Part shown: one piece after another, positions 1 through 54,888 of the stretch
How positions within the stretch are numbered: position 1 is the stretch's first letter
How the letters are laid out: the number at the start of each line of letters is the position of its first letter
Assembly (NCBI GenBank): GCA_020062745.1
Contig: JAGUVT010000021.1
Coordinates: 1-54,888 of the forward strand
DNA length: 54,888 bases
From: Deltaproteobacteria bacterium
GTDB taxonomy: Bacteria; Bacillota; Desulfotomaculia; Desulfotomaculales; JAGUVT01
Direction of reading: 5' to 3'
The notes under the pieces: model-generated
What the model was told of the DNA's origin: nothing
Database searches by the model: none
The model's input: only the letters and a program-made list of their open reading frames with translations
Translations under genes and position numbers: made by a program

Positions 1-64
1 CAGCTATCAGCTATCAGCTATCAGCTATCAGCTATCAGCTATCAGCTATAGCTAATAGCTGAGA
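1..64. repeat. heptanucleotide tandem repeat (AGCTATC)n
   Basis: About seven head-to-tail copies of the 7-mer AGCTATC, decaying into AGCTAATAGCT just before the radA ribosome binding site. Read on the other strand it is (GCTGATA)n, which links it to the repeats near 7.2, 16.0, 16.7 and 36.7 kb. The window edge cuts it, so its full length is unknown. No coding potential is seen. Confidence 0.9.
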
Positions 65-82
65 AACCGGGGGGCGTCTGTG

Positions 83-1438
83 ATGCGGGTAAAATCCACA
101 TATTACTGCCATGCCTGTGGCCAGCATTCCGCCCGCTGGATGGGACGTTGCCCCGGTTGCGGGGAATGGAATACGCTGGTGGAGGAACCAACCAGGCAGG
201 CGCCCAACACCGGCGCCGGCCTGGCCGGCGCTCAGCCGCCCTGTCCGGTTACTCTTGTTTCGGCCGGAGCGGAGGAGCGTTTTACTACAGATATGGCGGA
301 AGTAGATCGGGTGCTGGGTGGCGGAGTGGTACCGGGCTCTTTGATTCTGGTCGGCGGTGACCCCGGTATCGGCAAGTCCACCCTGCTCTTGCAGGTAGCC
401 TATCTGGTCAGCCGGGCACTAAAAGTGCTCTACATTTCAGGCGAGGAATCCACCCGGCAGGTGCGCCTGCGGGCAGAGCGTCTGGGAGCGCTTTCACCCG
501 ATCTTTTTCTGGCTGCCGAGACCGATCTTGGTTTAATCGAACAGTATCTGCAAGATCTTACTCCTCAGCTGGCTGTTGTTGATTCTATCCAGACCGTGTC
601 TTGCAGCGAGATAACATCTGCTCCAGGCAGCGTGGGGCAGGTACGGGAATGTACGGCCCGCTTGATGCGGCTGGCTAAAAGTACAGGCATTTCACTTTTT
701 TTGGTCGGTCATGTGACAAAAGAAGGAATGCTTGCCGGGCCACGGGTGCTTGAGCATATAGTAGACACCGTCCTTTATTTTGAAGGGGACCGTCACCATT
801 CATACCGTATTTTGCGAGGAGTTAAAAACCGGTTTGGTTCGACCAATGAGATAGGCGTATTTGACATGCAGAAACAGGGGTTGGTAGAAGTAGCCAACCC
901 GTCTGCCTTGTTCCTTTTGCAACATCCTGACGGGATAGTGCCCGGTTCGGTGGTGGTAGCCGGTTTGGAAGGTACGCGTCCTCTACTGGTGGAGGTTCAG
1001 GCTCTTGTTTGCCCGACTGGTTTTGGGGTGCCCCGCCGGATGACTGCCGGTGTGGATTATAACCGGGCTGCGTTAATTACTGCTGTTTTGGAAAAGCGGT
1101 TGGGGCTCAGCTTGAGCAACTGTGACGTTTTTGTCAATGCGGTGGGCGGGGTAAAACTGGATGAGCCGGCGGTAGATTTAGGTATAGCTCTGGCCCTGGC
1201 GTCCAGTTTCCGGGACATTTCTGTTCGTCCCGGACTGGTGGCAGCCGGGGAAATTGGCTTAACCGGGGAGATAAGGCCGGTAAGTGGGATTGAAAAACGA
1301 TTGCATGAAGCAAGCAAACTGGGATTTACTTCCTGCCTGGTGCCCCGGCAAAACCTGCCCCTGGCTTTGATTGAAGAGATGGAAGTTATAGGTGTGGAAA
1401 CGCTGGCGCAAGCCATGGAATCAGCCCTGCAGAGGTGA
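83..1438 (+). CDS. radA: DNA repair protein RadA
   Basis: RadA (Sms) is a RecA-like ATPase that helps branch migration and processing of recombination intermediates. The 451-residue product has the full family layout: an N-terminal zinc finger (Cys9, Cys12, Cys23, Cys26), a Walker A motif GGDPGIGKS at residues 91-99, the RadA-specific KNRFG motif at 248-252, and a C-terminal Lon-protease-like domain from about residue 290. A GTG lies one codon upstream at 80, but the ATG at 83 is better spaced from the G-rich SD at 68-75. The stop is 4 nt before disA, so the two are probably co-transcribed, as in many Firmicutes. Confidence 0.97.
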   Translation: MRVKSTYYCHACGQHSARWMGRCPGCGEWNTLVEEPTRQAPNTGAGLAGAQPPCPVTLVSAGAEERFTTDMAEVDRVLGGGVVPGSLILVGGDPGIGKSTLLLQVAYLVSRALKVLYISGEESTRQVRLRAERLGALSPDLFLAAETDLGLIEQYLQDLTPQLAVVDSIQTVSCSEITSAPGSVGQVRECTARLMRLAKSTGISLFLVGHVTKEGMLAGPRVLEHIVDTVLYFEGDRHHSYRILRGVKNRFGSTNEIGVFDMQKQGLVEVANPSALFLLQHPDGIVPGSVVVAGLEGTRPLLVEVQALVCPTGFGVPRRMTAGVDYNRAALITAVLEKRLGLSLSNCDVFVNAVGGVKLDEPAVDLGIALALASSFRDISVRPGLVAAGEIGLTGEIRPVSGIEKRLHEASKLGFTSCLVPRQNLPLALIEEMEVIGVETLAQAMESALQR

Positions 1439-1442
1439 AATT

Positions 1443-2540
1443 GTGAAAGAAGAAAAGATTGAAGACAGGTTGTTAAAGGTTTTACGTATTGTTGCTCCGG
1501 GTACTCCGTTGCGGGAAGGGTTGGAAAATATCTTACGGGCTAAATCCGGCGGACTGGTTGTGCTTGGGGATTCACCAGAGGTGATGGAGATTACCGAAGG
1601 TGGTTTTACCATTAATGCCGAATTTAATCCGGCTAATCTTTATGAACTGGCTAAAATGGATGGGGCTATTATTTTAAGCGGCGATGTCCGGCGAATCCTG
1701 GCGGCTAACACCCAACTCGTACCTAACCAGAACATACCTTCCAGCGAAACCGGCATTCGCCACCGCACTGCCGAGCGGGTGGCCAAACAAACGGATACTC
1801 TGGTTATTGCCATTTCTCAGCGCCGGGAAGTGATTACACTTTATAAAGGAGCTTTGAAATATGTTTTGCGGGATCTGGGGGTGATCCTGACCAAGGCCAA
1901 CCAGGCTGTCCAAACTCTGGAGAAGTACCGGTCGGTGCTGGAGCGGGTGTTGGTAAATTTAAGCATTTTGGAGTTTGAAGATACGGCCTCTCTCTTTGAT
2001 GTGACAAAAGTAATTCAACGGCTGGAAATGGTTTTGCGGGTGGTCAAGGAAATTGAAAAATATACCAGCGAACTGGGCCAGGAGGGGCGCCTGATTACCA
2101 TGCAAATGGAGGAATTGGTGGTTGACGTGAAGGATGAAGGGCTGCTGGTGATTCATGATTATGCAACCACTATTGGCGAGAAAACACCGGCTGACATTCT
2201 CGGAATTATCGGCAGTTGGCCGGCCGAGGATTTATTAGATCTTTCGTTAATTGCCCGGGCCTTGGGTTATCCGGGCAGCGCCGGCATTCTGGAACAACAT
2301 GTGGCGCCTCGAGGGTACCGTATTTTAGAGAAAATCCCTCGCCTGCCGCTGCCGGTTATCGATAACCTGGTTAAAACTTTCTCCAACCTGAATAATATTT
2401 TAGATGCCTCTATTGAAGAACTTGATGAGGTTGAAGGTATTGGTGAAGTTCGGGCCCGTTCCATCAAAGAAGGCTTAAATCGTTACCATGATCAGCTTTT
2501 GCAGGAAAGGCATGGCGGAAAAAATATTATTGACAGATGA
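1443..2540 (+). CDS. disA: DNA integrity scanning protein DisA (diadenylate cyclase)
   Basis: DisA makes cyclic di-AMP from two ATP and, in Bacillus, pauses at DNA lesions to report damage before sporulation. The 365-residue protein shows the DAC catalytic motifs DGA (residues 73-75) and RHRTAER (106-112), a helical spine, and a C-terminal helix-hairpin-helix DNA-binding region (about 300-350, with VEGIGEVRA). The start chosen is GTG 1443 behind AGAGGTGA; an upstream in-frame ATG at 1392 lies inside radA without a matching SD. The radA-disA pairing fits a joint role in recombination and damage sensing. Confidence 0.97.
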   Translation: MKEEKIEDRLLKVLRIVAPGTPLREGLENILRAKSGGLVVLGDSPEVMEITEGGFTINAEFNPANLYELAKMDGAIILSGDVRRILAANTQLVPNQNIPSSETGIRHRTAERVAKQTDTLVIAISQRREVITLYKGALKYVLRDLGVILTKANQAVQTLEKYRSVLERVLVNLSILEFEDTASLFDVTKVIQRLEMVLRVVKEIEKYTSELGQEGRLITMQMEELVVDVKDEGLLVIHDYATTIGEKTPADILGIIGSWPAEDLLDLSLIARALGYPGSAGILEQHVAPRGYRILEKIPRLPLPVIDNLVKTFSNLNNILDASIEELDEVEGIGEVRARSIKEGLNRYHDQLLQERHGGKNIIDR

Positions 2541-2568
2541 TCTGAGATTATGTTAAAATATCTGCTTT

Positions 2569-2597
2569 TTGACAGCAGATTGTTCTTATGCTATAAT
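2569..2597 (+). promoter_or_regulatory. sigma-A promoter upstream of carD
   Basis: TTGACA (2569-2574), a 17-nt spacer, then TATAAT (2592-2597) with an extended -10 TGC. This is a perfect consensus promoter placed 35 nt before the carD start, so carD can be expressed apart from radA-disA. Confidence 0.9.
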
Positions 2598-2631
2598 TTA
2601 GATGTATAAAAACTTTTAGGAGGGTATGGTC

Positions 2632-3108
2632 TTGTTTAAAGTGGGTGATAAAGTGGTGTACCCGATGCATGGGGCAGGGGTGATCGAGACCATTGAGGAG
2701 AAGGAGATTTTAGGAGAGAAGCAATATTACTACGTTTTGAGACTGCCGGTTGGTGATATGAAAGTTATGGTTCCGATAGAAAATAGAAGAGAAATAGGTT
2801 TGCGGGAAGTTATTAACCGGGAAGAGGTACAGAAAGTTTTTCGTATTTTACGCGGCCAATGCACGGTTATGTCCCAAAACTGGAACCGTAGATACAGAGC
2901 CAATCTCGAAAAAATAAAAAGCGGCAACATTTTTGAGGTAGCCGAAGTGGTACGGAACCTGGTCAACCGGGATAAAGAGAAAGGTCTTTCCTCAGGCGAA
3001 CGAAAAATGTTGGATAGTGCCAGACAGATTTTAATCAGTGAGTTAGCTCTGGCCATAGAACTGGCAGAAGATGCAACTAAATCTCTTGTTGATCGCGCTT
3101 TTGCTTAA
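2632..3108 (+). CDS. carD: CarD/CdnL-family transcription regulator
   Basis: CarD/CdnL-type proteins bind the RNA polymerase beta subunit and stabilise open complexes at rRNA and other promoters. The 158-residue product opens with the RNAP-interaction (Tudor-like) domain, FKVGDKVVYPMHGAG, and continues into a basic helical C-terminal domain containing SQNWNRRYR and a conserved late helix. The start is TTG 2632, 7 nt after AGGAGGG. The ATG at 2626 is too close to that SD and would add two residues the family lacks. It has its own perfect sigma-A promoter. Confidence 0.93.
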   Translation: MFKVGDKVVYPMHGAGVIETIEEKEILGEKQYYYVLRLPVGDMKVMVPIENRREIGLREVINREEVQKVFRILRGQCTVMSQNWNRRYRANLEKIKSGNIFEVAEVVRNLVNRDKEKGLSSGERKMLDSARQILISELALAIELAEDATKSLVDRAFA

Positions 3109-3114
3109 AAATGA

Positions 3115-3146
3115 AATCAAGCTCATTCAAGCATGAGCGTTTGATT
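3115..3146 (+). terminator. hairpin after carD, possible terminator
   Basis: AATCAA-GCTCAT, a 6-nt loop, ATGAGC-GT-TTGATT: a two-segment stem with a small bulge beginning just after the carD stop. Only a short, broken T-rich stretch follows, so termination is plausible but not certain. Confidence 0.4.
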
Positions 3147-3202
3147 TATCACTTTCCATATAAAAGTATTGCAAAAATCTTTATTAATTGGCCTGAATGG
3201 AC

Positions 3203-3263
3203 TTGCATCCGCAGATGCACGTAAACCAGGTGTTGCGTCCGCAGGATGCATTTAAATCAGGTG
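3203..3263. repeat. imperfect tandem duplication of a ~30-nt hairpin unit
   Basis: Units 3203-3232 and 3233-3263 align almost throughout (TTGCRTCCGCA, then GATGCA, then AAAYCAGGTG). Each unit contains a small inverted repeat (GCATC/GATGC and GCRTCC/GGATGC). A T-run follows the second unit. The block sits in the leader of yacL. Confidence 0.7.
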
Positions 3264-3302
3264 CTTTTTTATTTTGATCGGAATAAGGAGGTGAGACGAT
3301 AG

Positions 3303-4439
3303 ATGAAAAAGGTAGTTTATGTTTTACTTATCTTAAGCTTTGCCACCGCTGGCTTTGCTTTCGGTCTTTATTTGCTGAGAGGTTCTCTGATTGTTTTTCC
3401 AGGAGGTTTTGCCGAGCATTTGCGGTTTGGTGTAGTTGGTTTGACCACCTTGATTGGTCTGGTTATGGGTATCTTTTTGGCTCCATGGCTTGTGCTCGGT
3501 ACGGTGCGCCTTACCGTTTTAATTGAACAGTATTTAAATAAAACACCGGCCCAGGATCTTTTAACGGGATCGGTAGGTTTGATAATCGGACTCATAATTG
3601 CTAATTTATTGGGCTCTATTCTTGCTTTTCTGGGATGGTTTGGCAAAATACTCTGGCCGCTTGTGACAATTATGCTCGGTTACCTGGGTTTGAGTATCGG
3701 AATTAAAAAGCGGGAAGATATTATGGGTCTTTTCGCTGGTTTTCACCGCTTTAGTAAAGAACGGTTGGCGAAGGTTGAAAATCGTCCGGGCAGTTGCAAA
3801 ATTCTCGATACCAGCGTAATTATTGATGGCCGGGTTGCTGATTTGGGCACCAGCGGTTTTATTGAAGGAGTGCTTTTGATACCGGCTTTTATCCTTGATG
3901 AATTGCGGCACATAGCCGACTCCCCTGATCTGCTTAAGCGCAACCGGGGACGGCGCGGTCTGGATATCCTGAATAAGATGCGCAAAGATAAGGATGCCGA
4001 GGTAAAAGTGCAGATTTATGATGACAACAGTGGTTTGGAGGATGTGGCCGAGGTTGATACCAAGCTGGTGAAACTGGCTCAGAAACTGGGCGCCAAGATA
4101 ATTACCAACGACTTTAATTTAAATAAGGTAGCCGAACTGCACGGCGTAAAGGTATTGAATATTAATGAACTGGCCAATGCGGTAAAGCCTGTAGTGTTGC
4201 CGGGTGAGGAGATGGTGGTACAGGTGGTCAAAGACGGCAAGGAAATGGGGCAGGGAGTGGCTTATTTGGATGACGGCACGATGATTGTGGTGGAGAGCGG
4301 CAGGCGTTTTATCAACCAGACCATTCCCGTGCTGGTAACCAGTGTACTGCAGACCGCAGCCGGACGGATGATTTTTGCCAGACCGAGATTAGATCGAAAA
4401 AGCGACGCTCATTACGATGAGGTGAAGGTTATTGGCTAA
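3303..4439 (+). CDS. yacL: PIN/TRAM domain membrane protein (YacL family)
   Basis: The 378-residue protein has about four N-terminal membrane segments (residues ~1-135), then a PIN nuclease-like domain starting at LDTSVIIDGR, whose Asp169 is the expected first metal ligand, and a C-terminal TRAM RNA-binding domain (GQGVAYLDDGTMIVVE). The family is found beside radA/disA/carD in Firmicutes; its substrate is not established. The start ATG 3303 follows AAGGAGGTGAG. The 3' end overlaps ispD by 8 nt, implying translational coupling. Confidence 0.92.
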   Translation: MKKVVYVLLILSFATAGFAFGLYLLRGSLIVFPGGFAEHLRFGVVGLTTLIGLVMGIFLAPWLVLGTVRLTVLIEQYLNKTPAQDLLTGSVGLIIGLIIANLLGSILAFLGWFGKILWPLVTIMLGYLGLSIGIKKREDIMGLFAGFHRFSKERLAKVENRPGSCKILDTSVIIDGRVADLGTSGFIEGVLLIPAFILDELRHIADSPDLLKRNRGRRGLDILNKMRKDKDAEVKVQIYDDNSGLEDVAEVDTKLVKLAQKLGAKIITNDFNLNKVAELHGVKVLNINELANAVKPVVLPGEEMVVQVVKDGKEMGQGVAYLDDGTMIVVESGRRFINQTIPVLVTSVLQTAAGRMIFARPRLDRKSDAHYDEVKVIG

Positions 4440-5121
4440 GGTGGCGGCTGTTATTCCGGCGGCGGGACAGGGCAGGCGAATGGGTACGGCAGTAAAAAAG
4501 CCTTTTCTTCTTTTAGGTGGTTTTCCAGTAATTTATTATACGTTGCGGGTAATGGAAGAGAGTCTGCTGATTGATGACGTGGTCCTGGTGGTCAGCCCGG
4601 ATGAAAAAGAACAGTGCCGCACTATGGTTTTAAGTGATTTCAGTAAGGTGAAAATTATAGTAACCGGCGGAGAAAAGCGTCAGGAGTCTGTTTATAACGG
4701 ACTCCTGGCGCTTTCCGCCGATACCCGGCTGGTGGTTATTCACGATGCGGTCCGTCCCTTTTTAGGTTTGGCAAATCTGCAGGCGGTGGTGAGAGCGGCG
4801 GAAACCTTTGGGGCAGCTACGCTGGCAGTGCCGGTAAAGGATACGGTAAAGGTGGCCGGTGAAGGCGGCTTTATAAATCAAACCCTGCCCCGCAACTCTC
4901 TCTGGCTTGCTCAAACACCCCAGGCTTTTCAGTACTCCCTGATTGTGGCTGCCCATCGGCGGGCCAGGGAGATAGGCTATTCCGGTACCGACGATGCCGG
5001 TCTGGTGGAGCTGGCCGGGCAGCCGGTAAAGCTGGTTTTCGGTTCCTATGAAAATATAAAAATAACGACACCGGAGGATTTGATTACGGCGGAGGCGCTG
5101 CTCCGCCGTAAAGGGGAGTAA
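4432..5121 (+). CDS. ispD: 2-C-methyl-D-erythritol 4-phosphate cytidylyltransferase
   Basis: IspD transfers CMP from CTP to MEP, the third step of the non-mevalonate isoprenoid route. The 229-residue protein has the nucleotide-binding N-terminus VIPAAGQGRRMG, the conserved HDAVRPF segment and the late TTPEDL motif. The start is TTG 4432 inside the end of yacL. It is followed after 2 nt by ispF, its pathway partner, so the two are one translational unit. Length and motifs are normal for the family. Confidence 0.96.
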   Translation: MAKVAAVIPAAGQGRRMGTAVKKPFLLLGGFPVIYYTLRVMEESLLIDDVVLVVSPDEKEQCRTMVLSDFSKVKIIVTGGEKRQESVYNGLLALSADTRLVVIHDAVRPFLGLANLQAVVRAAETFGAATLAVPVKDTVKVAGEGGFINQTLPRNSLWLAQTPQAFQYSLIVAAHRRAREIGYSGTDDAGLVELAGQPVKLVFGSYENIKITTPEDLITAEALLRRKGE

Positions 5122-5123
5122 TT

Positions 5124-5597
5124 ATGCGGGTGGGAATTGGTTACGACGTGCATCAACTGGTGGCCGGCCGGCCCCTGGTTTTAGGGGGGGTAGAAGTACC
5201 TTATCTGATGGGCCTGGACGGCTATTCCGATGCTGATGTGCTGCTGCATGCGGTCATGGATGCCCTGCTTGGGGCTGCCGGAGCGGATGATATCGGCCGG
5301 CATTTCCCGGACAGCGACCCCCGGTATAAAGAGGTTTCCAGCCTTTTTTTGCTGGGCCGGGTGGCACAAATTTTAGCCGGGCAGGAGCTGGCGGTGGGCA
5401 ATATCGATGCCGTTATCGTGGCCCAGGCTCCTCGCCTGGTTCCCTACCTTCCGCAAATGGAGCTGAATATTGCCGGTACCCTGGGTATTGCCCCGGAGCA
5501 GGTCAATGTCAAGGCCACCACTACCGAATGGCTCGGTTTCACCGGGCGTGGCGAAGGAATTGCTGCTTATGCCATATCCTGCCTGTTGAAAGCCTGA
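5124..5597 (+). CDS. ispF: 2-C-methyl-D-erythritol 2,4-cyclodiphosphate synthase
   Basis: IspF cyclises CDP-ME 2-phosphate to MEcPP with release of CMP. The 157-residue protein carries the metal-binding Asp8 and His10 in GYDVHQL, a third metal-ligand histidine in the LLHAVMDALLGA helix, and the conserved TTTEWLGFTGRGEGIAA end. The ATG start follows an AAAGGGGAG SD at the end of ispD. IspE, the enzyme between IspD and IspF, is not in this window. Confidence 0.97.
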   Translation: MRVGIGYDVHQLVAGRPLVLGGVEVPYLMGLDGYSDADVLLHAVMDALLGAAGADDIGRHFPDSDPRYKEVSSLFLLGRVAQILAGQELAVGNIDAVIVAQAPRLVPYLPQMELNIAGTLGIAPEQVNVKATTTEWLGFTGRGEGIAAYAISCLLKA

Positions 5598-5602
5598 AAA
5601 AT

Positions 5603-5632
5603 TTGCCTTTGATATTTGAGGGATGTTATAAT
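5603..5632 (+). promoter_or_regulatory. sigma-A promoter upstream of gltX
   Basis: TTGCCT (5603-5608), an 18-nt spacer and a perfect TATAAT (5627-5632) with an extended -10 TGT. It lies in the 101-nt gap between ispF and gltX. Confidence 0.6.
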
Positions 5633-5698
5633 TATCACCTAACAAGCATATAAAGAAACGTTTTTCTTAGATCTTGTTTTAGGTGGGGAGGATGAGTT

Positions 5699-7198
5699 TT
5701 GCCTGGTATTAAACAAGAAACACCGGCCGGCGGGACGGTACGGGTCAGGTTTGCGCCCAGCCCGACCGGGCCGCTGCATATCGGCGGGGCTCGGTCGGCT
5801 CTTTTTAACTGGCTTTTTGCCCGCCGTTACGGCGGTGTCTTCCTGGTACGGATCGAAGATACCGACCTGGAACGCTCGTCTAAGGTGTCGGAACACAGCA
5901 TTCTGGATGACTTGCTGTGGCTTGGTATAGACTGGGATGAAGGAATCAGGGTGGGGGGCGCCTGCGGGCCTTATCGTCAGACAGAGCGATTGGAGCTGTA
6001 CCGTAAACATGCCGGGGAACTTCTGGCGCGTCGTTACGCTTATTATTGTTATTGTAGTGAGGAGGACCTGGCAGCCGAGCGGGAGTCTTTGCTGGCGCGG
6101 GGTGAAATGCCCCGTTACCTCGGCCGGTGCCGCAGCCTTGACTCGGCCGGGCGTGCCCGGCTGGAAGGCGAGGGGCGTCGGCCGGTAGTACGGTTTAAAG
6201 TGCCTTCAGACCGGATCGTCAACATAAATGACCTGGTGCGGGGTGAAGTTTCTTTTGAGTGCAGTGGAATTGGTGATTTCATTATAATGAAGTCGGATGG
6301 AATCCCCACCTATAATTTTGCCGTGGTAGTGGACGATCATACCATGTCTATCAGTCATGTCATCCGGGCGGAGGAACATCTGTCCAATACGCCGCGGCAG
6401 GTTTTGTTATATGAGGCTTTGGGCTGGTTGGCGCCGGATTTTGCCCATATTTCCTTGATTCTGGGCAGGGATCGCAGTAAAATGAGTAAGCGGCACGGCG
6501 CCACCGCTATCGGGCAATACCGGGAAAAGGGCTACCTGCCTGAAGCGCTGGTAAATTTCCTGGCCCTTCTAGGATGGTCCCCCGAGGGTGAGGAAGAAAT
6601 CTTTTCCTTGGAGCAGTTGAAAGAAATGTTTTCCCTTGACCGGGTGGCTAAAAGCCCGGCAGTTTTTGACCTGGACAAGCTGAACTGGCTGAACGGCCAC
6701 TATATTCGCCGGTTACCGGTTGAAAGGCTTACCGAGTTGGCCATCCCTTTTCTGGAGAGAGCGGGTTATATAAAGCCGCCGGTTTCACCGGAACGGTATA
6801 ACTGGCTGAAACTGGCGGTCTCCTCCGTACAGGAATACTTAAGCTGCGTGGAAGAGGTTGTTGCCCATGTGGGGATTTATTTTACTGATGAGGTGACTCT
6901 CGAAGGAGAAGAAGCCGGGATAGTAATGGCTCAGGACCAGGTACCGGCAGTGCTGACGACATTGCGGGATAAGTTGTCCGGCGCCTGTGAACTGACCGCT
7001 CGATTAGCCAGGGAACTGCTCAAGGAAGTGGGCAAAGAAACGGGCGCTGGTGGTAAAAAAGTTTTTATGCCGGTGCGGATAGCCCTCACCGGGCGTACGC
7101 ACGGCCCGGAATTAAACCAGGTTATGGCTATTCTGGGCCGGGAAAAAGTTGCCGCCCGCCTGACAGCCGCCCTGGAAAGGGATAATAAGGATTTATAG
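5699..7198 (+). CDS. gltX: glutamyl-tRNA synthetase
   Basis: Charges tRNA-Glu (and possibly tRNA-Gln, which an amidotransferase would then convert; no glnS is seen here). The 499-residue class I synthetase has the HIGH-type signature HIGG at 27-30 and KMSKR at 261-265, with an all-helical anticodon-binding C-terminus. The start is TTG 5699; the nearby ATG at 5692 is out of frame and overlaps the SD GGTGGGGAGGA. No T-box is seen upstream. A repeat element separates it from cysE, but the gltX-cysE-cysS order is the classic Firmicutes one. Confidence 0.97.
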
Positions 7199-7313
7199 CT
7201 ATTAGCAGTCAGCGCTCAGCTTTTCAGCTTCATCCTCCTGCAGGCGCTGCTTTAGTGGCATGAATGTTTTTTCTTGTTTTTGCTGATTGCTGACGGCTGA
7301 TAACTGAGTGCTT
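7194..7313. repeat. inverted heptad-repeat element between gltX and cysE
   Basis: The left end contains AGCTATTAGCAGTCAGCGCTCAGC. The right end contains GCTGATTGCTGACGGCTGATAACTGAG, largely its reverse complement with 7-nt phasing. A unique middle of about 50 nt separates the arms. The transcript could fold into a long imperfect hairpin. It begins at the gltX stop codon and belongs to the same repeat family as 1-64. Confidence 0.7.
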
Positions 7314-7337
7314 TAATCAAAGGAGGGCTTTAAAACA

Positions 7338-8024
7338 GTGTTTGGCCGGTTACGCAGGGATATTCAGGCAGTTTTTGACCGGGATCCGGCTGCAAAGTCG
7401 GTTTTTGAAGTGTTGCTATGTTACCCTGGTTTACATGCCATCCTGATCCACCGGGTAGCCCATGCCCTTTATAAAAAACGCCTGTTTTTTTTGGCCAGGC
7501 TGATTTCCCATTTTTCCCGTTTCCTCACCGGCATTGAGATTCACCCGGGGGCGAAAATTGGAGAGGGACTTTTTATCGACCACGGTGCCGGTGTGGTGAT
7601 TGGCGAGACAGCGGAGATAGGAGATAATGTAACCATCTACCAGGGAGTTACTCTGGGTGGCACCGGTAAAGAGAAAGGCAAGCGGCACCCCACGATCGGT
7701 GATAATGTAGTGATCAGTACCGGCGCCAAGATTTTAGGCTCTTTTACTATTGGAGCCAACTCGAAGATCGGTGCCGGCTCGGTTGTATTAAAACCCGTTC
7801 CGCCCAACTGCACGGTGGTCGGTGTGCCTGGCCGGGTGGTGGCAATGGCCGGACAGCCGCTGGAAGCTGTTGATGACTTACGCCATGATCTGCTGCCCGA
7901 CCCTGTTGCCGAAATGTATCAGTGTATGCGGAAGAACATTGAGGAACTGGAAAGACGGGTGCAGGAACTGGAGCGGCAAAAGGCGCCGACGGTAACACAG
8001 CAGGCGGACTGCGAAGTTCGCTAA
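7338..8024 (+). CDS. cysE: serine O-acetyltransferase
   Basis: CysE acetylates serine with acetyl-CoA, the committed step of cysteine synthesis. The 228-residue protein has a helical N-terminus ([20 protein letters not shown]) and a left-handed beta-helix of hexapeptide repeats with the active-site region [11 protein letters not shown]...[11 protein letters not shown]. The last ~25 residues look coiled-coil ([13 protein letters not shown]), a tail often seen in Firmicutes CysE. The start is GTG 7338 after AGGAGGGC. It lies next to cysS, linking cysteine supply with Cys-tRNA charging. Confidence 0.95.
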
Positions 8025-8059
8025 AGAGTTTGAGGTGCAGGTCTTGCAGCATGGTGGTC

Positions 8060-8140
8060 TGACACCTGAATTCTTAAAAAATTTTGTTTTTCTCTCCATA
8101 TTCTCGGTGTCCTCTGTGGCTAAATTTCTTAAAGCTTTTT
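8060..8140 (-). repeat. CACAGAGGA-type dispersed intergenic repeat
   Basis: Read on the minus strand this segment gives CCACAGAGGACACCGAGAAT followed by ATGGAGAGAAAAAC. It resembles a CACAGAGGACACAGAG-type intergenic repeat that I recall from many unrelated bacterial genomes (from memory, not checked). A minus-strand ORF through it is not a gene. Confidence 0.45.
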
Positions 8141-8162
8141 CCGGGGAGGAGGATTTCACAAG

Positions 8163-9620
8163 TTGGAGTTGTATAATACTTTAACCAGGCGAAAGGAAAC
8201 CTTCAGCCCGCGTGAACCGGGTAAAGTATCGATGTATGTATGCGGCCCTACCACTTATAACTACATCCACCTGGGCAACGCCCGGCCGCTGATTTTTTTC
8301 GACACGGTGCGCCGCTACTTTGCGTACCGGGGTTACCTGGTTGATTATGTGCAGAATTTTACGGATATAGACGACAAGATTATTAACCGGGCCGGAGAAG
8401 AAGGAGAAGACCCCCTTGCGCTGGCCCAGAAATATATAAATGAATATTTTCGGGATGCCGGTGCCTTGAATGTACGGCGGGCTGATACTCATCCCAGGGT
8501 ATCCGGGCATATGCCGGAGATTATTGAGATGATCGATACCCTGATAAAAAACGGGAATGCTTACGTGGTTGAAGGTGACGTTTATTTTGAAGTGCGTAGT
8601 TTTTCTGCTTATGGCAGGCTGTCGGGGCGTTCTCTGGATGACTTGCGTGCCGGCGCCAGGGTTGAGGTAGATTCGCGCAAGCGTGATCCGTTGGATTTTG
8701 CTTTATGGAAGGCAGCCAAGCCGGGCGAGCCATCCTGGGAAAGTTCCTGGGGCCCGGGCCGGCCGGGCTGGCATATTGAATGTTCGGCCATGTCGTTGAA
8801 ATACCTGGGAGAAGGCTTCGATATTCACGGCGGCGGTTTCGACCTGATTTTTCCCCATCACGAAAATGAAATTGCCCAGAGCGAGGCGGCAACCGGTAAG
8901 CCTTTTGCCCGTTACTGGCTGCACAACGGGTTTATTACGGTAAATGAAGAGAAAATGTCTAAATCGCTGGGAAACTTTTTCCTGGTAAGGGATATCCTGG
9001 CCCGGTTTCCCCCTGAAACGGTACGCTTCTACCTGCTTTCGACCCATTACCGGAGCCCTTTGGATTTTGACGACCAGAAACTGGAATCGGCTGGCCGGGG
9101 GCTGGAACGGGTTAAAACCAGTATCCGGCTCCTGGCGGAAGCCTTAGCCAGGCCGGAAGACGGGCGGGCAAGCGTAGAATGTAAGGATCTGCCGCCGGTG
9201 TTGGACGAACTGCGGGATTCTTTTGAGAAAGCCATGGATGACGACTTCAATACCGCCCTGGCGATAGCTGTTTTATTCGATCTGGCCCGGGAAGTTAATA
9301 CTTGTGTGCAGCGCCTGGGAGTTGCCCCGGCCCCAGCCGACCGGGAGGTTTTGTTGAAGGCTGAAGTCCTTTTTAAAGCTTTTAATGAAGTGCTTGGTAT
9401 TTTTAAGGTGGACAGGAACGGAAAAATGTCGTTGGACGGCATGCCGTCACCTGGTTTGGATCTGGCGGACGGGCTGTTGGAACTGATTATCGGGTTGCGG
9501 CAAGAAGCTCGCAGCCGCAAGGATTGGGCCGTCGCCGACCGGATCAGGGAAGGTTTGAAGGGTTTGGGAATAATTATCGAGGACACCCCGCAGGGGGTCC
9601 GCTGGAAGAAGCAGGGGTAA
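8163..9620 (+). CDS. cysS: cysteinyl-tRNA synthetase
   Basis: Class I synthetase that charges tRNA-Cys. The 485-residue protein has the zinc ligand Cys27 in YVCGPTTYN, a HLGN signature at 36-39, the ECSAM and GGxDLIFPHHENE zinc/active-site segment, and KMSKS at 264-268. The start is TTG 8163, about 9 nt behind GGGGAGGAGGA. The stop is followed after 2 nt by the TTG start of mrnC, so the pair is coupled. Confidence 0.97.
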   Translation: MELYNTLTRRKETFSPREPGKVSMYVCGPTTYNYIHLGNARPLIFFDTVRRYFAYRGYLVDYVQNFTDIDDKIINRAGEEGEDPLALAQKYINEYFRDAGALNVRRADTHPRVSGHMPEIIEMIDTLIKNGNAYVVEGDVYFEVRSFSAYGRLSGRSLDDLRAGARVEVDSRKRDPLDFALWKAAKPGEPSWESSWGPGRPGWHIECSAMSLKYLGEGFDIHGGGFDLIFPHHENEIAQSEAATGKPFARYWLHNGFITVNEEKMSKSLGNFFLVRDILARFPPETVRFYLLSTHYRSPLDFDDQKLESAGRGLERVKTSIRLLAEALARPEDGRASVECKDLPPVLDELRDSFEKAMDDDFNTALAIAVLFDLAREVNTCVQRLGVAPAPADREVLLKAEVLFKAFNEVLGIFKVDRNGKMSLDGMPSPGLDLADGLLELIIGLRQEARSRKDWAVADRIREGLKGLGIIIEDTPQGVRWKKQG

Positions 9621-9622
9621 GG

Positions 9623-10021
9623 TTGTTTTTATCATCAATTACTGAACCGGAACAGTTGTCACCGTCGGTACTGGCTTATATCGGTGATGCTGTTTACGAG
9701 CTGGCGGTGCGTAGTTTTCTGGTCGGTTCCGGCATGGCCAGGGTTAACTGCCTGCATAATGAGGCCGTAAAGTACGTCCGGGCGGAAACCCAGGCTAAAG
9801 TTTTGCATGCCCTGGAGGGACAGTTAACCGATGAGGAAAAGGCAGTGGTGCGGCGCGGTCGTAATACGCATTCGGCGCATCCCCGCCGTACCGGGGTGAT
9901 GTCCCATCGTTACAGCACCGCCCTGGAAAGCCTGATTGGGTATCTTTACCTGAAAGAAGACAGCGGCAGGCTGGAGGAGATCTTGAACCTGGCCCGCCGG
10001 GTAGTGGGAGACGGGTTGTAA
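9623..10021 (+). CDS. mrnC: Mini-ribonuclease 3
   Basis: Mini-III is an RNase III catalytic domain without a dsRNA-binding domain; in Bacillus it trims 23S rRNA ends. The 132-residue product contains the RNase III signature-like LAYIGDAVYELAVRSFLV and the conserved RRGRN and YSTALESLIGYLYL segments. The start is TTG 9623, with the SD GGGG at the end of cysS. The longer reading from 9524 lies wholly inside cysS and adds non-family sequence. The cysS-mrnC pairing is typical of Firmicutes. Confidence 0.93.
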   Translation: MFLSSITEPEQLSPSVLAYIGDAVYELAVRSFLVGSGMARVNCLHNEAVKYVRAETQAKVLHALEGQLTDEEKAVVRRGRNTHSAHPRRTGVMSHRYSTALESLIGYLYLKEDSGRLEEILNLARRVVGDGL

Positions 10022-10032
10022 GGGGGTTCATT

Positions 10033-10806
10033 ATGGCAGCCAGGACTTTGAAGGTAATCCTGTTGAGCCATACTCCGGTACCTCAGGAAGTGGTAGCCAT
10101 GGGGGCCAGGCTTTGCTATTCGTCATCAGACATCGGAGAGTTGCAGGAGGGCATTACCGGACGAGAGCAGGCTTTTTTTCTGGAAAAGCTGCTTGGTTCC
10201 GGCCATCTTTCGCCAATCGAACATGCCTCCTTTACTTTCGGCATCGAAGGAGTTTCGCGAAGTCTTATGGCCCAGATTACCCGCCATCGCCTGGCAAGCT
10301 TCAGCGTAAAGTCGCAGCGTTATGTTTCGGCGGCCAGCCCCGGGAGTGAAGACCGGGTTTTTGACTACATTATTCCCCCTCGCATTGAAGCTCTGGGCCC
10401 GCAGTATGTGCAGGAGTTTGCCAGGCAGATGAAGCAGATTCAGGAGTGGTACGATTTTTGGCATGCCAAGTTAACTGCGGCTGGCGAGACGGCCAGTGAA
10501 GATGCCCGTTTTGTTCTACCTAACGCTACCGAAACAAAATTGTTGGTTACCATGAATGCACGGGAGTTGCGCCATTTTTTCTCTCTACGCTGTTGCAACC
10601 GGGCCCAGTGGGAAATTCGGGCCCTGGCGATCACAATGTTGAAACTGGTAAAGGCAATAGCGCCAGTTCTTTTTAAAGAGGCCGGGCCGCTATGTCTCAG
10701 AGGGAATTGCCCCGAGGGGAGGATGTCCTGCGGCAAAAGCATTGAGGTGCGGCAGTTTTTCCAAAATTTATCCGTAGGGGTGCAAGGAAATAATAAAGGA
10801 CATTGA
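10033..10806 (+). CDS. thyX: flavin-dependent thymidylate synthase ThyX
   Basis: ThyX makes dTMP from dUMP using FAD, NAD(P)H and methylene-tetrahydrofolate. The 257-residue protein shows the ThyX signature RHRLASFSVKSQRY at residues 84-97, and the late RELRHFFSLRCCNRAQWEIR segment that carries the dUMP-activating region. The last ~20 residues after SCGKS are not conserved as far as I know. The reading frame for rlmB starts within this tail. Confidence 0.95.
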   Translation: MAARTLKVILLSHTPVPQEVVAMGARLCYSSSDIGELQEGITGREQAFFLEKLLGSGHLSPIEHASFTFGIEGVSRSLMAQITRHRLASFSVKSQRYVSAASPGSEDRVFDYIIPPRIEALGPQYVQEFARQMKQIQEWYDFWHAKLTAAGETASEDARFVLPNATETKLLVTMNARELRHFFSLRCCNRAQWEIRALAITMLKLVKAIAPVLFKEAGPLCLRGNCPEGRMSCGKSIEVRQFFQNLSVGVQGNNKGH

Positions 10807-11572
10807 TCCGGAAGAGGTTATTGCTGGTCGCAACCCGGTGCGGGAGGCCCTGCGGGCCGGCCGGCCGCTCAATAAAATTATGATAGCCGAAGAGGCCTCT
10901 CCCAGTTTTTTTAGGAGTATCTTTACCCTGGCCGGGGAGCGCGGCGTGCCGGTGCAAAAAATTAGCCGCTCTTATCTGGATAAGCTTGCTCCCGGCATTG
11001 TTCATCAGGGAGTGTTAGCCATGGTTGCAGCCAGGGGCTACGTGGAAGTTGATGACTTGCTGGCGGGGATAATGCCGGGAGTGGAGCCGTTTTTAATTCT
11101 TTTGGATGGCATTTTAGACCCGCAGAACCTGGGAGCAATACTGCGGATTGCTGATGCTGCCGGAGCGCACGGTTTGATTATACCCCGCCGGCGGGCTGTA
11201 CCGCTTACCCATACGGTAGGCAAGGTCTCGGCCGGCGCCGTTGAGTACGTGCGGGTAGCCAGGGTAACCAACCTGGTCCAGACCATCGCCCGGTTAAAAG
11301 AGAAAGGGCTTTGGATTGCCGGGGCCGACCCGGCCGGCCCGCATCTTTTCTGGGATGTTTCTTTAAGCGGCCCTTTGGGCCTGGTTATCGGCGGTGAAGG
11401 TAAAGGGTTGGGGAGGCTGGTTAAAGAGTGCTGCGATGTACTGGTGAGTCTGCCCATGGCCGGACGGGTGGAGTCGCTCAATGCCTCGGTTGCTGCTGCC
11501 CTGCTGGCATATGAAGTGGTACGGCAGAGGAGGCTTTTGAATAGTGGAGTACCTCATAATCGACGGCTATAA
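10790..11572 (+). CDS. rlmB: 23S rRNA (guanosine-2'-O-)-methyltransferase RlmB family (TrmH/SpoU)
   Basis: SPOUT-class methyltransferase; RlmB methylates G2251 of 23S rRNA in E. coli. The substrate-binding N-domain starts at VIAGRNPVREAL, and the catalytic knot shows LDPQNLGAILR, VIGGEGKGL and a final SLNASVAAALLAYEV. The first NTG codon, GTG 10838, lies inside the NPV of the conserved N-terminal motif and would delete IAGRNP. The frame is open back to the stop at 10775-10777. Candidate starts upstream are ATA 10790 or 10793 and ATT 10802 or 10820; I place it at ATA 10790 behind GGGGTG, with low certainty. It overlaps the thyX end. Confidence 0.88.
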   Translation: MIKDIDPEEVIAGRNPVREALRAGRPLNKIMIAEEASPSFFRSIFTLAGERGVPVQKISRSYLDKLAPGIVHQGVLAMVAARGYVEVDDLLAGIMPGVEPFLILLDGILDPQNLGAILRIADAAGAHGLIIPRRRAVPLTHTVGKVSAGAVEYVRVARVTNLVQTIARLKEKGLWIAGADPAGPHLFWDVSLSGPLGLVIGGEGKGLGRLVKECCDVLVSLPMAGRVESLNASVAAALLAYEVVRQRRLLNSGVPHNRRL

Positions 11573-12044
11573 TATTATTTATACCTGCCCCGAACTGGAA
11601 CGGCTGGAAATGGAGCACGCCAGGACCAGGCTGGTGGAGATCATGATCGATTACAGTATTTTAGCCGGTCAGCAGATAATGGTGGTTTTCGATGCTTACG
11701 GCGCAAAGGGGCCGGGTGAACGTTCCCTGGTAGTAGGCGGGGTAGAAGTATTTTTTACCCGTTTTGGGGAAACGGCCGATTCTTTAATTGAGCGGTTGGT
11801 CGGTCAACTTTCCAAAAAAGGGACAGTTTATGTGGCGACTTCCGACTGGACCGAACAGCGAATTATTTTCGGCCGGGGTGGGTATCGCATTACCCCGGCG
11901 GAACTTTGGAATCAGATTAAACAGGCCAGGCGGGAGGGGGAGAAATATTACAGCCGTGACTTGCCGGCTGAAAAGTATTTAGAGAACCGGATGCTTGAAG
12001 AGATAAGGTTGGAATTGGAGAAATGGCGCTGTGAGAAGGAATAG
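11544..12044 (+). CDS. rae1: Rae1/YacP-family NYN-domain ribonuclease
   Basis: In Bacillus, Rae1 (YacP) is a ribosome-associated endonuclease that cuts mRNA in the A site. The 166-residue product has the NYN/PIN-like fold markers: IIDGYNII near the N-terminus, MVVFDAYG mid-protein and the ATSDWTEQRI acidic motif. A charged helical tail follows. The start is GTG 11544 after AGAGGAGGC, overlapping rlmB by 29 nt, so translation is coupled. The rlmB-yacP-sigH order is conserved in Firmicutes. Confidence 0.92.
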   Translation: MEYLIIDGYNIIYTCPELERLEMEHARTRLVEIMIDYSILAGQQIMVVFDAYGAKGPGERSLVVGGVEVFFTRFGETADSLIERLVGQLSKKGTVYVATSDWTEQRIIFGRGGYRITPAELWNQIKQARREGEKYYSRDLPAEKYLENRMLEEIRLELEKWRCEKE

Positions 12045-12062
12045 AAATTAAGACTATTTTCC

Positions 12063-12091
12063 TTGACGAGCTTGTACCCCTCCAGTATAAT
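12063..12091 (+). promoter_or_regulatory. sigma-A promoter upstream of sigH
   Basis: TTGACG (12063-12068), a 17-nt spacer, TATAAT (12086-12091). It sits in the 116-nt gap between rae1 and sigH and gives sigH its own start. Confidence 0.85.
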
Positions 12092-12160
12092 AAGTGTTGG
12101 GCAGGAGGCAAAGAACCACGTTTCAGATCGAAAAAATGCCAGGGAAAAGGCGGGGATGTT

Positions 12161-12808
12161 GTGAGCCTGCAGGCCCAAAAGGAAGTAGTTTGCGGTTATC
12201 AGATAATGCTTGATGAGGACATTGTGGAGTTTGCCCGTGAGGGTGATGATGGTGCGCTGGAGTATTTAATCAACAAATATAAAAACTTTGTCCGTGCCAA
12301 AGCCCGTTCTTATTTTTTAATTGGCGCAGACAAAGAAGATATTATCCAGGAAGGGATGATTGGTCTTTATAAGGCTATCCGGGACTTTCGTTTGGACAAG
12401 CTTTCTTCTTTCAGGGCTTTTGCCGAGCTATGCATTACCCGGCAGATTATTACGGCCATCAAAACAGCTACCAGACAGAAACATATTCCGTTGAATTCTT
12501 ATATTTCTTTAAACAAGCCAATTTATGAAGAAGAGTCTGATCGCACCTTGCTGGATATCATTTCCGGATCTAAGGTTGCCGATCCGGAAGAGTTAATCAT
12601 TAACCGGGAAGAATTTGATGATATTGAGGATAAGATGGGGGAACTCTTAAGTTCCCTGGAATGGAAGGTCTTGATGTCTTACCTGGAAGGTAAATCATAC
12701 CAGGAGATTGCCGAAGACTTAAAGCGCCATGTCAAGTCTATTGATAATGCTTTGCAGAGAGTCAAACGCAAATTAGAAAGATACCTTGAAAAAAGGGAAG
12801 CTTTATAA
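12161..12808 (+). CDS. sigH: RNA polymerase sigma factor SigH
   Basis: SigH (Spo0H) directs transition-state and early sporulation genes. The 215-residue sigma-70-family protein has region 2 with YKNFVRAKARSYFLIGADKEDIIQEGMIGLYKAIRDF (key residues within 45-80) and region 4 with an HTH (SYQEIAEDLKRHVKSIDNALQRVKRKL). The start is GTG 12161 behind AGGGAAAAGGCGGGG. It is expressed from its own sigma-A promoter and is closed by a strong terminator. Its presence supports an endospore-former. Confidence 0.95.
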   Translation: MSLQAQKEVVCGYQIMLDEDIVEFAREGDDGALEYLINKYKNFVRAKARSYFLIGADKEDIIQEGMIGLYKAIRDFRLDKLSSFRAFAELCITRQIITAIKTATRQKHIPLNSYISLNKPIYEEESDRTLLDIISGSKVADPEELIINREEFDDIEDKMGELLSSLEWKVLMSYLEGKSYQEIAEDLKRHVKSIDNALQRVKRKLERYLEKREAL

Positions 12809-12834
12809 AACAATTAGTCAATTATATTTTAAGT

Positions 12835-12883
12835 CCTCTTATTTAAAGTTTGGTATAGGAGACTTTAGGTAAGAGGTTTTTTT
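12835..12883 (+). terminator. strong intrinsic terminator after sigH
   Basis: Outer stem CCTCTTA/TAAGAGG and inner stem TAAAGT/ACTTTA separated by a 2-nt internal loop, followed at once by seven T residues (12877-12883). Confidence 0.93.
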
Positions 12884-12898
12884 AAGTTTTTAAAGCAG

Positions 12899-12927
12899 TT
12901 GACACAACTGATCTTATTGCTTATAAT
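12899..12927 (+). promoter_or_regulatory. consensus sigma-A promoter of tRNA-Thr
   Basis: TTGACA (12899-12904), a 17-nt spacer, TATAAT (12922-12927): a perfect consensus. The predicted start falls about 10 nt before the tRNA at 12944. Confidence 0.92.
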
Positions 12928-12943
12928 AAGTTTTGCCTCCTTT

Positions 12944-13020
12944 GCCGGCGTAGCTCAACTGGCAGAGCAGCTGATTTGTAATCAGCAGGTTTAAGGGTTC
13001 GAGTCCCTTCGCCGGCTCCA
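12944..13020 (+). tRNA. tRNA-Thr (anticodon TGT)
   Basis: A full cloverleaf: acceptor GCCGGCG/CGCCGGC, D-arm, anticodon stem CTGAT/ATCAG with loop TTTGTAA (anticodon TGT), T-arm with TTCGAGT, and an encoded CCA end. It has its own promoter directly upstream. Confidence 0.97.
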
Positions 13021-13047
13021 GAATGAGATTGGGTAGGGGAAATGGTT

Positions 13048-13078
13048 TTGAAATAAGCTTGCGCGTTTATGGTATAAT
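13048..13078 (+). promoter_or_regulatory. promoter of the fMet-Thr-Met tRNA group
   Basis: TTGAAA (13048-13053), a 19-nt spacer, perfect TATAAT (13073-13078) preceded by an extended -10 TGG. It lies 11 nt before the initiator tRNA. Confidence 0.7.
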
Positions 13079-13089
13079 AGAATTGATAC

Positions 13090-13165
<76 letters not shown>

Positions 13166-13169
13166 GTAT

Positions 13170-13245
<76 letters not shown>

Positions 13246-13252
13246 CCAATAT

Positions 13253-13329
13253 GGCGGCGTAGCTAAGATGGTTAGAGCATACGGTTCATACCCGTAGTGT
13301 CCGGGGTTCGAGTCCCTGCGCCGCTACCA
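13253..13329 (+). tRNA. elongator tRNA-Met (anticodon CAT)
   Basis: Acceptor GGCGGCG/CGCCGCT (a G-U pair at 1-72), anticodon stem ACGG/CCGT with loop TTCATAC, T-loop TTCGAGT, encoded ACCA. The body resembles Bacillus elongator tRNA-Met rather than the lysidine-modified tRNA-Ile(CAT), which cannot be fully excluded by eye. Confidence 0.93.
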
Positions 13330-13344
13330 CAGGTTTATCCAGGT

Positions 13345-13374
13345 GCCGGTGGCCAGCCACCGGCGTTTTCTTAA
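13345..13374 (+). terminator. intrinsic terminator of the tRNA group
   Basis: A perfect 8-bp GC-rich stem GCCGGTGG/CCACCGGC with loop CCAG, followed by GTTTTCTT. Confidence 0.88.
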
Positions 13375-13381
13375 CTTTAAA

Positions 13382-13410
13382 TTGACATCTAAAAATAAAT
13401 ATGGTAAGTT
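13382..13410 (+). promoter_or_regulatory. promoter upstream of rpmG-secE-nusG
   Basis: TTGACA (13382-13387), a 17-nt spacer, TAAGTT (13405-13410) with an extended -10 TGG. It is placed between the tRNA terminator and rpmG. Confidence 0.65.
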
Positions 13411-13458
13411 TGATTGGATAAATTTCTGGCCAATAGCACTAACAGGAGGTGGCCGCAG

Positions 13459-13608
13459 GTGCGGGTGGGGGTTACGCTGGCTTGTACCGATTGTAAACGC
13501 AGGAACTATACCACTACAAAAAATAAGAAGAATGACCCTAACCGGATTGAGATGAAAAAGTACTGCCGGTTTTGTCAGACTCATACGCTGCATAAAGAAA
13601 CCAGGTAG
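13459..13608 (+). CDS. rpmG: 50S ribosomal protein L33
   Basis: A 49-residue zinc-ribbon (C+) L33: it has CTDC near the N-terminus, CRFC near the C-terminus and the usual [11 protein letters not shown] loop. The start is GTG 13459, 8 nt after AGGAGGT. The ATG at 13414 lies upstream of this SD and is not used. It heads the rpmG-secE-nusG-rplK-rplA unit, as in most Firmicutes. The tRNA-Trp gene often found next to it is not here. Confidence 0.95.
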
Positions 13609-13669
13609 AAGTTAAGGGTCAGGGCGAGTTGAAGATGCTTGCTCTGAATTTTAGAAAGGCGTGTCGGTT

Positions 13670-13993
13670 ATGGCTGTTATGAAGAAACGGGATCATGGGG
13701 ACCGTAATAGAAAAGAACAGGGAAAAAAGGAAACCGGCAGGAAAGAATCCGGTAAGAAAGATGTTTTACCTAAAGAGCCGGTTAAAACAGTAAAAAAGGA
13801 AAAAGTTAACCGCTTCGAACAGGTTAAGAAGTTTTTTAAGGGAGTATTCTCTGAGTTAAAAAAGGTGCATTGGCCAAACCGGCGCGAAGTGATTATTTAT
13901 ACCATAGTGGTGTTGGTGGCGGTTGTTTTTGTTGGGGTCTTAATCTGGTTGTTTGATCTGATTTTTTCCCAGGCTGTGCTTTTGATTAGATAA
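13670..13993 (+). CDS. secE: preprotein translocase subunit SecE
   Basis: SecE clamps SecY in the membrane translocon. The 107-residue protein has a long Lys-rich N-terminal arm (residues ~5-50), the conserved amphipathic segment FSELKKVHWPNRREV, and a single C-terminal membrane helix. The start is ATG 13670, 11 nt after GAAAGG. A GTG at 13661 is too close to that SD. The highly basic arm is longer than in the shortest Firmicutes SecE. Confidence 0.93.
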   Translation: MAVMKKRDHGDRNRKEQGKKETGRKESGKKDVLPKEPVKTVKKEKVNRFEQVKKFFKGVFSELKKVHWPNRREVIIYTIVVLVAVVFVGVLIWLFDLIFSQAVLLIR

Positions 13994-14048
13994 CTTTTAC
14001 CTGGCAAATGAGAGTGCGGTTTTTAGGCAGAAGGGGTTTTTTAATTTT

Positions 14049-14576
14049 ATGGATAAACAGTGGTATGTTGTTCATACCTATTCCGGTTATGAAAATAAAG
14101 TTAAGGCAAATCTGGAAAAGCGTATTGATTCCATGGGCATGGAGGAAAAAATATTTCGTATCCTTGTGCCAATGGAAGACGAGATAGAAATAAAAGATGG
14201 TAAGAAAAGGATTTCCAAGCGCAAAGTTTTTCCGGGGTATGTATTGGTAGAAATGATCATGACTGATGACTCCTGGTATGTGGTTCGTAATACCCCTGGC
14301 GTAACCGGTTTTGTCGGTTCTGGCTCGAAGCCGATTCCTTTAACTGATGTCGAAGCCAGGCAGATTGTCAGACAAATGGGCTTTGATGAACCACGGAGAC
14401 GTATAGATTTCAACCCTGGCGAGAGTATCAGGGTGGTTAACGGTCCCTTTGAAGATTTTATTGGCGTAGTAGAAGGAATTAACCTTGAGAAAAACAAGGT
14501 AAAAGTGGCGATTTCCATGTTTGGCCGGGAAACACCAGTAGAATTGGATTTTGCCCAAATAGAGAAAATATCCTAG
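14049..14576 (+). CDS. nusG: transcription termination/antitermination factor NusG
   Basis: NusG binds the RNA polymerase clamp, affecting pausing and Rho action, and couples transcription to ribosomes. The 175-residue protein has the NGN domain (WYVVHTYSGYENKV; FPGYVLVEM; VRNTPGVTGFVG) and a C-terminal KOW domain (GESIRVVNGPFEDFIGVVEGI). The length is typical. The secE-nusG-rplK order is universal. Confidence 0.97.
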   Translation: MDKQWYVVHTYSGYENKVKANLEKRIDSMGMEEKIFRILVPMEDEIEIKDGKKRISKRKVFPGYVLVEMIMTDDSWYVVRNTPGVTGFVGSGSKPIPLTDVEARQIVRQMGFDEPRRRIDFNPGESIRVVNGPFEDFIGVVEGINLEKNKVKVAISMFGRETPVELDFAQIEKIS

Positions 14577-14594
14577 CAGGAGGTGCTATTATCA

Positions 14595-15023
14595 GTGGCC
14601 AAGCGAATAAGTGCCATTGTCAAACTGCAGGTGCCGGCTGGCAAAGCTACACCGGCTCCTCCCGTAGGTCCGGCATTGGGCCAGCACGGAGTTAATGTTA
14701 TGGCTTTTGTTAAGGAGTATAACGAACGCACGGCGGCTCAGGCGGGCTTGATCATCCCGGTTGAGATTACTGTTTATGAGGACCGGTCTTTTTCTTTTGT
14801 TTGCAAAACTCCCCCGGCATCTGTGTTATTAAAGAAAGCGGCAGGTATTGAGAAGGGATCCGGAGAACCTGATAAGAAAGAAGTGGCTAAGGTACCGCGC
14901 TCCAAGATACGGGAAATTGCCGCTTTGAAAATGCCCGACTTAAATACGGACTCGATAGATGCGGCTATGTTGATGATAGAAGGTACTGCCCGCAGTATGG
15001 GGGTTGAAGTTGTGGAAGGTTAG
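14595..15023 (+). CDS. rplK: 50S ribosomal protein L11
   Basis: L11 forms the GTPase-associated centre with 23S rRNA and the L10/L12 stalk. The 142-residue product shows [25 protein letters not shown] at the N-terminus and the C-terminal rRNA-binding domain ([12 protein letters not shown]...EGTARSMGV). The start is GTG 14595 after AGGAGGTG; the in-frame GTG at 14583 is part of that SD. Confidence 0.97.
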
Positions 15024-15141
15024 AACAATCAAGTGGGAGGGTTTTGAGGTAGATTTCGTACAAAGTCCGGTGGGGGTATTTTGTTGAAAACTGCCTCTAT
15101 AAAATTTCCGTTATAACCACAGAGGAGGAAAAAGCAAAGGT

Positions 15142-15837
15142 ATGTCAAAGAAAGGAAAAAAACTCAAGGACGCCTGTAAGCAGATCGACCGCAGTGTTTT
15201 ATACGACCCGGTTGATGCTCTAGAGTTGGTAAGGAAGGTGGCTCCGGCCAGGTTTGATGAAACCGTAGAGGTGGCTGTGCGGCTTGGGGTAGACCCAAGA
15301 CATGCCGACCAGCAAGTGAGAGGAGCAGTGGTGCTTCCAAACGGAACGGGGAAGGAACGCACGGTGCTGGTGTTTGCTAAAGGGGATAAGGCTAAAGAAG
15401 CTGAAGAAGCGGGCGCCGATTTTGTTGGGGCAGAGGATATGGCGGCCAGGATCCAGCAAGAAGGGTGGCTGGGTTTCGATGTTGCTATTGCTACTCCCGA
15501 TATGATGGGTGCAGTTGGTAAACTGGGCCGCATTTTAGGTCCGCGCGGGCTCATGCCCAATCCCAAAACCGGTACTGTTACTTTTGATGTTTCCAGAGCG
15601 GTACGGGAGGTTAAGGCTGGTAAGATTGAATACCGGGTCGATAAGGCGGGTATTGTTCATTCTCCAATTGGAAAAGTATCCTTTGACGTTGAAAAATTGC
15701 AAGAGAACCTGAACACTTTGATTGATGCTTTAATTCGGGCCAAGCCGGCGACGGCGAAGGGGCAGTACCTTCGCAGTATAGCAGTGTCTTCTACCATGGG
15801 ACCGGGAATAAAAGTAAACCTTCAGGTTTGGAGGTAA
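15142..15837 (+). CDS. rplA: 50S ribosomal protein L1
   Basis: L1 forms the mobile stalk near the E site and in many bacteria represses its own operon. The 231-residue protein has typical motifs: [36 protein letters not shown], and a C-terminal [11 protein letters not shown] 118-nt gap separates it from rplK; I found no convincing L1-binding mimic there by eye. The ATG follows GAGGAGG. Confidence 0.97.
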
Positions 15838-15856
15838 CTCTTTATATAGTAATAAT
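15828..15856 (+). promoter_or_regulatory. possible promoter for rplJL leader
   Basis: TTGGAG (15828-15833), 17 nt, AATAAT (15851-15856). It overlaps the rplA stop. It is weak but correctly placed to start the L10 leader transcript. Confidence 0.35.
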
Positions 15857-15874
15857 TTTAGAGAAGAAACAAAA

Positions 15875-16010
15875 AGTTTTGTCTAACGCTGTAGACTGCT
15901 GGTGCTTTGCTTAAAGGTTTTTACCTGCCAGCCGAGGCTTTTTTAAAACCTGCTACTTTAGTAACTTGCAGGGGTCTTGTATTTGTCTACAAGACCTCTT
16001 TAATTTTAGC
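15875..16010 (+). ncRNA. L10 leader (ribosomal protein autoregulatory element) with attenuator
   Basis: Between rplA and rplJ lies the L10-binding leader layout: a CTGCTGGTGC segment, then ACCTGCCAGCCGAGGC (the CTGCC-GAGG motif typical of these leaders), then an intrinsic terminator with stem GGTCTTGTA (15973-15981)/TACAAGACC (15988-15996) followed by a T-rich run. GTAGAC (15891-15896) can also pair with GTCTAC (15985-15990) in the terminator, offering an antiterminator. L10(L12)4 binding would then control read-through into rplJL. Confidence 0.75.
15971..16010 (+). terminator. attenuator in the rplJL leader
   Basis: A 9-bp stem GGTCTTGTA/TACAAGACC with a 6-nt loop and CTCTTTAATTTT after it. 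It forms the 3' part of the L10 leader. Confidence 0.8.
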
Positions 16011-16112
16011 AATAAGCTATCAGCTCTCAGCTATAACAAGGCAGAGAACACGTATGAATTCTTTCTTTATGCTGACGGCTAGAGGCTGAAAGCTGGTTGC
16101 TGACGGCTAAAT
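16010..16112. repeat. heptad-repeat element between L10 attenuator and rplJ
   Basis: The left arm reads AGCTATCAGCTCTCAGCTAT. The right arm contains GCTGACGGCTAGAGGCTGAAAGC and GCTGACGGCTAA, roughly inverted and with 7-nt phasing. The inner segment 16055-16081 matches 36741-36767 at 24 of 27 positions. It adds about 100 nt between the attenuator and the rplJ SD. Confidence 0.8.
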
Positions 16113-16136
16113 TATCGAGAGGGGGTGTTTTGGGAG

Positions 16137-16670
16137 ATGGGAGTGTCAACAAGGGAAGAAAAGAGCCTTATAATTAAGGAAATGACGGAAAGATTCAAGC
16201 AGGCTAAAGCGGCTGTTCTTACTGATTATAAGGGATTGAACGTTGCCGAAGCAACAAAGTTAAGACGCCGGTTCCGGAAATCGGATTGTGAATTCAAGGT
16301 GGCTAAAAATACCCTTGTCAGGCTGGCGGCCAAACAAGCCGGCGTGGAAGGTCTGGATTCTTACCTGGAAGGTCCTACTGCTATTGCTTTTAGCGAGCAT
16401 GATCCGGTGGCGCCAGCCAAGGTACTCTTTGAGTTTATCCGTGAGTTTAAAAAAATGGAAATTAAGGCCGGTGTTCTGGAAGGAAGGGTTATAGATGCCG
16501 TGGTGGTTAGAAAACTGGCCGATCTGCCGTCGCGTGAAGTGCTTCTGACAAAAGTAGCCGGCGGGATGCAGGCGCCTCTCTACGGCCTGGTCAATGTATT
16601 GTATGGTACCTTATGCAGCTTCGTGTATGCTCTGGAGTCCCTGCGCAAACAGCGCGCCAGTGAAGCGTGA
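16137..16670 (+). CDS. rplJ: 50S ribosomal protein L10
   Basis: L10 anchors L7/L12 dimers on the ribosomal stalk and represses its operon through the leader. The ~177-residue protein has the RNA-binding N-domain (AKAAVLTDYKGLNVAEATKLRRRFR, FKVAKNTLVRLAA) and a C-terminal L12-binding helix. Three in-frame starts are possible: GTG 16125 (inside the SD), ATG 16137 and GTG 16143. I chose ATG 16137, about 11 nt after GAGAGGGGG. Confidence 0.95.
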   Translation: MGVSTREEKSLIIKEMTERFKQAKAAVLTDYKGLNVAEATKLRRRFRKSDCEFKVAKNTLVRLAAKQAGVEGLDSYLEGPTAIAFSEHDPVAPAKVLFEFIREFKKMEIKAGVLEGRVIDAVVVRKLADLPSREVLLTKVAGGMQAPLYGLVNVLYGTLCSFVYALESLRKQRASEA

Positions 16671-16742
16671 AAAGGTATTTAACTTTTCGTCCGCCAATGG
16701 TGTTGGCTAAAAGCCAAGAAAAAGAAGAAGACTTCCCTTTTT

Positions 16743-16784
16743 GCTGATGGCTGATGGCTGATGGCTGATAGCTAATAGCTAATA
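16743..16784. repeat. heptad tandem repeat between rplJ and rplL
   Basis: Three copies of GCTGATG (16743-16763), one GCTGATA (16764-16770) and two GCTAATA (16771-16784), all in perfect 7-nt register. They end 6 nt before the rplL SD AAGGAGGT. A small hairpin TTGGCT-AAA-AGCCAA (16703-16717) lies just before. Confidence 0.9.
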
Positions 16785-16805
16785 TTTTAAGGAGGTAAAT
16801 GATTA

Positions 16806-17189
16806 ATGTCCAAGGTAAATGAGATTCTTGAGGCTGTGAAAGGGCTGACAGTTCTTGAATTATCTGAACTGGTAAAAGCGTTTGAAACAGAATTCGGTGT
16901 TAGTGCTGCTGCCCCGGTGGCGGCTGCTCCTGTGGCTGGGGCTGTGCCGGCTGCACAGGCGGCAGAGGAAGAAGAGCAAACTGAATTTGACGTTATTCTG
17001 TCATCTGTTGGCGACAAGAAGATTAATGTTATTAAAGTAGTCCGTGAGATTACCGGGTTGGGATTAAAAGAAGCGAAAGAGATGGTTGACGGTGCTCCCA
17101 AGCCGGTTAAGGAGAAAGTCTCCAAAGAAGAAGCCGAATCGATTAAGAATAAGCTTACCGAAGTTGGCGCCACGGTAGAAATTAAATAG
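16806..17189 (+). CDS. rplL: 50S ribosomal protein L7/L12
   Basis: The flexible stalk protein that recruits translational GTPases. The 127-residue product has an N-terminal dimerisation domain ([22 protein letters not shown]), an Ala/Pro-rich hinge (residues ~35-55) and a globular C-domain ([24 protein letters not shown]...). The ATG follows AAGGAGGT. It is separated from rplJ by a heptad repeat. Confidence 0.97.
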
Positions 17190-17212
17190 TTTGCGTGACT
17201 ATTCAGGGGGTA

Positions 17213-17250
17213 AGGAGGCAGAGTTTCTATTCTGGCTCCTGCTTTCTGAC
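17213..17250 (+). terminator. possible weak terminator after rplL
   Basis: AGGAGGCAG pairs with CTGGCTCCT over nine positions with one G-G mismatch; the tract after it is only moderately T-rich. It could reduce read-through into rpoB. Confidence 0.4.
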
Positions 17251-17280
17251 TACCGGGTACTGAAAATTACAATTTCTTTC

Positions 17281-17309
17281 TTGACAAATAAAATTAAATA
17301 TGCTAACAT
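17281..17309 (+). promoter_or_regulatory. sigma-A promoter of rpoBC
   Basis: TTGACA (17281-17286), a 17-nt spacer, TAACAT (17304-17309) with an extended -10 TGC. It predicts a leader of about 135 nt before rpoB. Confidence 0.8.
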
Positions 17310-17380
17310 AAAAAATTGTTATCTGAATTGTAATGTATTTTATGGTTAAGGAAGGAAATAATATTTTGGAAATTTGGTAA

Positions 17381-17426
17381 AAAGCGAGGTATAAAATTCA
17401 ACGCCTTGCTTTTCTGTTATTTTTTA
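17381..17426 (+). terminator. terminator-like hairpin in the rpoB leader
   Basis: AAAGCGAGG (17381-17389) pairs with CCTTGCTTT (17404-17412) over 9 bp, one of them G-U. A 14-nt loop separates them, and TCTGTTATTTTTT follows. It lies between the rpoB promoter and the start codon, so it may act as an attenuator. Confidence 0.6.
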
Positions 17427-17451
17427 AATTAGCGGGGGTGGGATTTGTTCG

Positions 17452-20400
17452 ATGGCTTACCCTGAAAAGTCAGGTATCAGAGAGCGTTGGAACTTTGGGA
17501 AGTTGAAGGAAGTACTGGAACTGCCCAACCTTATTGAGGTCCAGCGTAATTCTTACAGTTGGTTTTTAAAAGAAGGATTGCGCGAAGTGTTTCGGGATAT
17601 TTCGCCGATTCAGGATTTTACCGGTCATCTGGTTTTGGAGTTTTTGGATTATAGTTTGGGTGGTCCCAAGTACACGGAAGAGGAGTGTAAGGAACGCGAT
17701 GTAACTTATGCGGCTCCTTTACGGGTTAAAGTGCGCCTGATCAATAAGGAAACCGGCGAAGTAAAAGAGCAGGAAGTTTTTATGGGGGACTTTCCCCTGA
17801 TGACAGAAAAAGGTACTTTTATTATTAACGGTGCTGAGAGAGTAATTGTCAGCCAGTTGGTTCGTTCTCCCGGTGTATATTTTGCCGATACGATTGACCC
17901 GAGCGGAAAAAAGATTTATGCTGCGACCATTATTCCAAACCGTGGCGCGTGGTTGGAGTTTGAGACAGATGTTAATGACCACGTTTTTGTACGTATTGAC
18001 CGTACCAGAAAATTACCGGTGACCGTGTTGATCCGTGCTCTCGGGTACGGAACTAATGCCATGGTCGTCGAGCTTTTTAATGGAGATAAAAATATTCAAG
18101 AGACATTGGCCAGGGACAATACAGATAATGAAGAAGAAGCCCTGGTAGAAATCTACAAGCGCCTGCGGCCTGGGGAGCCCCCGACCATGGAGAGCGCCCG
18201 TTCCCTCCTGGAAGCCTTGTTTTTTGATCCCAAGCGGTATGATCTAGCCAGTGTTGGTCGTTACAAGATCCAGAAAAAACTTGGTCATGGTGTGCTTTAC
18301 CATTACTTAAACGGTAGCGATACTGAGTGGGATCATTATCTTAAGAAGGAAGTGCCCAAAGAAAGGCAGTTTATCAGGGAGCTTACCAGGGAGGATATTA
18401 TCTATACCGTAAAATATTTGCTCAAGCTTATGAATGGCGAAGGGCAGGTGGATGATATTGACCACCTGGGAAACCGGCGCCTGCGTTCGGTGGGAGAGCT
18501 TTTGCAAAATCAGTTCCGGATTGGTTTATCCCGGATGGAGCGGGTGGTACGGGAACGTATGACCATCCAGGATGTAGATGTGATTACGCCCCAGGTTTTG
18601 ATTAACATCCGTCCAGTGGTGGCGGCAATTAAAGAATTTTTTGGGACCAGCCAACTGTCTCAGTTTATGGACCAGACCAACCCGCTGGCCGAACTTACCC
18701 ATAAAAGACGCCTGTCGGCTCTTGGCCCGGGAGGACTTTCCCGGGAGCGGGCCGGTTTTGAGGTGCGTGATGTGCATCATTCTCACTACGGCCGGATGTG
18801 CCCGATAGAAACTCCGGAGGGACCAAACATTGGTCTGATTGGTTCATTGGGTACTTACGCCCGAATTAACTCTTTCGGTTTTATCGAGACTCCTTACCGG
18901 CGGGTGGATAAGGAAAAGAAAGTGGTAACAGACGAGATTGTTTACCTGACGGCAGATGAAGAAGAAGGTTATATTATGGCTCAAGCTAACGCTCCGCTGG
19001 GGGAAGACGGGAGGTTTTTAGAAAAACGGGTAAATGCCCGTCATGGAAGAGATATTCTGATGGTACCTGCCGAACAAGTGGATTTTATGGATGTTTCGCC
19101 AAAGCAGGTATTTAGCATTGCCACGTCTTTGATTCCCTTTTTAGAGCATGATGATGCCAACCGTGCCTTGATGGGCGCTAACATGCAACGTCAGGCGGTA
19201 CCGCTTTTAAGAGCGCGGGCTCCAGCGGTGGGAACGGGTATTGAGTTCAAGGCGGCACGTGATTCGGGAGTGGTGGTACTGGCCAGGCAGGCCGGGGTGA
19301 TAGAAAGGGTTACGGCTAATAATATTGAGATCAGGACCGGTGACGGCGGCCTTGACCGCTATAAGCTGTTGAAGTTTGCCCGTTCTAACCAGGGTACCTG
19401 CATCAATCAAAAACCAATAGTGAAAAAGGGTGAGCGGGTAGAGGCAGGCCAGGTTATTGCCGACGGCCCGTCAACCGATATGGGTGAACTGGCGTTAGGC
19501 CGGAATGTGCTGGTTGCTTTTATGCCGTGGGAAGGTTACAACTATGAAGATGCCATACTGGTAAACGAGAAACTGGTAAAAGAAGATTATTTTACTTCTA
19601 TTCATATTGAAGAATATGAATGTGACGCCAGGGATACCAAACTTGGTCCTGAGGAAATCACCAGAGATATACCTAACGTAGGGGAGGAAGTATTGAAGGA
19701 CCTGGACGAACGAGGTATCATCAGGGTTGGCGCCGAGGTGCGTCCGGGTGATATCCTGGTGGGCAAGGTTACTCCGAAAGGCGAAACCGAACTCACGGCT
19801 GAGGAGCGCCTGCTGCGGGCTATATTTGGCGAAAAGGCACGGGAGGTGCGTGATACCTCGCTGCGAGTGCCGCATGGCGAGTCCGGGAAAATTGTAGATG
19901 TAAAAGTCTTTTCGCGGGATAGCGGTGATGAGTTACCGCCTGGTGTAAACTATTTAGTGCGGGTTTATGTGGCCCAGAAGCGAAAGATCTCCGAAGGTGA
20001 TAAGATGGCCGGGCGGCATGGCAATAAAGGTGTCATTGCCCGCATTTTGCCGGAAGAAGATATGCCATTTCTAGCTGACGGGATACCCATTGAAATTGTT
20101 CTCAACCCTCTGGGAGTACCGTCTCGGATGAATATCGGGCAGGTTCTGGAGTCTCATCTCGGCTGGGCAGCCAAAAGATTGGGACTTTATATATCCAGCC
20201 CGGTATTCAATGGGGCTTTGGAAAGTGACATCAAAGAAATTTTTGAACGCTCCGGCCTGCCGGAGAGTGGTAAGATGACCCTTTACGACGGGTGTACCGG
20301 AATGTCTTTTGATAGCCCGGTGACGGTAGGGTATGTATATATGCTCAAGCTGGCCCACCTGGTGGATGATAAAATCCACGCCCGTTCCACCGGTCCGTAT

Positions 20401-20856
20401 TCCCTGGTTACCCAGCAGCCGCTGGGCGGCAAAGCCCAGTTTGGCGGGCAACGGTTTGGTGAAATGGAGGTATGGGCTTTGGAGGCATATGGTGCGGCTT
20501 ATACTTTGCAGGAAATACTTACGGTCAAGTCTGACGATGTGGTGGGACGGGTAAAGACCTATGAGGCTATTGTTAAAGGTGAGAATGTCCCCGAGCCGGG
20601 CGTGCCGGAATCTTTTAAAGTGTTGATCAAAGAATTACAGAGCCTGGGGTTGGATATCAAGGTCCTTTCTGAAGATAACCGGGAGGTAGAAATTGAAGAA
20701 ATTGAGGAAGATATTACTGAAACCGCCAAGGAACTGGATATTGATATTCAGCATGAAGAATTGCCGGAAGATGAAGATGAGGAATATGATTCCGATAGCG
20801 ATGAGGATTTAGGCGAAGATTTTCTTAATGAGGATTTTAACCTGGACGAAGAATAA
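17452..20856 (+). CDS. rpoB: DNA-directed RNA polymerase subunit beta
   Basis: The catalytic beta subunit. The 1134-residue protein contains all expected regions, including the rifampicin-binding region at residues 398-424 with the wild-type residues of sensitive enzymes (Gln404, Asp407, His417, Ser422), and the C-terminal clamp-contact segment [24 protein letters not shown]. The last ~60 residues form a strongly acidic tail rich in Glu/Asp, longer than in Bacillus as I recall. The ATG is 9 nt after GGGGGTGGG. It is expressed from its own promoter through a hairpin-containing leader. Confidence 0.98.
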
Positions 20857-20893
20857 AAGCTGACAGCTATCTTGAGAGGAGGAGAGAAGCTCT

Positions 20894-24322
<3,429 letters not shown>

Positions 24323-24383
24323 CAAAATCCGGTACCCGGTTAGAGAAGTGCCAGTAAAGTGCAAAATTAATGTTTTTGTGCTA

Positions 24384-24412
24384 TTGACATTGGTTTTTGG
24401 TAATGATAAACT
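24384..24412 (+). promoter_or_regulatory. sigma-A promoter upstream of ybxF-str operon
   Basis: TTGACA (24384-24389), a 17-nt spacer, TAAACT (24407-24412) with an extended -10 TGA. It lies 31 nt before the L7Ae-like gene. Confidence 0.75.
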
Positions 24413-24442
24413 GTTAAAGTGTTTGGCCGGGGAGGGGTTTTC

Positions 24443-24691
24443 TTGACCCTTGAGAATTTGTTGAAGGCACGGAAAAAGACAGTAGGGACCAAACAAACGA
24501 TAAAGGCCATTGAACGGGGTAAGGCTAAAGTAGTTTACGTAGCGCAGAATGCCGAACGTCAAGTGTTGGAACCGGTTTTGCAAATGTGTGCAGCAAAAGG
24601 TATCCCGGTAGTACAGGTAGATTCCGTGTTGACTTTAGGAAAGGCTTGCCGGATAGAAGTAGGCTGTGCTTCTGCAGCTATAGTAGAGTAG
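24443..24691 (+). CDS. ybxF: L7Ae-family K-turn RNA-binding protein (YbxF-like)
   Basis: An 82-residue L7Ae/L30e/S12e/Gadd45-type protein. The family binds kink-turn RNA; Bacillus YbxF associates with the ribosome, but its role is not settled. Visible motifs are the N-terminal KARKKTVGTKQTIKAIERGKAK and the VVQVDSVLTLGKACRIEVGCASA end. The start is TTG 24443 after GGGGAGGGG. The GTG at 24419 would put the SD inside the gene. Its place between rpoC and rpsL is conserved in Firmicutes. Confidence 0.93.
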   Translation: MTLENLLKARKKTVGTKQTIKAIERGKAKVVYVAQNAERQVLEPVLQMCAAKGIPVVQVDSVLTLGKACRIEVGCASAAIVE

Positions 24692-24707
24692 AGAGAAGGG
24701 ATAGGAT

Positions 24708-25082
24708 ATGCCAACCATAAGTCAAATGATCCGCAAGGGCCGGGAAAGCGTTTTCAAAAAATCAGCAGCTCCGGCACTGAAGGAATGCCCCCAAAAGCGC
24801 GGGGTTTGTACCAGGGTATATACTACAACACCGAAAAAACCAAACTCAGCTTTGCGGAAAGTGGCACGAGTAAGGCTTACTAACGGGATTGAAGTAACTT
24901 CTTATATTCCCGGTATTGGGCATAATTTGCAGGAACACTCCGTTGTTCTGGTGAGAGGCGGCAGGATAAAGGACCTGCCGGGTGTCAGATACCATATCGT
25001 CCGTGGTGCTCTTGATTCCGCCGGTGTGCAAAACCGGAAGAGAGGACGTTCCAAGTACGGTTCCAAACGAATTAAAAAATAA
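24708..25082 (+). CDS. rpsL: 30S ribosomal protein S12
   Basis: S12 sits at the decoding centre. The 124-residue protein has the [17 protein letters not shown] loop, whose lysine is the usual streptomycin-resistance position (sensitive-type here), and [13 protein letters not shown]. It begins the str operon rpsL-rpsG-fusA-tuf. The ATG follows a GAGAGAAGGG SD. Confidence 0.98.
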
Positions 25083-25133
25083 GCAGTAAACAATAAGTTG
25101 TCAACAAAAAAGCTAAAAGAAGGGGGGGTAAAC

Positions 25134-25604
25134 ATGCCGAGAAGAGGATCAGTTGCAAAGCGGGATATTATGCCGGATCCGGTTTACCAAAGCAAAACTC
25201 TAACCAAGCTGATCAATCAGATAATGCTGAAAGGCAGGAAGAGTTTAGCTGAAAGTATAGTTTATCGTGCCCTTGATCTGGTTAAAGTCAAGACCGGCAA
25301 GAACCCCCTGGAAGTTTTTGAGCAGGCTATGAAAAATATAATGCCGATCCTGGAGGTTAAAGCTCGCCGGGTTGGGGGCGCCAATTACCAGGTGCCGATA
25401 GAAGTACGTCCGGAACGCAGGCAAACGCTGGCTATCCGGTGGATTACTAATTTTGCCCGGAACCGGGCTGGTGGGGTTATGGCGGAAAAGCTGGCCGCGG
25501 AAATTTTAGATGCGGCATCCGGTTCAGGGGGAGCGGTTAAAAAGAGAGAAGATACCCATAAGATGGCAGAGGCAAATAAAGCGTTTGCTCATTACAGGTG
25601 GTAG
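25134..25604 (+). CDS. rpsG: 30S ribosomal protein S7
   Basis: S7 nucleates the 30S head and contacts E-site tRNA. The 156-residue protein starts [18 protein letters not shown] and has the [20 protein letters not shown] beta-hairpin and an [16 protein letters not shown]-terminus. The start is ATG 25134, behind a run of seven G residues. The in-frame upstream codon at 25098 would add 12 residues that the family lacks. Confidence 0.98.
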
Positions 25605-25614
25605 GGGGTTCTTG

Positions 25615-27702
25615 ATGGTGCGTCAATTCCCGCTGGATAAGACCCGCAATATAGGCATTATGGCTCATATTGACGCCGGCAAAACCACCACTACGGAGCG
25701 TATTTTGTTTTACACCGGAAGGGTGCACAAGATTGGCGAAGTACACGATGGAGCGGCTACTATGGATTGGATGGTTCAGGAGCAGGAGCGGGGAATTACC
25801 ATTACTTCTGCGGCTACCAGTTGCCGGTGGCGTGAGTGTCAAATAAATATTATCGACACGCCAGGCCATGTGGACTTTACCATGGAGGTAGAGCGCTCGT
25901 TACGGGTGTTGGACGGAGCGGTAGCCGTCTTTTGTTCGGTTGGCGGGGTGGAGCCACAGTCTGAGACGGTTTGGCGACAGGCCGATAAATATAGTGTGCC
26001 GCGTATTGCTTATATCAATAAAATGGACCGGGTAGGGGCAGATTTTTTTCGGGTGCTGAAAATGCTTAAAGAACGGCTGGGCGCCAGTCCGGTGGCTATA
26101 CAGCTGCCTTATGGGATAGAAGATAACTTTCAGGGAATAATCGATCTAATCAGGAACAAAGCTATTATTTATTTAGATGATCTTGGCGTTAAAAGCGAGG
26201 AAATCGATATACCGGCCGGCATGGTTGATCAGGCGGCTGGCTTCCGGGACAGGTTGATTGAAGCGGTGGCGGAAGCTGACGAGGAACTGATGATGAAATA
26301 CCTGGAAAACGAAGAATTGACTGAGGAAGAAATTAAGATTGGGTTGCGTAAGGCTACCCTGGCCGTGAAAATGATTCCCGTGTTGTGTGGTTCTTCGTTT
26401 AAAAATAAAGGGGTTCAGCCCCTGTTGGACGCCATTGTAGATTATCTTCCGGCGCCTGTGGATATACCGCCTGTGCGGGGCATAGACCCGGTTACGGGGG
26501 CAGGTGACGGGCGGGCGGCCAGTGACGATGAACCCTTCTCAGCCCTGGCTTTTAAGATTATGACCGATCCTTATGTAGGTAAATTAACTTTCTTTCGAGT
26601 TTACTCAGGCCGGTTGAAAACCGGTTCGTACATTTATAACTCTACCAGAGGGCGACGGGAACGGATCGGCCGCATATTGCGGATGCATGCCAATCACCGT
26701 GAAGATATCGACAATGTTTTCACAGGCGATATTGTGGCGGCTGTAGGTCTTAAAGTAACTGCTACCGGTGATACGCTTTGTACCGAGGATCATCCTATTA
26801 TTTTGGAATCGATGGAATTCCCGGAGCCGGTAATTTCAGTAGCTATTGAACCTAAAACCAAGGCTGACCAGGAGAAAATGGGTCTTGCTTTACAGAAGTT
26901 GGCCGAAGAGGACCCTACATTCCGGATTAATACTGACGCTGAGACTGGACAAACGTTGATTTCTGGAATGGGTGAATTGCATTTAGAAATAATTATCGAC
27001 CGCATGTTACGCGAATTTAAAGTAGAAGCCAACGTTGGTCGGCCGCAGGTGGCATATAAGGAAACCATTAAACAGAAGACGAAAGCGGAAGGCAGATTTA
27101 TTCGCCAGTCGGGGGGTCGTGGCCAGTATGGACATGTTGTGCTGGAGGTGGAGCCTAGAGAACCAGGTGCCGGTTATGAGTTTGTGAATAAGATCGTAGG
27201 TGGTATCATTCCCAGGGAATATATCCCGGCGGTGGATGCAGGTGTCAGGGAGGCCATAGAAAACGGAGTTTTAGCCGGTTATCCGATGATTGATCTAAAG
27301 GTGGCCCTGATTGACGGATCTTATCATGAAGTAGATTCTTCCGAGATGGCTTTTAAAATTGCCGGTTCAATTGGCTTCAAAAATGCTGCCGTGAAATCCA
27401 GGCCGGTCCTTTTGGAGCCGTTTATGAAGGTGGAAATAGTAGTTATGGAGGAATATATGGGGGATGTTATCGGAGATATTAATGCTCGCCGCGGCCGGAT
27501 TGAAGAAATAGAGGCAAGCGGTAAAACGCAGATTGTGCATGCTTTTGTACCGCTGGCTGAGATGTTTGGTTATTCTACTGATTTGAGATCCCAAACCCAG
27601 GGCCGCGGTACTTATACCATGCAGTTCAGCCATTATGCAGAGATACCGCAAAATATTGCCGGGGGAATTATTGAACGGCGGCAAGGGTTGGCGAAAAGTT
27701 AA
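25615..27702 (+). CDS. fusA: elongation factor G
   Basis: EF-G drives tRNA-mRNA translocation with GTP. The ~695-residue protein shows the P-loop AHIDAGKT (residues 17-24), RGITI switch, DTPGHVDF and NKMD motifs, then domains II-V ending with the [22 protein letters not shown] domain. Start candidates are ATG 25615 and GTG 25618 after GTAGGGGG; a far-upstream frame inside rpsG is not part of it. The length is normal. Confidence 0.98.
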
Positions 27703-27729
27703 AAGATAAGTTTTAAGGAGGAGAAGATA

Positions 27730-28932
27730 ATGGGGAAACAAAAATTCGAGCGTACTAAACCGCATGTAAACATTGGTACCATCGGGCACGTTGACCATGG
27801 TAAGACTACACTTACAGCGGCGATAACCCTTTGTCTGGCTACTGTAGGCAGGGCTACGATTAAAAAGTATGAAGAGATCGATAATGCGCCGGAAGAACGT
27901 GAACGGGGTATTACCATTAACACCGCCCACGTCGAATATGAGACAGAAAAGCGGCACTATGCGCACGTAGACTGCCCGGGCCATGCCGACTATGTTAAAA
28001 ACATGATTACCGGTGCGGCCCAGATGGATGGAGCGATTCTGGTAGTATCGGCGGCCGACGGCCCCATGCCCCAGACCAGGGAGCATATATTACTGGCCAG
28101 GCAGGTAGGAGTGCCTTATATAGTGGTGTACCTGAACAAGGCCGACATGGTGGACGATCCTGAACTCCTGGAACTGGTGGATATGGAAGTGCGGGAACTG
28201 TTATCCGCTTATGAATTTCCCGGCGATGAAGTACCGGTTATTACTGGTTCAGCCTTAAAGGCAATGGAGTGCGGGTGTGGTAAAAGGGACTGTGAGTGGT
28301 GCAAATCCGTATGGGAACTGATGGATGCCGTGGACGAGTACATTCCTACACCGCAGCGGGACATAGACAAACCTTTCCTGATGCCTGTGGAGGATGTATT
28401 CAGTATAACCGGTAGGGGTACGGTGGCCACCGGCCGGGTTGAGCGTGGTGTGGTAAAAGTGGGAGATGAAATAGAAATCGTCGGTTTAATGGATAAACCG
28501 CGCAAGACCGTGGTTACCGGTGTGGAAATGTTCCGCAAGATTTTAGATAGCGGTCAGGCCGGCGATAATGTCGGGTGCTTGTTGAGAGGGGTAGATCGCA
28601 AAGAAATTGAACGGGGACAGGTTTTAGCCAAACCGGGTAGCATCAAGCCGCACAAGAACTACGAGGCGGAGGTATACGTGCTGACCAAAGAAGAGGGGGG
28701 CAGGCATACGCCCTTTTTCAACGGATACCGGCCCCAATTTTATTTCCGCACTACCGATGTAACTGGTGTCGTCCAGTTGCCTGAAGGGGTAGAAATGGTT
28801 ATGCCGGGCGACAACATTAGAATAAGTGTTAACTTGATTACACCGATTGCGATCGAAGAAGGATTACGGTTTGCTATTCGGGAAGGAGGCCGCACCGTTG
28901 GTGCCGGGGTTGTGACCGGCATTGTTGAATAG
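27730..28932 (+). CDS. tuf: elongation factor Tu
   Basis: EF-Tu delivers aminoacyl-tRNA to the ribosome. The 400-residue protein has GHVDHGKT at 19-26, [22 protein letters not shown] and NKADMVDD. Unlike Bacillus EF-Tu, the end of the G domain carries about five extra residues forming a four-cysteine cluster (Cys181, Cys183, Cys188, Cys191; pattern CxCx4CxxC), which could bind a metal. Only one tuf copy is in this window. The SD AAGGAGGAG precedes the ATG. Confidence 0.98.
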
Positions 28933-28951
28933 AAAGAAGGTTGGTACTTTA

Positions 28952-29260
28952 ATGAATGGCCAGAAGATCAGGATCAGGCTTAAGGCCTTTGATCATCATA
29001 TGCTGGACCGGTCAGCTCAAAAAATAGTAGATACTGCCAAGCGGACAGGGGCCTCGGTAGCCGGGCCCATTCCTTTGCCTACCGAGAAGAATGTTTACAC
29101 TATCTTGCGCAGTCCCCATGTTAACAAGGACTCCCGCGAGCAGTTTGAGATGCGTACTCATAAACGCCTTATTGATATTATTGAACCGACTCCGAAAACA
29201 GTTGATGCGTTGATGCGTTTGGATTTGCCGGCTGGAGTAGATATTGAGATCAAGCTGTAG
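28952..29260 (+). CDS. rpsJ: 30S ribosomal protein S10
   Basis: S10 is a 30S head protein and the NusE antitermination partner. It has 102 residues, starting [21 protein letters not shown] and ending with [12 protein letters not shown]. The start is ATG 28952, about 11 nt after AGAAAGAAGG; an upstream in-frame codon at 28922 would lie in the end of tuf. It heads the S10 operon, only 19 nt after tuf. Confidence 0.97.
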
Positions 29261-29279
29261 TGGGGGTGGAAAACGTTTG

Positions 29280-29906
29280 ATGCGGAAAGGAATCCTTGGC
29301 CGTAAAGTAGGAATGACTCAGGTATTTACCGCTGCCGGTGAGGCTGTCCCGGTAACGGTAATCGAGGCTGGTCCATGTACAGTGGTGCAGAAGAAAATTC
29401 TTGCACGGGATGGCTACAGCGCAGTGCAAGTTGGTTTCGGTATGAAGAGGGAACGGCTTCTAGTTAAACCGGTCAGGGGGCATTTGAATAAAGCCGGAGT
29501 GCAGCCGGTACGCTTTTTAAAAGAATTAAGGTTGCAGAATGCGGAAACCTACCAGGTTGGTCAGGAAATAAAGGCAGATATTTTTACTGCCGGTGAGCAT
29601 GTGGATATAACTGGGGCTTCGAAAGGTCGCGGTTTTGCAGGTGGGATTAAGCGCCATGGTTTTCACCGAGGACCGATGACTCATGGTTCGAAGTATCACC
29701 GGCGGCCGGGTTCACTGGCGGCCAAAGGACCGGCGCGGGTTTTCAAGGGCAGGAAACTGCCCGGCCATTACGGGGCGGAACGGGTGACGGTGCAAAATCT
29801 GGAAGTTGTCAGAGTGGATGCCGAAAGTAATCTGTTGGCAGTAAAAGGAGCGGTACCGGGTCCTGCAGGTGGTATGCTGGTGATTAAAAACAGCACAAAA
29901 AATTAG
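29280..29906 (+). CDS. rplC: 50S ribosomal protein L3
   Basis: L3 starts 50S assembly and reaches the peptidyl transferase centre. The ~209-residue product has KGILGRKVGMTQVF at the N-terminus and the GTSKGRG-like GASKGRGFAGGIKRHGF loop followed by RRPGSLAA. The start is ATG 29280, 10 nt after GGGGGTGG; the upstream GTG-like start at 29244 overlaps rpsJ. Confidence 0.97.
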   Translation: MRKGILGRKVGMTQVFTAAGEAVPVTVIEAGPCTVVQKKILARDGYSAVQVGFGMKRERLLVKPVRGHLNKAGVQPVRFLKELRLQNAETYQVGQEIKADIFTAGEHVDITGASKGRGFAGGIKRHGFHRGPMTHGSKYHRRPGSLAAKGPARVFKGRKLPGHYGAERVTVQNLEVVRVDAESNLLAVKGAVPGPAGGMLVIKNSTKN

Positions 29907-29944
29907 TGGAGGTAGACCGGTAGTCCTGGAAAGGGAGTATGTCT

Positions 29945-30589
29945 ATGCCTGTAACAGCGTTATATAATACCAAAGGCGAACAAGTGGGAGAGGTTAACCT
30001 GAAAGAGGAGATTTTCGGTATTCCGGTACATGTGCCGGTACTGCATGAAAATATAGTAAGGCAACTGGCTGGCTGTCGCCGTGGTACTCATGATACAAAA
30101 ACCAGAGCCGAGGTCAGGGGCGGCGGCAGAAAGCCCTGGCGTCAAAAGGGTACCGGGCGAGCCCGGCACGGCAGTATTCGTTCACCAATCTGGCGGGGTG
30201 GGGGGATTGTTTTTGGTCCTCATCCCCGTGATTATAGTTATACTTTGCCTAGAAAAGTCAGACGGCTGGCTTTAAAATCTGCCCTGTCGGCCAAGGTTAG
30301 TGATGGAAATTTAATCGTTTTAGACGAAATCTTACCGGATGACGGGAAACTTACCCATGATTTGCCTCCGAAAACCAGGGAAATGGTAAGTATTCTGAAT
30401 AACCTGAAGGTAGAAGATGCCCTTTTGATCACTGCCCGGCCGGATGATCGGGTGAGAAAGTCGGTCCGGAATATTTCCGGCATAAAATTTTTAACTGTTG
30501 ACCGGATCAACGTCTACGATATTCTGGCTTACGAAAAACTGGTAATTACCAGAGAAGCATTGGCCAGGGTAGAGGAGGTGCTGGCATAG
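29945..30589 (+). CDS. rplD: 50S ribosomal protein L4
   Basis: L4 lines the peptide exit tunnel. The 214-residue protein has the extended loop [31 protein letters not shown] (centre near residue 65) that reaches into 23S rRNA. Two ATGs exist (29939, 29945); the second is better spaced from AAGGGAG. Its stop overlaps the rplW start by one base (TAGTG). Confidence 0.97.
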
Positions 30590-30903
30590 TGAAGAACCCG
30601 CGGGACATATTAAAGAAGCCGGTAATAACGGAAAAAAGCACGGGGCTTATAGCAGGTAACAAGTATACCTTTTTGGTGAGTACAGATGTCAATAAAATGG
30701 AAATAAAGCAGGCCGTAGAAAATCTTTTTAAGGTTAAGGTAAAAAAAGTCAGTACTATGATGGTAAAGGGTAAAATGAAGCGGGCCCGCGATTTTTTTGG
30801 GCGTCCGGTGGGTGGCAATGTTTTTGGCCGGTCCGCCGATGTAAAGAAAGCTATTGTAACCTTGCGGGAAGGCGACAGGATTGAGATAATGGAAGGACTA
30901 TAA
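30589..30903 (+). CDS. rplW: 50S ribosomal protein L23
   Basis: L23 lies at the tunnel exit and docks trigger factor and SRP. The 104-residue protein starts [17 protein letters not shown] and keeps the [17 protein letters not shown] segment. The start is GTG 30589, overlapping the rplD stop, with the SD GAGGAGGTG inside rplD. Confidence 0.97.
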
Positions 30904-30971
30904 ATTGGGTTGGAATTGCAAATGGGTGCTCAAGAGTGGCCCTTTTACTTCATAGTTAGGAGAGTGTGGTT

Positions 30972-31796
30972 GTGGCAGTAAAAAAGTATAAGCCGACTTC
31001 GCCGGGCCGGCGGTTTGTAACCGTTTCGATGTTTGATGATATTACGGTTTCCAGGCCTGAAAGATCTCTAGTTGAACCTCTTAAGAAAAGCAGCGGCCGT
31101 AATGCCCGGGGCAAGCTGACAGTCAGGCACCGGGGCGGTGGCCATAAGCGCATGTACCGGGTTATTGATTTTAAACGGGACAAAGACGGGATTCCGGCTA
31201 AAGTGGCTTCCATTGAGTATGATCCCAACCGTTCAGCCCGGATAGCGCTGTTGAACTATGCAGATGGGGAAAAGCGTTATATCATTGCCCCGGTTGGTCT
31301 GGAGGTGGGGCAGACGGTAGTTTCCGGCGAAGGCGCCGATATAAAGGTAGGGAATACCTTGCCGTTGCGGAGCATTCCGGTGGGCACTCTGGTTCATAAC
31401 ATCGAGTTGTATCCCAAGGGTGGAGGAAAAATAGTCCGGTCTGCCGGCACATCGGCCCAATTAATGGCAAAAGAAGGAAAACATGCCCATATTCGGATGC
31501 CTTCAGGTGAAATACGGTTGGTTTTACAGGATTGTCGGGCAACTGTTGGCCAGGTGGGCAATCTTGATCATGAGAATATTACCATTGGAAAAGCCGGGCG
31601 TTCCCGCTGGCTGGGTTTTCGTCCGACTGTGCGGGGTGTGGTAATGAACCCCGTTGATCACCCGCATGGCGGAGGAGAAGGTCGCTCGCCAATCGGCCGT
31701 AATCCGGTGACTCCCTGGGGCAAGCCGGCTTTAGGCGCTCGTACCCGAAAGAAAAAGCCGGGTGACAGACTAATTGTAAGAAGACGCACGAAGTAA
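30972..31796 (+). CDS. rplB: 50S ribosomal protein L2
   Basis: L2 supports subunit joining and peptidyl transfer. The 274-residue product starts [17 protein letters not shown], contains RHRGGGHKR, and ends with the [18 protein letters not shown] loop, which holds the conserved peptidyl-transferase-proximal histidine, and a basic tail. The start is GTG 30972, 9 nt after AGGAG; the GTG at 30966 is too near the SD. Confidence 0.98.
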
Positions 31797-31831
31797 GTGC
31801 TTAATTTGGGACTTGAGGGGGTTTGAAGGTT

Positions 31832-32116
31832 ATGGGCCGTTCGTTAAAGAAAGGGCCGTACTGTGAAGAGCGGCTGTTGGCGAAAATAGAAAAGATGAAT
31901 GAGTCTGGTGAAAAAAGGGTGATTAAGGTCTGGTCGCGCCGTTCAACTATTTTTCCTCAAATGGTCGGCCATACCATTGCAGTACATGACGGGCGCAAAC
32001 ACGTTCCAGTATATATTACTGAGGATATGATCGGTCATAAACTGGGGGAATTTGCATCGACCAGGTTATTTAGAGGCCACGGTCATCATACTGAGAGATC
32101 TACAGCGTTGAAGTAG
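31832..32116 (+). CDS. rpsS: 30S ribosomal protein S19
   Basis: A 30S head protein contacting S13 and the A-site finger. The 94-residue protein starts [16 protein letters not shown] and has the [31 protein letters not shown] core and [11 protein letters not shown]. The start is ATG 31832, 10 nt after GAGGGGG; the upstream in-frame TTG at 31823 is too close to the SD. Confidence 0.97.
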
Positions 32117-32163
32117 TTTTGAACGGTTTGGAAAGTAGCAACCAGTGGGGGGGATAGGGACTA

Positions 32164-32505
32164 GTGGAGGCTAAAGCTATTGCCAGGTATGTACGGATTT
32201 CTCCACGCAAGGTACGGCCAGTAGTAGATCTGGTCCGGGGCAAAAAAGTCCAGGATGCCCTGGCTATTTTAAGGTTTACACCAAAGCGGGCGTCAACTGT
32301 GATTTCCAAGGTGGTCAAATCGGCAGCAGCTAACGCTGAGCACAATTTTCAGTTGGATCGGGATGAGTTGATCATTACTGGTATTTGTGTCGACCAGGGG
32401 CCGACTTTTAAACGTTATCAGCCGCGGGCTATGGGTCGTGCCGATATTCTGCGCAAACGTACCAGTCACATTACTGTAACTGTTGGCGAAAAGAAAGAGG
32501 GCTGA
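32164..32505 (+). CDS. rplV: 50S ribosomal protein L22
   Basis: L22's beta-hairpin lines the exit tunnel and is the macrolide-resistance hotspot. The 113-residue product starts [18 protein letters not shown] and has the hairpin with [22 protein letters not shown]. The start is GTG 32164 behind GGGGGGATAGGGA. It is separated from rpsC by 5 nt. Confidence 0.97.
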
Positions 32506-32510
32506 TTGAA

Positions 32511-33182
32511 ATGGGGCAGAAGGTCAATCCGAAGGGCTTAAGGCTGGGAATTATCAGGGATTGGGAAGGCAAGTGGTTTGCCGATAAGAAAAATTATGCC
32601 AATTTATTGCTTGAGGATGTAAGGATAAGGGATTTTATTAAGAAGAAACTCTATACCGCCGCAGTTTCACGTATTCAGATTGAACGGGCGGCAAACCGGG
32701 TGAAGGTTTTTATTCATACGGCCAGGCCGGGTATTGTAATTGGCCGTGGCGGTGCTGAGGTAGAGCACTTGCGTAGAGACTTGGAGAAGATTACCGGACG
32801 GCAGGTAAGTATTAATATCGTTGAAATTAAGACACCTGAGTTAGACGCCCAACTGGTTGCTGAAAATGTTGCCGTTCAGCTGGAAAAGCGGATTGCTTTC
32901 AGGCGGGCCATGAAACAGGTAGTTTCCCGTTCGCGCAAGATGGGCGCCAAAGGGATAAAAGTAGCCTGCAGCGGCCGTCTGGCGGGAGCGGAGATTGCCC
33001 GTACCGAGTGGTACAGTGAAGGGAAAGTTCCGTTGCATACCCTTCGTGCTGATATTGATTACGGTATTGCTGAAGCAAAGACGACCTATGGTAAGATCGG
33101 GATTAAAGTATGGATTTACAAAGGGGAAGTCTTACCGGAGGCAGTTAAGGTTCCGCCAGTTGGTGCTGAGAGGAGCGAGTAG
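32511..33182 (+). CDS. rpsC: 30S ribosomal protein S3
   Basis: S3 is part of the mRNA entry helicase site. The 223-residue protein starts [18 protein letters not shown], has a type II KH domain ([17 protein letters not shown]) and the C-domain [38 protein letters not shown]. The length is standard. It is followed by rplP after 3 nt. Confidence 0.98.
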
Positions 33183-33185
33183 AAC

Positions 33186-33611
33186 ATGCTTTTACCGAAA
33201 AGAGTTAAGTACCGCAAGCAGCACCGTGGCCGGATGACGGGTAAGGCCAAGGGCGGCAAAGAAATTAATTTTGGTGAATACGGCTTGCAAGCACTTGAGC
33301 CGGCGTGGATTACCAGTCGTCAGATCGAGGCTGCCCGTATTGCAATGACTCGTTACATTAAACGTGGCGGTAAAGTTTGGATTAGGATTTTCCCAGATAA
33401 ACCGGTTACGGCGAAACCAGCTGAAACCAGGATGGGTAGCGGCAAAGGCGCGCCTGAACACTGGGTGGCGGTGGTTAAACCCGGGCGTGTTTTATTTGAA
33501 CTGGCCGGTATCGATGAAGAAGTAGCCCGGGAAGCGATGCGGTTGGCGTCTCATAAGTTGCCTGTTAAAACCAGGTTTGTTAAGCGTGGTGAAGTTAATG
33601 AAGAAGATTGA
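33186..33611 (+). CDS. rplP: 50S ribosomal protein L16
   Basis: L16 helps place the A-site tRNA acceptor arm. The 141-residue protein starts [17 protein letters not shown], has [26 protein letters not shown] and [24 protein letters not shown]. Its final 14 nt overlap rpmC, so the two are translationally coupled. Confidence 0.98.
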
Positions 33612-33810
33612 AAATTTGCGGGATTTAACCGATGAAGAACTGGCAAGGAAAGTCGATGATTCCAAGGATGAGCTTTTTAAGTTAAGGTTTCAGATGGCAA
33701 CCGGGCAGTTGGATAACCTGATGAAACTAAAGGAAGTACGCCGTACCATTGCCCGGGTAAAGACCATTATGCGGCAGCGGGAGTTATCTAAAGGCAAGCT
33801 GTCGATATAG
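33598..33810 (+). CDS. rpmC: 50S ribosomal protein L29
   Basis: L29 lies at the tunnel exit beside L23. The 70-residue, mostly helical protein has the signature [19 protein letters not shown]. The start is ATG 33598 inside the end of rplP; the earlier in-frame codon at 33577 would add seven residues without improving the SD. It gives [19 protein letters not shown]. Confidence 0.96.
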
Positions 33811-33838
33811 GCTTTAAGAGAGCATAGGGGGCTTAAGT

Positions 33839-34099
33839 ATGAATCGTAAGTTGCGTAAAGTTCGTACCGGCAAGGTGGTCAGCGACAAAATGGACAAAAC
33901 AGTTGTAGTGGCTGTGGAAACTCTGGTGAGGCACCCTCTATACCAGCGCACTATTAGACGCACGGCAAAGTTTAAAGCGCATGATGAGGATAACTCTTGC
34001 CATACCGGTGATAAAGTTAAAATTATGGAAACCAGGCCCCTTTCCGGAGATAAACGATGGCGGGTGGTTGAGGTACTGGAAAGAGTGGAACGGGTATAA
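33839..34099 (+). CDS. rpsQ: 30S ribosomal protein S17
   Basis: A primary 16S-binding protein of OB fold. The 86-residue protein starts [24 protein letters not shown] and contains [19 protein letters not shown] and [13 protein letters not shown]. The ATG follows a GGGGGC SD. It is followed by rplN after 14 nt. Confidence 0.97.
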
Positions 34100-34113
34100 G
34101 GGGGATAGCAGTT

Positions 34114-34482
34114 GTGATACAAGTCCAATCTTTGCTGCAAGTTGCAGATAACACGGGGGCACGTAAGTTGATGTGTATCAGGGTGTTAGGGGGGAGCCTG
34201 CGCCGCTATGCCAGCCTGGGAGATATTGTTGTATGTTCGGTAAAGGAAGCTACGCCGGGTGGTGCGGTGAAAAAAGGTGAAGTGGTGAAAGCGGTAATAG
34301 TGCGTACTAAAAAGGAAGTGGGCCGCCCTGACGGTTCCCGGATCAAGTTCGACGAAAATGCGGCTGTTTTAATTAAAGATGATAAAAGCCCGCGAGGTAC
34401 CCGTATTTTTGGACCGGTCGCCCGTGAACTACGAGATTATGACTTTATGAAAATTATTTCTTTAGCGCCGGAAGTGCTTTAA
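34114..34482 (+). CDS. rplN: 50S ribosomal protein L14
   Basis: L14 forms bridge B8 and is the RsfS silencing site. The 122-residue product starts [28 protein letters not shown] and has [26 protein letters not shown] and [15 protein letters not shown]. The start is GTG 34114 after AAGGGGGAT. Confidence 0.98.
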
Positions 34483-34495
34483 GGGGTGAATTATT

Positions 34496-34813
34496 ATTAA
34501 CAAAGTACATGTTCGCAAGGGTGATACGGTTCTTGTAGTTACCGGTAAGAATGCCGGCAAAAAAAGTAAAGTGCTGTCGGTAGATCCAAAAAGCAAGCGG
34601 ATAATAGTGGAAGGTGTTAACGTAGTTAAACGTCATAACAGGCCCACCCGGGCATTGCCGCAGGGAGGCATTGTGGAAAAAGAAGCGCCTATTCACATTT
34701 CTAACGCGATGCTTTTTTGTGGTAAATGTGATAATCCCACCCGTGTAGGCAAGAAGATTTTGGATGATGGCGAAAAGGTTCGTATATGCAAGAAATGTGG
34801 CGAGACTATTTAA
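34496..34813 (+). CDS. rplX: 50S ribosomal protein L24 (apparent ATT start)
   Basis: L24 initiates 50S assembly. The frame encodes a complete L24 beginning [25 protein letters not shown], but the first in-frame ATG/GTG/TTG is GTG 34571, which would delete this KOW core. The frame is closed upstream by TGA 34487-34489. Directly after a strong SD (TAAGGGGTGA) come three ATT codons at 34490, 34493 and 34496. ATT 34496 has the best spacing (9 nt) and gives 105 residues. The C-terminus has a CGKC...CKKC zinc ribbon. AUU starts are known from infC, so this may be a regulated or weak start; a sequence error is the main alternative. Confidence 0.88.
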
Positions 34814-34846
34814 GTTAGTTTCGATCCACCAATGGAGGTATGGTTC

Positions 34847-35389
34847 ATGCCGCGTTTGAAGAATAAATACAACAGTGAAGTAGTGCCTTCAATGATGCAA
34901 AAATTTGGTTATAAGAATATTATGCAAGTACCCAGACTGGAAAAGGTAATTTTGAACATGGGTGTGGGTGAGGCCATTCAGAACGCGAAAGCTATTGATG
35001 CAGCGGTAAACGATTTAATGGTTGTTACCGGTCAGCGCCCTGTGGTAACGAAGGCTAAAAAATCCATCGCTGCTTTTAAGTTAAGGGCTGGGATGACTGT
35101 AGGCTGTAAGTTGACCCTGCGGGGGGACCGGATGTATGAATTTGTAGATAAACTGGTAAATGTGGCTCTGCCCCGGGTACGGGATTTTCGTGGAGTTTCA
35201 TCTAAATCCTTCGATGGCCGGGGCAATTATGCGATGGGTGTCCGGGAGCAGTTGATCTTCCCGGAAATTGAGTATGAAAAAATCGACAAGGTGCGGGGGA
35301 TGGACATTATATTTGTTACTACGGCTAGAACCGATGAGGAAGCCAGAGAGCTTTTAAGACTGATGGGGATGCCTTTTCAGGCTGCGTAA
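34847..35389 (+). CDS. rplE: 50S ribosomal protein L5
   Basis: L5 links 5S rRNA to the 50S and contacts P-site tRNA. The 180-residue product starts [24 protein letters not shown] and has [39 protein letters not shown] and [20 protein letters not shown]. The start is ATG 34847, 8 nt after TGGAGG. The ATG at 34832 precedes that SD and is not used. Confidence 0.98.
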
Positions 35390-35404
35390 TTTGGGGGTGA
35401 TGAA

Positions 35405-35590
35405 ATGGCAAAACAATCGATGATCAATAAAGCAATGCGTCCGCCCAAGTTTAAAGTGCGTCAACACAACAGGTGCAAGCTTTGCGGGCGTCCCCATGCT
35501 TACATGCGGAAGTTCGGAATCTGCCGTATTTGTTTCAGGGAACTTTCTTACCGGGGCGAGATGCCGGGAATCCGCAAGGCCAGTTGGTAG
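35405..35590 (+). CDS. rpsZ: 30S ribosomal protein S14 type Z
   Basis: A short zinc-binding S14 of 61 residues, with the site CKLC...CRIC at about residues 24-43 and the ending [11 protein letters not shown]. This C+ form is the usual one in Gram-positives, while a C- paralogue may exist elsewhere. It lies between rplE and rpsH as expected. Confidence 0.97.
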
Positions 35591-35608
35591 TAAGGGGGGT
35601 AGTTATAT

Positions 35609-36007
35609 ATGGTGATGACCGATCCGATTGCAGATTTTCTAACCCGTATTCGCAATGCCAATACGGTTTATCATGAAAAGGTAGAAGTACCTGCTTCCAG
35701 GGTCAAAAAGGAAATTGCCAATATTCTAAAACAGGAAGGGTTCGTCAGGGATTGCGAGTTTGTCGATGATGGCAAACAGGGAATTATCCGGGTTTACTTA
35801 AAATTCGGCGCCAGTAAAAAGAGGGTAATAACTGGTTTAAAGCGCATTTCCAAGCCAGGGTTGCGAGTTTATGCCAGAAAGGAAGAAGTACCCCGGGTGC
35901 TCGGTGGTCTTGGTATTGCTATTATTTCTACTTCCAGGGGAATCATGACTGACAAGCAGGCTCGTAAAGAAAGGCTGGGGGGAGAGGTAATCTGCTACGT
36001 ATGGTAA
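35609..36007 (+). CDS. rpsH: 30S ribosomal protein S8
   Basis: S8 binds the central domain of 16S rRNA and in E. coli represses the spc operon. The 132-residue product starts [15 protein letters not shown] after M-V-M, and has [55 protein letters not shown] at the end (positions ~78-132). ATG 35609 is 9 nt after AAGGGGGG; ATG 35615 is a less well spaced alternative. Confidence 0.97.
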
Positions 36008-36088
36008 TTTTTGTAGGAAACTTTTCACTATAAGGTAATCTCTGTAACGAAATTTACCCCCAAATTTGATAGGAGGGATGAGAGATAT

Positions 36089-36637
36089 ATGTCCAGGATC
36101 GGCAGGCAGCCAGTTCCAGTGCCGCCGGGAACAGAAGTCCGGGTTAATGGTAATTTAGTTTCGGTTAAGGGGCCGAAAGGTCAGTTGCAGAGAGAGTTTC
36201 ACCGGGATATGAAAATTGTGTTAGAAGATGGACGGCTGATTGTGGAAAGGCCTTCTAACAGTAAGTTGCACTGTTCGTTGCATGGATTGACCCGTACTCT
36301 TCTTCATAACATGATCGTAGGGGTAACTGCTGGTTTTCAGAAGAACCTTGAACTGGTGGGAGTTGGCTACCGGGCCTCAAAGCAAGGCAACAAACTGCTG
36401 CTGTCTGTAGGCTATTCCCAACCGGTGGAAATCGAACCGCAACCCGGTTTGGAGATTGAAGTTCCGTCACCGGTTAAGATAACTGTAAAGGGTATAGATA
36501 AGGAGAAGGTCGGCGCGTGTGCGGCGACCATCCGGGCAGTGCGGGAGCCTGAGCCGTATAAGGGGAAAGGGGTCCGGTACGGAGGAGAAAAGATCCGGCA
36601 TAAAGCCGGTAAGGCCGGCGGCAAGGGCAAGAAGTAA
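36089..36637 (+). CDS. rplF: 50S ribosomal protein L6
   Basis: L6 supports the GTPase-associated region near the sarcin-ricin loop. The 182-residue protein starts [17 protein letters not shown], holds two L6 folds, and ends with the signature [29 protein letters not shown]. The ATG is 12 nt after AGGAGG. It is followed by a 167-nt gap filled by a heptad-repeat element, unusual inside the spc operon. Confidence 0.97.
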
Positions 36638-36639
36638 AA

Positions 36640-36787
36640 TAAAAAAGCCTTTATTAGCTATTTGCTATTGGTGTTTGGAAAAGGTATTCATTATTAATTG
36701 TCTTATTTCTACTGGATTCTGACTACTGACTACTGACTACTGAATTCTATCTTTATGCTGATAGCTAATGACTGACAGCTAGCTTTT
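36640..36787. repeat. heptad-repeat element inside the spc operon (rplF-rplR)
   Basis: The left part has TTAGCTATTTGCTATTGG. The middle has three copies of CTGACTA in register (36719-36739). The right part has the core 36741-36767, matching 16055-16081 at 24 of 27 positions, then GCTGATAGCTAATGACTGACAGC. No ORF or promoter is convincing. It ends 2-3 nt before the rplR SD region. Confidence 0.85.
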
Positions 36788-36804
36788 TAGAGGAGGTTTA
36801 AGAC

Positions 36805-37170
36805 ATGCTTAAAAAACCGGACCGGAAGTTACTGCGGTCCAAACGGCGCCGCCGGGTTCGGAAAAAGATATGCGGTACTCCTGAGTGTCCAAGACTGAAC
36901 GTATTCCGGAGCATAAATAACATTTACGCTCAGATTATCGACGATAGCAAGGGTGTTACTTTAGTAGCTGCTTCATCTCTGATGCCTGAATTTAGGGAGC
37001 TTCAGGTGACGGGCAACGCCAATAAAGCTTCAGCAGTGGGTAAGCTGCTGGCCCAAAAAGCCAGGGTTTTGGGGATTAATCAAGTAGTTTTTGACCGTGC
37101 CGGTTACCTTTATCATGGACGGGTCAAGGCTTTGGCCGAAGCAGCCCGGTCGGAAGGACTGGAATTTTGA
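36805..37170 (+). CDS. rplR: 50S ribosomal protein L18
   Basis: L18 binds 5S rRNA with L5. The 121-residue protein starts with a basic arm ([20 protein letters not shown]), then [19 protein letters not shown] and the ending [29 protein letters not shown]. The ATG follows AGAGGAGGT just after the intergenic repeat. Confidence 0.97.
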
Positions 37171-37194
37171 TGGCGGTGATAAGGGGGAAAATAA

Positions 37195-37695
37195 ATGGCG
37201 AGAGTTGATTCGGCCAGGCTGGAGTTATCAGAAAAGGTGGTATATATTAACCGGGTGGCTAAAGTGGTTAAAGGTGGGCGCCGCTTTAGTTTTTCAGCCC
37301 TGGTAGTGGTTGGTGACGGCAATGGTTGTGTTGGGTTCGGGTTAGGCAAAGCCGGTGAAGTTCCCGAAGCCATTCGTAAAGGTGTTGAAGATGCCAAAAA
37401 GTCGTTAATCAAGGTACCGCTTGCCGGTACTACCATTCCGCATGAGGTGACAGGTGAGTTTGGCGCCGGAAAAGTTCTTTTGAAGCCGGCTGCTCCCGGT
37501 GCCGGTGTTATAGCCGGCGGCCCGGTACGGGCGATCCTGGAACTGGCCGGGGTGCGTGATATCCTTACAAAATCTCTTGGTTCCAGCAATGCTAATAATA
37601 TGGTAAATGCCACTATGGCTGCTTTGAAGAGTTTGAGAACGCCTGAAGAGATGGCCCGCCTTAGAGATAAAACGGTTGAAGAACTGCTCGGCTAG
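37195..37695 (+). CDS. rpsE: 30S ribosomal protein S5
   Basis: S5 affects decoding accuracy and mRNA unwinding. The 166-residue product has the dsRBD-like [34 protein letters not shown] and the C-domain [37 protein letters not shown]. The ATG follows AAGGGGGAAAATAA. The length is standard. Confidence 0.98.
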
Positions 37696-37710
37696 AGGAG
37701 GATATTGTTG

Positions 37711-37890
37711 TTGGCAAGCATAAAGATTAAACTGGTAAAGAGTGTTATCGGTTGCCCGGTAGATCAGCGGATCACTGTGCGCACGCTGGGTCTTAAGAAA
37801 TTAAATCATTCAGTGGTACGGGAGGACACCCCTCAGGTGCGGGGGATGATCAGTAAGGTAAAACACCTGCTGAAGGTGGAAGAAGTTTGA
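37711..37890 (+). CDS. rpmD: 50S ribosomal protein L30
   Basis: A small 59-residue 50S protein with the family core [51 protein letters not shown] (residues 4-54). Three consecutive TTG codons (37705, 37708, 37711) follow AGAGGAGG. The third has the best spacing (9 nt) and gives the family-like N-terminus. Confidence 0.95.
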
Positions 37891-37913
37891 TCAAGGAGGG
37901 GGTTTGGATTAGG

Positions 37914-38393
37914 GTGAAATTATCTGAATTGAAGCCTGCCCCCGGGGCAAGGCATAAACCTACCCGGAAGGGACTGGGCATTGGTTCCGGCCTGGGAAAG
38001 ACGGCGGGCCGCGGCCATAAAGGACAAAAGTCCCGGTCCGGCGGCGGTGTACGGCCGGGGTTTGAGGGCGGGCAGATGCCTTTGCAGCGCCGGCTGCCCA
38101 AACGGGGGTTTTATAATAAATTCGGTAAAGAAATTGTATTCGTCAATGTGGACAAATTAAACCGTTTTGCCGATGGAACTACCGTAACACCGGAGGAGTT
38201 GCTTGCCGCCCGTGTAATTAAAAAAGTTGGGGATGGTGTTAAAATCCTTGGTGGCGGTAATCTGGAAAAGGCCCTTACCGTTTATGCCCATGCTTTTAGT
38301 AAGTCGGCAGTCGAAAAGATTGCTGCAGCCGGCGGCAGGCAGGAGGTTTTGCCTTCCGGGAGAGCTGAATCTGCCGGGCAAAATTTCCGTTAG
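37914..38393 (+). CDS. rplO: 50S ribosomal protein L15
   Basis: A late-assembly 50S protein. The ~159-residue product starts [40 protein letters not shown] and has [20 protein letters not shown]. The start chosen is GTG 37914, after the SD AAGGAGGGGG at 37893-37902. The upstream TTG at 37887 would contain that SD. Confidence 0.96.
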
Positions 38394-38410
38394 GACAGAG
38401 GTGAGATAAA

Positions 38411-39670
38411 TTGCTTGAGAGTTTACGCAGTGCTCTTCGGATAACGGAATTGCGAAATAAAATCTTGTTTACGCTGTTCATGATTTTCATTTTTCGATTA
38501 GGGGCGCATGTTCCGGTACCGGGTGTAAATGCCGATAAGTTTGCCGAACTGGTAAGAAGCGGACTTATTTTTGGTTTTTTTGATGTGATCTCCGGCGGCG
38601 CGTTAAAGAATTTTTCTGTTTTTGCTATGAGTATCACCCCTTATATCAATGCATCTATTATTATGCAACTGCTCACGGTGGTTATTCCTCACCTGGAGCG
38701 GTTATCAAAAGAAGGTGAAGAAGGGCGTAAAAAAATCACCCAGTATACCCGCTACTTTACCGTGTTGCTGGCCTTTATCCAGGGGTTGGGGATGGTTATC
38801 GGCGTTAAAGGGTCGCTTTACAATCCGAGCATCTGGTCCTACCTGGTAGTAGCCATTACGATTACGGCCGGTACGACATTTTTGATGTGGATTGGTGAGC
38901 AGATTACCGAAAAGGGTATCGGCAACGGGATTTCCCTTTTGATTTTTGCCGGCATTGTTTCCCGGGTGCCTTCCGGCGCGGTAAGTATATACCAGTATTT
39001 AGATGCCAAGACGATTAATATCTTTAGCATTATCCTGCTGGTGGTTATCGGCGCCCTGGTTATTGCCGGTATAGTTGCTGTTCAGGAAGGCCAGCGCCGC
39101 ATCCCGGTGCAGTATGCCAAGCGTGTGGTTGGACGCCGGGTCTATGGGGGACAGAGTACCCACCTGCCGCTACGGGTTAACCAGGCTGGGGTGATTCCGG
39201 TCATCTTCGCCTCGTCGCTGATGATGTTTCCGGAATCTCTGGCGCAATGGTTCGCCGGCTCGAATATTTCCATGATGTACGTGAAATATTTCGGCTGGGG
39301 CACTGCTTTGCATACCATTGCTTATGCCCTTTTAATTATCGGGTTCACTTATTTTTATACTGCGGTAATTATGAACCCGGTGGATGTGGCCGATAACATT
39401 AAAAAATACGGCGGATTTATTCCCGGTCTGAGGCCGGGCCGGCCGACGGCAGAATACATCAGCCGGGTGATGAGCAAAGTAACTCTGGCCGGGGCAGTCT
39501 TTCTGGCGCTTATTGCTATTTTGCCTAATTTTGTGCTGGTTGCAACCAGAATCCCGAATATTTACTTTGGTGGAACAGCGCTTTTAATTGTTGTAGGAGT
39601 GGCTTTAGATACTATGAAGCAGGTCGAGTCGCATCTTTTGATGCGCAGTTACCAGGGTTTCATCAAATGA
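38411..39670 (+). CDS. secY: preprotein translocase subunit SecY
   Basis: The protein-conducting channel of the Sec system. The 419-residue protein has ten predicted membrane helices, the N-terminal plug region, the cytoplasmic loop GQRRIPVQYAKRVVGRRVYGGQSTHLPLRVNQAGVIPVIFASS and a final YQGFIK tail. The start is TTG 38411 after GAGGTGA. It overlaps map by 4 nt (ATGA). The adk gene, usually between secY and map in Firmicutes, is absent. Confidence 0.98.
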   Translation: MLESLRSALRITELRNKILFTLFMIFIFRLGAHVPVPGVNADKFAELVRSGLIFGFFDVISGGALKNFSVFAMSITPYINASIIMQLLTVVIPHLERLSKEGEEGRKKITQYTRYFTVLLAFIQGLGMVIGVKGSLYNPSIWSYLVVAITITAGTTFLMWIGEQITEKGIGNGISLLIFAGIVSRVPSGAVSIYQYLDAKTINIFSIILLVVIGALVIAGIVAVQEGQRRIPVQYAKRVVGRRVYGGQSTHLPLRVNQAGVIPVIFASSLMMFPESLAQWFAGSNISMMYVKYFGWGTALHTIAYALLIIGFTYFYTAVIMNPVDVADNIKKYGGFIPGLRPGRPTAEYISRVMSKVTLAGAVFLALIAILPNFVLVATRIPNIYFGGTALLIVVGVALDTMKQVESHLLMRSYQGFIK

Positions 39671-40425
39671 AAAAGGGGAGGATTACCTGCAAGTCGGAGC
39701 GGGAACTTGTCTATATGCGTGATGCCGGCCGGGTGGTAGCCCGTACTCATGCCGAACTGGCTAAAGCGGCCCGGGTCGGAGTAACTACCGGGGAACTTGA
39801 TCAACTGGCGGAAGATTTTATCATTCGCCAGGGAGCCAGACCGGCTTTTAAGGGGTTGTATGGGTATCCGGCTACCGTTTGTGCTTCAATCAATGAAGAA
39901 GTGGTGCATGGTATTCCCGGTCCGAGAAAGTTAAAAGATGGTGATATCGTCAGCATTGATATTGGAGTGGAAATGAACGGTTACTATGGGGATAGCGCTT
40001 TTACCCTGCCGATAGGTGATGTCAGTATTGAAGCTCTTGTCCTTTTAAAGTCTACAGAACAGGCATTATGGGAAGGAATTGCCAGGGCCCGGGAAGGGAA
40101 CCGGGTTTCGGATATATCTTATGCTATCCAGAGTTATGTAGAGAGGCAGGGGTATTCCGTGGTACGGGACTACGTAGGACACGGTATTGGCAGTAGTATG
40201 CACGAGGAACCGCAGGTACCCAACTTTGGTCTGCCGGGGCGTGGTCCCAGGTTAAATAAAGGGATGACGCTGGCCATCGAACCGATGGTAAATATGGGTA
40301 CGTATGAAGTGCGAACTCTATTAAATAATTGGACGGTAGTTACCCTGGATGCCAAGCTTTCAGCGCATTTCGAACATACGGTTGCTGTTACCGGGGATGA
40401 ACCGGAGATTTTGACCAGATTATAG
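39667..40425 (+). CDS. map: methionine aminopeptidase type I
   Basis: Removes the N-terminal Met from nascent proteins with a dinuclear metal centre. In the 252-residue protein the ligand motifs are visible: DIGVEMNGYYGDSAFT (two Asp), VGHGIGSSMHEEPQVPN (His), AIEPMVN (Glu) and FEHTVAVT (Glu). The ATG start overlaps the secY stop, so expression is coupled to secY. Confidence 0.97.
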   Translation: MKKGRITCKSERELVYMRDAGRVVARTHAELAKAARVGVTTGELDQLAEDFIIRQGARPAFKGLYGYPATVCASINEEVVHGIPGPRKLKDGDIVSIDIGVEMNGYYGDSAFTLPIGDVSIEALVLLKSTEQALWEGIARAREGNRVSDISYAIQSYVERQGYSVVRDYVGHGIGSSMHEEPQVPNFGLPGRGPRLNKGMTLAIEPMVNMGTYEVRTLLNNWTVVTLDAKLSAHFEHTVAVTGDEPEILTRL

Positions 40426-40434
40426 GAGTTTAGC

Positions 40435-40758
40435 ATGTGTTGCAAGTCTACTGGTTTACAGATTGGAAGTTTGGTTTGCTCTTTGCAGGGGCGGGACAAG
40501 GACAGATTTTATCTGGTGGTAGGAATTGATCGGTGTGGTATGGTCTTGATGATTGATGGGGAAAAACGTAAAGTTAATAGTCCAAAACGGAAAAACCTCA
40601 AGCATCTGAAAGTTTATAGCGCGGTTGCCACGATGCTGGTTGAGAAAATACAGGCTGGTAAGCGGATAGCCGATGCAGATGTGCGAAAAGCAATAAAAAG
40701 TTTGGTTGAATCTGTTTGGGAGGGTGGCTTGTGTCCAAAGAGGATGTTATTGAGGTAG
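40435..40758 (+). CDS. KOW-domain RNA-binding protein (L14e/L6e-like)
   Basis: A 107-residue protein with an N-terminal KOW-type barrel ([38 protein letters not shown]) followed by a basic helical tail. Proteins of this type sit between map and infA in many Clostridia and are annotated as ribosomal L14E/L6E/L27E-like; no function is proven that I know of. Its 3' end overlaps infA by 28 nt in another frame. The final residues (CPKRMLLR) are just the read-through of the infA start region. Confidence 0.85.
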
Positions 40759-40949
40759 AGGGTATTGTTGTTGAACCCTTGCCCAATGCCATGTTCAGGG
40801 TTGAGTTACAGAATGGTCATAAAGTGCTGGCGCATGTTTCCGGAAAGATCAGGATGAACTTTATCCGTATTTTGCCTGGTGACCGGGTGATGGTTGAATT
40901 GTCTCCTTATGATTTAACCCGGGGCCGGATTGTATACAGGTATAAGTAA
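40731..40949 (+). CDS. infA: translation initiation factor IF-1
   Basis: IF1 occupies the A site during initiation. The 72-residue OB-fold protein starts [52 protein letters not shown] and ends [11 protein letters not shown]. The start is GTG 40731 after GGGAGGGTGG. A longer in-frame reading from 40716 would include the SD. It overlaps the preceding KOW gene, which should couple their translation. Confidence 0.97.
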
Positions 40950-41018
40950 ACTGGGATAAAAGGGAAAGGGCTTTTTAAAGTTACCCTTGAGCCTGGAACC
41001 TTAAAGGAGGATTGACTG

Positions 41019-41132
41019 GTGAAAGTAAGACCGTCGGTAAAGCCTGTTTGCGAAAAATGTAAAACTATCCGTAGAAAAGGCAAGATAATGATTATTTGCG
41101 AGAATCCTAAGCACAAACAGGTACAGGGATAA
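41019..41132 (+). CDS. rpmJ: 50S ribosomal protein L36
   Basis: A 37-residue zinc-binding (C+) L36: start [21 protein letters not shown], then [10 protein letters not shown], giving the CxxC...C...H ligand set. The start is GTG 41019, 8 nt after AAAGGAGG. It lies between infA and rpsM in the usual order. Confidence 0.97.
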
Positions 41133-41155
41133 AATATTCGGGAGGTGTTAAAGCA

Positions 41156-41527
41156 TTGGCAAGAATTGCAGGCGTGGACTTACCAAAAGACAAACGGGTA
41201 GAAATAGCCCTTTCTTACATATATGGTCTCGGCCGGTCTGCGTCTCAGCGTATCCTGGCTCAAACCAGGATCGACAGTAATACAAGGGTAAAAAATCTAA
41301 CCGAAGAGGAAATAACTAAGTTACGGGACGTAATTGAGAAGAATTACAAGGTAGAAGGTGACTTGCGCCGGGAAGTAGCCCTGAATATTAAACGGCTGAT
41401 TGAGATTGGTTGTTACCGGGGACTGAGACACCGTAAAGGGTTGCCGGTACGCGGCCAGCGTACCAAGACTAATGCCAGAACGCGCAAGGGACCGCGCCGG
41501 ACGGTGGGCGTCCGCAGGAAGAAGTAG
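41156..41527 (+). CDS. rpsM: 30S ribosomal protein S13
   Basis: A head protein contacting P-site tRNA and the 50S. The 123-residue product starts [26 protein letters not shown] and ends [29 protein letters not shown]. The start is TTG 41156 after GGGAGGTG. It leads the alpha operon rpsM-rpsK-rpsD-rpoA-rplQ. Confidence 0.97.
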
Positions 41528-41564
41528 GAGAAAGGCTGGAATTTTTGAGGAGGAGGGTTCGGGT

Positions 41565-41954
41565 ATGGCCCGTCGCACAACCAGAACAAGGAAACGAGAA
41601 CGCAAGAATATTGAATCTGGTGTAGCGCATATTAAATCAACTTTTAACAATACTGTTATAACCATTACTGATACCAGAGGCAATGCTATTTCCTGGGCAA
41701 GCGCGGGGACGGCAGGTTTTAAAGGCTCCCGGAAAAGTACTCCTTTTGCTGCGCAGATGGCGGCTGAAGCGGCTGCCAGGGAAGCTATGGAACATGGCCT
41801 TAAAGAAGTTGAAGTAATGGTAAAAGGCCCCGGAGCTGGCCGGGAGGCGGCTATTCGCTCCCTCCAGGCAGCGGGTCTGGAGGTTAACATGATTAAGGAT
41901 GTTACACCTATTCCGCACAACGGTTGCCGGCCGCCTAAGCGCCGGAGAGTTTAA
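41565..41954 (+). CDS. rpsK: 30S ribosomal protein S11
   Basis: A platform protein near the mRNA exit. The 129-residue product starts [36 protein letters not shown] and ends [18 protein letters not shown] 41565 follows GAGGAGGAGGG; the in-frame extension from 41472 lies inside rpsM and contains the SD. Confidence 0.98.
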
Positions 41955-41972
41955 GGGGGTGCTTTGTAGAAC

Positions 41973-42599
41973 GTGGCGCGCTATACGGGATCGGTTTGCC
42001 GGCTTTGTCGCCGGGAGGGCTTGAAACTTTATCTCAAAGGTGACCGTTGTTATACTTCCAAGTGTGCTGTGGATCGCCGCAGTTATGCTCCCGGTCAACA
42101 CGGTCAGTCCCGGAAGAAAGTATCCGAGTACGGGCTGCAGCTCAGGGAAAAGCAGAAGGCTCGCCGCATATATGGTATTCTGGAAAGACAGTTCAAGAGG
42201 TATTTTGAGCGTGCTGAAAAGCAGCAGGGTGTCACCGGGGAAAATCTCCTCCGGCTTTTAGAGAGACGTTTGGATAACGTTGTTTACCGTTTGGGGCTGT
42301 CCACTTCCCGGATTGAAGCCAGACAACTGGTACGGCACGGCCACTTTACAGTAAATGGCCGGAGGGTAAACATTCCATCCTTTTTAGTTCGCGTAGGCGA
42401 TGTGGTAGCTGTTCGGGATAAGAGCAGGGAGTCACCACGGATCAAAGAGTTGTTGGAAAGAGCGGCGGACAAGGCTCTGCCGGGCTGGCTGGAGTATGAA
42501 CCGGGACAGGCCAGGGGTCGGTTGGTAGCCCTTCCGGTACGGGATCAAATTGATGTTCCTGTACAGGAGCACTTGATTGTAGAATTATACTCCCGGTAG
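41973..42599 (+). CDS. rpsD: 30S ribosomal protein S4 (zinc-binding form)
   Basis: S4 nucleates 30S assembly and in several bacteria autoregulates. The 208-residue product has a C+ N-terminal zinc site (Cys9, Cys12, Cys26, Cys31) and the S4 domain [45 protein letters not shown]. The start is GTG 41973. It precedes rpoA with a 133-nt gap that can form a possible pseudoknot. Confidence 0.98.
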
Positions 42600-42684
42600 G
42601 TAAAGGTATCAACGGTTTTCCATAAGAAGTTTCAATCTTTTTGATTTAAGATGATTTTGGATGAAATATTATCGAGTAAAGGAA

Positions 42685-42735
42685 GGCTTTACGCGAAATT
42701 TACCTCCAAAAAGCCAAGGAGGGAGAGTATTTTTG
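42685..42735 (+). promoter_or_regulatory. possible pseudoknot over the rpoA ribosome binding site
   Basis: Stem 1: GGCTTT (42685-42690) with AAAGCC (42710-42715). Stem 2: CCTCC (42703-42707, in the loop of stem 1) with GGAGG (42718-42722, the rpoA SD). Together they make an H-type pseudoknot that would hide the SD just before TTG 42733. Confidence 0.45.
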
Positions 42736-43683
42736 CTGGAAATTGAGAAACCGAAGATTGAAGTTGTTGAGATGAGTGATGACAACATATATGGCAGATT
42801 TGTAGTAGAACCTTTAGAAAGAGGTTATGGGATTACGCTGGGTAATTCATTGCGCCGCATTTTGCTTTCTTCGTTACCTGGAGCAGCGGTTACCTCTGTT
42901 AAAATTGACGGAGTTTTACATGAGTTTTCTACAGTTCCGGGAGTGGTAGAGGATGTCACTGATGTTATCTTAAATTTAAAAAGCCTTTGTTTAAAATTGC
43001 ACCGGGATGAAGAAAAAGTTTTGCGGATTGAGGCTGCCGGAGAAAAAGAAGTACGGGCGGGAGATATTATTGCCGATGCTGATGTGGAAATTTTAAATCC
43101 GGATTTGCTTATTGCTACTGTTGCCGAGGGCGGACGACTGTTTATGGAAATAACTGTGGCGAAAGGAAGGGGCTATGTTTCAGCGGAACGGAATAAGAAG
43201 GGCGAACACATAATTGGTGTAATACCGATAGATTCAGTATTTTCCCCGGTACGTAAAGCTAACTTTACCATTGAAAATACCCGTGTGGGTCAGATAACCG
43301 ATTACGACAAGTTAACACTGGAGGTTTGGACTAACGGAAGCATTCGGCCGGATGAAGCGACCAGCATGGCGGCTAAAATATTGAGCGAGTATCTGCGTCT
43401 TTTTATCGGACTTACCGAAACAGTCGGCGAAGTAGAAATTGTGGTTGAGAAGGAAGAAGAGAAAAAGAGTAAAGTTATGGAAATGACTATTGAGGAACTG
43501 GACCTGTCCGTGCGCTCTTATAACTGCTTGAAACGGGCCGGTATTAACTCGGTGGAAGATTTGATCCATCGCAATGAAGAGGATATGATGAAGGTGAGGA
43601 ACCTGGGGAAAAAGTCTTTAGAAGAAGTTATAAACAAAATGCATGAACTGGGTCTTTCATTGCGCAAGATTGATGAAGCGTAG
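42733..43683 (+). CDS. rpoA: DNA-directed RNA polymerase subunit alpha
   Basis: The alpha dimer scaffolds RNAP assembly; its C-domain binds UP elements and activators. The 316-residue product has alpha-NTD ([49 protein letters not shown]) and alpha-CTD from ~255 ([42 protein letters not shown]). The start is TTG 42733, 7 nt after AAGGAGGGAG. The in-frame ATG at 42661 has no SD and would add 24 residues of leader sequence. Confidence 0.97.
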
Positions 43684-43697
43684 AAAGGGGAATAAAG

Positions 43698-44036
43698 ATG
43701 GGTTACCGCAGACTGGGCCGTAACACTGGTCACCGGCGGGCGATGTTGAGGAACCTGGTAACATCTCTCTTCCGTGACGAAAAAATTCATACTACGGAGC
43801 CCAGGGCGAAAGAGGTAAGAAGCATTGCTGAAAAAATGGTTACCCTGGCCAAGAAGGGAGATCTGGCTGCCCGGCGCCAGGCACTGGCTTATATCTGGGA
43901 AGAGGATGTGGCAGGCAAGCTTTTTGATAAAATTGCAGAGAAGTATGCTGATCAGAATGGTGGTTATACCCGCATTATCAAGACCGGTTACCGCCGCGGC
44001 GATGCTGCAGAAATGGTAATCCTTGAACTGGTATAA
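43698..44036 (+). CDS. rplQ: 50S ribosomal protein L17
   Basis: An exit-tunnel-side 50S protein. The 112-residue product starts [41 protein letters not shown] and ends [24 protein letters not shown]. Its TAA stop abuts the truA ATG (TAAATG). The ecfA1/ecfA2/ecfT genes, commonly found here in Firmicutes, are absent. Confidence 0.97.
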
Positions 44037-44786
44037 ATGGGTAATATAAAAATTATCCTGGCTTACGACGGGACCAATTACCATGGTTTTCAAGAACAAC
44101 GGGGCACGAAATTTGTAACTATCCAGTCGGTATTGGAAGAACGGCTGGCCAGATTGACCGGGAGAGAAATCAGGATAATTGCGGCCAGTCGCACGGATGC
44201 CGGTGTACATGCCCGGGGCCAGGTGGTAAATTTTATTGCCGATGACTGGCCAATTCCGGTGGAGCGCCTGGTGAGAGCCTTAAACGGGATTCTGCCTGAA
44301 GATATTGTTACCCTATCGGCCGAAGAAGTGCCGGGTGATTTTCATGCCCGTTTTTCGGCAGTAGCAAAGACTTATTGTTACACAATTTACAACAGTCCAG
44401 TGCCTTCGCCTTTCTGGCGGCTCTATAGTTTGCATGTTCCGCATCCGCTGGATATTGAGGCTATGCGGGAAGCGGGCCGTTACATTTTGGGAAAGCATGA
44501 TTTTGTGGTTTTCCGTGCGCTTGGCACGCCGGTACAGTCAACAGAACGAACTCTTTACACGGTAGCGGTAAACCGCAGCGGTTTGCTGGTACGGCTTGAG
44601 TTGAGGGCGGACGGTTTCCTCTATCACATGGCCCGCATGATTGCCGGTACCCTGTTGCGGGTAGGGATGGGAAAAGTTCTGCCGGGATCTATGCCCGATG
44701 TCTTGTGCGGCCGGGAAAAACGGTTGGCCGGTCCTGTTCTGCCTGCCGGCGGCCTTTGTCTTGAACGGGTAGAATACGGACCTTGA
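44037..44786 (+). CDS. truA: tRNA pseudouridine(38-40) synthase
   Basis: TruA makes pseudouridine at positions 38-40 of tRNA anticodon stems. The 249-residue protein has the catalytic Asp54 in ASRTDAGVHARGQVVNF and the FLYHMARMIAGTLLRVG C-terminal motif. It starts directly at the rplQ stop and must rely on coupling, since no strong SD is visible. The rplM promoter begins at its stop codon. Confidence 0.96.
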   Translation: MGNIKIILAYDGTNYHGFQEQRGTKFVTIQSVLEERLARLTGREIRIIAASRTDAGVHARGQVVNFIADDWPIPVERLVRALNGILPEDIVTLSAEEVPGDFHARFSAVAKTYCYTIYNSPVPSPFWRLYSLHVPHPLDIEAMREAGRYILGKHDFVVFRALGTPVQSTERTLYTVAVNRSGLLVRLELRADGFLYHMARMIAGTLLRVGMGKVLPGSMPDVLCGREKRLAGPVLPAGGLCLERVEYGP

Positions 44787-44812
44787 CAGTGCCGGTTGGT
44801 TTGTATTAGAAT
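44783..44812 (+). promoter_or_regulatory. sigma-A promoter of rplM-rpsI
   Basis: TTGACA (44783-44788), an 18-nt spacer, TAGAAT (44807-44812). The -35 overlaps the truA stop. The start codon of rplM lies 34 nt downstream. Confidence 0.8.
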
Positions 44813-44845
44813 AGCTCCGTTGCATTTTTCGAAGGAGGAGATTTT

Positions 44846-45280
44846 TTGAAGACTTTTATGGCCAGGCCAAAAGATTATTTAGGAAAACGCCGGTGGTATG
44901 TTCTGGATGCCGAAGGAAAAATTCTTGGCCGGCTGGCGGTGGAAGCAGCCCGCGTTCTAATGGGTAAACATAAGCCTGACTATACAACGCATGTGGATAC
45001 TGGTGATCACGTGATTGTAATCAATGCCGAGAAAGTGATTTTAACCGGGAGCAAGCTGCAGAAAAAACAGTATATAAGGCACACTGGTTATCCGGGCGGG
45101 TTGAGGGTGACTGCTTATGCTGATTTAATGAAGTCCAAACCGGAGAAGGTTGTGGAGAAGGCTATTATTGGTATGCTTCCGCACAACCGGCTGGGAGCGG
45201 CTATGGCCAGGAAGCTTAAAGTATGCAGGGGGCCGGAGCATCCCCATCGGGCACAACAGCCAACCAGGCTAGAGATTTAA
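44846..45280 (+). CDS. rplM: 50S ribosomal protein L13
   Basis: An early 50S assembly protein. The 144-residue product contains [55 protein letters not shown] and [35 protein letters not shown]. The start is TTG 44846 behind AAGGAGGAG; the ATG at 44858 is too far from the SD. Confidence 0.97.
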
Positions 45281-45300
45281 AAGGTAAGGAGGAGTTTGCG

Positions 45301-45693
45301 ATAGCTTATACGCAATTTTATGGCACCGGCCGGCGGAAAAATGCTGTTGCCCGTGTTTTTCTAGTACCGGGTGAAGGGCGGGTAATGGTAAACAGCCGGC
45401 CGGTAGATGAATATTTTGGCCGCCGTACTCTGGAGATGATTGTACGGCAGCCGCTAGAGTTAACTGGTCTAACCGGACGTTTTGATATCCTGGCTAAAGT
45501 GATGGGCGGCGGTGTAACCGGTCAGGCCGGGGCAATCAAAATGGGTATTGCCCGTGCTCTGGTGCAAAGCGATTCCAATCTGCGGTCTACCTTGAAGCGG
45601 GCCGGTTTTTTGACCCGGGATCCACGCATGAAAGAACGCCGGAAGTACGGTCTCAAAAAAGCCCGCCGGGCTCCCCAGTTTTCCAAGCGCTAG
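45301..45693 (+). CDS. rpsI: 30S ribosomal protein S9 (apparent ATA start)
   Basis: S9's C-terminal tail reaches P-site tRNA. The product contains [24 protein letters not shown] and ends [17 protein letters not shown]. The family N-terminus (M-A-x-x-Q-x-YGTGRRK) falls at codon ATA 45301, exactly 8 nt after the strong SD AAGGAGGAG. No ATG/GTG/TTG occurs in frame between the rplM stop and this point. The only canonical upstream start (ATG 45223) lies inside rplM and would put the SD within the gene. ATA gives 130 residues. A sequencing error ATG to ATA is the alternative. Its stop shares CTAG with the convergent fapA. Confidence 0.9.
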
Positions 45694-47543
45694 GAGAGAC
45701 CCAGTTCACCTTTTTCGTTTACTGTTGTACTTATTTGCTGCTCTGATTGACTCAACTCTTTAAAAGCTCTGCCCACCTGGAGGTGTACTCCGGGGCAAGC
45801 ATGATTTATTTTGATCGATTTTCCTGCCGGTACCCTGATTATTGTGCTTATACCAATATCAGAACCGGCAGTGCCAACTGTAACATTTCCTTCGGAGATA
45901 ATTTCGCCACCCCGCATAACGCCCCGGATATTCACATCGCCGCCGGCGTCGATAAATGAATTATAACAACCTGCTCCGCTCACTAAAACGCTGCCGGAAG
46001 CAGTAATTTTACTGTTTAAAGTGTAACTCAGCAAAATAGCGCAGGCCTTTTCGGCAGTGTTTTCTAAAAGCAGCTTTTCTAAAAGATCTAACTGAGGGAA
46101 AAACATCATTATTTCCGTAATTTTTTTTAGTTTCAGCGGGTTTAGGCCGGTAAAAGTATTAACCATGAGGTTGATGAAATGGATTAACTCCTGGTGCAAT
46201 TCAAAATCGGCATTTCTCTCCAGTTCCTTTAAGCGGTTTATGAATATTGGTATTTCTTTGAATTTCATTTCTTCCAGGACAAGTAACAGTTGGCCGAAAT
46301 TAAGTTCTTGTTTTTCAAAGAAGCGGTGGTGAGTCAAGAAGTTTAAAACTTCTGTCAGCTCCCGCAGTTTGTTTTTTAATTCTCTTAGCAGGGGCAGAAA
46401 TTTTGTGTAGTATCTTTCATGTCCGCCTGCTTTTATTTTGGTGTTGATAACATTATTCCGGACCAGAACATCTCCGCCGGTGTTAATAGTAGCTTCGTAA
46501 ACCGCTCCGTTTATTTCGGTTTTTCCGGTAGAGGCAATGACCATGCCGGCTTTGACGTCGCCCAGCACTTTGATATCGCCTTTGAATTGGATGTTGCCGG
46601 AAGCCAGATCCACGTTCCCATGTTGGACGAGTACCGGTAGAACGTCAAACCAGTAAACATTGCCGGTTATTTTTGCTACCGGATGGCCGCTTATAACAGC
46701 TTTTACCTCCTGTTTTTCAGTATCGATGGCCACCCCCTTGCCGCCTTTTAAGAACAGGTGTTTCTGATTGGCGGGCGGAATTAGCCTGCCGTTTACATCT
46801 TTACCGGGGATTCCTTTTGTTCCCGGGAACCTGCGCGCCAGGATAGTTTCCTGTTCGACCGATGGAGGAAATCTATTCAAGGTGCGGAAATCTACGCTTC
46901 CGTCAGGCAGTATTTTCGGCTTGCCCGGTACGGTACCGGCAAAATAAATTTCTACCCGGTCGTCAGCCGGGGCCTGCGGCTCAGAGCCACTGGCTACCAA
47001 TTCTTCTGCAAGGCGGGGGTTTTTGACCAGATCATCGATCAAGTCATAATTAATCCCGTATACCACGTTATTTCTGGCCAGTTCTTTTTTGATTGAATCG
47101 GCAGAAATATTCCAGTATTGTTCTACAAAGGGATTTACCTTTAGAAACAGGTCTTCCTGCGCATTCTGGTCGACCAGGCGGTAGCAAATTTTTGTGACCG
47201 GTGAGATTTTTATAAAAGCCTTTAGTTTATCCGGTGAAACACTGACCGTGATTTCTCCTGGTGTTTCCTCGCATTCGGTTTCAACAAAAATTTCGTTATT
47301 TTCATCAACGGCAACTTGCTCGTAGACTGGCATTTTATTGATATAAAGAGTTGCGTGTTTGCATGGTGTTATGGTCGGTTTTCTTTTTTGCTGCCGGTTT
47401 CTGACGTAGATTTTCCCTTTTTCCACCCATACATTTCCGTTCTGTTCCGCATCGCCAGAGACATTATCCGGCTTACTACCATTTTTTGATTTTTCTTCAA
47501 GACTCTTCCGGATCAGCTTGCGCAGGACCTCTTCTTTGAACAT
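45690..47543 (-). CDS. fapA: DUF342/FapA-family polymer-forming-like protein
   Basis: A 617-residue protein of the flagellar assembly protein A / DUF342 family. The C-terminal half contains two beta-helix-like blocks ([40 protein letters not shown] near 320-360 and [30 protein letters not shown] near 540) split by a long charged helical segment (~380-500). The N-terminus is basic and low in complexity. The only naming evidence is family resemblance; its role is unclear, and no flagellar genes are here. It runs opposite to its neighbours, starts at ATG 47543 after CAGGAG, and its TAG overlaps the rpsI TAG in CTAG. Confidence 0.85.
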
Positions 47544-47546
47544 GGT

Positions 47547-47575
47547 TTGACCTGCTCCTGTTTTTTTGATAATAT
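47547..47575 (+). promoter_or_regulatory. sigma-A promoter of the sugar-phosphate mutase operon
   Basis: TTGACC (47547-47552), a 17-nt spacer, TAATAT (47570-47575) with an extended -10 TGA. It lies in the divergent gap between fapA and the mutase gene. Confidence 0.7.
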
Positions 47576-47616
47576 TTCGTCAAAACTAACTCTTAACTTT
47601 ATTAAGAGGTGAAGAA

Positions 47617-48984
47617 ATGATCAATGCCGCTATTTTTCGCCAGTACGATATCCGGGGTGTGGCCGACCGCGATCTTACTTCTGATGTAGTTGAGTTGCTG
47701 GGGAAGGCGCTGGGTACTTTTTTTCAGTCCGGTACGGTGCTGGTCGGCCGGGATAACCGGTTGAGTTCCGGCCGCATTCATGATGATCTGGGGCGCGGTC
47801 TGCTGGCGACCGGCTGCCGGGTGGCCGACGTTGGACTGGTGGTGACTCCGGTTGTTTATTATGCGCGGGTTTGCTTTGGTATAGACGGGGCGGTCATGAT
47901 TACCGGCAGTCACAACCCGCCCGATGAAAACGGCTTTAAAATCTGTCGTGGGGCCGGAACGATTCACGGGGAAGAAATCCAGAAGTTAAAAGCGATGATG
48001 CTGGGAAATAAATTTGCCGGCGGCCGGGGAGAAGTCGCCGGAAAAGATGCGGTTTTACCTTACCTGGCCATGCTGCAGGAAAAGATTCGTCTCGGACCGC
48101 GCCGTTTAAAGGTGGCGGTGGACTGCGGCAACGGAGCGGCGGGTTTCTTTGCTGAAAGGCTCCTGTCCGCGTGGGGTTGTGCGGTGGTACCGCTTTACTG
48201 CGAGCCGGACGGCAGCTTTCCCAATCACCAGCCGGATCCGGTAAAAACGGCGAACCTGGCCGATTTGCGGGCCGCGGTTCTTTCCCGGGAGTGTGACCTG
48301 GGGGTGGCTTACGACGGGGACGCCGACCGGATCGGGGTGGTGGACGACAAGGGGAACGTGGTTTGGGGCGATCAGTTGATGATCCTGTACTGGCGGGAGA
48401 TTTTGCCGAAGTATCCGGGCGCTGCGGCCATTATCGAGGTAAAATGCTCTCAGGCCCTGGTGGACGAGGTAAACCGGCTTGGCGGCAAGCCGCTTTTCTA
48501 CAAAACGGGACATTCGCTGATCAAGGCTAAAATGAAAGAGGTCGGCGCTGTTTTTACCGGTGAGATGTCCGGTCACATGTTTTTTGCCGATGAGTATTAT
48601 GGTTTTGATGATGCTTTTTATGCTACCGGCAGGCTGCTCAGGATCTTGTCGCACGTGGATGTCCCGCTTTCGTCGTTATTGGCCGATATTCCCCGTTATT
48701 ATTCAACAGCCGAGACGCGGGTACCCTGCGCCGATAGAGAAAAGTTTGCCGTTGTTGCGCAACTGGTCGATGATTTCAAACGGGAATACGAAGTTATCGA
48801 CGTTGATGGGGTGCGGGTTTTATTTCCCGGGGGCTGGGGGCTGGTGCGGGCGTCCAATACCCAGCCGGCACTGGTAGCCAGGTGTGAGGCCAAAACGGAA
48901 GGGAGATTGAAGGAAATCTGCGATATCGTGCAGAATAAGTTAAGGCGTTTTCCGGAAGTCGGCGATTTCCAGTGGGAGTATTAG
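47617..48984 (+). CDS. phosphomannomutase/phosphoglucomutase
   Basis: A 455-residue alpha-D-phosphohexomutase. The active-site serine is Ser98 in TGSHNPP, the metal loop is DGDADR (residues 233-238), and the phosphate-binding loop is GWGLVRASNTQPAL near the C-terminus. It interconverts hexose 6- and 1-phosphates. PMM versus PGM specificity cannot be read by eye (manB/algC or pgm). It supplies sugar-1-phosphate for the nucleotide-sugar genes that follow. A hairpin CTCTTAA/TTAAGAG (47590-47608) overlaps its SD. Confidence 0.92.
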   Translation: MINAAIFRQYDIRGVADRDLTSDVVELLGKALGTFFQSGTVLVGRDNRLSSGRIHDDLGRGLLATGCRVADVGLVVTPVVYYARVCFGIDGAVMITGSHNPPDENGFKICRGAGTIHGEEIQKLKAMMLGNKFAGGRGEVAGKDAVLPYLAMLQEKIRLGPRRLKVAVDCGNGAAGFFAERLLSAWGCAVVPLYCEPDGSFPNHQPDPVKTANLADLRAAVLSRECDLGVAYDGDADRIGVVDDKGNVVWGDQLMILYWREILPKYPGAAAIIEVKCSQALVDEVNRLGGKPLFYKTGHSLIKAKMKEVGAVFTGEMSGHMFFADEYYGFDDAFYATGRLLRILSHVDVPLSSLLADIPRYYSTAETRVPCADREKFAVVAQLVDDFKREYEVIDVDGVRVLFPGGWGLVRASNTQPALVARCEAKTEGRLKEICDIVQNKLRRFPEVGDFQWEY

Positions 48985-49045
48985 TATGTTGTGAAAAAGA
49001 CTTTTTTACAACGTTTTTAAAGTAGAGGAGAGGTAGGAAAGGGGC

Positions 49046-49507
49046 ATGGATTTGATCGAAGGAGTGCAGGTGAAGAAGCTGCGCCTGATTCCGGACGAGC
49101 GAGGCTACCTGATGGAAATGTTGCGCAGCGACTGGCCGGAATTCATGCGGTTCGGCCAGGCATACGTCACCTGTTGTTACCCGGGGGTATACAAGGCGTG
49201 GCATTACCACAAGCTGCAGTGGGACTTTTTTGTCTGTGTCTCCGGTATGGCCAAGGTTGTACTCTATGACTCCAGGGACGGCATCTCGACGGGAGGAATG
49301 GTCAACGAGTTTCACATCGGCCATTTAAACCCGTTGCTTTTAAAAATTCCACCCATGGTGTATCACGGTTTTACCGCCGAGGGCGGGCAGGCGGCGCTGA
49401 TCATCAATATTCCGACACAACTGTATAACTATCAGCAGCCGGATGAATACCGCCTGCCGCATAATGATCCTTCCATCCCTTATTCCTGGGAGGTCCGTCA
49501 CGGATGA
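49046..49507 (+). CDS. RmlC-like cupin (dTDP-4-dehydrorhamnose 3,5-epimerase family)
   Basis: A 153-residue cupin related to RmlC. It has the N-terminal RLIPDERGYLMEMLRSD segment, the barrel motif AWHYHKLQWDFFVCVSGMAKVVLYDSR, and VYHGFTAE. True RmlC enzymes are about 180-190 residues with a RGLHYQ motif; here the corresponding segment reads KAWHYHK and the C-terminus is short. So 3,5-epimerase activity is likely from context but not certain. It overlaps rmlD by 4 nt. Confidence 0.8.
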   Translation: MDLIEGVQVKKLRLIPDERGYLMEMLRSDWPEFMRFGQAYVTCCYPGVYKAWHYHKLQWDFFVCVSGMAKVVLYDSRDGISTGGMVNEFHIGHLNPLLLKIPPMVYHGFTAEGGQAALIINIPTQLYNYQQPDEYRLPHNDPSIPYSWEVRHG

Positions 49508-50361
49508 GGATACTGGTAACCGGTGCGAGCGGTATGCTGGGGCAGGACGTGGTGACGGAGTTCAGGCAGCGCGACGTAACGGTGGCAGCTTATAAGCGGG
49601 AGGGGCTGGACATCACCGACCGGGTGGGGACGCTCCGGGTGGTGGAACGGGAGAAGCCGCAGGTGGTGATTAACTGTGCCGCTTATACTGATGTGGACGG
49701 AGCCGAGGCGGAGCCGCAGCGGGCCCTGCTGGTCAACGGGCTGGGGCCGAAAAACCTGGCTTTAGCCTGCCGGGAAAGCGGGGCAGATCTCGTCCAGATC
49801 AGTACGGATTACATTTTTGACGGGGTAAAAGACAGCCCCTACGGAGCATACGATCAACCGGACCCCGTCAATGTTTACGGCAAGAGCAAGCTGTGGGGCG
49901 AGAGGGCCGTTTCTTCTTTGCTGCCGAATGCGTATATAGTGCGCACGAGCTGGCTTTTCGGAGCCGGCGGGCGGAATTTTGTCACTACCATGCTTCGTCT
50001 GGGGCGGGAGCAGAAAACTTTGCGCGTGGTAGATGACCAGTGCGGCTGTCCGACGTATACGGCCGACCTGGCCCGGGCTCTGGCCGATCTGGTAGGTACC
50101 CGGTGCTACGGCATCTACCACGTTACCAATACCGGCGCCGCTACCTGGTACGGATTCGCCCGGTCCATCTTCGCCGGGGCCGGCCTGGCGGTGGAATTGA
50201 ACCCCTGTTCCACCGGCTCCTTCCCCCGCCCGGCCCGGCGCCCGCCCAACTCGATGCTGGATCCCTTCCCGCTGGCAGAAACCCTGGGCTACTTACTGCC
50301 GCCGTGGGAAGACGCCTTGGAGCGATTCTTAAAAAGTTTATTTTTTCCCAAAGGGGGTTGA
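49504..50361 (+). CDS. rfbD: dTDP-4-dehydrorhamnose reductase
   Basis: RmlD/RfbD reduces dTDP-4-dehydro-L-rhamnose to dTDP-L-rhamnose. The 285-residue SDR-type protein has the nucleotide motif GASGMLGQDV at the N-terminus, NCAAYTDVDGAE, STDYIFDG, and the YGKSK catalytic motif. The gene starts in the 4-nt overlap ATGA with the RmlC-like gene. The rmlC-D-B order matches a rhamnose route; rmlA is not in the window. Confidence 0.94.
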   Translation: MRILVTGASGMLGQDVVTEFRQRDVTVAAYKREGLDITDRVGTLRVVEREKPQVVINCAAYTDVDGAEAEPQRALLVNGLGPKNLALACRESGADLVQISTDYIFDGVKDSPYGAYDQPDPVNVYGKSKLWGERAVSSLLPNAYIVRTSWLFGAGGRNFVTTMLRLGREQKTLRVVDDQCGCPTYTADLARALADLVGTRCYGIYHVTNTGAATWYGFARSIFAGAGLAVELNPCSTGSFPRPARRPPNSMLDPFPLAETLGYLLPPWEDALERFLKSLFFPKGG

Positions 50362-50364
50362 TTT

Positions 50365-51381
50365 GTGAAACTGCTGGTTACCGGCGGGGCCGGATTTATC
50401 GGCTCCAACTTTATTCATTACGTGCTGCAGCAGCAACCCGGATGGTATATTACCAACCTGGATAAGCTGACTTACGCCGGCAACCCGGAAAACCTGGCGG
50501 CGGTGGAGAAAAACCCCCGCTACTGTTTTGTCCGGGGTGATATTGCCGATATTGCTCTGGTTGATCGACTGTTTACCGGTGGTTTTGACGCGGTCGTTAA
50601 TTTTGCTGCCGAATCCCACGTTGACCGCAGTATTCTGGACGCTTCTCCTTTCATCGAGACCAACGTGCGGGGTGTCCAGGTGCTCCTGGAGGCCGCCTGC
50701 AAGCACGGTGCAGCTAGATTTATTCAGGTTTCCACTGATGAGGTTTACGGCTCCCTGGGCCCGGATGACCCGCCGTTTACGGAAGAAAGCCCCCTGGCTC
50801 CAAACAGCCCTTATGCCGCCAGCAAAGCAGCGGCAGACTTGTTTTGCCGGGCGTATTTTCACACCCATGGCCTGCCGGTGGTAATCACCCGCTGTTCCAA
50901 CAATTTTGGACCATACCAGTTTCCGGAGAAACTCATTCCGACAATTATTACCAGCGCTCTGCAAGATAAGCCCGTGCCCGTTTACGGCGACGGCCTTAAT
51001 GTACGGGACTGGCTTTATGTGGAAGATCACTGCCGCGCCCTGATCATGGTACTTTTACACGGCAGTCCCGGCGAGATCTATAATATCGGCGGCGGCCGGG
51101 AACTGCCCAACATAGAACTGGTCAGAACCGTTCTGGCCTTGCTCGGCAAGCCGGAGAGCCTGATTAAAATGGTGCGGGACCGCCCCGGCCACGATCGGCG
51201 TTACGCCATCAACCCGGCCAAAATCAAAGAAAGACTGGGCTGGGAGAGCCGGTACTCTTTTGCCGGGGCGCTGGAGAAAACAGTGCGCTGGTACTGGGAC
51301 GGCGACTGGTGGAAGAAGGCGGTTTCTTCAGCGGCTCATACTGAACACTGCCGGCGCTGGTATAAAGAAAAACTGGAGTGA
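50365..51381 (+). CDS. rfbB: dTDP-glucose 4,6-dehydratase
   Basis: RmlB/RfbB converts dTDP-glucose to dTDP-4-keto-6-deoxyglucose. The 338-residue extended-SDR protein has GGAGFIGSNF, the catalytic STDEVYGSL, the YAASKAA tetrad segment and the NNFGPYQFPEKLIP motif. The start is GTG 50365 after AAAGGGGG. It is 3 nt after rfbD and clearly in the same operon. Confidence 0.96.
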   Translation: MKLLVTGGAGFIGSNFIHYVLQQQPGWYITNLDKLTYAGNPENLAAVEKNPRYCFVRGDIADIALVDRLFTGGFDAVVNFAAESHVDRSILDASPFIETNVRGVQVLLEAACKHGAARFIQVSTDEVYGSLGPDDPPFTEESPLAPNSPYAASKAAADLFCRAYFHTHGLPVVITRCSNNFGPYQFPEKLIPTIITSALQDKPVPVYGDGLNVRDWLYVEDHCRALIMVLLHGSPGEIYNIGGGRELPNIELVRTVLALLGKPESLIKMVRDRPGHDRRYAINPAKIKERLGWESRYSFAGALEKTVRWYWDGDWWKKAVSSAAHTEHCRRWYKEKLE

Positions 51382-51424
51382 GTAAAAAAATTAATTTTTT
51401 AGTGTGGAAGGGGTTTTAGTCGGC

Positions 51425-52999
51425 TTGTCCACCGGTCGGGTTATTGCCAGGGCTACTTTTGTAATCCTGCTCATGGGAGTTCTTTCCAAGATATTGGGTC
51501 TCGGGCGCGAGATGGCTATCGCCCATCAGTTTGGCGCCACCGGCGCCACCGACGCTTACCTGGTGGCCTATACCATTCCCACCCTTTTTATGGGAGTGGT
51601 AGGAGGCGCCATGGCTGTTATGGTAGTGCCGGTTTTCGCGGAGTACGCCGCCCGCGGGGAGCGGGACGAAGCATGGCGGCTTTTCAGCAGCGTGTTGAAC
51701 TTTATGGCCCTGGTTTTGGCCGGATTGGTGGCACTGGGGATTGCTGCGGCCCCGTTTATCGTGCGGGTACTGGCGCCGGGCTTCTCCGGCGGGGTGGAAG
51801 CGGTTGCGGTGCGGCTGGTAATGATCATGCTGCCGTCAATGTTGTTCCTGGTGCTGGGCAACCTGACGATGGGGCTTTTGAACGCCAACAACGTTTTCGG
51901 GCCGCCGGCCTTCGGACCGGCGGCTATGAACGGGGGAATCATTTTGGCCGCCCTGGTGTTGGGGCGATTTTACGGTATTGACGGCCTGGCGGCCGGAACA
52001 GTGGGCGGAGCGGCACTGTTTATCCTGGTACAGGCGCCTTTTTTATGGCGGGCCGGCTTTCGCTGGCAGCCGGTGATGAACTTAAGACATCCGGGGGCAT
52101 ACAAGCTAATGTCCTTGATTATGCCGGTGATGGTGATGACGGGTGTCGCGCAGGGCTATATGTTGATTGAGCGGGTGCTGGCCTCCGGCCTTCCGGAGGG
52201 CAGTATTGCGGCGCTCAATTATGCCCAGAAGCTGATTTTGCTGCCGCAGGGATTGTTTGTGATGGCCATGAGTACGGCCATTTTCCCTACTTTAAGCCGC
52301 CAGGTGGCGGAAGGAAAAGTGGCGGAAATGGCCGGCACCCTGATGCGGGGTGTTAAACTGGTATTTTTTGTAGCGGTTCCGGCCGGAGTGTTCCTGATGG
52401 TACTGCGTTTACCGGTAATTACCCTGCTTTTTCAGCGCGGGGCTTTTGATGAGCGGGCCGTGTCCATGACCGCCCTGGCCCTTTTATTTTATTCTGTAGG
52501 ACTGGCCGGCCAGGCGGTAAACCCGCTGCTTGTAAGAGGTTTTTACGCCTTGCAGGATACCGGCACCCCGCTCAAAGTAACTGTGGCCACCGTACTCTTG
52601 AACCTTCTGGGGGCCCTTTTATTAATTGCCTCCATGCGGCACGCCGGCCTGGCCCTGGCCAACTCTGTCGCCACTTTGGGCGGTATGGCGGCGTTGATCT
52701 GGCTGCTCGGGCGCCGCCTGCCGCTGGCGGTGAGTCCTTTTTTACGTTTTTGCGGTGGGGTGATAGCTGCTTCCGGGTTGATGGCCGTGCTGGTTTATAC
52801 CGGCGATACCCTGCTGGCAAAAGCGCTGGGCGAGGGTACACCTGCCCTGGCTTTGCGGGTAATGCTGGATCTTTTAACCGGCGGGGCGGTTTATCTGGCG
52901 GCTTCATTTGTGTTGCAGGTGGACGAGTTAAGGTACCTGTGGGATACGGGTAAAGGCTGGCTGAAAAGCCTGCCTTTGATCGTTATAATCAGGAAATAA
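51425..52999 (+). CDS. murJ: lipid II flippase MurJ
   Basis: MurJ flips lipid II to the outer face of the membrane. The ~524-residue protein has about 14 hydrophobic helices and the family start STGRVIARATFVILLMGVLSKILGLGREMAIAHQFGATGATDAYLVAYTIP. I place the start at TTG 51425, 11 nt behind GGAAGGGG; GTG 51404 is the alternative but would include that SD. It follows rfbB by 43 nt, tying polysaccharide precursors to envelope building. It could also be a polysaccharide flippase of the same MOP family. Confidence 0.93.
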   Translation: MSTGRVIARATFVILLMGVLSKILGLGREMAIAHQFGATGATDAYLVAYTIPTLFMGVVGGAMAVMVVPVFAEYAARGERDEAWRLFSSVLNFMALVLAGLVALGIAAAPFIVRVLAPGFSGGVEAVAVRLVMIMLPSMLFLVLGNLTMGLLNANNVFGPPAFGPAAMNGGIILAALVLGRFYGIDGLAAGTVGGAALFILVQAPFLWRAGFRWQPVMNLRHPGAYKLMSLIMPVMVMTGVAQGYMLIERVLASGLPEGSIAALNYAQKLILLPQGLFVMAMSTAIFPTLSRQVAEGKVAEMAGTLMRGVKLVFFVAVPAGVFLMVLRLPVITLLFQRGAFDERAVSMTALALLFYSVGLAGQAVNPLLVRGFYALQDTGTPLKVTVATVLLNLLGALLLIASMRHAGLALANSVATLGGMAALIWLLGRRLPLAVSPFLRFCGGVIAASGLMAVLVYTGDTLLAKALGEGTPALALRVMLDLLTGGAVYLAASFVLQVDELRYLWDTGKGWLKSLPLIVIIRK

Positions 53000-53026
53000 A
53001 AAAATTTATTTTTTCCAGATTATGTC

Positions 53027-53056
53027 TTGACTATGGCATTACCAATATGCTAATAT
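53027..53056 (+). promoter_or_regulatory. promoter upstream of DUF1659 operon
   Basis: TTGACT (53027-53032), an 18-nt spacer, TAATAT (53051-53056) with an extended -10 TGC. The start should fall near 53063, just before a large hairpin. Confidence 0.6.
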
Positions 53057-53071
53057 AATATCGAACATAAG

Positions 53072-53125
53072 TTTGGGGCAGGGTAAGTGGTGAACATTTT
53101 ACCTGCCCCAAAATGTTTTCCCTTG
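53072..53125 (+). terminator. leader hairpin / possible attenuator before DUF1659 gene
   Basis: TTTGGGGCAGG(G)TAA pairs with TTACCTGCCCCAAA: 14 bp with one bulged G and a 12-nt loop, at the very start of the predicted transcript. ATGTTTTCCCTT follows. It could attenuate or protect the 5' end. Confidence 0.6.
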
Positions 53126-53192
53126 CCCTCTCCCAAAATTTAATAACGGCAGAAGGGGAAGCCCTTCCGTTTGAGGGAGGAGGTGAATAATT

Positions 53193-53417
53193 ATGCCAGT
53201 TAATAAAGTGCCGGTCGGCACTGTATTGCGGTTGGAACTGCAAATCGGAGTAGATGCCAATGGTAACCCGATTTACCGTAACAGAAGCTTGAATAATGTG
53301 AAGCCAGCAGCGCTGGACCAGGATTTGTACGATGTAGCGGCGGCTCTGGCCGGTCTGCAAGAGTATTCCTTAAACAGTGTAGTTCGCATTGACCGGGCGC
53401 AGATCGTCCAAGTCTAG
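53193..53417 (+). CDS. DUF1659 domain-containing protein
   Basis: A 74-residue protein of the DUF1659 type, with the recurring LRLELQIGVDANGNPIYRNRSLNNVKPAALDQDLYDVAAALAGLQ core. Function is unknown; in many spore-forming Clostridia and Bacilli it is paired with DUF2922 and YvrJ genes, as here. No signal peptide or membrane segment is seen. The ATG follows GGGAGGAGG. Confidence 0.85.
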   Translation: MPVNKVPVGTVLRLELQIGVDANGNPIYRNRSLNNVKPAALDQDLYDVAAALAGLQEYSLNSVVRIDRAQIVQV

Positions 53418-53472
53418 AGGGTTCGGTTAAGTTCCGCCGCAGGCAGCCGCGGGCAAACAAGAGAACCGTCCC

Positions 53473-53490
53473 GCTGTTTGCGCTGTTTGC
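53473..53490. repeat. tandem 9-mer GCTGTTTGC
   Basis: Two perfect copies of GCTGTTTGC in the DUF1659-DUF2922 spacer. GCAAACA at 53453-53459 can pair with either copy. Confidence 0.7.
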
Positions 53491-53522
53491 TTGTGAAAAA
53501 TTACGGGGAAGGAGGTTTTCAA

Positions 53523-53756
53523 ATGGCAACTGTAACTCAAACTCTGCGCATGGTATTCCGCAGCCAGGCTGGCAATAACGTAACCATTGCTTTGGATAAT
53601 CCAAGGGATAATCTAACGGCAGCGGAGATCGAGGCGGTAATGGATCTGGTCATCGCCCGGAATGTTTTTTCCAGCGCTGGCGGCGATCTGGTAGCCAAGC
53701 AGGACATCCGGGTTATTGACACAACTACCAACGACCTATACGACCCGCCTGCATAG
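53523..53756 (+). CDS. DUF2922 domain-containing protein
   Basis: A 77-residue protein of the DUF2922 family (MATVTQTLRMVFRSQAG, then LTAAEIEAVMDLVIARNVF). Function is unknown; it regularly accompanies DUF1659. The start is ATG 53523 after GGAAGGAGG; an in-frame ATG at 53478 lies before that SD and is not used. Confidence 0.85.
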   Translation: MATVTQTLRMVFRSQAGNNVTIALDNPRDNLTAAEIEAVMDLVIARNVFSSAGGDLVAKQDIRVIDTTTNDLYDPPA

Positions 53757-53793
53757 AAATTACATTACATTTTCTCAGGAAGGAGTTGATCTT

Positions 53794-53949
53794 GTGGAAA
53801 CCATCCTGCAGGCCGTAGCCAATGTCGGTTTTCCCATTGCCGTTTGCTCATACTTGCTGATACGGATCGAAGGCAAACTGGAAATTCTGGCTGAGAGCAT
53901 TGCCGGGCTAACCAGTGTGGTTGCGGAGAAGCGGCGGGATGTTCCTTAA
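53794..53949 (+). CDS. YvrJ family protein
   Basis: A 51-residue peptide with one hydrophobic helix (ANVGFPIAVCSYLLIRIEGKLE) followed by a charged amphipathic helix, the YvrJ/holin-like pattern. The start is GTG 53794, 8 nt after AGGAAGGAG; an earlier in-frame codon at 53716 overlaps the DUF2922 gene. It is the third member of the DUF1659-DUF2922-YvrJ set. Whether it acts as a pore is unknown. Confidence 0.85.
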   Translation: METILQAVANVGFPIAVCSYLLIRIEGKLEILAESIAGLTSVVAEKRRDVP

Positions 53950-53962
53950 AAAAACAACCGGT

Positions 53963-54013
53963 AACGCGCGAAGCCCGGCTTTTTCGGCCGGGCTTCGCGC
54001 GTTGGGAAATTTT
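53963..54013 (+). terminator. 17-bp perfect hairpin after YvrJ
   Basis: AACGCGCGAAGCCCGGC (53963-53979) and its exact complement (53987-54003) with loop TTTTTCG. On the plus strand only GGGAAATTTT follows; on the minus strand a 7-T run lies 9-10 nt away. It probably serves as a terminator for both converging units. Confidence 0.8.
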
Positions 54014-54020
54014 AAGCGTC

Positions 54021-54122
54021 TTAGCAAATACCACCCCAGATACCGAGGATCAGCAGGATGAGAATAAGGAAGACAATAAACGCAAGGTTTCCATGGGGGC
54101 TCATTGCTTTTACATCGGACAT
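54021..54122 (-). CDS. YjcZ-family sporulation peptide
   Basis: A 33-residue peptide with a short polar head (MSDVKAMSPHGN) and a hydrophobic helix ending GIWGGIC. This is the YjcZ-family look (hydrophobic helix then WGG-x-C), known from spore formers. ATG 54122 is preceded by AAGGAGGT. Upstream, a sigma-K-like promoter fits late mother-cell expression. It faces the DUF1659 operon across the 17-bp hairpin. Confidence 0.88.
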   Translation of the reverse strand: MSDVKAMSPHGNLAFIVFLILILLILGIWGGIC

Positions 54123-54154
54123 TTATTTTACCTCCTTAAACTTATTTTCGCTTT

Positions 54155-54181
54155 TATAATATGTTCTGGCTATGGTAAAGT
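54155..54181 (-). promoter_or_regulatory. sigma-K-like promoter of the YjcZ gene
   Basis: On the minus strand, AC (54181-54180), 16 nt, then CATATTATA (54163-54155). This fits the Bacillus SigK consensus AC-N16/17-CATAnnnTA. Confidence 0.5.
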
Positions 54182-54284
54182 GTTCAGTTTCAGGAGGTAA
54201 TTTTCAACGAAACGAGATGCTAACGCCAGATTCTACTACTAGCCGATGGCTGATTTGTTGAGTGCTGAACAGTTATGGTTGTTT

Positions 54285-54647
54285 TTACTTTTCGCGCTTA
54301 AAAAAATGCAAAAGCGCCCGGGCGGCGGCATCTTCCGGACCGGCGGCCCGTATTTCGAACCATCCGTCGTTATAGTACCACTCATCGTTTTCCTGATCGT
54401 AACCAAGGACGAAACCTTTTGGAGACCGGGTTTTTAATTCGGAAAGGAGCCTGGCCAGACGCGGTATCCAGATCAGGTCACCGATTTTCTGTAGCGAGAG
54501 CACCATTTTTTTTTCTTTTTCGTGTCGTGGAATAATCGGTTCGGTAATTTTATCGCCGGATTCGTTGAAGACGATAGTCAGATCGCCGACTGTCGGTTCC
54601 CATTCAAGATATTTCCCGAGTTCTTTTGCCAGCTCAATACTAAGCAT
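54285..54647 (-). CDS. hypothetical protein
   Basis: A 120-residue protein I do not recognise. It is soluble-looking with mixed charge: an N-terminal helix (ELAKELGKYLEWEP), a short beta-rich stretch (VGDLTIVFNESGDKITEP), a helix (LIWIPRLARLLSELKTRSPKG) and an aromatic, acidic segment (DQENDEWYYNDGWFEIR). ATG 54647 is 10 nt after AAGGAGG. An extended -10 promoter lies upstream. A plus-strand ORF overlaps it but lacks an SD. Confidence 0.75.
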   Translation of the reverse strand: MLSIELAKELGKYLEWEPTVGDLTIVFNESGDKITEPIIPRHEKEKKMVLSLQKIGDLIWIPRLARLLSELKTRSPKGFVLGYDQENDEWYYNDGWFEIRAAGPEDAAARALLHFFKREK

Positions 54648-54698
54648 CAGACATTGACCTCCTTGTTAATCCCGTCGCCGTTTTGGAATTCATCATTA

Positions 54699-54727
54699 AT
54701 TATATCATGCCGGGCATAATTCCTGAA
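54699..54727 (-). promoter_or_regulatory. extended -10 promoter of the hypothetical gene
   Basis: On the minus strand: TTCAGG (54727-54722), a 17-nt spacer, TATAAT (54704-54699) preceded by TGA. Confidence 0.6.
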
Positions 54728-54771
54728 AGAAACCGGAAGGCTTAAAAAAATGTTGTCAAGGAGGAAAAAGC

Positions 54772-54813
54772 ATGATATATTTTGAACAAGGGTTTTTTGC
54801 AAGGTTCTGGTGA
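54772..54813 (+). CDS. possible 13-residue peptide (leader or small ORF)
   Basis: ATG 54772 follows AAGGAGG at 8 nt and encodes MIYFEQGFFARFW then TGA. The very good SD suggests real translation, perhaps as a leader peptide for the gene beginning at 54857. No family is recognised, and chance remains possible. Confidence 0.3.
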   Translation: MIYFEQGFFARFW

Positions 54814-54856
54814 CTTATGCCTGAAAATCCAGGTATACGGGGAGGTGGTGAGGAGA

Positions 54857-54888
54857 ATGCCGGCCTTCGAAAGCGGAGTTGTTTACAC
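54857..54888 (+). CDS. start of a gene cut by the window edge
   Basis: ATG 54857 follows GGGGAGGTGGTGAGGAG and reads MPAFESGVVY before the window ends. It is too short to identify. Confidence 0.5.
   Translation, partial: MPAFESGVVY

Follow-up and report, generated by a model that had tools for sequence, protein, structure and literature searches.

An AUU codon as the probable translation start of the ribosomal protein gene rplX in a bacterium of the Desulfotomaculales

We are highly confident that the gene of ribosomal protein L24 (rplX) in this bacterium is translated from the AUU codon at position 34496, employing an ordinary initiator tRNA and thus formylmethionine, aided by a Shine-Dalgarno (SD) sequence and probably also by the ribosomes that translate rplN. 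AUU is a codon that cells normally reject as a start. Initiation at AUU is in itself already known, and what is unusual here is that it concerns a ribosomal protein gene. Within our sample of 109 rplX loci, the state is unique.

Positions refer, unless another locus is named, to the window, the whole stretch of DNA that was analysed, which spans 54,888 nucleotides and constitutes contig C26 of an assembly of 2.69 Mb in 148 contigs with a completeness of 99.65%. The left end of the contig (1-60) is occupied by a short tandem repeat (cagctat...), perhaps the cause of the assembly break at this point.

Results

A preliminary description of the window had proposed that the rplX frame contains a whole L24, and that no ATG, GTG or TTG precedes the conserved core. 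Both parts of the proposal hold. The frame matches the family TIGR01079 over the full length of the profile (1-104 of 104) with 129.8 bits against a cut-off of 53.7, and represents the single L24 match in the genome. It is also matched by 78 distinct sequences of solved structures, and nearly all of the 60 listed are named L24 or uL24. Upstream, the frame is closed by the in-frame stop TGA 34487-34489. Reading the sequence from this stop, no in-frame ATG, GTG or TTG is encountered until GTG 34571, which is codon 26 counting from ATT 34496 and sits inside the conserved domain. The N-terminal stretch ahead of this GTG aligns with solved L24 chains, and a comparison of codons 2-25 with 30 relatives (34 loci were tried, and four were left out as unfit in motif, length or frame) yielded 141, 71 and 457 substitutions at codon positions 1, 2 and 3, respectively. 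Such a bias of the changes for the third position is that of protein-coding sequence, here ahead of GTG 34571.

The start region itself is compact (Table 1). GGGGTGA lies directly 3' of the TAA that terminates the preceding gene, presumably rplN as judged from the gene order of the ribosomal operon, and joins the SD core and the in-frame TGA in one stretch. Then follow three ATT codons, at 34490, 34493 and 34496, as initially described, and the third continues with AAC AAA GTA CAT GTT CGC AAG GGT GAT. A frame of four codons, GTG AAT TAT TAT TAA (34486-34500), overlaps the rplX start, probably by chance.

Table 1. Positions of the features discussed, all in window coordinates (energies refer to SD pairing).
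Feature	Position	Strand	Remarks
rplN (L14), upstream gene	34114..34482	+	stop TAA 34480-34482 ends 13 nt before ATT 34496; homologue in relative G007
Shine-Dalgarno TAAGGGGTGA	34480..34489	+	holds the rplN stop and the in-frame TGA; -13.0 kcal/mol for ATT 34496
First and second ATT, less likely starts	34490..34495	+	-4.7 and -10.4 kcal/mol; 0 and 3 nt after GGTGA
Third ATT, proposed rplX start	34496..34498	+	aligns with ATG/GTG/TTG of relatives; 6 nt after GGTGA
rplX CDS	34496..34813	+	105 residues from ATT 34496, plus stop
rpsI (S9) start region, SD AAGGAGGAG, then ATA 45301	45281..45303	+	ATA 8 nt after GGAGG
rpsI CDS from ATA	45301..45693	+	S9, NF001099, 193 bits, cut-off 112
rlmB candidate ATA starts 10790 and 10793	10790..10795	+	overlap the end of the upstream frame 10033-10806; energies -8.9 and -8.6
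tRNA-Met, anticodon CAT	13090..13165	+	GGG/CCC anticodon stem; looks normal

To assess the three ATT codons, SD duplex energies were set against those of 722 genes of this genome that have a clear standard start. The usual sequence was assumed for the anti-SD tail, because the assembly does not contain the 3' end of the 16S rRNA (its matches run up to model position 902, with 63 bases of contig left after that). Compared with a reference median of -10.0 kcal/mol, pairing strengthens from the first ATT to the third, whose strength is equalled or surpassed by 11.9% of the reference starts, congruent with the strong SD that had been claimed. The duplex is formed by GGGGUGA rather than by the full GGAGGUGA, and comprises 7 bp including one G-U, as counted by hand. 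The spacing of the last ATT had also been regarded as ideal, and it does fall within the peak of this genome: GGTGA precedes 85 of the reference starts, and 66 of these are located 4-7 nt after it (19, 22, 14 and 11 at 4, 5, 6 and 7 nt, respectively). Moreover, the third ATT lines up with the starts of relatives, which are of the form M-x-K-V-H-V.

Use of the second ATT (34493) as the start, alone or alongside the third, would generate an L24 that is one residue longer, and we regard this as quite unlikely. The codon is placed 6 nt after GGGG and its energy is near the reference median, but its distance of 3 nt from GGTGA is seen at one of the 85 reference starts only, and the relatives' starts align with the third ATT instead. 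As for the leader, the start regions of rplX, rpsI and rlmB are not predicted to fold more stably than shuffled sequences (z of 0.50, 1.14 and 0.57, respectively), and hence nothing points to a structured regulator. Elsewhere in the window, at 15871-16011, an L10 leader of Rfam was detected (51.2 bits, cut-off 44), an ordinary ribosomal protein leader.

We then turned to rplX in other genomes. In total 110 loci were gathered from two source sets that may share organisms, and 109 were examined, as one ran off its contig. The first set covers the order (60 genomes including this one, 56 of which matched L24, with the best 30 of the 56 kept, this one included), while the second is a named collection from which 80 of 561 confirmed L24 loci were kept, the nearest, with 81% identity, coming from a metagenome genome of the Desulfotomaculaceae. 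The locus studied here is the only one in which no standard codon is found on the way from the upstream stop to the core; all 108 others have one, the availability of such a codon in a relative not being proof of its use as start. ATT 34496 is found at the start position of the relatives, but the ATT codon itself is not conserved. A pattern search across 398 genomes of the phylum recovered ATH at the aligned place in four, this one included, and in each of the other three a standard codon (TTG, ATG or GTG) precedes it by one or two codons. The same pattern with ATG, GTG or TTG was present in 34 of the 398, with the rest being outside the strict core pattern and thus uninformative. No genome of the same family was present among 113 genomes of the order that were searched, which leaves no close relative in which the codon could be confirmed, and no independent copy of the rplX start was found in viral contigs.

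These observations raise the matter of a sequencing or assembly error, with the true rplX codon being standard and ATT representing a mistake of the consensus. The division of the genome into 148 contigs, the lack of a same-family genome among the relatives searched and the standard codon at every other rplX locus examined would all be compatible with such an error, yet we consider it very improbable. By tblastn, 63 genes of the relative G007 were placed in the window, 54 of these with a single alignment covering >90%, and no second-frame alignment of >45% identity suggests a frameshift. Furthermore, no stop is present within a gene body across 13,972 aligned codons, which limits the substitution error to less than about 0.0019 per base (95%); the four stop signs in the alignments are located before a start or past the gene end, in three genes. 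At that bound, third-base start errors among the 63 genes would be expected with P = 0.007 for at least two and P = 0.0003 for at least three, and rpsI and rlmB show the same start state as rplX. The observation of the rplX start is right, and an artefact is unlikely, as judged from these comparisons. Also very improbable is that L24 is made by another route, either in truncated form from GTG 34571 or from GTG 34486 with ribosomes shifting by +1 into the frame of L24. While both GTG codons are present, the former would remove the conserved N-terminal stretch and exhibits weak SD pairing (-1.7), and the latter has, by eye, neither an SD at usable spacing nor a known slippery signal. Initiation at the third ATT, as first suggested, is on the other hand well supported by homology, the spacing and strength of the SD, the lack of alternatives and the low bound on sequence error.

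Similar cases had been announced for rpsI and rlmB, and both were recovered. For rpsI, ATA 45301 follows a strong SD and is located exactly where all 29 relatives examined (the best-scoring 29 of 56 matched) have ATG, GTG or TTG. Within rplM, 26 codons upstream, the rpsI frame also contains an ATG (45223) whose SD pairing is weak (-4.3). This genome is the only one with the ATH pattern at the rpsI start among 113 of the order, the latter number referring to genomes searched rather than to genomes that fit the remaining pattern. The identity of RlmB is given by TIGR00186 (222.9 bits, cut-off 160.15), and no standard codon is found from TAG 10775 to GTG 10838. ATA 10790 or 10793, with a medium SD, are the best placed candidates for the start.

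The infC gene, outside the window (locus L111 around 1493, contig C104), has an ATA start with an SD energy of -16.9. In an alignment of 31 infC genes, made up of 30 loci of 56 relatives matched and that of this genome, the start codon is ATT in 27, ATC in three and ATA in one, namely here; in a few of the relatives' genes, an in-frame GTG falls within the SD. The arrangement GGTGA, 6 nt, ATT recurs at several infC genes of the order. The ATT and ATC codons of the 30 relatives hence serve as a positive control for the reading of such starts from sequence.

Additional apparent cases are folK (L264 5837-6340, minus strand) with ATT and rsmE (L277 1371-2126, plus strand) with CTG, each without a standard codon upstream in frame. 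Two others, cobD (L171, ATA) and moaA (L115, CTG), were left aside, since an in-frame GTG 3 to 6 codons upstream makes them ambiguous. In G007, fumarate hydratase (L148 3144-4025, plus strand) displays an apparent ATT start after GGGGGGA, and such starts therefore seem to be present in relatives too. We also counted ATA, ATT, ATC and CTG at start-like places that lack a standard start, in scans that are noisy, with many wrong positions as judged by eye. In this genome (871 genes, about 0.97 Mb), these codons account for 26 of 3,102 available codons versus 145 of 28,250 for other codons, and in G007 (365 genes) the numbers are 12 of 1,317 versus 78 of 12,252. A simpler filter for non-standard starts retrieved 11 genes from each genome, out of 452 here and 365 in G007. 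The excess is small in this genome and in G007 and of similar size, and the former therefore does not clearly stand out.

The initiation machinery was inspected as well. The anticodon stem of the tRNA-Met (Table 1) carries the GGG/CCC pairs that characterize initiator tRNAs. The aligned core of IF3 looks normal, with one difference from 30 relatives at columns conserved to at least 90%. As both components have a normal appearance, we read the rplX start as ordinary fMet initiation at AUU. A genome-wide change of start rules, considered separately, was rejected, since these two components look normal and the excess of ATA, ATT, ATC and CTG is small, and no such change is claimed.

Discussion

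How would a ribosome start at this codon? In the mechanism that we propose, the weak pairing between AUU and the anticodon would be offset by pairing of the SD, GGGGUGA, at good spacing, and ribosomes ending rplN 13 nt upstream would probably assist the initiation of rplX. Initiation at AUU 34496 should nevertheless be weaker than at AUG, and what counts against the proposal is that a several-fold loss of initiation is not obviously tolerable for a ribosomal protein that is needed in equal amounts. The AUU of rplX is shared with pcnB of E. coli, where it limits expression, although the product of the latter is poly(A) polymerase, unlike the ribosomal protein encoded by rplX.

Non-standard starts are known for infC, with ATT in E. 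coli and ATC in Streptomyces (PMC5472188), ATT in B. subtilis (PMC6097659) and AUA in S. aureus (PMC13009471). Like infC, rplX is a translation-machinery gene in which AUH follows a strong and close SD and no standard start is used. The two differ in that AUH is present in every one of the 31 infC genes, whereas AUU in rplX was seen in this genome only, and in that infC of E. coli has a documented autocontrol (PMC5472188). AUH starts outside infC, as in rplX, have been described for ccpN (AUA), cvfC1 (AUU) and citZ (AUA) of S. aureus, and extended SD sequences are predicted for infC, cvfC1 and ccpN of this species (PMC13009471). The same work reports that AUU and AUA starts with extended SD sequences reach about 10% of AUG in poor medium, and that AUA of ccpN attains up to 30% of the AUG version in rich medium (PMC13009471). 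However, none of ccpN, cvfC1 and citZ is a ribosomal protein gene, and the start codons of ccpN and cvfC1 are conserved (PMC13009471), in contrast to ATT of rplX. In Streptomyces sigR, an extensive SD, AGGAGGTG, similarly accompanies a non-canonical start, but the codon is GTC, the gene encodes a sigma factor and the effect of IF3 was measured there (PMC5472188).

Aggregated, rplX shares with starts of the infC, pcnB and ccpN kind the lack of a standard codon, the homologous position and a strong SD at usable spacing. Set against IF3-controlled starts such as infC and sigR, the normal IF3 (core) and initiator tRNA are in place, but conservation of the non-standard codon is not. Switches to AUU are moreover very rare in annotated genome triplets, with one for 61,358 AUG and one for 5,080 GUG starts (PMC5622118). 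In the titles and opening abstract lines listed by searches of open-licence literature, we found no report of a bacterial ribosomal protein gene, rplX or other, starting at AUU.

Non-canonical starts are repressed by IF3 in E. coli and Streptomyces (PMC5472188), and extra IF3 in E. coli is reported to lower non-canonical initiation and re-initiation (PMC2268962). By analogy with the starts of S. aureus, Streptomyces and E. coli, the rplX start is also expected to be sensitive to IF3, which, with IF3 normal in its aligned core, we find a reasonable inference, and rpsI and rlmB, being similar in appearance, may thus be sensitive as well. It is another matter whether this would be a regulatory device. 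That the rplX ATT is not conserved argues against an old device, with an evolved IF3 circuit as no more than a possibility, and makes drift the simpler cause. Equally, a recent substitution that is tolerated through a strong context is a simpler view than a selected rate that is low or tuned by IF3.

We consequently find it likely that the AUU start is real and has no regulatory role, being recent, nearly neutral or slightly harmful, and tolerated through the strong SD, a reading that competes with regulation and not with AUU initiation as such. In addition to the missing conservation, it is in line with the candidate ATT and CTG starts of unrelated genes (folK and rsmE, and fumarate hydratase of G007) and with the small excess of ATA, ATT, ATC and CTG at start-like places, alike in this genome and G007. 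Opposed to it, rplX and rpsI share the state with infC and the gene of an rRNA methyltransferase within one genome, which could exceed drift, but this set is biased since the window is rich in ribosomal genes. A regulatory counterpart, where start codons of infC, rplX, rpsI, rlmB and perhaps rsmE (CUG) make some of the production of ribosomes in this lineage depend on IF3, appears unlikely to us. If it were true, initiation at these genes would rise when the supply of IF3 is low compared with that of 30S subunits, and an additional level of control, that of the start codon, would be present on ribosomal operons.

The AUU start of rplX would also have consequences beyond regulation. Gene callers mostly accept ATG, GTG and TTG, and this L24 is therefore likely to be called in truncated form, from GTG 34571, or to be missed. 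The gene furthermore offers a simple test case, as one base separates two clear predictions. If AUU does start the gene of an essential, stoichiometric ribosomal protein, then the rejection of AUU by IF3 would be less absolute than assumed when a strong SD is present, and IF3 could tune the output of a ribosomal protein.
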